35,754 nt of DNA, from contig DASYTI010000102.1 in NCBI GenBank assembly GCA_036002485.1, positions 1 to 35,754 of the forward strand, given 5' to 3'. The position numbers were made by a program, and so were the translations under genes. This document shows, one piece after another, positions 1-35,754 of this stretch (position 1 is its first letter; each line of letters starts with the position of its first letter). The stretch comes from Candidatus Methylomirabilota bacterium (GTDB lineage: Bacteria > Methylomirabilota > Methylomirabilia > Rokubacteriales > CSP1-6). The notes below the pieces were generated by a model. The model did no database searches. It saw only the letters and a program-made list of their open reading frames with translations, and had not been told where the DNA came from.

Positions 1-344
1 TCCGTGCTGAAGCCGTGCTGGCGGACCTCGGTGCACAGGGTGTCGCGGCCCGCTCGACAGAACGGGCAGCGACCGCAGGTGAGGTAGAAGTTGACGATGA
101 CCCGGTCGCCGGGGGCGAAGCCGCGCACCTCGGGGCCCACCTCCGCCACTTCCCCCGCGATCTCGTGGCCCATGATGAGCGGGATGACGCCGAGCCCCAT
201 TTTGTTGGCTCGAATCTTCACGTCGGTGCCACAGACGCCCACATGTCGCACGCGAACCAGGGCCTCGTGGGGCGCGATCGCGGGGGTGGGGACATCCTTG
301 GCGATGAACGGCCCCCCGAATTCTTCAAGCACCAGAGCTCGCAT
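1..344 (-). CDS. Zinc-dependent alcohol dehydrogenase, N-terminal part (cut by window edge)
   Basis: Reading leftwards from an ATG at 344, the frame stays open to the window edge for about 114 residues, so only the GroES-like N-terminal domain is visible. It carries the catalytic-zinc signature CGTD near residue 38, the GHE motif near residue 60, and the structural-zinc cysteine cluster (CGRCPFC followed by a fourth Cys about eight residues on). The family consists of NAD(P)-dependent medium-chain alcohol, polyol or threonine dehydrogenases; the visible part does not fix the substrate. It diverges from the SDR gene at 465 with about 120 bp between them, so the two could share a regulatory region. 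The family call is secure and the substrate is unknown. Confidence 0.9.
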   Translation of the reverse strand, partial: MRALVLEEFGGPFIAKDVPTPAIAPHEALVRVRHVGVCGTDVKIRANKMGLGVIPLIMGHEIAGEVAEVGPEVRGFAPGDRVIVNFYLTCGRCPFCRAGRDTLCTEVRQHGFST

Positions 345-464
345 GTGGTCTCCTCCACCTTGGCGATGAAGCTTGGCGATCAAGACCCCTCGACGATCGG
401 GTTGGGCTAACATAGCGCCCGGTGCGGCGCCTGGGAAGAGGTCAACGATCCGCGAGGGGATGCC

Positions 465-1316
465 ATGGGGATGCTGGACGGGAAGACAGTCTTGGTCACC
501 GGCGCGAGCCGTGGCATCGGCGCGGAGATCGCGCGGCTGTTCGCCGCGGAAGGCGGGCAAGTGGTCTGCGTCGCGCGCACGCTGCGCGAGGGCGACCATC
601 CGCTGGATGGCTCACTCGACACCACGGTGGCGGCTATCCGCGCGGCCGGCGGCACCGCTCATCCCGTCGCCGCCAATATCGCGGAGCCGGCCGAGTGCGA
701 GCGGCTCGTGCGGGCGGCGCGCGAGGTCTACGGCCCCGTGGACGTGCTCGTCAACAACGCCGCCCTGACCTACTACGTTCAGATCAAGGACTACCCGGTC
801 AACAAGTGGATGCGCTCATGGGCCGTCAACTTTCACGCGCCCTTCCTCCTGAGTCAGCTCACCCTCGCCGACATGATTCCGCGTCGAAGCGGGGCCATCG
901 TCAATATCTCCTCGGGCTCCGCCATCGGCCCCGGCCGCGGGCCCTACGCCGATTCCGCCGCGGGCGCCCGGGGCGGCACGTGCTATGGCGCCGAGAAGGC
1001 GGCCCTCGAGCGCTTCACCCAGGGGCTGGCCTCCGAGGTCTATCAATACGGAATCTCGGTGACGAGCGTGGCCCCGTCCCAGGTCGTCCCCACGCCGGGC
1101 ACCGTCTATCACCGGCTCGTCAAGGACATGCACGATCCGCGCGGAGAGCCGCCCCTCCTCATGGCCCGCGCGGCGCTCCTCCTGGCCACCGAGCCGCTCG
1201 ACAAGGTCACGGGCCGGGTCACGTATAGCCAGGCGCTTCTTCGCGAGTTCGGCTGGATCACGGAAGCGCGGGGCCGCGGAGTCGAGACCAGAGGCAGCGG
1301 TTATTCCGAGATCTAG
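465..1316 (+). CDS. SDR family NAD(P)-dependent oxidoreductase
   Basis: A 283-residue classical short-chain dehydrogenase. It has the Rossmann glycine motif TGASRGIG (residues 12-19), the NNAA motif (97-100), the catalytic Ser at about 150 (NISSGS) and the Tyr174/Lys178 pair (YGAEK). The insertion between Ser and Tyr (residues 152-172, Gly/Ala-rich) is somewhat long. A GAGGGGAT-type ribosome binding site lies just before the ATG at 465; the ATG two codons later is an alternative. The gene ends 12 bp before the MetE-like gene and is probably co-transcribed with it. The substrate cannot be deduced; the family reduces or oxidises carbonyl/hydroxyl groups in the cytoplasm. Confidence 0.93.
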   Translation: MGMLDGKTVLVTGASRGIGAEIARLFAAEGGQVVCVARTLREGDHPLDGSLDTTVAAIRAAGGTAHPVAANIAEPAECERLVRAAREVYGPVDVLVNNAALTYYVQIKDYPVNKWMRSWAVNFHAPFLLSQLTLADMIPRRSGAIVNISSGSAIGPGRGPYADSAAGARGGTCYGAEKAALERFTQGLASEVYQYGISVTSVAPSQVVPTPGTVYHRLVKDMHDPRGEPPLLMARAALLLATEPLDKVTGRVTYSQALLREFGWITEARGRGVETRGSGYSEI

Positions 1317-1328
1317 CGAGGACGCGCC

Positions 1329-2606
1329 ATGAGGACCAGCAGCCGGTGCATCATCACGAGCCATGCGGGAAGCCTCCCGCGCCCGGACGATCTGATCGAG
1401 CTCAATCGCGCGCGGCAGGCGGGGGAGTCGCAGGACGAGGGCGGCTACCAGGCGCGACTCGGCGCCGCCGTCCAGGAGGTCGTCCGGCGCCAGCACGACG
1501 TCGGCATCGACGTGCCGGGCGATGGCGAGTACGGCAAGGCCATGGGCCAGCGCGTGAACTATGGCGCCTGGTGGAGCTACTCCTTCCAGCGTCTGGGCGG
1601 TCTCACCCTCGGGACGGAGCTGTACCGCCTGCCGCCTCAGCGCTCAGAGCCAGGTCGGGTCAGGCTCACGAGCTTCTCGGATCGTCGGGATCGGCAGCTC
1701 TTCGGCGCCGCCTACGCCGATCCCCATGCGGGGGTCTCGACGACGCCGGGCGGCGGCCCGGGCATGCGCATTCCCGTCTGCACCAGTCCCCTCACCTACA
1801 CGGGCCAGGCGGCCATCAGGGCCGACATCGAGCACTTCAAGAGCGCGCTGCAGGCGGCCGGCGTCGAGGAGGGCTTCATGACCTCGATCGCCCCGGGCAG
1901 CGCCTCCCGGATCGGCAACGAGCACTACAAGACCGAGGAGGAATTCATCTACGCCTGCGCCGACGCCATGCGCGAGGAATACAAGGCCATCGTCGACGCG
2001 GGGCTCGTCCTCCAGCTGGATGATCCCGCCATCGCGGAGAACTGGGACATGGTCAACCCGGTGCCCCCGGTCAACGCGTACCGGAAGTTCTCCATGATCC
2101 GGGTCGAGGCGCTCAACCATGCCTTGCGGGGATTGCCGCGGGAGCGGATCCGCTTTCACCTGTGCTGGGGCAGCTGGCATGGGCCGCACGTCACGGATAT
2201 CCCGATGCGTGACATCGTCAAGGTGATGCTGGCCGTCAACGGCCAGGCCTATTCGTTCGAGGCCGGCAACGTCCGCCACGAGCACGAATGGCGAATCTGG
2301 AAGGACGTGAAGCTGCCGGATGGGAAGATCCTGATCCCTGGGGTGGTGAGCCACGCCACCAATGTGGTGGAGCATCCCGAGCTGGTGGCCGATCGCATCG
2401 AGCGCTTCGCCAAGCTGGTGGGGCGGGAGAAGGTCATCGCGGGTACCGACTGCGGCCTCGGGGGGCGCGTCCATCCCCTGATCGCCTGGGCCAAGCTCGA
2501 GTCGCTCGTGAAGGGCGCCGCGCTTGCCACGAAGCGCTTGTGGAGCCGGGGGCGAGTTAAGGCCGGACGTCGACGCGCGCGAACTCGTCGGCCACGTCGG
2601 ACCTGA
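1329..2606 (+). CDS. Cobalamin-independent methionine synthase-like (MetE C-terminal family) methyltransferase
   Basis: A 425-residue protein matching the catalytic half of MetE. It starts with the SHAGSLPRP segment typical of this family. Zinc-ligand positions are all present: His277 and Cys279 (FHLCWGSWHG), Glu311 (SFEAGN) and Cys375 (GTDCGLGG). It lacks the duplicated N-terminal half of true MetE, as do the many short archaeal and soil-bacterial homologues, whose methyl donor and acceptor are mostly uncharacterised. It follows the SDR gene by 12 bp. The last ~20 residues are Arg-rich and lie antisense to the end of the convergent TPR gene (50-bp overlap). The usual family end would be near RLW at about residue 405, so this tail looks like an extension into neighbouring DNA. 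Confidence 0.9.
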   Translation: MRTSSRCIITSHAGSLPRPDDLIELNRARQAGESQDEGGYQARLGAAVQEVVRRQHDVGIDVPGDGEYGKAMGQRVNYGAWWSYSFQRLGGLTLGTELYRLPPQRSEPGRVRLTSFSDRRDRQLFGAAYADPHAGVSTTPGGGPGMRIPVCTSPLTYTGQAAIRADIEHFKSALQAAGVEEGFMTSIAPGSASRIGNEHYKTEEEFIYACADAMREEYKAIVDAGLVLQLDDPAIAENWDMVNPVPPVNAYRKFSMIRVEALNHALRGLPRERIRFHLCWGSWHGPHVTDIPMRDIVKVMLAVNGQAYSFEAGNVRHEHEWRIWKDVKLPDGKILIPGVVSHATNVVEHPELVADRIERFAKLVGREKVIAGTDCGLGGRVHPLIAWAKLESLVKGAALATKRLWSRGRVKAGRRRARTRRPRRT

Positions 2607-3603
2607 CCGCCTTCACGGCAATGATGTCGACCTCGCTCCCACTGGCGTCCCCCTTCTGCCGCTTGGCGAGACCACGCCCGTAGAGCGACCGCAGGGACTT
2701 GGGATCGAAGCGGAGGGCCGCATCGTAGTCGGAGATCGCGCGATCCGGCTGACCGAGCTTGAGATGGACGAATCCTCTCGCCTCCAGCGCGTCGGCAGAG
2801 GCCGGCTGCAAGCGTAGCGCCTCATGGCAGTCCGCCAGCGCCGGGGTCAGCCGTCCGGCCAGGGCGCGGGCCCAGCAGCGAGCGGTCCATGCCGTCGCGT
2901 TGCTCGTCTCCAGTCGGATGAGCTGGTCGAGGTCGCGGATGGCCCGATCGTGCTCGCCCGTCACGGTGAAGACGAGCCCCCGGTTCTTGAGGGCCAGCGC
3001 ATAGCTCGGGTCGAGCCGGATGGCCTGATCGAAGTCCTGGACCGCCCGCTTCAGATCGCCCTTGTTGCGATAAGCGTAGCCGCGATTGTTGAAGGCGGCC
3101 GCGTGGCTCGGGTCGAGCCGGATGGCCTCGTTGTAGTCCTGGATCGCCCGGTCGAGCTCGCCGCGGCCGCTGTAGGCATTGCCCCGGTTGCTGTAGGCGA
3201 AGGTCATGCCGGGATCGAGGCGGATGGCCTTGTCGTAGTCCTGGATGGCGCGCCGGGGCTGGGCCTTTCGGCTATAGGCGGTGCCGCGGTCATTGTAGGC
3301 GAGCGCGTACTCGGGATCGAGTCGGATGGCCTCGTCGTAGTCCTGGATGGCGCGATCGTACCAGCCCTGGATCCGGTGGGCCGTCGCGCGGTTGTAGAAG
3401 GCGGTGGCGAGGTGCTCCGCCGGCTCGCGACCCGACCTGATCACGGACGTGCAGCTTCTGATCACGAGATCGATCGACGCATTGTCCTTTCCCATGCACC
3501 AGCGCCACTCCTTCGAGAGCTCGGCGCCGGCCGGAGCCGCGAGCAGCATCATCGCGGCCAGAACCATGATCGATCCTCTGAGCGCTCTGGACCTGAGATG
3601 CAT
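2557..3603 (-). CDS. Secreted tetratricopeptide-repeat protein
   Basis: A 348-residue protein with a signal peptide (basic start, hydrophobic run, cleavage after APAGA near residue 27), then two Cys in a short N-terminal region and about eight TPR units from roughly residue 64 to 330. The units repeat the pattern NRG-x-AY-x(7)-RAIQDYDEAIRLDP with few changes, suggesting recent internal duplication. The ATG at 3603 is chosen because TGAGG lies 5 nt upstream and the signal peptide then begins cleanly; GTG at 3627 or ATG at 3621 are possible. TPR arrays are protein-interaction scaffolds and no partner is evident. The C-terminal segment (about 20 residues, ending DVADEFARVDVRP) looks like a normal family end, so this side of the convergent overlap with the MetE-like gene seems authentic. 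Confidence 0.88.
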   Translation of the reverse strand: MHLRSRALRGSIMVLAAMMLLAAPAGAELSKEWRWCMGKDNASIDLVIRSCTSVIRSGREPAEHLATAFYNRATAHRIQGWYDRAIQDYDEAIRLDPEYALAYNDRGTAYSRKAQPRRAIQDYDKAIRLDPGMTFAYSNRGNAYSGRGELDRAIQDYNEAIRLDPSHAAAFNNRGYAYRNKGDLKRAVQDFDQAIRLDPSYALALKNRGLVFTVTGEHDRAIRDLDQLIRLETSNATAWTARCWARALAGRLTPALADCHEALRLQPASADALEARGFVHLKLGQPDRAISDYDAALRFDPKSLRSLYGRGLAKRQKGDASGSEVDIIAVKAVRSDVADEFARVDVRP

Positions 3604-3895
3604 GATCGCCTCAGACCGCATCGCCACCGGGGATTTTGAGGAGAGATTTCACCGTCGGCCTCCCACATGCGCAGGGCAGGAAATGCTTCATTTCCGCAAC
3701 CGCCGTGCCAAGGAAGGCAACGTTTGGAAAGCAGACACTTGGCGGGAGCGCCATGCCCCTCATTTCCGAAAGCGGAAAAAAGGCCGACACCCAGCCTGGC
3801 CGCCAAAGTTTGTCACCCTCCGAGTTGCCCTCACTCCCGCGGAGTGTTAGATGAAGGCGGGTGAACAGGAGAGGCAAAGAGGGGGCGATCGACCC
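3604..3895. other. Divergent intergenic region (TPR protein / amidohydrolase)
   Basis: About 290 bp between divergent genes; it must hold promoters for both directions but I see no convincing -35/-10 pair. It contains two small dyads: a 7-bp stem with 3-nt loop at 3679-3695 (GGAAATG/CATTTCC) and a 6-bp stem at 3763-3778 (TTTCCG/CGGAAA). The octamer CATTTCCG occurs at 3689 and again at 3762, which could be a repeated binding site. Neither dyad has a T-run in the right place to be a terminator. No credible gene lies here. Confidence 0.4.
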
Positions 3896-5116
3896 ATGCG
3901 ATGCGTGCTGACCAATGCGACTCTCATCGACTGCGTCAATCCGCGGCCGATAGCGTTCGCCAGCGTCACCATCGAGGACGGGCGCATCGCGGAGGTGCTC
4001 GACGCGAGCCGGTCACCGGACACGCGCGGCGCCGAGGTCATCGATCTGGGCGGCGCCTCCCTCCTGCCCGGGCTCTGGGACGTTCACATCCATCCCGACT
4101 ACCTGGCGGCCACCGGCGCCTCCCCCGTCGAGCAGACGGTCATCTTCGGGCATCGGCTGATGGAGGCCTTGACGGAAAGCGGGGTGACGGGCGTGCGATG
4201 CGCGGGTGCCGCGCATTTCATGGATGTCGCGTGGAAGCGAGCCTTCGAGAGCGGGCAGTACATCGGCCCGCGGGTGTTCGCGGCCGGCTACTTCCTGACC
4301 ACCACGGGCGGTCACTTCCTGACCTCGGGTCACGCGCGGGAGTGCGACGGACCCTATGGCTTCGTGCGCGCCATCCGCGAGCAGATCAAGAATGGCGTCG
4401 ATCACATCAAGCTGAACCTCACGGGCGGTATCATGGGGCCCTCGTGGGACCGACACTGGCAGTCTTTCCTCCTCGATGACGAGCTCGAGGCCGCCTTTGC
4501 CATCTGCGGCAAGCGCGGTTACCGGGTGATGGCGCATGCTGCCAGTCCGGAGGCGGTGCGGGCGGCCGTCCGTCTGGGCGCGCACAGCATCGAGCACGGC
4601 TACCTCATGGACCAGGAGTGCATCGACGGCATGCGGGCGCAGGGGACCTGGTATGTCCCCACCCTGGCCATCTCCCACCTGACTCCGGACCAGGCCAGCG
4701 ATCGCTGGGAGAAGCGCTGGGTGGAGCAGCGAGATCTTGCCCAGGATCTATGTCACCGCGCGGACGCCGCAGCCGCCGAGCATCGCGGATGGTTTCAGCA
4801 GGCGCTGGCCGCGGGCGTCAAGATGGCCCTCGGCTCGGATATCCGGCCGCTGAAGGAGGCCGCTCTGCTCGAGCTGGGACTCTGGGTGAAAGATGGCGCG
4901 ACACCATGGCAGGCCCTGCTGGCCGCCACCCGACACGCCGCCGAGCTCTGTGGGGTGGGCCATGAGCTGGGCACGGTAGAGCCCGGCAAGCTCGCCGACC
5001 TGATCGTGGTGGGCGCGAATCCCTTGGACGACATCGCCAACCTGCGCCAGCTGCGGCTGGTCTTCAAGGAAGGGCGCATCGTGTCCGACAAGCGCGCCGG
5101 CGCCGCTCGCTCCTGA
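3896..5116 (+). CDS. Amidohydrolase family protein (imidazolonepropionase/prolidase-like)
   Basis: About 406 residues of the metal-dependent amidohydrolase superfamily. The N-terminal beta-sandwich is followed by the HxH motif (His64/His66 in DVHIHP), a Lys at 172 (HIKLNLTGG) in the bridging-lysine position, His214 (MAHA), His234 (SIEHG) and the catalytic Asp315 (GSDIRP). The C-terminal strand set contains the usual GTVEPGKLADLIVV segment. Members hydrolyse cyclic amides, dipeptides or related C-N bonds in the cytoplasm, and the substrate cannot be fixed here. ATG 3896 (MRCVLTNATLID) is preferred because family members start at this strand. An upstream in-frame ATG at 3851 has a GGAG six bases before it and remains possible. 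Confidence 0.92.
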   Translation: MRCVLTNATLIDCVNPRPIAFASVTIEDGRIAEVLDASRSPDTRGAEVIDLGGASLLPGLWDVHIHPDYLAATGASPVEQTVIFGHRLMEALTESGVTGVRCAGAAHFMDVAWKRAFESGQYIGPRVFAAGYFLTTTGGHFLTSGHARECDGPYGFVRAIREQIKNGVDHIKLNLTGGIMGPSWDRHWQSFLLDDELEAAFAICGKRGYRVMAHAASPEAVRAAVRLGAHSIEHGYLMDQECIDGMRAQGTWYVPTLAISHLTPDQASDRWEKRWVEQRDLAQDLCHRADAAAAEHRGWFQQALAAGVKMALGSDIRPLKEAALLELGLWVKDGATPWQALLAATRHAAELCGVGHELGTVEPGKLADLIVVGANPLDDIANLRQLRLVFKEGRIVSDKRAGAARS

Positions 5117-5147
5117 CCCGAGGATGCGCCGGAAATCTGATGTGAAT

Positions 5148-5234
5148 CCCTCTCCCCCATCGGGGGAGAGGGTAGCAGTTCGAGCCGAGAGGCTCGCCTC
5201 GAGCGACGAGGCGAGGGCTGAGTAAATGGGGGAG
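5148..5234. repeat. REP-like multi-hairpin intergenic repeat
   Basis: Three perfect hairpins in tandem: an 11-bp stem with 3-nt loop (5148-5172, C-rich arm then G-rich arm), a 6-bp stem (5181-5196, CGAGCC/GGCTCG) and a 7-bp stem (5195-5213, CGCCTCG/CGAGGCG). In addition CTCCCCCAT (5152-5160) is exactly complementary to ATGGGGGAG (5226-5234), giving an outer inverted repeat that bounds the element. No T-run follows, so it is not a classic terminator, though it may stabilise the 3' end of the amidohydrolase mRNA. The C-rich/G-rich palindrome style resembles dispersed REP/BIME elements; copy number in this genome cannot be seen from one window. Confidence 0.7.
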
Positions 5235-5276
5235 CATCTATCGGTCGAAATAGTCAGCGACGAGAGGAAGGGGCAC

Positions 5277-7442
5277 ATGAGGACGACCAGAGCGCTGTAT
5301 CTCGGGATGATCGCGTGCAGCATCGGCGTGCTTGTGGTCGCCGGCCAGGCCCGGCTGAGCGCGCAGAGCACCGATCCGGCGATCCGTATCGGCGACAAGG
5401 ACCTCGGCGGCGTGGTGACCAGCTCGAAAGGGCCCGAAGCCGGCGTCTGGGTCATCGCAGAGACGACCGACCTCCCGACCAGGTTCGCCAAGATCGTGGT
5501 CACCGATGATCGCGGGCGCTACGTCCTGCCAGATCTTCCGAAGGCGAACTACAGCGTCTGGGTCCGCGGCTACGGGCTCGTCGACTCGCCGAAAGTCCGA
5601 ACCGCCCCCGGCAAGATCGTCGACCTCAAGGCGTCCGTGGCCCCGAGCCCGGCGGCCGCGGCCGAATACTATCCAGCCATCTACTGGTATTCCATGCTCA
5701 AGGTGCCGGACAAGAACGAGTTCCCCGGCACCGGCCCGAGCGGCAATGGCATCCCGGTGGCGCTCAAGAGCCAGGCGCAATGGCTCGACGTCGTCAAGAC
5801 CAATGGCTGCTACACGTGTCACCAGCTCGGCAACAAGGCGACACGCACGATTCCGAAGGAGCTCGGCGACTTCGCCTCCTCGAAGGAGGCCTGGGCCCGG
5901 CGCATCGTGTCGGGGCAGGCCATGACCCAGATGACCAACAACCTCGGCCGGCTCGACCCCAAGCGGGCCACGGAGCTGTTCGCCGACTGGACGGATCGGA
6001 TCGCGGCGGGCGAGCTGCCTCGCTCCCAGCCGCCGCGACCACAGGGCGTGGAGCGCAACATCGTCGTCACGCTCTGGGACTGGGCGGGCCCCAAGGACTA
6101 CCTGCACGACGAGATCTCGACCGACAAGCGCAATCCGAGGGTCAATCCGAATGGCTTGATCTACGGGACTCCCGAGGAGAGCAGGGATCTCTTCCCGGTG
6201 CTCGACCCGGTGAAGCACAAGGCCACCCAGGTGAAGATGCCGGTGCGTGATCCGAATACGCCCTCGTCGAAGGCGAACCCCATGGCGCCGTCGCCCTACT
6301 GGGGACCCGAGCCCATCTGGGACAGCCAGACGAGCATGCACAACCCGATGTTCGACGAGAAGGGGCGAGTGTGGTTCACCTCGCGCGTCCGTCCGCCCGC
6401 CGCCAATCCGGACTTCTGCAAGAAGGGATCGGATCATCCGTCGGCCAAGCTCTTCCCCGTCGAGCAGGCCAACCGGCATCTCTCCATGTACGACCCCAAG
6501 ACGAGGAAGATCACCCTGATCAGCACGTGCTTCCCCACCCACCATCTGGTATTCGCCGAGGATGCCAACAACACGCTGTGGACCAGCGCGGGTGGCCCGC
6601 AGAGCGGCGTCCTCGGCTGGCTGAATCGCAAGATGTTCGAGGAGACCGGCGACGAGGTGAAATCGCAAGGCTGGACGGCGATCGTCCTCGACACCAACGG
6701 CAACGGCAAGCGCGACGACTACGTCGAGCCCAACCAACCCGTCGATCCGGCGAAGGACAAGCGGATCGCGGCCGCCTTCTACGGCATCGCCGTGAACCCG
6801 GCCGATGGCACCATCTGGGGCACGGTCCTCGGATTCCCTGGCTACGTCATCCGCGTCAATCCGGGCCCGGATCCCGCGGCGACCGCGCTCGCCGAAGTCT
6901 TCGAGCCGCCCTTGCCGGGGTATGGTCCGCGGGGCATGGACATCGATCGGAATGGCGTGGTCTGGACGCCGCTCTCCAGCGGACATCTCGCCAGCTTCGA
7001 CCGGCGCCTTTGCAAGGGGCCGCTCAACGGACCGACGGCGACGGGCCAGCACTGTCCCGAGGGCTGGGTGCTCCATCCATTCCCCGGTCCGCAGCTCCAG
7101 GGCGTCACGGAGTCGGGCAGCGCCGAGGCGAGCTACTACACGTGGGTCGATCAACACGACACGTTCGGGCTGGGCAGGAACGTGCCGATGGCCACCGGCA
7201 ATGCCAACGAGTCGCTCATCGCGTTCGTGAACGGCGCGTTCGTCAACCTTCGCGTTCCTTACCCCATGGGCTTCTACGCCAAGTGGATGGACGGGCGCAT
7301 CGACGATCCAAGGGCCGGCTGGAAAGGCAAGGGACTGTGGTCGACCTACGCGACGAGAACGCCGTTCCACGTCGAAGGCGGCAAGGGGACCACCAGCAAG
7401 GTCGTGAAGTTCCAGCTTCGTCCCGATCCGCTGGCGCGATGA
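5277..7442 (+). CDS. Secreted carboxypeptidase-regulatory-like / c-heme / streptogramin-lyase-like propeller protein
   Basis: About 721 residues. A signal peptide (1-30) leads into a carboxypeptidase-regulatory-like beta-sandwich (about 40-120). A single CxxCH heme-c site follows (Cys178, Cys181, His182 in CYTCH), and then a long region (about 230-715) with spaced WFTSRV/LWTSAG/VVWTPLSSG-type strands resembling the Vgb (virginiamycin B lyase) beta-propeller. The most likely role is a periplasmic electron-transfer or redox-binding protein; true antibiotic lyase activity is not implied. ATG 5277 is chosen because AGGAAGGGG lies just upstream and the signal peptide then starts at residue 1; the earlier ATG at 5226 sits inside the flanking repeat. 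It is monocistronic as far as can be seen. Confidence 0.85.
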   Translation: MRTTRALYLGMIACSIGVLVVAGQARLSAQSTDPAIRIGDKDLGGVVTSSKGPEAGVWVIAETTDLPTRFAKIVVTDDRGRYVLPDLPKANYSVWVRGYGLVDSPKVRTAPGKIVDLKASVAPSPAAAAEYYPAIYWYSMLKVPDKNEFPGTGPSGNGIPVALKSQAQWLDVVKTNGCYTCHQLGNKATRTIPKELGDFASSKEAWARRIVSGQAMTQMTNNLGRLDPKRATELFADWTDRIAAGELPRSQPPRPQGVERNIVVTLWDWAGPKDYLHDEISTDKRNPRVNPNGLIYGTPEESRDLFPVLDPVKHKATQVKMPVRDPNTPSSKANPMAPSPYWGPEPIWDSQTSMHNPMFDEKGRVWFTSRVRPPAANPDFCKKGSDHPSAKLFPVEQANRHLSMYDPKTRKITLISTCFPTHHLVFAEDANNTLWTSAGGPQSGVLGWLNRKMFEETGDEVKSQGWTAIVLDTNGNGKRDDYVEPNQPVDPAKDKRIAAAFYGIAVNPADGTIWGTVLGFPGYVIRVNPGPDPAATALAEVFEPPLPGYGPRGMDIDRNGVVWTPLSSGHLASFDRRLCKGPLNGPTATGQHCPEGWVLHPFPGPQLQGVTESGSAEASYYTWVDQHDTFGLGRNVPMATGNANESLIAFVNGAFVNLRVPYPMGFYAKWMDGRIDDPRAGWKGKGLWSTYATRTPFHVEGGKGTTSKVVKFQLRPDPLAR

Positions 7443-7808
7443 GGGAACGCGAAGCGCCCGAGCCGGTGAACGATGTCAACGGAGACGGACGATGATCGAC
7501 TATCGCGGCATTGAGCAGCGGCTCGCGGAAGCACTGGGGCTCCGCCGGGTCGGCCCGCCCGGCCGCCTCCTTGCCCGGAATCATGCCAGGAGCTGGAATT
7601 GTTACCGCGTAGAGTCTTCCCGATCCTCACGCCCGGCCAGTCCGCTGGGCGGCGGCTGAAGTGGAACCTTTTGAAAAACGGCGCCTTGCCGTTTCGGCGA
7701 GTCGGCGAATCGGACTCAATCATCTGGCATCCATCTCGCAGGCGAGGCATGGTTCGAAAGCCACTGCTCGGGCCAGGTCAGGCTTGACGGAGGCGGAGAG
7801 GGAGAGAG
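7443..7808. other. Gene-poor stretch before the sensor kinase
   Basis: About 365 bp with no full gene. It holds a short open frame at 7492-7659 described separately, and a dyad around 7672-7690 (AAACGGC/GCCGTTT with a 5-nt loop) that lacks a T-run. The 3' part should contain the promoter of the hybrid kinase, but I cannot pick a convincing -35/-10 pair. The last bases are a purine-rich ribosome binding region (GGAG, GAGGGAGAGAG) in front of ATG 7809. Confidence 0.4.
7492..7659 (+). pseudogene. Possible DUF169-type gene remnant (N-terminal scrap)
   Basis: A 55-codon frame with GGAG about 8 nt before its ATG. Its first ~19 residues (MIDYRGIEQRLAEALGLRR) look like the beginning of DUF169-family proteins, which open with a short helix ending in LGLxRxPVAV. 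After LGLRR the similarity stops and the rest is low-complexity Arg/Ser/Gly sequence ending in a stop, so at most this is a truncated remnant. It lies 49 bp after the heme-propeller gene, where a second operon gene could once have been. The match rests on pattern memory over few residues and may be chance. Confidence 0.28.
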
Positions 7809-10052
7809 ATGGAGCGGACCGATCTGGACGCCCTGGACCTGTCGCTGAGCTCTCCAGCCCCTGAGGGGGAAGAGCTCAACGGCTCGACGCATGCCGTCCA
7901 GTTCTACCACGACGAGAAATTCCTGCTGGACGCCGTCGGCCGCTTCATTGGCCCCGCCCTCGGAGCGGGCGAGGCATGCGTGATCATCTCCACCCCGGCG
8001 CACCAAAGCCAGCTCGCGGAACGGTTGGCCGCGCGCGGATTCGATCTGGCCGCCCTGTGCAGGCAGAGACGCTACGTCACCCTGGACGCCGCCGCGACAC
8101 TGTCTCGGTTCATGATCAACGGGTGGCCAGATGATAAGCGCTTTGCCGATGCCGTGGGCGGCGCCGTCGCCCAGGCGGCCACGGCGGCTCAGTATCCCCG
8201 CGTCCGCGCGTTCGGCGAGATGGTGGCCTTGCTCTGCGCGGAGGGCCGGCCCGAAGCGGCCATCCGTCTCGAAGAGCTGTGGAACGATCTCGCCAAGAGC
8301 CTGCCCTTTGCCCTCCTGTGCGCGTACCCGTTGAGCGCCTTTCGTGCCCACGTCCACCGCGCCCCCTTCCTCAGGATCTGCGGCGCGCACTCGCACGTCT
8401 TTCCCGCCGAGAGCTACGGGGCGCTGAGCAGCGAGGACGATCGGCTCCGCGTGATCACCGGGCTCCAGCAGACGGCGTTGGCTCTCGAGGCGGAGGGCCA
8501 GGGCCTCGCGATCGCCCAGGCTCGACTGGCCGCGATCGTCGAGTGCTCCGACGACGCCATCGTCAGCAAATCCCTGGAGGGCGTCATTACCACCTGGAAC
8601 CCGGCCGCCGAGCGGATGTTCGGCTGGACGGCCGCCGAAGCCGTGGGCCAGCACATCACTCTGATCATTCCCAAGGATCGCCGCGCCGAGGAGGACGACG
8701 TGCTGGCCCGGATCCGCCGCGGCGAGATGCTGGATCACTTCCAGACCATCCGTGTGACGAAAGATGGGCGGCTGCTGAACATCTCGCTCACCGTCTCTCC
8801 GGTCAAGGACCCCGAGGGGTGCATCGTCGGCATCTCGAAGATCGCCCGTGACGTCACGGAGCAGAAGCGACTCGAGGCCGAGCTGACCCAGAGGCTGGCC
8901 GAGCTCGCCGAGGGAGATCGACGCAAGGACGAGTTTCTCGCCATGCTCGGGCACGAGCTGCGAAATCCGCTCGCCGCCGTGCGGAACGCCGTGGTCACCG
9001 CCCGCCTCGATCCGTCGCGACGAGAGCGGGCCCTCGACATCGCGTACCGTCAGACCGACCAGCTCGCGCGGCTGGTCGACGATCTCCTGGACGTCGCCCG
9101 CATCACGGGTGGCCGGATGACCCTGCGCCTGGAGGCGGTTCGCCTGCCCAGCCTCGTCGAGCGCGCCGTGGAGACCGCCAGGGATCTCGTGGGGGCGCGT
9201 GGGCACGACCTCGTGGTCTCGCTGCCCGATGAGCCGCTGTGCGTCAACGCGGATCCCACCCGTCTGGAGCAGGTCGTCGGCAACCTCATCACGAACGCCG
9301 CGAAGTACACCGAGCCCGGCGGGCGGATCGAGGTGACTGTCCAGCGCGAGGGCGAGCAGGCGGTGCTGCGCGTGCGGGACAACGGCATCGGCATCGCGCC
9401 GGAGATGTTATCCCGCGTCTTCGACCTCTTCGCCCAAGCCCATCGCGGCCTCGCGCGAAGCCAGGGCGGGCTGGGGATCGGTCTGACGGTCGTCCGGCGG
9501 CTCGTGGAGATGCACGGCGGGCGGGTGGACGTACGCAGTGAAGGGCTGGGTCGAGGCTCGGAATTCCTCGTGTTCTTGCCGTGCCTGCCCGTCACGGAAG
9601 GCGATGCGGTTTCTGCCTGCTCGGCGACCGAGGCCCACGGCCGGCCCCTCCGGCTGCTCGTCGTCGACGATAATGCGGACGTCGCCGAGGGCCTGATGAT
9701 GCTGCTGGAGCTGCTCGGGCACCGGGTGCGTGTCGCGCACGAAGGCGTGGCCGCCCTGGAGGCCGCGCGCGCGAGCGTGCCCGACATCATGCTGATCGAC
9801 ATCGGGCTTCCGGGCATGAACGGATACGAGCTGGCCCAGAACGCCCGCCAGGATCCGCGGCTCGAGAACGTCGTGCTCGTGGCCCTCACCGGGTACGGTC
9901 GCGAGGAAGACAAGCAGAGGGCGATGGCGGCCGGGTTCGACGACCACCTCGTGAAGCCGTTGACCGTCGAGGCCTTCCAGAACATGCTCGGACGGCTGAG
10001 GAAATCCGAACCGCGGAGGGGCGCCTCCGGAGCTACCGTCTACACGGACTGA
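7809..10052 (+). CDS. MEDS-PAS-histidine kinase-receiver hybrid sensor protein
   Basis: A 747-residue soluble hybrid kinase. Order: MEDS sensory domain (about 25-190, DcmR-like, beginning HAVQFYHDE), PAS domain (about 235-355), HisKA with phospho-acceptor His382 (MLGHELRNPL), and HATPase with N box Asn496, DNGIGI at 524-529 and GGLGIGL at 553-559. A C-terminal receiver follows with acidic pair Asp620/621, phospho-acceptor Asp664 (LIDIGLPGMNG), Thr693 and Lys715. There are no transmembrane segments, so signals are sensed in the cytoplasm. MEDS domains occur in regulators of one-carbon/halomethane metabolism, but the ligand here is unknown. No separate response regulator or output domain is adjacent, so its phosphorelay partner must be elsewhere. 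Confidence 0.93.
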   Translation: MERTDLDALDLSLSSPAPEGEELNGSTHAVQFYHDEKFLLDAVGRFIGPALGAGEACVIISTPAHQSQLAERLAARGFDLAALCRQRRYVTLDAAATLSRFMINGWPDDKRFADAVGGAVAQAATAAQYPRVRAFGEMVALLCAEGRPEAAIRLEELWNDLAKSLPFALLCAYPLSAFRAHVHRAPFLRICGAHSHVFPAESYGALSSEDDRLRVITGLQQTALALEAEGQGLAIAQARLAAIVECSDDAIVSKSLEGVITTWNPAAERMFGWTAAEAVGQHITLIIPKDRRAEEDDVLARIRRGEMLDHFQTIRVTKDGRLLNISLTVSPVKDPEGCIVGISKIARDVTEQKRLEAELTQRLAELAEGDRRKDEFLAMLGHELRNPLAAVRNAVVTARLDPSRRERALDIAYRQTDQLARLVDDLLDVARITGGRMTLRLEAVRLPSLVERAVETARDLVGARGHDLVVSLPDEPLCVNADPTRLEQVVGNLITNAAKYTEPGGRIEVTVQREGEQAVLRVRDNGIGIAPEMLSRVFDLFAQAHRGLARSQGGLGIGLTVVRRLVEMHGGRVDVRSEGLGRGSEFLVFLPCLPVTEGDAVSACSATEAHGRPLRLLVVDDNADVAEGLMMLLELLGHRVRVAHEGVAALEAARASVPDIMLIDIGLPGMNGYELAQNARQDPRLENVVLVALTGYGREEDKQRAMAAGFDDHLVKPLTVEAFQNMLGRLRKSEPRRGASGATVYTD

Positions 10053-10072
10053 GGAAGCTCAGCTCGTCACGT

Positions 10073-11275
10073 TCACTGCGTCCAGCTCAGGGCCTTGAAG
10101 GCAAGGACATCGGCCTCACGCCCGCTGAGATCCAGAGGGCCGAGCGTGGCCAGAGTTCGCCACACCCCCGTTCCAAGATTCACCGCGCGGATCTTCACGC
10201 CGTCCTTGGCCACCGCGACCACCGCCAGCTGCGTCTCGTCGGGCGCCCATTCGATCGCCGCGATGAGCTCTTCCGTCTGGAAGGTGGCGAGCGGCTTGTC
10301 CGGGACCAAGCTGTCGGGCGGCGCGCCCACGGCGTAGACATGAAGCTTCCCCGAGCCTCCCGAGCTCGAGCCCAGGCCTACCGCCAGCTTCGTCCCTCCC
10401 GGAGAGAGGGTCATGGCTCCGAGGACGACCTTGGCCGGAACCGCGAGCCCCAGTGAGCTGAGCTGTCGCTGGTCCAGCAGTCTGGTCGGCGGCGTCCCTG
10501 CTCCGAGCTTCATGCGATAGAGGCCCGCCAGGGTAGGTCCCGGGGGCCGGTCGCGATTGATGACGTCGAGGAAGTAGATGGCATCGCCGCCGGGCGCCCA
10601 CTCGGCGAGGATGGGCCCTCCGGGCAAGAGCTCGAAGGCCCCGGTCTTGGTATCGAGCACCGCGGCGGATTCCCAGGACAGGAGAATCTTGCGGCCATCG
10701 GCGGACCAGCGGAACTTGTTGGGGGGCGTCGAGTACGACGGGATGTTCGTCACCCCTCGAGGGACACCGAACCGCGACTGGACCTTCTTGCCGGCCACGT
10801 CGACGAGGGCGATCGACATCTTGAGCGGAGCGGCCGCCCCCGGTACGAGAGTCAGGACGGCGATCTGCTTCCCGTCGGGCGACCACGCGGGCTGCCAGAG
10901 GTAGAGCTGTTCATTCGGTTCGCCCTGGAAGAGCACGGTCTCCTGGCCCGTCCGATCCCGGAGCTTCAGCGCGAGCTGGGGATCGAAGAACGCGAAGGCC
11001 GTTCCGTCCGGCGACCAGGTAGCGCCGAGGCCGAACACGAGCGCTCCGAGCTGACGGCCTTCGGGGAAGACTCCCGCGGTCACCAGTCGCCGATTCACCC
11101 CGGTTCCCACCACGTCGACGTGGAGGATGGCCCGGGAGCCCGTCGCCGCGTCGACGATGGCGACGGGTGGTTTGGGCTGGCCGTGCAGGCTGCTTGCGAG
11201 TCCCGAGACGAGGAGCAGGAGGGAGCAAAAAGCCACGAGCGGGCGACGGGCCGGTCCGCCAGTCAGTCTGGACAT
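10073..11275 (-). CDS. Exported TolB/WD40-like beta-propeller protein
   Basis: A 400-residue protein with a signal peptide (1-33, ending SLHGQ) and at least six propeller-blade motifs of the WSPDG type (ATWSPDG, PAWSPDG, RWSADG, EWAPGG, LSPGG, EWAPDE) spaced through the chain. This is the PD40/TolB-like repeat family. Its blades usually form a periplasmic protein-binding platform, but no Pal or Tol genes are nearby and it lacks the TolB N-terminal domain. It converges on the hybrid kinase (20 bp between stops) and diverges from the small gene at 11392. Start ATG 11275 has only a weak AGGGGG upstream. Confidence 0.85.
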   Translation of the reverse strand: MSRLTGGPARRPLVAFCSLLLLVSGLASSLHGQPKPPVAIVDAATGSRAILHVDVVGTGVNRRLVTAGVFPEGRQLGALVFGLGATWSPDGTAFAFFDPQLALKLRDRTGQETVLFQGEPNEQLYLWQPAWSPDGKQIAVLTLVPGAAAPLKMSIALVDVAGKKVQSRFGVPRGVTNIPSYSTPPNKFRWSADGRKILLSWESAAVLDTKTGAFELLPGGPILAEWAPGGDAIYFLDVINRDRPPGPTLAGLYRMKLGAGTPPTRLLDQRQLSSLGLAVPAKVVLGAMTLSPGGTKLAVGLGSSSGGSGKLHVYAVGAPPDSLVPDKPLATFQTEELIAAIEWAPDETQLAVVAVAKDGVKIRAVNLGTGVWRTLATLGPLDLSGREADVLAFKALSWTQ

Positions 11276-11379
11276 GATCAGGAGCCCCCTTGGTCGAATC
11301 GCTACCCCGCGGCACCGTGATGATTCGAGCCTAGCATTTGAAGGGGCATGGGCAAGGACAAATGGGTGAGCGTGTCTGC

Positions 11380-11385
11380 TAGACT
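11380..11385 (+). promoter_or_regulatory. Candidate -10 box of a leaderless transcript
   Basis: TAGACT ends 6 nt before the ATG at 11392. There is no Shine-Dalgarno-like purine run between it and the start, the arrangement expected when transcription begins at the start codon itself. Only a partial -35 (AGGACA at 11355-11360, 19-nt spacer) is seen. The same hexamer followed by C stands 7 nt before the XRE start at 17571 on the other strand, which strengthens the reading slightly. Confidence 0.35.
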
Positions 11386-11391
11386 CTGGCC

Positions 11392-11697
11392 ATGAGCGGC
11401 GATGCCCCCAAGAGCGCCTACGAGCTGGCCATGGAGCGCCTCCGGCAGAAGGACAAGGAGGCGAGCGTCGATGATCGCCCGCTCACCGACGACCAGAAGG
11501 CCGCCATCGCCGACGCCCGCCAGTTCTGCACGGCCAAGGTCGCCGAGCGCGAGATCCTGCATCAGGCCGCCCTGTCCAGCGCGGGCAGCTATGAGGAGAT
11601 CGAGCGGCTGAACGAGGCGCTCCGGCGCGACAAGGAGAGGCTGGCCAGCGATCGCGACCGCAAGATCGCGGAGATCCGGGGAGAGAAAGCCTCGTAG
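11392..11697 (+). CDS. Small conserved-looking coiled-coil protein
   Basis: 101 residues, highly charged and without a signal peptide or membrane segment. Residues 7-25 and 60-98 are rich in Glu, Lys, Arg and Leu with heptad-like spacing, so helical coiled-coil structure is likely; a single Cys lies at 44. I recognise no named family. Codon use and third-position GC match neighbouring genes, supporting a real coding sequence. It diverges from the TolB-like gene with a 116-bp gap and appears to be translated from a leaderless transcript (see the TAGACT site at 11380). Confidence 0.7.
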   Translation: MSGDAPKSAYELAMERLRQKDKEASVDDRPLTDDQKAAIADARQFCTAKVAEREILHQAALSSAGSYEEIERLNEALRRDKERLASDRDRKIAEIRGEKAS

Positions 11698-11963
11698 CCC
11701 GGCCCGTTCCAGCATCAGGCTCACCCATCCCAAATCTTCCCCGCCGTGTCAGGATTACACGCTCAACTTCCGGGGGCACGCGCCGATCTCTGGCCGGACC
11801 ATGGTTGAGCCTCATGGCCTGCGCGTAACCTCGCGGCAAGCTTGCCTCTCTTGACCTCTTCCGAGGCGCGGCCGGCGGCTCTTACGCTACCCGGCCGAGC
11901 AGGCTCGTGGCATGAGCCTTGCGGTACATCGATGGTCACCCAGCGTCCCGGATAGAGAAGACA
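11698..11963 (+). other. Intergenic stretch before the small exported-protein cluster
   Basis: About 266 bp without a convincing gene. TTGACC at 11851 resembles a -35 box but has no -10 at 16-18 nt; the nearest TACGCT at 11883 is 26 nt away. No strong terminator hairpin follows the small gene ending at 11697. Probable promoter region for the exported-protein genes, not resolved. Confidence 0.3.
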
Positions 11964-12617
11964 ATGCCTCGATCAGCTCCCGGCCCGTATCGACACCCAT
12001 GCCGACGAGCGTCTCTCGTCCTGGTGTGTGTTTTCGCGCTCGCGATTGGAGGACATCTGTCTCCGGTCATTGCGGGCCAACTGGATGCTCCGATCGTGGG
12101 CATGCCTCCGCAAGGGGGTGACACACGCCCTGCTGGCCCTATCAATCTCCACGGCCTGGACGATCTCCTCTCCGTCGCCGCTGTCGTGGAGAGCCTTTTC
12201 AATGGCACGGAGCTGGTCGCCCGAAGCTCCGACCAGCGCGGCGGCGAATTCTTGACGGGAGGTCTCGATGGTGGCGCGCTCGACACCTTCGATCCCTTCT
12301 CCGAGGGGTTCCCCACCGAGCTCACGGACGACAACGGCAAGCCGATCGTGACCGAAGGTCTCTGGGCCGTCAGACTCGACCGTGAGGGTGATGTGGACCA
12401 CGCCCATGTCGCCGCGGGCATCGCGGGGCCAGCGCACTACGATGACTCTGACTGGTTCGACAGCCTGACCCTGGTGCTGGTCGGCACTGGCGCGGGCCTG
12501 ACCCTGTTTTCTCTCGGCTGGTCTCGTTTCCGCATACAACGCCGCCACCGATCCCGTCTGTCGCACCGTCGGCCGAACCGGAGTCGATCGAGGTCCGGAA
12601 CCCTCCAGCGACGCTGA
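11964..12617 (+). CDS. Hypothetical exported protein with C-terminal membrane segment
   Basis: About 217 residues, no recognised family. It has an N-terminal signal sequence or anchor (residues about 16-38, hydrophobic LVLVCVFALAIGG, then SPVIAGQ), an acidic, Gly-rich middle (about 40-165) and a single hydrophobic segment near the C terminus (about 167-186, TLVLVGTGAGLTLFSLGW). A very Arg-rich tail follows that would stay in the cytoplasm, so an extracytoplasmic domain anchored near its C terminus is likely. ATG 11964 with GAGAAG upstream is preferred over a TTG 15 codons earlier. It is 27 bp before the next small exported protein. Opposite-strand open frames here are less convincing because they lack such topology. 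Confidence 0.55.
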   Translation: MPRSAPGPYRHPCRRASLVLVCVFALAIGGHLSPVIAGQLDAPIVGMPPQGGDTRPAGPINLHGLDDLLSVAAVVESLFNGTELVARSSDQRGGEFLTGGLDGGALDTFDPFSEGFPTELTDDNGKPIVTEGLWAVRLDREGDVDHAHVAAGIAGPAHYDDSDWFDSLTLVLVGTGAGLTLFSLGWSRFRIQRRHRSRLSHRRPNRSRSRSGTLQRR

Positions 12618-12644
12618 GGCGTCTCAAGAGCAGGAGGTATGGCC

Positions 12645-12974
12645 ATGAAAAACCTCGTGCTCATCCTGGCTCTCCTGGCTTTCACGATGGCGCCCGGCTT
12701 GGCGTACGCGGGCGGCTTCCATGCCGGGTTCCACGACAATCGCTCGAAGGTCCAGGGGCAGTTCTTCTGGCGCCCCTTCTTCTATGCGGGCCCCTTCATC
12801 TCCGGCTATCCCGCCGGCTTCGGGTACGGGTATCCGGGTCCATATTTCGGCGAGAGCGATGGCGACGCGACTCGCTATACGTACGGATATCCCGGTCCCT
12901 ATACCTATGGAGTCTACGGCTATCGACGTCCCTCGTGCGCCGCGCAGCTGAATGGCTACTGGGTCTGCAGCTGA
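12645..12974 (+). CDS. Small secreted Gly/Tyr/Pro-rich protein
   Basis: 109 residues: a clear signal peptide (MKNLVLILALLAF to AYA, about residue 22) and a mature part rich in Gly, Tyr, Phe and Pro with the heptapeptide YGYPGPY occurring twice and a similar GYP unit earlier. It ends with two Cys (PSCAAQLNGYWVCS). The perfect AGGAGG at 12632-12637 touches an ATG at 12639 but stands 7 nt from the ATG at 12645, so 12645 is the likely start. Such composition fits an envelope or surface structural protein; no enzymatic motif is seen. It is followed 9 bp later by another tiny exported protein. Confidence 0.72.
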   Translation: MKNLVLILALLAFTMAPGLAYAGGFHAGFHDNRSKVQGQFFWRPFFYAGPFISGYPAGFGYGYPGPYFGESDGDATRYTYGYPGPYTYGVYGYRRPSCAAQLNGYWVCS

Positions 12975-12983
12975 CCTTCACCG

Positions 12984-13181
12984 ATGAAAGTGTATGCATG
13001 GATCGTGGCATTCCTGGCGGTCCTCGCCTTGGCGGGGACCGCCTTCGTCCTCGCGCCTCACAGCCATCCGGTGCGTGACTGCGCGGGCGGCGTGGTCATG
13101 CTCAAGGGCCCTCATGGAGAACCCATGGAGTGCGTGTGCATCCGCGGAGTGATGGCCAGCTGCTTCGAGCCTGGGCCCTAG
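12984..13181 (+). CDS. Tiny secreted cysteine-containing protein
   Basis: 65 residues: a signal peptide or membrane anchor (about 1-24, AWIVAFLAVLALAGTAFVLA) and a 40-residue mature part with four Cys (33, 50, 52 and 60), including ECVCIRG, enough for two disulfide bonds. The frame starts 9 bp after the previous stop and probably belongs to the same transcript. No strong ribosome binding site is visible, consistent with coupling. I do not recognise a family. The arrangement C-x16-C-x-C-x7-C is distinctive enough for a profile search. Confidence 0.55.
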   Translation: MKVYAWIVAFLAVLALAGTAFVLAPHSHPVRDCAGGVVMLKGPHGEPMECVCIRGVMASCFEPGP

Positions 13182-13356
13182 CGTCGCCCGCGGCCGGCCC
13201 CGGAGGGCCTGCCCGGTCAAGATTTCCGGGTCGGCGGCGACATGTCGTGAGGAGGCTCACCCCCAGGCCTCTTGTGGAACTGGAGACAGAGAGGGAACAT
13301 CAGATAGAGAGGCGCCCTCCGCTTGGAGGTTTCGCGAGCGCGAGAAGGAGAAGCCC

Positions 13357-14721
13357 ATGAGCATCCAGACCATTAACCCCGCTACCGGACAAGTCCTCGA
13401 GACCTACGAGGAAACCTCTCGCAGCGAGCTGGATCAAATCTTGGCGCGGGCCCACGCCATGTTCCTCGAGTGGCGCGCGGTGCCCTTTGCCGAGCGTGCC
13501 CGTCGCATGCGTAAGGCCGGGCAGGTCCTCAGGACCCGCCAGGGGCAATACGCGCGCACCATGACGCTCGAGATGGGCAAGCCCATCGTGCAGGCCGAGG
13601 CGGAGGTCGAGAAGTGCGCCTCCGTCTGCGACTACTATGCGGAGCACGCGGAATCCTTTCTCGCCAAGCAGCCCCGCGAGACGGAAGCGTCCAGCAGCTA
13701 TGTGCGCTTCGATCCCCTCGGAGCCGTCCTCGCCGTGATGCCCTGGAACTTTCCCTTCTGGCAGGTGTTCCGATTTGCGGCGCCTGCCCTCATGGCCGGC
13801 AATGTCGGCATTCTCAAGCACGCCTCCAATGTCCCGGGCTGCGCGCTGGCCATCGAGCAGGTCTTTGTCGACGCGGGTTTCCCGCGCGGGGTCTTCTCGA
13901 GCGTGCTCATCGGGTCTCCGGCCGTCACCGGGCTGATCGCTGATCCCCGCATCGTCGCGGTCACCCTCACGGGCAGCGAGCGCGCGGGCAGCAGCGTGGC
14001 CGAGCATGCGGGCCACCACCTGAAGAAGACGGTGCTGGAGCTCGGGGGGAGCGACCCGTTCATGGTGCTGGCCGATGCCGATGTGGCTGCCGCGGCCCGG
14101 ACGGCGGCGGACGCGCGGCTCATCAATAGCGGCCAGAGCTGCATCGCGGCCAAGCGCTTCATCGTCGTCGAGCCGCTCGCCGATCAGTTCATCGAGAAGT
14201 TCCGCGACGAGCTGCAAAGCCGTCGCATGGGCGATCCCCTGGCGCGCGAGACTCAGGTCGGCCCGCAGGCCCGCGCCGATCTCAGAGACTCGCTCCACCA
14301 GCAGGTCGAGGAGTCGGTCCGGCGCGGGGCCAAGCGCCTGCTCGGTGGCGAGATCCCCGCCGGCAAGGGAGCATTCTATCCGCCCACCCTCCTCGCCGCC
14401 GTCGACAAGGGCATGCCCGCCTTCGATGAGGAGACCTTCGGCCCGGTGGCGGCGGTGATCCGCGCCAAGGACGAGGCGGATGCCGTGCGCCTCGCTAACG
14501 ATTCTCCGTACGGACTTGGAGCCTCGGTGTGGACCCGGGACCGCGCCTGCGCCGAGCGGATGGCCGCCCAGATCGAGGCGGGGTGCGTGTTCGTGAACGG
14601 GCTCGTGAAGTCAGATCCGCGCATGCCCTTCGGCGGGATCAAGCGCTCGGGCTATGGGCGGGAGCTCTCTGAGTACGGAATCCGCGAGTTCGTCAACATC
14701 AAGTCGGTCTGGATCGTCTAG
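13357..14721 (+). CDS. gabD: NAD(P)-dependent succinate-semialdehyde dehydrogenase-type aldehyde dehydrogenase
   Basis: A 454-residue aldehyde dehydrogenase with the complete catalytic set: Asn131 (PWNFPFWQ), Lys154 in the cofactor site, Glu228 (ELGGSDPF) and nucleophile Cys262 (NSGQSCIAAKR). The short length (about 450 rather than about 480) and the PWNFPFWQ and GSDPF segments match the GabD/Sad-like succinate-semialdehyde dehydrogenase group, which oxidises succinate semialdehyde to succinate in GABA-type pathways. AGAAGGAG lies 7-8 nt before the ATG. The acetolactate-synthase-like gene follows after 10 bp, so the two are likely co-expressed. The exact aldehyde is not proven by sequence. 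Confidence 0.92.
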   Translation: MSIQTINPATGQVLETYEETSRSELDQILARAHAMFLEWRAVPFAERARRMRKAGQVLRTRQGQYARTMTLEMGKPIVQAEAEVEKCASVCDYYAEHAESFLAKQPRETEASSSYVRFDPLGAVLAVMPWNFPFWQVFRFAAPALMAGNVGILKHASNVPGCALAIEQVFVDAGFPRGVFSSVLIGSPAVTGLIADPRIVAVTLTGSERAGSSVAEHAGHHLKKTVLELGGSDPFMVLADADVAAAARTAADARLINSGQSCIAAKRFIVVEPLADQFIEKFRDELQSRRMGDPLARETQVGPQARADLRDSLHQQVEESVRRGAKRLLGGEIPAGKGAFYPPTLLAAVDKGMPAFDEETFGPVAAVIRAKDEADAVRLANDSPYGLGASVWTRDRACAERMAAQIEAGCVFVNGLVKSDPRMPFGGIKRSGYGRELSEYGIREFVNIKSVWIV

Positions 14722-14731
14722 CCCTCCCGCC

Positions 14732-16366
14732 ATGAAGGCCTCCGATCTCATCGTCCAGTGTCTCGAGAACGAAGGCGTTCGCTATGTCTTCGGCCTCCCG
14801 GGCGAGGAGATCCTGGACATCCTGGACTCCCTCGCGGACTCCCGGGTCACCTTCATCCCCACGCGACACGAGCAGGGCGCGGCCTTCATGGCCGACGCCT
14901 ACGGCCGTCTCACGGGCCATGCGGGGGTCTGCCTCTCGACGCTCGGGCCCGGAGCCACCAACCTCGCCACGGGCGTCGCCGACGCCAACCTCGACCGCGC
15001 CCCGCTCGTGGCGATCACGGGGCAGGCCGCCCGCGATCGCATCCACAAGGAATCCCACCAGCACGTGGACATCATCGAGCATCTGCGGCCGTTGACGAAG
15101 TGGAACACGCGCGCGGAGACGGCGGCCGTGATTCCCGAGGTGATTCGCAAGGCCTTCAAGCTCGCCGAGTCCGAGAAGCCCGGGGCCTGCCACATCGAGG
15201 TGCCCGAGGACGTGGCGGGGGAAGCGGTCGACGGAACGCCGCTGTCGACGGTGCGAGCGCGGCGCCCGTCCCCGGACCGCCCGGCCCTCCAGACCGCCGC
15301 CCGTCTCATCGAGGAGGCCACTCATCCGCTGATCTTCGCCGGGAACGGCGTGATCCGGGGGCGCGCCTCGACGGAGCTGCGGGCGCTTGCCCGGAGACAC
15401 GGCATCCCCGTCGTCCACACCTTCATGGCCAAGGGCTCCATGCCAGCCGACGACGATCTCTGCCTGCTCTCGGCCGGGCTCCAGGCGCGGGACTACGTGT
15501 CGTGCGGGTTCGAGAAGGCGGATCTCATCATCGCCGTCGGCTATGATCCCGTCGAGTACGCCCCGAAGTTCTGGAACCCGGCCCGGAAGAAGCCCATCAT
15601 CCACATCGACTTCACCCCGGCCGAGGTGGACAGCTTCTACCAGCCGGCCGTCGAGGTGGTGGCCGATGTGCGGGAGGCCCTCGAGCTGCTGAACGACATG
15701 GTGAAGGGGGAGAAGGACCCGTCGCCCTACCTCGAGCTCCGCCGGCTCATTCTCAAGGATCTCGAGGAGGGGGCGGACGATCAGACCTTCCCCCTCAAGC
15801 CGCAGCACATCCTGCGAGAGCTCCGCGCCCGCATGGGGCGCGAGGACATCCTCATCTCGGACGTGGGCACCCACAAGCTCTGGATCGCCCGGACCTTTCC
15901 AGCTTACGAGCCCAACACCGTGCTGATCTCCAATGGCCTGGCCGCCATGGGCTTTGCCCTGCCCGCGGCCATCGCGGCCAAGCTCGTTCACCCCGAGCGC
16001 AACGTGGTGGCGGTGAGCGGCGACGGCGGCTTCCTCATGAATTGCCAGGAGCTCGAGACGGCCCGCCGGCTGGGGCTCGCCGTGGTGAACGTGATCTTCC
16101 GCGACGGCGGATACAACCTGATCCAGTGGAAGCAGCAGACGCATCTCGGACGCGAGACGGGCGTGACCTTCGGCAATCCCGACTTCGTCGCGCTGGCCGA
16201 AGCCTTTGGCGCCAAGGGCTATGCGGTGGAATCTCCGCGCGAGCTCGGCCAGGTCCTGGCCGAGGCCCTGGCCGAGCCCGGTCCGTCCATCGTCGACGTG
16301 CCGGTCGACTATCGCGAGAACGCCAAGCTGACGGAGCGGCTCGGGCACCTCGTGTGCCCGATCTAG
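14732..16366 (+). CDS. Acetolactate synthase large-subunit-like ThDP enzyme (catabolic AlsS type)
   Basis: 544 residues with the three-domain ThDP fold. The catalytic Glu47 is in RHEQGAAFMADAYGR, the central domain spans about 185-340, and the diphosphate/metal motif is GDGGFLMN at 430-437. The second metal-ligand position, 27 residues after Asp431, is Asp458 (FRDGGYNLI). In biosynthetic IlvB it is normally Asn, while Asp is what I recall for the FAD-independent catabolic acetolactate synthases, so the gene groups with AlsS-like enzymes. No small regulatory subunit (IlvN) follows, which agrees. It starts 10 bp after the aldehyde dehydrogenase; an upstream in-frame start inside that gene is unlikely. 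The real substrate may be another 2-oxo acid. Confidence 0.88.
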   Translation: MKASDLIVQCLENEGVRYVFGLPGEEILDILDSLADSRVTFIPTRHEQGAAFMADAYGRLTGHAGVCLSTLGPGATNLATGVADANLDRAPLVAITGQAARDRIHKESHQHVDIIEHLRPLTKWNTRAETAAVIPEVIRKAFKLAESEKPGACHIEVPEDVAGEAVDGTPLSTVRARRPSPDRPALQTAARLIEEATHPLIFAGNGVIRGRASTELRALARRHGIPVVHTFMAKGSMPADDDLCLLSAGLQARDYVSCGFEKADLIIAVGYDPVEYAPKFWNPARKKPIIHIDFTPAEVDSFYQPAVEVVADVREALELLNDMVKGEKDPSPYLELRRLILKDLEEGADDQTFPLKPQHILRELRARMGREDILISDVGTHKLWIARTFPAYEPNTVLISNGLAAMGFALPAAIAAKLVHPERNVVAVSGDGGFLMNCQELETARRLGLAVVNVIFRDGGYNLIQWKQQTHLGRETGVTFGNPDFVALAEAFGAKGYAVESPRELGQVLAEALAEPGPSIVDVPVDYRENAKLTERLGHLVCPI

Positions 16367-16384
16367 AAGCGGGGTACGCCATCC

Positions 16385-16717
16385 ATGCCGCCCCTCATCA
16401 ACGCGGAGGCCTACACGACGCTTGCGGGCGCCCTGGACGAGCTCGCGCGTCGCGGATTCACCGAGCGCTTCCAGGTCTTCGACGGCGGGCTTCGCGCGGT
16501 GGACGGCGGACAGACCATGCGGCCGAAAGACCTGGTGATCCGCGAGTACTATCGCTTCGAGGGCATCTCGGATCCCGACGACATGGCCATCCTCTACGCC
16601 ATCGAGAGCACGAGCGGGGTGCGCGGCACCCTGGCCGACGCCTTCGGCGTGTACTCGGATCCCGCCACGAGCGCGGTCATGGAAGATGTCCCCATTCGCG
16701 CGAACGGCTCCCCCTAG
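16385..16717 (+). CDS. Small conserved protein (often mislabelled phosphoribosylpyrophosphate synthetase)
   Basis: 110 residues, cytoplasmic, without PRPP-synthetase motifs. It fits a compact family seen in Bacteroidetes and soil bacteria with the pattern L-x(3)-GFTERFQ near residue 23-29, then YRFEGISDPDDMAILYAIES and GVRGTLADAFGVYSD, where the Asp-Asp and Tyr-Ala-Ile-Glu segments are the conserved core. Function is unknown and the database name attached to relatives is misleading. It lies 18 bp after the acetolactate synthase-like gene, probably as the third cistron. Its TAG stop shares the palindrome CTAG (16714-16717) with the TAG stop of the convergent XRE gene. Confidence 0.8.
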   Translation: MPPLINAEAYTTLAGALDELARRGFTERFQVFDGGLRAVDGGQTMRPKDLVIREYYRFEGISDPDDMAILYAIESTSGVRGTLADAFGVYSDPATSAVMEDVPIRANGSP

Positions 16718-17571
16718 GCGTCTGTCCGAGTTCCTGCCTCTCGGGCGAGACGGCGCATCAGGGCCTCGCTCCCCTCGTCGGCCGGGAAAAAGGCCTCCAC
16801 CCGCAGCTCGTGCAGCGTGATGTCATAGGGGACGCCAAGGCTCGTCAGCGTCGAGAAGAACTTCAGGTGGAAATCGTCCCGGGCCAGCTCCACGGCGAGG
16901 AAGGGCGCGGTGGAGGCGTCGAGGTCCAGCTTGCGCCAGTGGTGCGGCACGTCCGGGTAGGAGAGCAGCTCGTCGAGGAGCCGGCCGATCTCCGGATCTC
17001 CCCGCAGCAAGTCCCGATGAAGCCATTGGATGAGGGCGGCCGCCGTCGCCTCCCAGTTCACGATGTACGGGCGGACTCCCCGGGGATGATAGAAGAGCCG
17101 CATGGCATTGGGCGGCCCCAGGGTCGCGGCCTTGGTGGGGTCGAGGAAAAGACCCATGACTCGCTGCATGCCTTCATTGCTCATCAGGATATTCCAGTGG
17201 CCATCGACCACGAGGGCGGGGAAGGGCTCCTGCTGGCGCAGCATGAAGTCGAGGGCCCGGCGCACCTGGGTCATCTCGGGCGCTTCGAGCCCTCGCTCCA
17301 GATACACGGGCGCGTAGCCCGCGGCCAGGAGCAGCTCGTTGCGGCCGCGCGGCGGCACGTCGAGCACGCGGGCGAGGAGGAGGACCATCTCCCGGCTCGG
17401 CTTGGCGCGCCCGGTCTCCATGAAGCTCAGGTGACGCGAGGAGATCTCCGCCTCCACGGCCAGGGTGAGCTGGCTCATCCGGCGGCGCTCGCGCCACAGG
17501 CGGAGCAGGGGTCCCAGCGCGTTCTCCGCGCCCCTCTTGCGCTTCGGGCCTGCCGCCCGCGCTCGCGCCAT
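16714..17571 (-). CDS. XRE-family transcriptional regulator with MmyB-like ligand-binding domain
   Basis: 285 residues. A basic N-terminal arm precedes a Cro/C1-type helix-turn-helix (about 20-75: LRLWRERRRMSQLTLA, then ISSRHLSFMETGRAKPS). The rest is the MmyB-like (MLTR) ligand-binding domain with its usual LVVDGHWNILMSN and DDFHLKFFSTLTSLGVPYDITLHELRVEAFFP segments. Members bind small hydrophobic ligands in a PAS-like pocket and often regulate an adjacent oxidoreductase gene. A TAGACT hexamer sits 7 nt before the ATG (possible leaderless start). A perfect palindrome at 17607-17623 lies just upstream, suggesting autoregulation and control of the divergent thioesterase-dehydrogenase pair. Confidence 0.93.
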   Translation of the reverse strand: MARARAAGPKRKRGAENALGPLLRLWRERRRMSQLTLAVEAEISSRHLSFMETGRAKPSREMVLLLARVLDVPPRGRNELLLAAGYAPVYLERGLEAPEMTQVRRALDFMLRQQEPFPALVVDGHWNILMSNEGMQRVMGLFLDPTKAATLGPPNAMRLFYHPRGVRPYIVNWEATAAALIQWLHRDLLRGDPEIGRLLDELLSYPDVPHHWRKLDLDASTAPFLAVELARDDFHLKFFSTLTSLGVPYDITLHELRVEAFFPADEGSEALMRRLAREAGTRTDA

Positions 17572-17606
17572 GCCCGGGAGTCTACACCGCTCATCAGAGC
17601 AGGGAC

Positions 17607-17623
17607 ATTACCTCAGAGGTAAT
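17607..17623. promoter_or_regulatory. Perfect 8-1-8 palindrome, likely operator of the XRE regulator
   Basis: ATTACCTC-A-GAGGTAAT is a perfect inverted repeat with one central base, lying in the 111-bp gap between the XRE gene and the divergent thioesterase gene. If the XRE message starts at or near its ATG (TAGACT stands 7 nt before it), the palindrome covers about -36 to -52, overlapping or abutting the -35 site. It is AT-richer than its surroundings. This is the classic position for an autoregulatory operator of an HTH regulator; binding is inference. Confidence 0.65.
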
Positions 17624-17682
17624 TGAGCTCTGCCCGGGGCCGCTCCATCATGCTCCGTGATCAGCGAAAGGAAGGTGCCCTG

Positions 17683-18084
17683 ATGCCGATGGATGCCGCC
17701 GCCGTCTCCGACCTCTTCAGGGGAACCCTCTCCGAGCTACTGGGTATCCGCATCGTCGAAGCCACCCCGGACCGGGTGGTCGCTGAGCTCGACTACAGAG
17801 ACGAGCTGACCACCGTGGGGGGGAGCCTCCACGGCGGCACCCTCATGGCCTTGGCCGACACGATCGGCGCGGTGGCGACCGTGCTCAACCTGCCCGCGGG
17901 TGCCCGTACCACCACCCTCGAGTCCAAGACCAATTTCTTCGCGGCCGGCCGCTCCGGAACGGTGCGCGCGGAGACGACCGCGCTTCACCGAGGCAAGCGG
18001 ACCATGGTCTGGCAGACGCGCGTCACCAATGACGCCGGGCGCCTGCTGTCGCTCACGATTCAGACCCAGATGGTCCTGACATGA
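17683..18084 (+). CDS. PaaI-family hotdog-fold thioesterase
   Basis: 133 residues from ATG 17683 (GGAAGG upstream). The hotdog-fold signature is clear: VGGSLHGGTLMALADT around residues 45-60, with His50-Gly-Gly at the start of the central helix as in PaaI/YdiI-type acyl-CoA thioesterases. It is followed by the strand segment TLESKTNFFAAGRSG and the long terminal strand WQTRVTND. It would hydrolyse an aromatic or acyl-CoA thioester in the cytoplasm. Its stop overlaps the start of the hydroxyacid dehydrogenase by ATGA (18081-18084), so the two are translationally coupled. An in-frame TTG at 17623 could extend it by 20 residues but lies inside the palindrome region. Confidence 0.9.
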   Translation: MPMDAAAVSDLFRGTLSELLGIRIVEATPDRVVAELDYRDELTTVGGSLHGGTLMALADTIGAVATVLNLPAGARTTTLESKTNFFAAGRSGTVRAETTALHRGKRTMVWQTRVTNDAGRLLSLTIQTQMVLT

Positions 18085-19058
18085 AGGTGGGCTTCGCCGG
18101 GCCATTCTCGGTCCGGCTCGCGGATCGAGTGCGGCGTCACCTGGACATCGAGTGCGAGATGATCCTGGCCGACGAGGCCGGTATCGCCTGCCGCCTTCCG
18201 GAGGTCGACGTCCTCGTCACGCTGGCCTTCACGCGCGAGATGGGCGCGGCGGGCGCGCGACTCAAGCTCGTGCAGGTGCCCGGGGCGGGGCTGGACCGGA
18301 TCGATCGCTCCGCGCTCCCCGCCGCCACCTTGCTGGCCAATGCCTACAACCACGAGGTCGGCATCGCCGAATACGTGATGGGCGCCATGCTGACCCTGAG
18401 CCGAGACCTCTGTCGGCTCGACGCGGCCCTCCGGCGGGGACGCTGGGAGAGCCCATGGGTTCCGGGGGCCGAGCCGCCGCCGACATGGCCGGAGCTGGCC
18501 GGCAAGACGCTGGGCATCCTGGGATATGGCCGCATCGGCCAGCACGTGGCACGCCGGGCCCGCGCCTTCGACATGACGATATGGGCCATGCGCCAGAGGC
18601 CGACGCGAGAGGACGGGCAGGGCCTCGCGTTCCTCGGCGGGCCGGAAGCGCTCGACGAGATCCTGAGGCGCGCCGACTACCTGGTGGTCACGGTGCCCCT
18701 GACCGAGGCCACCCGTGGTCTCCTCGGCGCGCGGGAGCTCGGGCTCATGAAGCCCACGTCAGTGCTCATCAACGTGGCCCGCGCGTCCATCGTCGACGAG
18801 GACGCGCTCTATCGGACGCTCCGCCAGCGGACCATGGCCGGGGCCGCCCTCGACGTCTGGTATCGCTATCCGACCAGCGGGGAGCCGACCTTTCCCTCGC
18901 GTCACCCATTCCACGAGCTGCCCCACGTGCTCATGACGCCGCATGTGTCCGGCTGGACCGAGGGCACCATGGAGGGGCGGGCCATGCTCGTGGCGGAGAA
19001 CATCGGGCGCGTGGCGCGGGGCGAGCCCGTGTCCAACCTGATTCCGCGAATCGCCTAG
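18081..19058 (+). CDS. D-2-hydroxyacid dehydrogenase family protein with unusual active site
   Basis: 325 residues, NAD-binding motif GYGRIG (148-153), catalytic Arg234 (NVARAS) and catalytic His288 (MTPHVSGWT). The loop that normally carries the catalytic Glu (DVFxxEP) reads DVWYRYP (258-264), so the Glu position is Tyr263. Asn90 in NAYNHEVGIAEY lies where NAD-dependent formate dehydrogenases have their substrate-binding Asn. Those enzymes also lack the Glu (they use Gln), so this protein belongs to a divergent branch; at 325 residues it is shorter than true formate dehydrogenase. Glu268 nearby may take over. It overlaps the thioesterase by 4 bp. Reaction: probably reduction or oxidation of a 2-oxo/2-hydroxy acid. 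Confidence 0.9.
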   Translation: MKVGFAGPFSVRLADRVRRHLDIECEMILADEAGIACRLPEVDVLVTLAFTREMGAAGARLKLVQVPGAGLDRIDRSALPAATLLANAYNHEVGIAEYVMGAMLTLSRDLCRLDAALRRGRWESPWVPGAEPPPTWPELAGKTLGILGYGRIGQHVARRARAFDMTIWAMRQRPTREDGQGLAFLGGPEALDEILRRADYLVVTVPLTEATRGLLGARELGLMKPTSVLINVARASIVDEDALYRTLRQRTMAGAALDVWYRYPTSGEPTFPSRHPFHELPHVLMTPHVSGWTEGTMEGRAMLVAENIGRVARGEPVSNLIPRIA

Positions 19059-19063
19059 GTCGT

Positions 19064-19104
19064 GTCACCGGGTAGGTCTTGCCGGTGACGGAAAATCTTT
19101 CCGT
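19064..19104 (+). terminator. Two linked hairpins after the hydroxyacid dehydrogenase
   Basis: GTCACCGG (19064-19071) pairs with CCGGTGAC (19082-19089) across a 10-nt loop, and ACGGAAA (19088-19094) pairs with TTTCCGT (19098-19104) across 3 nt. The two share two bases, so they are mutually exclusive at the boundary, like alternative structures. They lie just after the stop at 19058. No proper T-run follows (five T at about 19122), so the role is termination or 3'-end protection rather than a textbook terminator. Confidence 0.4.
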
Positions 19105-19247
19105 GATTGAGCAGCTTGTCCATTTTTCGGGTCGCCGCGTAACTGGGGGGATTCAGGATATTCGGCGATTCCTGATCGCGTGAGCGCGCTGGCACATGGG
19201 TTGCGTCTCCATTGGAAGGCGTGTCGTCCACGCCGAGGAGGAACACT

Positions 19248-19793
19248 ATGGCTCACGTGCTTCGCGCTGGATGGCTGTGCTCCCTGGCTGTGCTCGTCGC
19301 TACCGCCTGCACGGTCGCCCCGCGGCCGGGCTCCCCCGTACCTCCCGCTGCCGAGGTCCTTCCGGCGGACGCGCGCGCGCTCGCCTATGGCCAGACGGTC
19401 GACCAGATCCTGCAGAACCCGGAGATGGGGGACAAGATTCGCGCGCTCTTCGGGCCTGACTGGATGCCCGCCTCCCAGGGCGGCGGTCAGCTCGTCATGG
19501 GCGCCGCGCCATACTTCGAGCGTGGTGGCCCCTTGCGGATGCTTCGCATCGGAGGCGTGGACTACATCGCCGTGACGGGCTGCGTGCCGCGCGACTGCGA
19601 CACCCAGCGCGTGCTTCTCTTGATCCGCGCCCATGGATCCCAGCTCCTCGCTCGTCTCGACGAGGGCGGCTTCTCGCATTACTACGGCTACGGGAGCGAG
19701 GCCCTGACTCGAGATACCGCGCCCATGGTGGTGGACAGCGGGCTGCGGGCCCTCAAGCGCACGGGCAACCCGTACCCGAGGACCACCTCCTAG
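19248..19793 (+). CDS. Ivy-like exported protein (inhibitor of vertebrate lysozyme family)
   Basis: 181 residues from ATG 19248, which has AGGAGG 7-10 nt upstream. A signal peptide ends at VATAC (Cys21), a weak lipobox, so it may be a lipoprotein. The core aligns with E. coli Ivy: LRIGGVDYIAVTGC, then the loop CVPRDC (Cys112-Cys117) in place of CKPHDC, then DTQRVLLLI where Ivy has GSQRIAVMW. Ivy proteins inhibit c-type lysozymes by inserting the disulfide-closed loop with its His into the active site; here that His is Arg. It may therefore act on another lytic enzyme, such as the cell's own transglycosylases. Followed by a strong hairpin at 19806. Confidence 0.7.
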   Translation: MAHVLRAGWLCSLAVLVATACTVAPRPGSPVPPAAEVLPADARALAYGQTVDQILQNPEMGDKIRALFGPDWMPASQGGGQLVMGAAPYFERGGPLRMLRIGGVDYIAVTGCVPRDCDTQRVLLLIRAHGSQLLARLDEGGFSHYYGYGSEALTRDTAPMVVDSGLRALKRTGNPYPRTTS

Positions 19794-19805
19794 CCAGCAG
19801 GCTGC

Positions 19806-19843
19806 GGCGACGGGCGTGCGGCCATGCACGCGCGCCCGTCGCC
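19806..19843 (+). terminator. Strong GC hairpin after the Ivy-like gene
   Basis: GGCGACGGGCG (19806-19816) pairs perfectly over 11 bp with CGCCCGTCGCC (19833-19843); the inner 16 nt can pair further (CGTGC/GCACG). It starts 12 bp after the stop at 19793. There is no T-run, so it is either a Rho-type/hairpin-only terminator or a 3' stabiliser, separating the Ivy-like gene from the next gene, which has its own promoter candidate. Confidence 0.5.
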
Positions 19844-19911
19844 GTACTACCGCCCCGCCGCCGCTCCCTCGATGCCGAGCTCTGCGAGCCGCGCTCCGCG
19901 CAGTGGCCGGC

Positions 19912-19965
19912 TTGACAAGGGGATGGGCCGCGCTCAGTCTCTGCCCGGGCACGCGCCGTGCCCGG
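19912..19965 (+). promoter_or_regulatory. Promoter candidate and leader hairpin of the HdeD-like gene
   Basis: A perfect -35 TTGACA (19912-19917) is followed after 17 nt by CAGTCT (19935-19940), a weak -10. The predicted start near 19947 falls on a 9-bp perfect hairpin with 3-nt loop, CCGGGCACG/CGTGCCCGG (19945-19965), so the transcript would begin with a stable stem. The ribosome binding site AAAGGAGA follows it by about 10 nt, free of the stem. Confidence 0.45.
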
Positions 19966-19990
19966 CCTCTCAGGGAAAGGAGATTCGGCC

Positions 19991-20551
19991 ATGGCTACGA
20001 GCGTCGCAGTGTCCGGGATGGAAGGGGTCAGAAAAGCTCGGGGCTGGCTGCTCGGGCTCGGCATTGTCCTCATCCTGGTCGGCACGCTGGCCCTGGGCGC
20101 GGCCGTCCTGGCCACGCTAGCCTCCGTCCTCTTCTTCGGCTGGCTGCTCCTCATCTCGGGCGCCATCGAGGTCGGCTATGCCTTCCGCCAGCCGAAATGG
20201 GGCGGGGTCGGCCTTCACGTCGTCAATGGCGTGCTGGGCGTGGTCGCGGGCTTCATCCTCGTCCTGCATCCAACCTCCGGCGCGGTCGTGCTGACCCTAC
20301 TCATGGCCATGTTCTTCATGATCGGGGGTCTCTTCCGGATCATCACGGCCCTTCTGATGCGCTACCCGCACTGGGGCTGGGTGCTGCTGAACGGTCTCAT
20401 CACCCTCGTGCTCGGAGTGCTGATCTGGAGGCAGATGCCCGGCGCCGCGCTCTGGATCATTGGCATGTTCGTGGGCATAGACCTGATCTTCTGCGGCTGG
20501 TCCTGGGTCATGCTGGCTTTGGCCCTTCGGACCGAGGACAAGACGACCTAA
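19991..20551 (+). CDS. HdeD/DUF308-like inner membrane protein
   Basis: 186 residues with six hydrophobic segments arranged as pairs (about 19-43, 45-65, 73-92, 100-120, 128-150 and 155-180). They carry the HdeD pattern of a helix rich in Gly followed by LFFGWLLLISGAIEV and LMAMFFMIGGLFRI repeats. HdeD-type proteins are linked to acid resistance in enterobacteria; in other bacteria the role is unknown. ATG 19991 is chosen on AAAGGAGA about 9 nt upstream. It is convergent with the TPR lipoprotein gene; 54 bp separate the stops and contain a possible 7-bp stem with a long loop (20565-20604). Confidence 0.85.
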   Translation: MATSVAVSGMEGVRKARGWLLGLGIVLILVGTLALGAAVLATLASVLFFGWLLLISGAIEVGYAFRQPKWGGVGLHVVNGVLGVVAGFILVLHPTSGAVVLTLLMAMFFMIGGLFRIITALLMRYPHWGWVLLNGLITLVLGVLIWRQMPGAALWIIGMFVGIDLIFCGWSWVMLALALRTEDKTT

Positions 20552-20605
20552 ATCAGCCTCTAGGAGACTCCTGTCCGAGTAATGGGCCAGATGGTTGGGA
20601 GTCTT

Positions 20606-21385
20606 CTAGCGCAGGCCGCGGAGGAGATCGCTCGCCTCGGGGATGGAGGGATTGAGCTGGAGGGCGCGGCCGAGGTGGAAGAGCGCTTGAGTCCGGTCGC
20701 CCGATTGAAGGAAAGCCTTGCCCATGGTCAGGTAGGCCGCGGCGTTCGATGCGTCGTGGCGCAGGTACTCCTGGAAAAGCTTGGCCGCGCTGTCGATATT
20801 CCCGCGTTGCATGGCTCGCACGCCGCCGTCGAGAAGCTCCCGCAGCAGATCACTCCTGAGCGCTCCCCCGGCGTCCGTCTGTAGACCGCGGGCGAGCGTG
20901 CCGAGCGCCTGGTCGTACTGCGCGCTCGCCAGATAGGCTCGGCCGGCGCCGAGATAGCCCTTGGCATCGGTGGGGCGCAGACGGATGTACTCCGTGAAAT
21001 CCGCGATGGCCTCGGCGAATTGGCCGCTCGTGACCGCGGCCAACCCCCCGCCGAAGAGCGCCTCGCCAAAGGTGGCGACCACGTCCTCGCCTCCCGGAGA
21101 GGCCTGATAGGCGAGCCGGGCATTGGTGATGGCCTTGCCCCACGAGCTCTTGGCGATGCAACAGCGCGCGAGGTAGACATAGGCGAGGAAGCGGGTGCGG
21201 TCGAGCTCGATGACCCGCTCGAACTTCGCGATGGCTTCGTCGTACTTCTTCTCGGCGTAAAGCTGCCGGCCCTCCTCCATGAGGGAATCGGGCCTCTCGA
21301 ATCCGAGAGAGGCGCAGCCGCCGGCCAGGGCCACGAGGAGAAGGCAGATCAGCGCCACCGTCCCCCGCCGCCCTCCCGCTCTCAT
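20606..21385 (-). CDS. TPR-repeat lipoprotein
   Basis: 259 residues starting at ATG 21385, which has AGGAGG about 9 nt upstream (a TTG one codon earlier is the alternative). A lipoprotein signal peptide ends in LAGGC (Cys24), followed by TPR units: one at about 35-68 ([25 protein letters not shown]), others near 108-143, 144-178 and 190-255. Family members often scaffold outer-membrane assembly or secretion complexes, but nothing here identifies a partner. It lies 37 bp downstream of msrA on the same strand and may be co-transcribed with it and the CaiB gene. Confidence 0.87.
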
Positions 21386-21422
21386 CAACTGCTTCCTCCT
21401 GCGCGCGGAAGAATCCGGGCGC

Positions 21423-22070
21423 TCAGGCGGTGGTGAGCCCAGCCGGGCAGCTCACGCCGGTGCCGCCGCCGCCGCAATAGCCCCACGGGTTCTTGGCGAG
21501 GTATTGCTGATGGTAGTCCTCGGCATAGTAGAACTCGGTCGCCGGGCAGATCTCCGTCGTGATGGTCTTGTAGCCGGCCTTGCTGAGCACGCGCTGGTAG
21601 GCGTCGCGTGAGGCGAGGGCCGCCTTCTCCTGCGGCTCGCCGTAGGTATAGATCGCCGAGCGGTACTGGGTGCCCACGTCATTGCCCTGGCGCATGCCCT
21701 GGGTCGGATCGTGATTCTCCCAGAAGACGCGCAGCAGCTCGTCGTAGGAGATCTTGGCGGGATCGAACACGACGCGCACCGCTTCGGTGTGGCCCGTCAT
21801 CCCGCTGCAGACTTCTTCGTAGGTCGGATTGGGCGTGAAGCCGCCCGCATAGCCCACGGATGTCGAGTAGACGCCCGGGAGCTCCCAGAACTTTCGCTCC
21901 TCGCCCCAGAAGCACCCCATGCCGAAGGTCGCGAGCTCCATACCCGCGGGGAAGAGAGGGCTGAGGCGCGCGCCCGAGACGAAGTGCTTCTCGGGAACGG
22001 GCATGGCCGTGGCGCGGCCGCGGAGGGCCTCGTCCTTCATGATCATCGAGCGTTTCTTTAGGCCGAACAT
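21423..22070 (-). CDS. msrA: Peptide-methionine (S)-S-oxide reductase
   Basis: 215 residues with the MsrA active site GCFWGEE (nucleophile Cys53) and the conserved [22 protein letters not shown] and QYRSAIY segments. The C-terminal resolving cysteines are kept in [12 protein letters not shown] (Cys199 and Cys208). It reduces the S-epimer of methionine sulfoxide with thioredoxin, repairing oxidised proteins. No signal peptide is present, so it acts in the cytoplasm. The ~45-residue N-terminal extension before the catalytic domain is longer than in minimal MsrA. GGAGGCGAGAA precedes ATG 22070. It starts 12 bp after the CaiB-like gene. Confidence 0.96.
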
Positions 22071-22082
22071 TTCTCGCCTCCT

Positions 22083-23282
22083 CTAGAGGACGACCTTCTT
22101 GTCGCGGAGCTCCTGGATTCTCGCCGGCGTGAAGCCGCAGGCGACCAGGATCTCGTCGGTGTGCTGGCCGCGCAGCGGTGCCGCGCGCCTGACCCCCGGG
22201 GTCATTCGCGAGAACTTCAGCGGCGTTCCCACCACGGGAATTTCCCCGAGGCGCGGATGGGTCACGCGCTGGATGATGCCGCGCTCGATCGTTTGCGGAT
22301 CGTTCATCACCTGATCCACGGTATTGACGGGGGTCGCCGGCACGTCCGCCTCCGCGAGGATCTTCAGGAGCTCTTCGCGGTCGCGGTCGGCGATCACCTG
22401 CTCGAGCCGCGTCTCGAGCTCGACTCGGTTCTTCACCCGCTGCTGATTGACGGCGAAACGCGGGTCGGCGGCCAGATCGTCGAGGCCGAGGGCGCGGGCG
22501 AACTTGATCCAGAAGCGGTCATTGGCGGCCGCGATGAAGATCCACTGGTCGTCGCGGCACTTGAAGTTCCGATAAGGCGAGAGCGATGGGTGCCCCGAGC
22601 CCAGGGCCTTGGGCACGGCGCCCGTGAGCAGGTAGCCCTCGGCGTGGAAGGCGAGGAGGCTGACCGCGGTCTCGAGGAGGGAGCCGTCCACGCGCTGGCC
22701 GAGGCCCGTTTTGTCGCGCTGGATGAGCGCGCTGCAGATGCCGAGGGCGCAGAGGATGCCGGTCGAGAGATCGAGGAAAGAGACGCCGGCCCGCACCGGC
22801 TGCCCGTCCGGCTCGCCCGTGATGGACATGATGCCGCTGAACGCCTGCATGAGCGCCTCGTACCCCGGGCTGTCCTTGCGGGGGCCGGTTCGGCCAAACG
22901 CGGAGACGGAGCAGTAGATGAGCCGCGGATTGATCGCGGCAAGCGCGTCATAGCCCAGCCCGAAGGTTTCCATGGTCCCCGTGCGGAAATTCTCGATGAG
23001 GACGTCGGCGTCCCGGACGAGCGCCTTGACGACGTCGACTCCCTCCGGGGCCTTGAGATCGAGGGCCATGCCGCGCTTGTTGCGGTTGAAGAGAAGATAG
23101 GCCGCGGCCTCGCCGTCCTTGTGCGGAGGCCAGGTACGCGACTCGTCGCCGCTGCCCGTGTCCTCCACCTTGACGACGTCCGCCCCCAGGTCAGCGAGGA
23201 GGGCGCCGCACCAGGGGCCGGCGATGACGCGCGAGAGATCGATGACACGAATGCCGTCGAGGGCGAGCAGGTCGGGAGTCAT
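22083..23282 (-). CDS. CaiB/BaiF CoA-transferase family protein
   Basis: 399 residues of the class III CoA-transferase family. Signature segments are RVIDLSRVIAGPWCGALLADLGADVVKVE (split over residues 12-40), NRNKRGMALDLK (67-77), and ADVLIENFRTGTMETFGLGY. The expected catalytic Asp is 171 (SFLDLSTG), matching Asp169 of formyl-CoA transferase. Such enzymes move CoA between carboxylic acids (formate/oxalate, carnitine, bile acids, benzylsuccinate); the substrate is not determined here. It is the first gene of a minus-strand run CaiB, msrA, TPR lipoprotein and diverges from the AI-2E-type permease with an 86-bp gap. Confidence 0.94.
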   Translation of the reverse strand: MTPDLLALDGIRVIDLSRVIAGPWCGALLADLGADVVKVEDTGSGDESRTWPPHKDGEAAAYLLFNRNKRGMALDLKAPEGVDVVKALVRDADVLIENFRTGTMETFGLGYDALAAINPRLIYCSVSAFGRTGPRKDSPGYEALMQAFSGIMSITGEPDGQPVRAGVSFLDLSTGILCALGICSALIQRDKTGLGQRVDGSLLETAVSLLAFHAEGYLLTGAVPKALGSGHPSLSPYRNFKCRDDQWIFIAAANDRFWIKFARALGLDDLAADPRFAVNQQRVKNRVELETRLEQVIADRDREELLKILAEADVPATPVNTVDQVMNDPQTIERGIIQRVTHPRLGEIPVVGTPLKFSRMTPGVRRAAPLRGQHTDEILVACGFTPARIQELRDKKVVL

Positions 23283-23326
23283 GGACGCTATGATACCGCA
23301 GCGACGGGGCGTTCAGCCCCGCGGTC

Positions 23327-23355
23327 TTGACCCCTTACGGGAAAGCCCGTAGTGT
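23327..23355 (+). promoter_or_regulatory. Promoter of the AI-2E-type permease with dyad in the spacer
   Basis: TTGACC (23327-23332), exactly 17 nt, then TAGTGT (23350-23355). This is the best sigma-70-like promoter in the window. A perfect 6-bp inverted repeat TACGGG/CCCGTA with a 4-nt centre (23336-23351) fills the spacer and touches the -10. A protein bound there would block transcription. The expected start near 23362 leaves a leader of only about 7 nt before ATG 23369. Confidence 0.55.
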
Positions 23356-23368
23356 CCGGCGCAGGTCT

Positions 23369-24454
23369 ATGACGGACAGCGATCGCCAGTTCTATCTGCG
23401 GGTCTTCTGGGTGGCCGCGGCCGCGCTCCTGGCCGTCGGGGTCTTCGAGGTCCTGCGCCCCTTCTTCGAATCCATCGTGTGGGCCGTGCTCCTGGCCTTT
23501 CTGCTCAAGCCCGTGAACGGGCGCCTCACGCGCATGCTCGGCGGCCGCCGGGGCGCCGCGGCGATCATCCTGACCACGGCGGGTTTCCTCTTCGTGCTGG
23601 TCCCCGTGGGCATGCTCGCCGTGGTGTTCGGTCGCCAGGCCAGCGAGCTGATCGGAAGCCTGCAGGCGCTCGCGGAGCGGTACAAGGTCTCGCAGACGAG
23701 TGATCTCTGGAACCTGCCCATCGTCCACCGTGTCCTCGTGTGGCTCAACGACTTCCTTCCCGTGGACACCACGCAGCTTCAGGCCGCCGCCATCGAGGCC
23801 ACCAAGAGCCTCCTCGGGCTCTTCGTCACCACGAGCGGCAGCCTCTTCGCGAGCGCCCTCGGCACCCTCTTCAACATGCTCATGACGCTCTTCCTCATCT
23901 TCTTCTTCCTGCGCGACTGGGACGTGATGGTGGCCGCCACCCTGCGTCTGGTCCCGCTCGACCCGCGTCGGAAGGAGAGTCTCGTCGAGCACATCGCCTC
24001 AGTGACGCGGGGGGTCGCTCTGGGCTCCATGGTCACGGCCGCGGTCCAGGGGGCGCTGGTCGGTATCGCCTTCCTGCTCGTCGGCTTGCCGTCGGTCGTG
24101 GTCTTCGGCGTGCTCGCCGCGGTGGCCGCGCTCCTGCCCGTCCCGGGCACGGCGGCGGTGTGGGTGCCCGCGGCCATCGTCCTCTTCGCACAGGGACGGA
24201 TGGGGGCAGCCGTGTTCATGCTGCTGTGGGGCGGCCTCGTCGTCGTCGGCATGTCCGACAGCTTGATCCGGCCGGCCTTCGTGTCGGGGCAGGCGGAGAT
24301 GTCCACGCTGCCCGTCTTCCTGGGACTCATGGGCGGGATCGGCGCCTTCGGGGCGGTGGGGATCGTGGTGGGACCGGTGCTCGTGGCCATCACGCTCGCG
24401 CTGCTCCGCTTCGCCGCGGAAGCGGGGATGGCGGGGCGTGCTCAGGACACCTGA
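23369..24454 (+). CDS. AI-2E family transporter (PerM/YdiK-type permease)
   Basis: 361 residues with about eight membrane segments: two pairs near the N terminus (about 10-27, 29-46 and 60-80), a soluble amphipathic stretch (about 85-130), then TM segments at about 140-170 and four in the C-terminal half (about 210-345). The conserved PLLPVPGTAAVWVPAA-like segment (here ALLPVPGTAAVW) and the DSLIRPAFVSGQAEM motif identify the AI-2E exporter family. Individual members export autoinducer-2 or act as Na+/H+ antiporters; many have unknown substrates. ATG 23369 is chosen by length and by the promoter just upstream. Confidence 0.92.
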   Translation: MTDSDRQFYLRVFWVAAAALLAVGVFEVLRPFFESIVWAVLLAFLLKPVNGRLTRMLGGRRGAAAIILTTAGFLFVLVPVGMLAVVFGRQASELIGSLQALAERYKVSQTSDLWNLPIVHRVLVWLNDFLPVDTTQLQAAAIEATKSLLGLFVTTSGSLFASALGTLFNMLMTLFLIFFFLRDWDVMVAATLRLVPLDPRRKESLVEHIASVTRGVALGSMVTAAVQGALVGIAFLLVGLPSVVVFGVLAAVAALLPVPGTAAVWVPAAIVLFAQGRMGAAVFMLLWGGLVVVGMSDSLIRPAFVSGQAEMSTLPVFLGLMGGIGAFGAVGIVVGPVLVAITLALLRFAAEAGMAGRAQDT

Positions 24455-24476
24455 CGGAATAGCGGCTACCAGGTCC

Positions 24477-24493
24477 GAGCGTTCGGAACGCTC
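24477..24493. promoter_or_regulatory. Perfect 8-1-8 palindrome between permease and phosphotransferase genes
   Basis: GAGCGTTC-G-GAACGCTC is a perfect 17-bp inverted repeat, 23 bp after the permease stop and 26 bp before the next ATG. As RNA it could fold as a 6-bp stem with a 5-nt loop, so it may be a weak terminator. As DNA it has the form of an operator. TTGGAT immediately follows and might be a -35 for the phosphotransferase gene, whose start lacks a ribosome binding site. Confidence 0.45.
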
Positions 24494-24519
24494 TTGGATC
24501 GGATGAGTAGTCGCCCCAT

Positions 24520-25407
24520 ATGCTAGAGCAGTCCATCGCGGGGGCCGTCGAAGTCGCTCGTGGCGCGGGCCTTGATACCCGCGTGGTCAGCGCAGCAATC
24601 CGCGGCTCCCGCGTGATGGTGGAGTTGCCGTCGCACGTCGCCTGGGTGGCCCTCACGGCCGAAGCGACGGCCCGGCTCACTATCGAGCGCATGGTGCTGC
24701 AGGCTCTCGCCGGTCGCCTGCCCGTCTCGATTCCGTCCTCCGTTGTTCACCGCGACCGGGTATGTGTGCGCACGCGAGTGTCCGGACGATCTGGTCTCGA
24801 ACACCACCGGCGCGCCATGGATGATCAGGCCGTCGGCGAGGCATGGGCGCGTCAGTTCGGCATGCTCTTCGCCGCGGTTCACACCGCGCTGTCCGCGGAT
24901 GCTCTGGAGGCATTGATCGCGGCCGGCCTGCCCACGCGGCCGGCCGTCGATCTCGACGACGCGCGTCGCGGGGCCACCGCGCTGTCCTCGATCAAGGCGC
25001 AGAGACTCGTGGACTCCTATGAGCCGGGCGAGGATCGCACCTTCCTCCACGGCGACCTCGGCAGCCACAACGTCGTCGTCGACGGCCAGGGGCACATCGT
25101 CGGTCTCTATGACTTCGACGAGGCCTGCGTGGCGGATCGCCATCACGAATTCCGCTGGCTGCCCTCGTACGGCGAGGCCAATCTCGCCGTCGCGCTTGCC
25201 GTCTATCAAGCGAAGACCGGCGTCGCCGTCGACATAGCCCGCGTCCGTGGCGTGCACGCCCTCGCTGCGCTCGAGCAGTACGGCTGGGGGCTACGCGCCC
25301 CCGAAGAGCACCACCGCACCCAGCGAACGCTCGCCCAAACCCGCGCCTGGGCCGAGCGCGCGGTCGCTGATGCCGAGAGGCTCAAACGAATCGGCGCAGC
25401 ATGGTGA
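24520..25407 (+). CDS. Aminoglycoside-phosphotransferase-like (APH family) kinase
   Basis: 295 residues. The C-terminal lobe has the APH catalytic loop HGDLGSHN (His177, Asp179, Asn184) and metal-binding DFD (198-200), as in choline, homoserine and antibiotic kinases. In the N-terminal lobe the usual nucleotide-binding Lys is not obvious in the strand segment RVMVELPSHVAWVAL, so ATP use should be checked. Sequence alone does not imply drug resistance; many such proteins phosphorylate small metabolites. There is no Shine-Dalgarno before ATG 24520. It faces the decayed toxin gene convergently, 17 bp apart. Confidence 0.82.
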   Translation: MLEQSIAGAVEVARGAGLDTRVVSAAIRGSRVMVELPSHVAWVALTAEATARLTIERMVLQALAGRLPVSIPSSVVHRDRVCVRTRVSGRSGLEHHRRAMDDQAVGEAWARQFGMLFAAVHTALSADALEALIAAGLPTRPAVDLDDARRGATALSSIKAQRLVDSYEPGEDRTFLHGDLGSHNVVVDGQGHIVGLYDFDEACVADRHHEFRWLPSYGEANLAVALAVYQAKTGVAVDIARVRGVHALAALEQYGWGLRAPEEHHRTQRTLAQTRAWAERAVADAERLKRIGAAW

Positions 25408-25424
25408 GGGTCGCCAGACAGGAC

Positions 25425-25673
25425 CTAGCTACGAATCCGATTGAGCCAGTATCCGGGTCGGCGCTTGAGGTGTGCCACAGCGAGCACGCGCACCTCTGGC
25501 GGTAGTTCCATGAAGACCAGCGCATACGGGAAGCGAGGGAGTAGAGCGCGCCGGATCGAGAGTTCTTCCGGCAGGTCCAGGAGAAGCGGAAACGAGTCGG
25601 GGTAGCTGCCAATCCATGCAGCCGCTTCGGCGATCTCGACGAACGCCTCCCGGGAGAGGCGGCACTCTTTCAC
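25425..25673 (-). CDS. RelE/ParE-type toxin with internal deletion
   Basis: 82 residues from a GTG start. The first part (LSREAFVEIAEAAAWI) matches helix 1 of RelE/ParE toxins and the second (SIRRALLPRFPYALVFMELPPEVRVLAVAHLKRRPGYW) matches their C-terminal sheet with the typical LLPRFPY and AHxxRRPGYW motifs. The segment normally between them (about 25 residues: the rest of helix 1, the turn and helix 2) is missing. The junction AAWIGSYPDSFP joins the two in frame, and family members are usually about 95-105 residues. A functional toxin is therefore unlikely. The remains of an antitoxin gene overlap the start. Confidence 0.75.
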   Translation of the reverse strand: MKECRLSREAFVEIAEAAAWIGSYPDSFPLLLDLPEELSIRRALLPRFPYALVFMELPPEVRVLAVAHLKRRPGYWLNRIRS

Positions 25674-25726
25674 CTATCTGGCAATCTCTGCTGAATCTCG
25701 GATCGAGCCTCGGACCAGGTCAATCC
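25670..25726 (-). pseudogene. Antitoxin remnant (addiction-module component C terminus)
   Basis: Directly upstream of the toxin, one frame reads GLTWSEARSEIQQRLPDR and then TGA, and this TGA overlaps the GTG start of the toxin (GTGA), the normal coupling in type II modules. The WSEAR-x-I-QQRL end resembles the C terminus of addiction-module antitoxins that precede RelE/ParE-type toxins. Further upstream the frame becomes Arg-rich noise without a start codon before a stop at 25808-25810, so only about 18 codons of the antitoxin survive. Confidence 0.5.
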
Positions 25727-25807
25727 AACACGAGCAGGCTCGAGAGAACGAGCCCGGTCACGCGCGCGACGAAGTCTCCCAGAACGGGCGTGGCGAGGAT
25801 TCCCATG

Positions 25808-26542
25808 TCAGACCTCCTCTTCCCTGAAGACAGCGCCGAGCACCGGATGCGGTCCCGCAGGTAGCGAGAGCCGTCGCCCGCTCGCAAGCTCTACCGCGAT
25901 AGGGCCCTCACTCTCAACCGGGTCTATCTCGACGGCAAGGCGCATGGGCGAGCCGGGCCAGGAAAAGACGAGCTCGCCGCGCGAACCCTTGGCGGCGGTG
26001 CCCTGAAGCACGGTCTTCCACTGGGTCATGGCCCGCTCGACGGACTGACAGCGCAGCCTCAGCCCCAGGACATTGACAGGTGGCGGCGCGCCGGGCACAC
26101 CACGCGGGGGAACCATGGGGCGGGAGCCGGCGTGCGGCGGCCCCTCCTCGGCGAACTGGACCACGATGCCCAGGGCCTGCTTGGGGTGGAGAAAAGCCTC
26201 CTTCCACTCCGGATCGGAGTCGTCGCGGTCGACGATCCCGTAGCCCGCGGACTCCGCGCGGGCGCAGGCCTCCGCGAGGCTCGGCACCTTGAAGGTCACG
26301 TGATGGATGCCCGCGCCTCGCTCGGAGAGAAAACGATGGAGAAAGCCCGACGGCCCCGCGGGCTCCATGATCTCGATCGATCCGCCGCCCTCGAAGCGAT
26401 AGGTGCCCCACGTGAAGACGCCTGAGGGCTGGCCCACGTCTGGCACGCCGCCCAGCTCGCCGGAGAGAAACGGTGCGGCGTCGGACATCCGCGGCAGGGC
26501 GATGGCGAGGTGATCGAAGAGGACACGGTCGACCAGACTCAA
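25808..26542 (-). CDS. VOC (glyoxalase/bleomycin-resistance fold) family protein
   Basis: About 244 residues with two VOC half-modules. The first has FDHLAIALPRM near the start and GIHHVTFKV near residue 84 as metal-ligand His positions, with EIMEP as the Glu site. The second half (VLGLRLRCQSVERAMTQWKTVL) repeats the fold. It resembles methylmalonyl-CoA epimerase-like and dioxygenase-like VOC proteins; the reaction is unknown. The start is taken as TTG 26542 because it overlaps the TGA of the aldolase gene (TTGA) and GGAGGT lies about 9 nt upstream. The open frame extends further, but only into sequence antisense or out of frame with the aldolase gene. Last gene of the long operon. Confidence 0.85.
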   Translation of the reverse strand: MSLVDRVLFDHLAIALPRMSDAAPFLSGELGGVPDVGQPSGVFTWGTYRFEGGGSIEIMEPAGPSGFLHRFLSERGAGIHHVTFKVPSLAEACARAESAGYGIVDRDDSDPEWKEAFLHPKQALGIVVQFAEEGPPHAGSRPMVPPRGVPGAPPPVNVLGLRLRCQSVERAMTQWKTVLQGTAAKGSRGELVFSWPGSPMRLAVEIDPVESEGPIAVELASGRRLSLPAGPHPVLGAVFREEEV

Positions 26543-27573
26543 CCGGTGAAGACCTCCCGGGCCGCCTCGAGCGCGCGGTCGATGCCCTGCGGGCTCACGT
26601 CCAGATGGGTGACGGCGCGGACCGTGCGGGGGCCGATGGCCCCCATGCGCACGCCTCGCGAAAGAAGCCGTTCCACGGCGGCGGGGGCGCCGATCGAGCC
26701 CGTCAGGTCGAAGAAGACGATATTGGTCTCGATGGTCGTTGGATCCAGCGAGAGGCCGGGCAGGGTGGCGAGTCCTTCGGCCAGACGCTTCGCGTTGGCA
26801 TGGTCGTCCGCGAGCCGCTTGACGTGGTGACGGAGTGCATACACTCCACCCGCGGCAATGATGCCCGCCTGGCGCATGGCCCCGCCCATCTGCTGCTTGC
26901 AGCGCCACGCCTCCGCGATGAACTCTCGCGAGCCCGCGATGGCCGCGCCCACCGGCGCCCCCAGGCCCTTGGTGAAATCGATCCAGGCCGAGTCGAAGGG
27001 CGCCGCCCACTGCTGGGCCGAGATGCCGCTCGCCACCACCGCGTTCATCAGACGTGCGCCGTCCATGTGAGTGCTGAGCCCCCGGCGTCGCGCGACATCG
27101 ATCACCGCGCGGATCTTCTCGAGCGGCCACACGGAGCCACCGCCCAGATTGGAGGTCTGCTCCACCCAGAGGAGACGGCTGCGCGGCATGTGACGGTTGT
27201 CCGGACGTATGGCCGCCTCGACGGCCGCGAAGTCGAACTGACCCCGCGGGCCGTCGAGCCCCTGCACGTTGATGCCGGCCAGCGCGGCCGGCCCGCCCGT
27301 CTCGAAGTGGATGGGATGCGCGGTGCGATGGGCGATCATCTCCTCGCCGGGGCGGCAGTGCACGCGCATGGCGATCTCGTTGCACATGGTGCCCGAGGGC
27401 AGAAAGAGGGCGGCGTCCTTGCCCAGGAGCTCGGCGACCATGTCCTGCAGGAGATTGACCGTGGGATCCTCGTACTTCTGCTCGTCGCCCACCTCCGCCT
27501 CGCACATGAAGCGGCGCATCTCGGCGGTGGGCTTGGTCACCGTGTCGCTGTAGAGATCGACCTCGATCGCCAT
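26539..27573 (-). CDS. Threonine-aldolase-family PLP enzyme
   Basis: 344 residues of fold-type I. N-terminal DLYSDTVTKPTAEMRRFM and EVGDEQKYEDPTVNLL are the hallmark of low-specificity threonine aldolases. The PLP Lys lies in DFTKGLGAPVGA (about residue 200), with MDGARLMNA (about 164-172) supplying the Asp that pairs with the pyridine nitrogen. It would cleave threonine/allo-threonine or another beta-hydroxy amino acid to glycine plus an aldehyde. The operon also encodes aldehyde/alcohol-oxidising enzymes that could use such an aldehyde. It starts 10 bp after the NIPSNAP gene and overlaps the VOC start by 4 bp. Confidence 0.93.
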   Translation of the reverse strand: MAIEVDLYSDTVTKPTAEMRRFMCEAEVGDEQKYEDPTVNLLQDMVAELLGKDAALFLPSGTMCNEIAMRVHCRPGEEMIAHRTAHPIHFETGGPAALAGINVQGLDGPRGQFDFAAVEAAIRPDNRHMPRSRLLWVEQTSNLGGGSVWPLEKIRAVIDVARRRGLSTHMDGARLMNAVVASGISAQQWAAPFDSAWIDFTKGLGAPVGAAIAGSREFIAEAWRCKQQMGGAMRQAGIIAAGGVYALRHHVKRLADDHANAKRLAEGLATLPGLSLDPTTIETNIVFFDLTGSIGAPAAVERLLSRGVRMGAIGPRTVRAVTHLDVSPQGIDRALEAAREVFTG

Positions 27574-27583
27574 CGGTGCTCGC

Positions 27584-28201
27584 CTATTGCATCGGCGAGA
27601 AGGCCGACGGCATGACGATCTTGGTCGCCTGGGTGAGCAGGCTGTCCGCCCCGCCGCCCGGCGGCCACAGGCCCTCGGCCACCGCCTTCTTCCGCGTGGC
27701 CACCCGCGCGTCCAGGGTCGGATAGGGCCAGATGTGGATGAACTTGTTCGCGGTGCCGAATTCGACGTGGCCGACCAGGGCCACCGGCGAGAGCCCGAGA
27801 CGGCCGGGCAGCTTGGCTTCCCAGCGCTTCATCGTATCGGGCAGCGTCCCCGCCCTGAAGGTGTAGTAGCGGAACTCGTAGTAGGGGCCGTAGGTGCCCG
27901 GCTTGGGCTCGGGGGCGAAGGGAAAGGGGACCACGATCTCCACGGACATCGTCGTGATGAACTCCTGGATCTTGGGCGGCCAGTTCGCGTCCTTGGCGGC
28001 AGCCGCGCGCACCTTGGCCCGATCCTCCATGCTCTCGTACTTCCAGATGTGGATGATCTCGTTGAGCGGCCCGATCTCCGTGTGGAAGAAGGCGGCGAGC
28101 TCCGAGTACTTCTTGCGGTGCTCGTAGGCCTCGCCGTAGCGCTTCTCGACCTCGCCGAGGCTGCCGACCTTGACGCCGTAGGTGCGGATCTCGTAAATCA
28201 T
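27584..28201 (-). CDS. NIPSNAP family protein (two-domain)
   Basis: 205 residues with two ferredoxin-like dimeric alpha/beta modules. The first begins MIYEIRTYGVKVGSLGEVEKRY and contains NEIIHIWKYESMEDRAKVRA. The second begins YYEFRYYTFRAGTLPDTMKRWE and contains NKFIHIWPYPTLDARVATRK. The repeated HIWxYxxxxxR element is the NIPSNAP signature. Bacterial members are frequent in catabolic operons but have no fixed function; they may bind small hydrophobic substrates or act as a chaperone-like partner. GAGAGGAG precedes the ATG. Lies between the TAXI protein and the aldolase genes, 26 and 10 bp from them. Confidence 0.93.
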   Translation of the reverse strand: MIYEIRTYGVKVGSLGEVEKRYGEAYEHRKKYSELAAFFHTEIGPLNEIIHIWKYESMEDRAKVRAAAAKDANWPPKIQEFITTMSVEIVVPFPFAPEPKPGTYGPYYEFRYYTFRAGTLPDTMKRWEAKLPGRLGLSPVALVGHVEFGTANKFIHIWPYPTLDARVATRKKAVAEGLWPPGGGADSLLTQATKIVMPSAFSPMQ

Positions 28202-28227
28202 GGTGCGCTCCTCTCTAGGTTAGAAGT

Positions 28228-29178
28228 TTAGGGAAGCAGGCCGATCTCGCGGAAGAAGCGACGAGCGCCAGGATGAATGAGCTCGGGACGCGGGGCGCCC
28301 GCCACGGTATTTGCCGCGGTCGTCTCGTGCCCCTGGGGCAGCTTGGCGGCGATCATGGCCTCGCCGCGGTGAAGGGCGCGGGCGAGGCGATACGCCGTGT
28401 CCTCGGCCAGGGTGGGCGAGGCGAGGATGAAGCTCCACGAGCCCACCGACACGATGGGCTCGCTCTGTCCCGGATAGGCGCCCGCGGGAATCGTCAAGGT
28501 CTTGAGGAAGGCGTGCTTGGCCTGGATGCGCGCGCGCTCCGTCGGACTAGGGGCGATGAAGCGCCCGCCCTGGGCGCCACGGGCGACGGCGGCGAAGCCG
28601 GGCCAGCCCGCCCCGCCACCCCAGAGGGCGGCCGCGCGGCCGTCGCCGACCATGGCGGGCCCGTCGCCCGCCTGATCGAGGTAGACGGACTGGAAATCAC
28701 GCTCCATGTCGAGGCCGAGCCCGTCCAGCACATAGCGGGCGAGGACCACGAGGCCGGATCCGCGAGCGCCCCAGGCCACGGTCTTGCCCTTGAGATCGGC
28801 GATGGTCCGGTAGGGCTGATCACCCCGCACCACGAACATGCCGGGCGTGGTGTACATGGCCACGAGGATCTGGAGCCGCGCGGGCGGACGGCCGACGCCG
28901 CTCAGCGCCTCGTGGGCGACCTCGCCCTGGACCAGCGCGAGGTCGAGCTGTCCCGCCTCGAGGAGCGGCACGTTCTCGGTGGAGCCCTTGGTATTCCGCG
29001 TACGCACCTCGAGCGAGGGGTCGGTGGCGTGAATGGTCTCGGCCACCGCTTGCCCATAGACGGGAAAGCCGCCGCCGGGCGTGGCCGTGCCGAGGGTGAC
29101 CACGGTCCGCTGCTCCTCAGCCCGGGCCAGGCCCATGGCGAAGAGGATGGTGGCGGCGGCCCCGAACCACTTCATCAT
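28228..29178 (-). CDS. TAXI family TRAP-type substrate-binding protein
   Basis: 316 residues. A signal peptide (MMKWFGAAATILFAMGLARA) precedes the TAXI-family mature protein, with LGTATPGGGFPVYGQAVAE at its start, then NTKGSTENVPLLEAGQLDLALVQGE, and the strand-hinge region KGKTVAWGARGSG. These are periplasmic binding proteins that deliver organic acids or amino acids to a fused TRAP membrane subunit. No TRAP permease is within the window, so the membrane partner lies elsewhere or the protein works as a sensor. ATG 29178 overlaps the TGA of the LLM gene; a second ATG follows at once. Confidence 0.93.
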   Translation of the reverse strand: MMKWFGAAATILFAMGLARAEEQRTVVTLGTATPGGGFPVYGQAVAETIHATDPSLEVRTRNTKGSTENVPLLEAGQLDLALVQGEVAHEALSGVGRPPARLQILVAMYTTPGMFVVRGDQPYRTIADLKGKTVAWGARGSGLVVLARYVLDGLGLDMERDFQSVYLDQAGDGPAMVGDGRAAALWGGGAGWPGFAAVARGAQGGRFIAPSPTERARIQAKHAFLKTLTIPAGAYPGQSEPIVSVGSWSFILASPTLAEDTAYRLARALHRGEAMIAAKLPQGHETTAANTVAGAPRPELIHPGARRFFREIGLLP

Positions 29179-30092
29179 CGAAGCGCCTGACGCCCGAGAT
29201 CCACCAGGCGCTCGGCCACCGTCTTCAGGAGCCGCCAGGCCGGCTCGTGATTCCGGGTCGCCTCGGGATCGTCGAGGTAGGTATCGAGCAGCACATACGG
29301 CGCGCCCATGGCCTCGAGCGCTCGGAGATCGCCGCGCACCTGCTCGAGGCTGCCCTGGCCCGCGGAGCGCGCGTCTTCGGGCATCGGCCCGTCCGAGAGC
29401 TGCAGCTTGATCCGCGGGCAGAGGGCGGGCACCGGCCGGTCCTCCTTCTGGGCGATCTCCTTGAGCCTGGGCAGTCCCGCGTCCCGCAGCCAGTCCACGC
29501 GCACCCTGATCGGGTGCCAGGCGTCGCCGTGGACCACCGCGCGCCGGAGCGCGCCCTCGCTGGCGCCGCCCACCCAGATGGGCGGGTGGGGCGCGCGGAG
29601 CGGCCGCGGAGACGTGTGAACGCCCTGGAAGCGGACGAAGCGTCCCTCGTAGCTCGCGATGTCCTGGGTCCAGCAGGCCTTGATCGCGCTCAGATAGTCA
29701 TTGGTCATGGCCCCGCGCTTCTCGAAGGGGAGCCCGAGCGCCTCGAACTCGTGCTTCGCCCATCCCACGCCCACCCCGAAGATGAAGCGCCCACCCGAGA
29801 GCTGGTCCACGGCGGCGGTGGCGCGCGCCGTCTCGAGCGGATGACGATAGGGGACGATGATGACGGTGGTGCCGAGCTCCACTCGCCGCGTCACGCCGGC
29901 GAGCCAGCCGAGCAAGGTCAAGGGTTCGAAGAAGGGCGCGGGATAGCGGCCGGCGACGTCGGGCGTGATGGCCACGTGGTCGGAGGTCATGAGGAGGTGA
30001 TAGCCCAGCTCCTCGACGAGGCGCGCCCACGAGAGCAAGGCCTCCGGCGTGGCGCCGGGGCCGAAATTGATGAGGTTGACGCCGATCTTCAT
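29175..30092 (-). CDS. LLM-class flavin-dependent oxidoreductase (luciferase-like, F420-type)
   Basis: 305 residues of the bacterial-luciferase fold. Signature segments are WARLVEELGYHLLMTSDHVAITPD (23-46), RVELGTTVIIVPYRHP (70-86), LSGGRFIFGVGVGW (99-112) and PPIWVGGASEGALRRAV (about 172-188). These subfamily features are usual for F420- or FMN-dependent monooxygenases/dehydrogenases that attack aldehydes, ketones or secondary alcohols; cofactor and substrate are not resolved. The start ATG 30092 overlaps the TGA of the YbaK gene (ATGA) and its own stop overlaps the TAXI start, so it sits in a translationally coupled trio. Confidence 0.92.
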   Translation of the reverse strand: MKIGVNLINFGPGATPEALLSWARLVEELGYHLLMTSDHVAITPDVAGRYPAPFFEPLTLLGWLAGVTRRVELGTTVIIVPYRHPLETARATAAVDQLSGGRFIFGVGVGWAKHEFEALGLPFEKRGAMTNDYLSAIKACWTQDIASYEGRFVRFQGVHTSPRPLRAPHPPIWVGGASEGALRRAVVHGDAWHPIRVRVDWLRDAGLPRLKEIAQKEDRPVPALCPRIKLQLSDGPMPEDARSAGQGSLEQVRGDLRALEAMGAPYVLLDTYLDDPEATRNHEPAWRLLKTVAERLVDLGRQALR

Positions 30093-30589
30093 GAAAGGAC
30101 CTGGGCCAGTCCCTCGACCACCGTCAGGCTCGGCAGCCGCTTCAAGGCATGGGGAGCGATCTTGATCTTGGAGGACCGGCTGCCCCCTCCCAGGATGACG
30201 TAGTCGAGCGCCATGATCCGCTCGTCGACGTAGACAGGCAGGTCTTGGGGCAGGGCGAAGAGCGTCACGCCGCCGATCATCATGCCGGTGAGGGCCTGCG
30301 TCTCCTCGGCGGTGGCGAAGGAGACGCGCGAGGCGCCGAGGAGCTTGCGCACGGTGTGGTTGACGTCGAGGCGCGTGGTGGCGAGGACGAGGCAGGCGCA
30401 GTACTGCTTGGGCTCCTTCTTCGAGGCCACGATGATGGTGTTGCCCGAGTGGTCGAGCGGGATGCCGTACCTCTCGCAGAAGGCCGCGGTGTCCGCGAAG
30501 TCAGGGTCGATCCGCATCAGCTCGAACGGCGCGCCCAGCTCCTCGAGGCTCACCGCGACCTTCCTCTCGACGTCGGCGTCGTCGCTCAT
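30089..30589 (-). CDS. YbaK/EbsC-like aminoacyl-tRNA deacylase domain protein
   Basis: 166 residues. The chain follows the YbaK/ProX editing-domain pattern: a short N-terminal helix, a strand segment NTIIVASKKEPKQYCACLVLATTRLD, the VNHTVRKLLGASRVSFATAEET helix, TGMMIGGVTLFAL, and a final VYVDERIMALDYVILGGGSRSSKIKI strand pair. YbaK-like proteins hydrolyse mischarged tRNA (Cys-tRNA-Pro, Ala-tRNA-Pro), but many operon-embedded paralogues may deacylate other substrates. It lies 18 bp after the molybdoenzyme gene and overlaps the LLM gene by 4 bp, an odd setting for a translation-quality enzyme. Confidence 0.88.
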   Translation of the reverse strand: MSDDADVERKVAVSLEELGAPFELMRIDPDFADTAAFCERYGIPLDHSGNTIIVASKKEPKQYCACLVLATTRLDVNHTVRKLLGASRVSFATAEETQALTGMMIGGVTLFALPQDLPVYVDERIMALDYVILGGGSRSSKIKIAPHALKRLPSLTVVEGLAQVLS

Positions 30590-30607
30590 GGATAGGGCGC
30601 CGGAGGC

Positions 30608-32830
30608 TCAGGCAGGAGCGGGCGCGGGCTCGATCTCGACGAGGCAGGTGTTGTACGTCGGCGCCCCCGCCGGGGTGGCGCGGTCTTCCGTCAGGACATT
30701 GGCGCATCCCCGCGTGTCGGTACCGGTGGCGGCGGGCGTGAACCAGGCGCCCTCCTTGATGGAGACGACCCCGCGGGCGATGCGGTCGGTCACGCGCGCG
30801 GGCAGGATGGTCGCGCCCCGCTGATTGAAGACGCGCACGGGCAGGCCGTGCTCGATGCCGCGCGCGGCCGCGTCCTCGGGATGGATCCACACGTCCTGGG
30901 TGTCCGCCCGGGCGAGAATGTCCTGGTTGTCGTGAATCGAGTGCGTGCGCGCCCGCGACTTGGGCGAGATCAGCTCGAGCGGATAGCGCGGGTCGCCCGC
31001 GTGAGGCGGGATCCACGTGGGGATGGCGGGAATCCGGCCGAGCCCGTACGGGTCGGGGTCGGCGGCGATAGAGGTCGAGTAGATCTCGATCTTCCCCGAC
31101 GGCGTCGAGAAGGGATGCCGGACGGGATCGCGGACCTCTCGCGCGAAGGCCACGGCTTCCTCCGGAGCGGGCAGGCGGGCCAGCCCGTGCTCGCGGAAGG
31201 CGTCGAAGTCGTCGATGTCGGTGCCGGCGCAGACCTCGCGCAGCCACTCGATGTCCTCCATGCGATTGTAGCCCTGCAGCCCCAGGCGGTTGGCGAGATC
31301 CGCGCAGATGTCGACATCGTTGCGGCACTCGTACATGGGCTTGACGGCCTGACGCATGAAGATGGCGTAGTGGCCTGTCCCGCTCCACGGCGTGTGAATG
31401 TCGTTCCGCTCCCAGAACGTGGTGGCGGGCAGGACGATGTCGGCATAGCGCGCCGTCGGGGTCAGGAAGTGATCGTGGGCAACCATGAACTCGAGACGCT
31501 CGAGCCCGGCCGTGATCTTGTTGACGTTGGGACACTGGTTGGCCAGGTCACCGCAGGCGGAGTAGACCATTCTGATATCGGCGGGATAGCCGCCGGCGCG
31601 GCCGCGCGCGAGCAGATCGGCGAGCAGCGTCGAGGCCACGCGCGCGTTGACGGGGTTGGGTGGCGCGCCCTGGCGCTTGATGCCGTGGAACTGCGCGCCG
31701 CCGCTGCAGCCGGAATTGCCGCCGGGGATGCCGACATTGCCGGTGATCGCGCAGAGCGCGTAGGCCGCGCGGTGGAACTGCTCGCCGTAGGCCGTGCGTC
31801 CCGGCGCGTAGCCGCAGTGGAGGGCGGCGGGCTTCATGGTGGCGAACTCGCGCGCGAGCCTTCGTATCGTCTCGGTGGGGACCCCGGTGAGGGGCGCCGC
31901 CCATTCGGGCGTCTTCACCACGCCGTCGGAGAGACCGAGCAGGTACGAGCGATAGGACGAGCCCGGCGGCGCGCCCTCCGGCAGGTGCGCCTCGTCGAAG
32001 CCCAGGACCAGCCGGTCGAGGGAAGCCTGGTCGTGTAGCCCTTCGCTCACGATGACCTGGGTCATGGCGATGAGCATGGCCGCGTCGGTACCGGGGCGAA
32101 TCGGCACGTGCTCGTCGGCCATCTTCACGCTCGTCCGCGTGGCCCGTGGATCGATGGTGATCATGCGGACGCCCTGCTCGCGCGCCCAGTGGACATACTG
32201 GGGTGAGTTGGTCCCGAAGGTGCCGTCGGCGGGACTCCAGCCCCAGAGGATCATGAGTCGCGAGTTGACGTAGTCGGTGGGCTCACGCCCCGCGAACTTG
32301 CAATCCACCTTGGTGCCATAGGTGTGACGGAGGGCGAAGATCTCCGCCTCGTTCGAGAGGCTCGACCAGAGCTCGGTGCAGCCTCCGAAAAGGTGAAGCA
32401 GGCGCTGGACCACGGCGCGATTGTGGATCACCGCCGTGCTCCCGGTGCGCGAGCAGTCGAGGATGGCCGCGGGGCCGTAGGTGTCACGGATGCGCCGCAT
32501 CTGGGCCGCGACCTCGTCGAGCGCCTCGTCCCACGAGACGCGCTCGTAGGCGCCCGAGCCCTTCGGGCCCACGCGGCGCAGCGGATAACGTAGCCGGTCG
32601 GGGTGATTGACGCGCTCGGCGGCGCCGAAGCCGCGCACGCAGGCGGTGAGGGGAGGCATCTCGGGCGTCCAGCGCCGGGGATCGGTGCTGATGCGCACAA
32701 TCTGGCCGTCCTTGACATGCGCATTGACCACGCAGCGCCCCCCGCAATTGTGGGCGCAGGTGCTGGTGACCACTTCTTCGCCCGGGGCGCCGGCCTTGCG
32801 CGGGGTCTCGTAGACGGTCCGTGACTTCAT
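30608..32830 (-). CDS. Molybdopterin oxidoreductase, DMSO-reductase family
   Basis: 740 residues. The N-terminal [4Fe-4S] motif is complete: Cys25, Cys29, Cys33 and Cys64 (CAHNCGGRC then LTACVRG). The molybdopterin-binding parts follow: NRAVVQRLLHLFGG, LMILWGWSPADGTFG (near 195), the PGTDAAMLIAM segment, and the C-terminal dinucleotide domain from about 600 (DTQDVWIHPEDAAARGI). By alignment to DMSO reductases, a Ser at about 156-159 (WSSLSN) is the likely molybdenum ligand. There is no Tat signal, so it should stay in the cytoplasm, and no FeS or membrane subunit follows. Electron partner and substrate are unknown. It lies 7 bp after the alcohol dehydrogenase gene. Confidence 0.93.
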   Translation of the reverse strand: MKSRTVYETPRKAGAPGEEVVTSTCAHNCGGRCVVNAHVKDGQIVRISTDPRRWTPEMPPLTACVRGFGAAERVNHPDRLRYPLRRVGPKGSGAYERVSWDEALDEVAAQMRRIRDTYGPAAILDCSRTGSTAVIHNRAVVQRLLHLFGGCTELWSSLSNEAEIFALRHTYGTKVDCKFAGREPTDYVNSRLMILWGWSPADGTFGTNSPQYVHWAREQGVRMITIDPRATRTSVKMADEHVPIRPGTDAAMLIAMTQVIVSEGLHDQASLDRLVLGFDEAHLPEGAPPGSSYRSYLLGLSDGVVKTPEWAAPLTGVPTETIRRLAREFATMKPAALHCGYAPGRTAYGEQFHRAAYALCAITGNVGIPGGNSGCSGGAQFHGIKRQGAPPNPVNARVASTLLADLLARGRAGGYPADIRMVYSACGDLANQCPNVNKITAGLERLEFMVAHDHFLTPTARYADIVLPATTFWERNDIHTPWSGTGHYAIFMRQAVKPMYECRNDVDICADLANRLGLQGYNRMEDIEWLREVCAGTDIDDFDAFREHGLARLPAPEEAVAFAREVRDPVRHPFSTPSGKIEIYSTSIAADPDPYGLGRIPAIPTWIPPHAGDPRYPLELISPKSRARTHSIHDNQDILARADTQDVWIHPEDAAARGIEHGLPVRVFNQRGATILPARVTDRIARGVVSIKEGAWFTPAATGTDTRGCANVLTEDRATPAGAPTYNTCLVEIEPAPAPA

Positions 32831-32837
32831 GGGCGGC

Positions 32838-33932
32838 TCAGTTGAACACCACCACGCCGCGAGCGACCTGGCCCGAGGTCAGGGCCTTGAAGCCCTCGTT
32901 GATTTCTTCCAGCGTGTAGGTCCGGCTCACGAGCTGGTCGAGCTTGAGCCGGCCATCGAGGTAGAGCTCCACCAGCCGCGGGAAATCGATGGGCGGGCGC
33001 ACGGAGCCGTACATGGTGCCCTTGAGCGTCTTTTCCTGGAGGGCCATCATGTAGGGCGTGATCGGCGCGCGGACGGCCATGGCCGCCATGCCGACGATGA
33101 CGGCGACGCCGCCCGGCCGGATGGCGTCCAGGATCTGCAGCGTCGTCTGCTCGCCGCCGATGGCGTCGAAGGCATAGTCGACCCCGCGCCCCTCCGTCAG
33201 CTCGCGCACGCGCTCGACGATATTGTCCTGCTTCGCATTGAAGGTGTGGGTGGCCCCGAACTCCTTGGCGTAGCCGAGCTTGCTGTCGAGGAGATCCGCG
33301 GCCACGATCATGCCCGCTCCGGCCAGCCGCGCGCCCTGCACGACGTTGAGCCCTACGCCGCCGCAACCGATGACGAGCACCGAGGCGCCCGCTTCGACGC
33401 GCGCGCACGAGGTGACGGCCCCCACCCCCGTGGGGACGCAGCAGCCCACCAGCGCCGCCTGGGGCCACGGCATCTCCTTGCGGACGGGCACGAGCATCTC
33501 GGCCGGGCAGACGACGAACTCGGAGAAGGTGCCGATGCGCGCCATCTGGTTGATGTTCTGCCCATCGCGGCGCAGGCGGTGGCTGCCGTCGAGCATGGCG
33601 AAGCGCGCGCTCTTGTGCCCGTCGCAGAGAATGGAGCGCCCGAGCGAGCAGTAGAGGCAGCGGCCGCACTGGGGCCGGAACGAGAAGATGACGTGATCGC
33701 CGGGCTTGACGTTGGCCACGCCCGGGCCGACCTCTTCCACGATGCCCGCCGCCTCGTGGCCGAGGGCCATGGGCAGGGGCAGGGGCCAGTCGCCGTTCAT
33801 GATGTGCCAGTCGCTGTGGCAGATGCCCGCGGCCTTGACGCGCACACGCGCCTCGCCTGACTGCGGCCCCTGCTGCTCGACCTCCACCACCTGGAGCGGC
33901 GTATTCGCCTCGTAGAGAATGGCGGCCTTCAT
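32838..33932 (-). CDS. Zinc-dependent alcohol dehydrogenase (medium-chain)
   Basis: 364 residues. Catalytic zinc ligands Cys38 (GICHSDWH) and GHE (about 59-61) plus Cys164 region ([14 protein letters not shown]), four structural-zinc Cys ([15 protein letters not shown], about 89-103), and Rossmann motif [13 protein letters not shown] (about 189-201). The pattern is that of class III-like/NDMA-type alcohol dehydrogenases that oxidise primary alcohols with NAD. In this operon it would sit between an alcohol and the aldehyde handled by the adjoining CoxL-like molybdenum hydroxylase (inference). The gene is 13 bp after that hydroxylase and 7 bp before the DMSO-reductase-type gene. Confidence 0.94.
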
Positions 33933-33945
33933 GATCGAGCCCTCC

Positions 33946-35754
33946 TCAGGACTTCCGGGCCGCGCTCATGGCGGCCCAGACCTTCTGCGGGGTGAGGGGC
34001 AGATCCACGTGCGTGACGCCCAGGGGGGCCAGCGCGTCCATCACGGCATTGGCGATCGCGGGCGTGGAGCCGATGGTCGCGGCCTCGCCGACACCCTTGA
34101 CGCCCAGGGGAGTCCGCGGCGAATGCGTGCGCGTGTGGTCATTGTCGAAGGAGATCAAGTCAACCGTCTTGGGCAGCGCATAGTCCATGAGGCTCGAGGA
34201 AAGAAGCTGTCCGCCCTCGTCGAAGGCCGCCTCCTCCCAGAGCGCCTGGCCGATGCCCTGGGCGAGGCCGCCGTGGACCTGGCCCTGGACGAGGAGCGGA
34301 TTGATGAGGAAGCCCGCATCGTCCACGGACATGTAACGCAGGAGGCGAGGCTGGCCCGTGTCGCGATCGACCTCGACCATGGCCACGTGAGCGCCGAAGG
34401 GGAAGAGCATGCCGCGGCTGGCCTTGATGTCCTCCTTCGAGTGCAGGTTGCCCTTGGCGGATGCTGCGACCTGCTGCCAGCTGACCGAACGGTCGGGCAC
34501 GCCCCGCACGGAGAACCTGCCGTCGGCCGCCACGATGTCGGGGGCGGCCGCCTCGAGGAGATTGGCGGCGATCTGCTGCGCCTTCTCGCGCACCTTGGTG
34601 GCGTTGCCGAGCGCGTGCATGCCCCCGCGCGCCGCCGATCGGCTCCCGAAGGTGCCGACGCCATTGCGGACCAGGTCGGTGTCGCCGTGGACGACCTTGA
34701 CCATGTCCATGGGGATCTGCAGCTCATCGGCCACGAGCTGCGCGAAGGCCGTCTCGTGCCCCTGGCCATGCGAGGCCGAGCCCGTGAGCACGGTGACGCG
34801 GCCGTCGTCGGCCACCACCAGGTCGGAGACCTCGTCGTCCTCGAAGCCGCAGATCTCGACATAGGAGGCGAGCCCGATTCCCACGAGGCGGCCTTTGGCG
34901 CGAGCCGCCTCCTGCTCCTTGCGGAGGGCGGGGTAGCCCGCCTTGCCGAGGGCGTGGTCGAGGGCGCGGGCGTACTCGCCGCTGTCATAGGAATTGCCGA
35001 GGGCGGTGTCGTACGGGAACTTGTCCGGCGGGATGAAGTTGCGCTTGCGGACATCGGCGGGATCGAGCTTGAGCCGGACCGCCAGCATGTCCATGGCCCG
35101 CTCGATGAAGTAGGCGGCCTCGGGCCGTCCCGCGCCCCGGTACGGCACGGTGCCCATGGTGTTGGTGAAGCCGCAGACCACCTCGGCGCGCACGGCCTGG
35201 ACGTCGTAGCAGCCGGTGATCATCTGCGCGCAGAGGATGGGCAGGAGGCAGCCGACGTGGTAGAGGCAGAAGCCGACATTGCCCGTGATCCGGACGTCCA
35301 TGGCCAGCACGCGGCCCGTCTTGTCCGCCCCCAGCTTCATCCAGCAGCGCATGTCGCGCCCGTGTCCCGTGGCCTGCATGTCCTCGCGCCGCGTGGCCGC
35401 CCAGCGCACGGGGCGCTTGAGCCGTCGCGCCAGCATGGTCACGAGCGTGTCTTCCTGGTACACGGGCACCTTGGCCCCGAATCCGCCGCCCACGCGCCCG
35501 GTCATGAGGTGGATCTGCTCGGGCTTGAGCTTGAGGCGCTCGGCGATCTGGTTGCGCATGGTGTGCGGGGTCTGCGTGTCGCCCCACATGGTGAGCTTCT
35601 GCGCCTTGTCGTCCCAGACGGCGCTGCAGGCGCGCGGCTCCATGCAGATCGGCAGCACCCGCTGGTTCATCATGTCGAGCTCGAGGACGACATGTGAGGC
35701 CTTGAAGCCGGCCTCCACGCCTTCCTTCTCGAGCTTGAAGGAGACGGCGAGGTT
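33946..35754 (-). CDS. Molybdenum hydroxylase large subunit (xanthine dehydrogenase/CoxL family), 5' part outside window
   Basis: The open frame runs from the stop at 33946 to the window edge without an obvious start; about 602 residues are visible and the N-terminal ~150 are missing. Molybdopterin segments are MTGRVGGGFGAKVPVYQED, VPYRGAGRPEAAYFIERAMD, GSASHGQGHETAFAQ, NGVGTFGSRSA and the catalytic Glu in GVKGVGEAATIGSTPAIANA near the C terminus. The active-site loop YRGAGR corresponds to form II CoxL/aldehyde oxidoreductases, not the AYxCSFR loop of true CO dehydrogenase. An aldehyde, purine or heterocycle is thus likelier than CO. The medium (FAD) and small (FeS) subunit genes are expected beyond the right edge. 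Confidence 0.93.
   Translation of the reverse strand, partial: NLAVSFKLEKEGVEAGFKASHVVLELDMMNQRVLPICMEPRACSAVWDDKAQKLTMWGDTQTPHTMRNQIAERLKLKPEQIHLMTGRVGGGFGAKVPVYQEDTLVTMLARRLKRPVRWAATRREDMQATGHGRDMRCWMKLGADKTGRVLAMDVRITGNVGFCLYHVGCLLPILCAQMITGCYDVQAVRAEVVCGFTNTMGTVPYRGAGRPEAAYFIERAMDMLAVRLKLDPADVRKRNFIPPDKFPYDTALGNSYDSGEYARALDHALGKAGYPALRKEQEAARAKGRLVGIGLASYVEICGFEDDEVSDLVVADDGRVTVLTGSASHGQGHETAFAQLVADELQIPMDMVKVVHGDTDLVRNGVGTFGSRSAARGGMHALGNATKVREKAQQIAANLLEAAAPDIVAADGRFSVRGVPDRSVSWQQVAASAKGNLHSKEDIKASRGMLFPFGAHVAMVEVDRDTGQPRLLRYMSVDDAGFLINPLLVQGQVHGGLAQGIGQALWEEAAFDEGGQLLSSSLMDYALPKTVDLISFDNDHTRTHSPRTPLGVKGVGEAATIGSTPAIANAVMDALAPLGVTHVDLPLTPQKVWAAMSAARKS

Follow-up and report, generated by a model that had tools for sequence, protein, structure and literature searches.

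A 17-bp palindrome is very probably the operator of an MltR-type regulator between two predicted divergent promoters in Candidatus Methylomirabilota

Analysis of the divergent gap between an XRE regulator gene and a thioesterase gene of Candidatus Methylomirabilota bacterium suggested that the 17-bp palindrome located there very probably serves as operator for the MltR regulator (HTH_31 + MLTR_LBD) encoded next to it, as judged from sequence comparison. Both genes lie in a 35,754-nt stretch of DNA, hereafter referred to as the window, whose relevant features are listed in Table 1. We consider it highly likely that the palindrome would act as a single MltR operator at the dyad of two promoters, governing both transcripts. 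The first-pass annotation had proposed an operator for an MmyB/MltR-type regulator, and this was strongly supported by conservation beside orthologues, by the single site found per genome, and by the way the site covaries with the MltR recognition helix. The identity of the operator, its reader, the predicted promoter geometry, and the autoregulatory layout all appeared strongly indicated.

Table 1. Predicted regulatory features and genes around the palindrome (positions in the window).
Feature	Position	Strand	Basis or remarks
Operator (predicted), 17-bp palindrome ATTACCTCAGAGGTAAT	17607–17623	.	Sequence, conservation, covariation, architecture
MltR-type XRE regulator (HTH_31 + MLTR_LBD)	16714–17571	minus	ATG at 17571; PF17765 1e-30; best PDB fold match 3pxp
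Recognition-helix codons, residues 45–53	17413–17439	minus	Helix limits from structure model; F50 covaries with operator bases 3/15
Putative −10 TAGACT, regulator promoter	17579–17584	minus	7 nt before ATG; conserved at +31 to +36 from operator centre
Putative −35 TGTCCC (weak), regulator promoter	17602–17607	minus	Overlaps operator by one base; position kept in relatives
Putative −35 TTGAGC, thioesterase promoter	17623–17628	plus	Overlaps operator by one base
Putative −10 CATCAT, thioesterase promoter	17646–17651	plus	Mirror position of regulator −10
Shine-Dalgarno-like AAGGAAGG of thioesterase	17668–17675	plus	Sequence; identical in L006
Hotdog (PaaI-like) thioesterase, probable target	17683–18084	plus	4HBT; conserved start ATG 17683, also in L006
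D-2-hydroxyacid dehydrogenase, probable second target	18081–19058	plus	2-Hacid_dh; overlaps thioesterase stop

The palindrome had been described as exact, with 8+8 arms around one base, and as positioned at −36 to −52 from the XRE start codon, within the divergent gap that precedes the thioesterase; both descriptions proved correct. It was the sole match with up to three mismatches in the window, where shuffled sequences gave an expectation of 0.03. The scan for further copies that had been suggested as a check returned one perfect TTACCTCNGAGGTAA in the 4.45-Mb genome, together with three 2-mismatch matches, which equals the level of the reversed-pattern control. The same genome contained one MLTR_LBD gene, adjoining the palindrome.

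The XRE protein contained an N-terminal helix-turn-helix (HTH_31, 4.4e-11) and the PF17765 ligand-binding domain (107.4 bits vs. a curated cut-off of 26.3), the domain order also found in MltR/MmyB-like proteins (PF17765) such as Caur_2278 (PDB 3pxp) and MmyB of Streptomyces coelicolor. A phmmer search with the single protein returned no PDB relative, but a profile search did, and 3pxp was also the top-ranked match to the PAS-like fold of the structure model (pLDDT 88; E 4.9e-12, whole-chain TM about 0.51). In 3pxp, the carboxylate of a fatty-acid-type ligand is held by Asn176, Tyr227, and Tyr258; by an alignment read by eye, Asn176 corresponds to a Leu in the group of the window regulator, and both tyrosines fall outside the aligned stretch. 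Close relatives of the window were found in Candidatus Rokuibacteriota, including a regulator with 92% identity (L006). At its other end, the regulator gene converges with a 110-residue ORF of an ALDH/acetolactate-synthase-like operon, with a 4-base overlap between the two stop codons (16714–16717); this ORF had no Pfam match.

Conservation beside orthologues, which the first-pass annotation had named as a check, was assessed over the 12 positions of the operator core. Of 72 related loci gathered, 71 were scanned (L006–L076, leaving aside the fragmentary L077), 70 of which had sufficient DNA upstream of the regulator. In 35 of these 70 upstream stretches, the core was present with at most one mismatch, compared to 13 of 1842 control stretches of equal length within the same loci, and most of the 13 look like genuine displaced copies. 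Such displacement was seen in all 12 Massilia/Duganella-type loci, where ATTACCTGGGAGGTAAT or a near form was located 0.5–1.5 kb upstream of the regulator, and similarly in L031 and L064. The site was conserved upstream of MltR relatives in Rokuibacteriota, alpha-, beta-, and gammaproteobacteria, and actinobacteria. No site was detected upstream of MltR in six Catenulispora-type loci with a normal recognition helix or in L027, L028, and L066, and L060 was cut; likewise, no good site was located near MltR in 16 of the 46 loci of the independent set described below and in several loci of the discovery set.

Among the relatives whose genomes were scanned, some of which probably entered twice (identical coordinates), ATTACCNNNNNGGTAAT was present in 11 of 24, and in nine of these 11 the exact sequence occurred once per genome with coordinates at MltR; G082 had two sites and G074 three, and the reversed-pattern control gave 0 of 24. 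For an alphaproteobacterial order, 20 genomes were scanned with ATTACSNNNNAGGTAAT; 16 of them contained it, at 18 sites in total, and 15 of these sites were located at MltR. The four genomes without it comprised two with diverged operators and two without a regulator match, the latter being the only MltR-less genomes among the 76 of this order. The presence of an MltR match in the other 74, many at >83% identity, suggests an important role there (G149 belongs to this order). A one-armed pattern, ATTACCTNNNNGGTAAT, gave 12 sites in 60 relatives of the window, six at MltR and six elsewhere, with one in the control. The six sites elsewhere (G001, G009, G012, G032, G034) differ from the MltR-adjoining ones in the inner base of their second arm (C or T rather than A or G); two in G032 are identical and lie on different contigs. 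In the Catenulispora genome G074, the fetched MltR relative L050 has no site beside it, and the three exact sites are located elsewhere (contigs C178, C201, C335), perhaps beside paralogues.

The operator was also found to covary with the recognition helix, corresponding to residues 45–53 of the predicted structure, in which residue 50 is located. In the discovery set, regulators with Phe50 had the TA operator form in 36 cases and another form in four, vs. zero and five for Cys50/Tyr50; every regulator of the latter type was accompanied by G at operator base 3 and C at base 15, and this symmetric GC form occurred with no Phe50 regulator. In an independent set, in which 142 alphaproteobacterial and 150 Burkholderiales genomes yielded 46 loci, 30 of them with at most one core mismatch, the corresponding counts were 25 : 1 and 0 : 4. 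Fisher p-values of 1.0e-4 and 1.8e-4 for the two sets, respectively, are inflated by relatedness, and the tables are restricted to loci whose core has at most one mismatch (omitting 36 of 81 discovery and 16 of 46 independent loci). The four exceptional Phe50 loci of the discovery set include L012, where the match is a chance one and the real operator lies 723 bases upstream, and the fragment L092, both of which were counted; in the independent set, L134 has Phe50 yet a GC operator. In a tree computed from the protein sequence minus the helix, residue 50 changes six times, with good branch support for three of these changes. Nearly all pairings show the operator changing along with the residue, the events being too few for a sign test. 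A further rule, linking Lys46 to ATTAAG in the left half, was dropped, as it held for five of seven Lys loci in the discovery set and none of three in the independent set.

Promoter architecture was read around 65 aligned sites and the reading was then repeated in the independent set. A −10-like TA...T element on the regulator strand was found at +31 to +36 from the operator centre in 32 of 45 discovery and 19 of 30 independent loci (at least two of three bases), and a mirror element on the opposite strand in 18 of 45 and 18 of 30, respectively; both exceeded all other shifts. The −35 hexamers lie 17 bp upstream of the −10 elements, each with one base common to the operator, and scored about 2.9 and 3.6 of 6 in relatives against a background of 1.3, a score inflated by the shared base. 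A stronger −35 on the divergent side was significant in the discovery set but not in the independent set, and was dropped. The regulator started with ATG or GTG at +43/+44 in 23 of 45 discovery and 17 of 30 independent loci, and a start codon at 43 or 44 was counted 39 times in the 72 relatives (thinned), the distance being 44 bp in the window. Since this codon follows the −10 element by 6–7 nt, a leaderless mRNA is implied, and with the start point predicted in this way the regulator mRNA is probably leaderless. The divergent gene usually starts farther out, with a Shine-Dalgarno sequence. In L039, L056, L081, L086, and L133, the start codon of the divergent gene is also positioned 43–44 bases from the operator centre, so that both mRNAs could be leaderless in such loci. 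A strict consensus promoter scan of the window returned no promoter, which suggests that the predicted promoters are weak or activator-dependent.

According to the proposed mechanism, an MltR dimer would read one ATTACC(T) half-site per recognition helix, with half-sites about 10 bp apart. This fits the prediction for the 3pxp dimer, in the consulted text of that study (PMC3406030), that its recognition helices are separated by about 10 bp on a two-fold site. The operator would form the dyad of two back-to-back sigma-70-like promoters and, because each −35 includes one operator base, one bound dimer would have its centre some 44 bp upstream of each predicted start point. From there, it would jointly govern the regulator's own mRNA and the thioesterase–dehydrogenase operon, with the PAS-like domain presumably rendering this control dependent on a small ligand.

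Three other origins of the palindrome were weighed against the MltR operator. Its occurrence by chance has a negligible probability, given the expectation for the window, and was refuted already by conservation across phyla. An RNA hairpin, acting as terminator or attenuator, is barely more probable: a 7-pair stem could form in the strand, but its fold was no better than that of shuffled sequences (z −1.3), a T run was absent and, since both predicted start points lie downstream of the palindrome, neither mRNA would include it. This reading was therefore rejected. The near matches away from MltR would be expected if the palindrome belonged to another, global regulator and stood beside MltR by chance or through a shared regulon. 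That is very unlikely, because most genomes with the site have a single one, at MltR, because the operator covaries with the MltR recognition helix, and because the site is missing from both genomes of the alphaproteobacterial order that lack MltR.

The divergent arrangement of regulator and neighbour recurred in relatives and points to the neighbour as a probable target. Among 14 Rokuibacterial loci with upstream DNA (L078–L082, L084–L090, L094, L095), the thioesterase was the divergent neighbour in eight and the dehydrogenase was present in six. In the alphaproteobacterial locus L106, dehydrogenase, MltR, operator, and thioesterase occur together; of the matching loci of its order, 30 were fetched, and the thioesterase was located beside MltR in all 30 and the dehydrogenase in 17, these loci being short. 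Judged from gene order, MltR, thioesterase, and dehydrogenase thus form a recurring unit, and their recurrence in this order makes control of both enzymes credible. The control of the two enzymes predicted in the first-pass annotation gained indirect support, as the thioesterase is placed at the mirror promoter and recurs with MltR, in part together with the dehydrogenase; both enzymes would then be targets in vivo.

Across lineages, divergent partners differed widely. Of 56 partners, hand-picked by Shine-Dalgarno sequence or start position from 75 loci (95 candidate frames; 19 loci omitted), 27 belonged to one similarity cluster of four-TM proteins of about 135 residues without a Pfam match, the commonest partner; eight were thioesterases, seven SnoaL_2 proteins, and two each hydroxyacid dehydrogenases, alpha/beta hydrolases, and ABM proteins, the remaining groups being small. 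Members of the four-TM family include those of L021, L024, L026, and L043, among others, and that of L186 (2389–2868), where the gene lies between operator and thioesterase. The suggestion that the ligand is the substrate of the two enzymes was rejected as a family-wide rule, since, with partners so varied, the substrate of these two cannot serve as ligand throughout the family.

Regarding the sign of control, we lean slightly towards ligand-gated activation from a position like that of lambda OR2, to which we give about an even chance. At OR2-PRM, as predicted for the window, a 17-bp operator of a lambda-type HTH dimer lies next to the −35 that serves the leaderless gene of the regulator itself. 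The cI start codon is 42 bp from the centre of OR2 (from coordinates), vs. about 44 bp between operator centre and predicted starts in the window. CI activates PRM from OR2 and the cI mRNA is leaderless, according to the text available for PMC8630535. The window differs in having one operator rather than three, promoters mirrored on both sides, and a regulator with a PAS-like ligand-binding domain; by this analogy, activation would be a guess. Occlusion is nearly as likely, with MltR as a repressor whose dimer would cover the upstream edge of both −35 regions until the ligand releases it. Divergent autoregulators are often repressors, the operator has one base in common with each −35, and both hexamers score far above background in relatives, in part through that shared base. 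On the other hand, relatives keep the operator–promoter distance exact to the base on both sides, a precision needed more by contact-dependent activation than by occlusion, which argues for contact with RNA polymerase as made by lambda CI at OR2. Moreover, MmyB acts as an activator, and ligand-activated DNA binding was expected in the 3pxp study, as far as the portion of PMC3406030 consulted states. A mixed effect on the two promoters is improbable and the least favoured. The broadest version of activation is less likely than not: a family-wide, mirrored OR2-PRM-like, ligand-gated switch, in which one dimer on one palindrome would touch RNA polymerase at both promoters simultaneously and activate its own leaderless mRNA and the divergent metabolic or membrane gene, with base-fixed spacing in at least three phyla and residue 50 reading base 3.

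Divergence from a putative target was reported, in the accessible part of PMC3406030, for 15 of 16 MmyB-like paralogues of S. coelicolor, as for the window regulator; their partners are SDR/MDR or antibiotic genes, whereas those in the window are a thioesterase and a 2-hydroxyacid dehydrogenase. The excerpts consulted of PMC7532634 describe MsrR of Corynebacterium glutamicum as an XRE protein with a divergent mfs gene and an autoregulated repressor whose site lies in overlapping divergent promoters. MsrR differs in its thiol-based sensing, and the same excerpts report very low similarity to MltR. No written consensus operator of MltR/MmyB-like regulators was found in the literature searched, including by consensus sequence, and no 3pxp operator sequence in the text seen of PMC3406030; the supplements of a survey of 223 XRE motifs (PMC12565409), represented here by part of its text, may contain one. 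MltR/MmyB-like regulators are numerous. With a concrete candidate site of 17 bp, a rule relating helix residue to operator base, and predicted promoters at fixed spacing, binding, target gene, and sign of control become directly testable in one short DNA fragment, and the site is usable to find MltR targets in other genomes.
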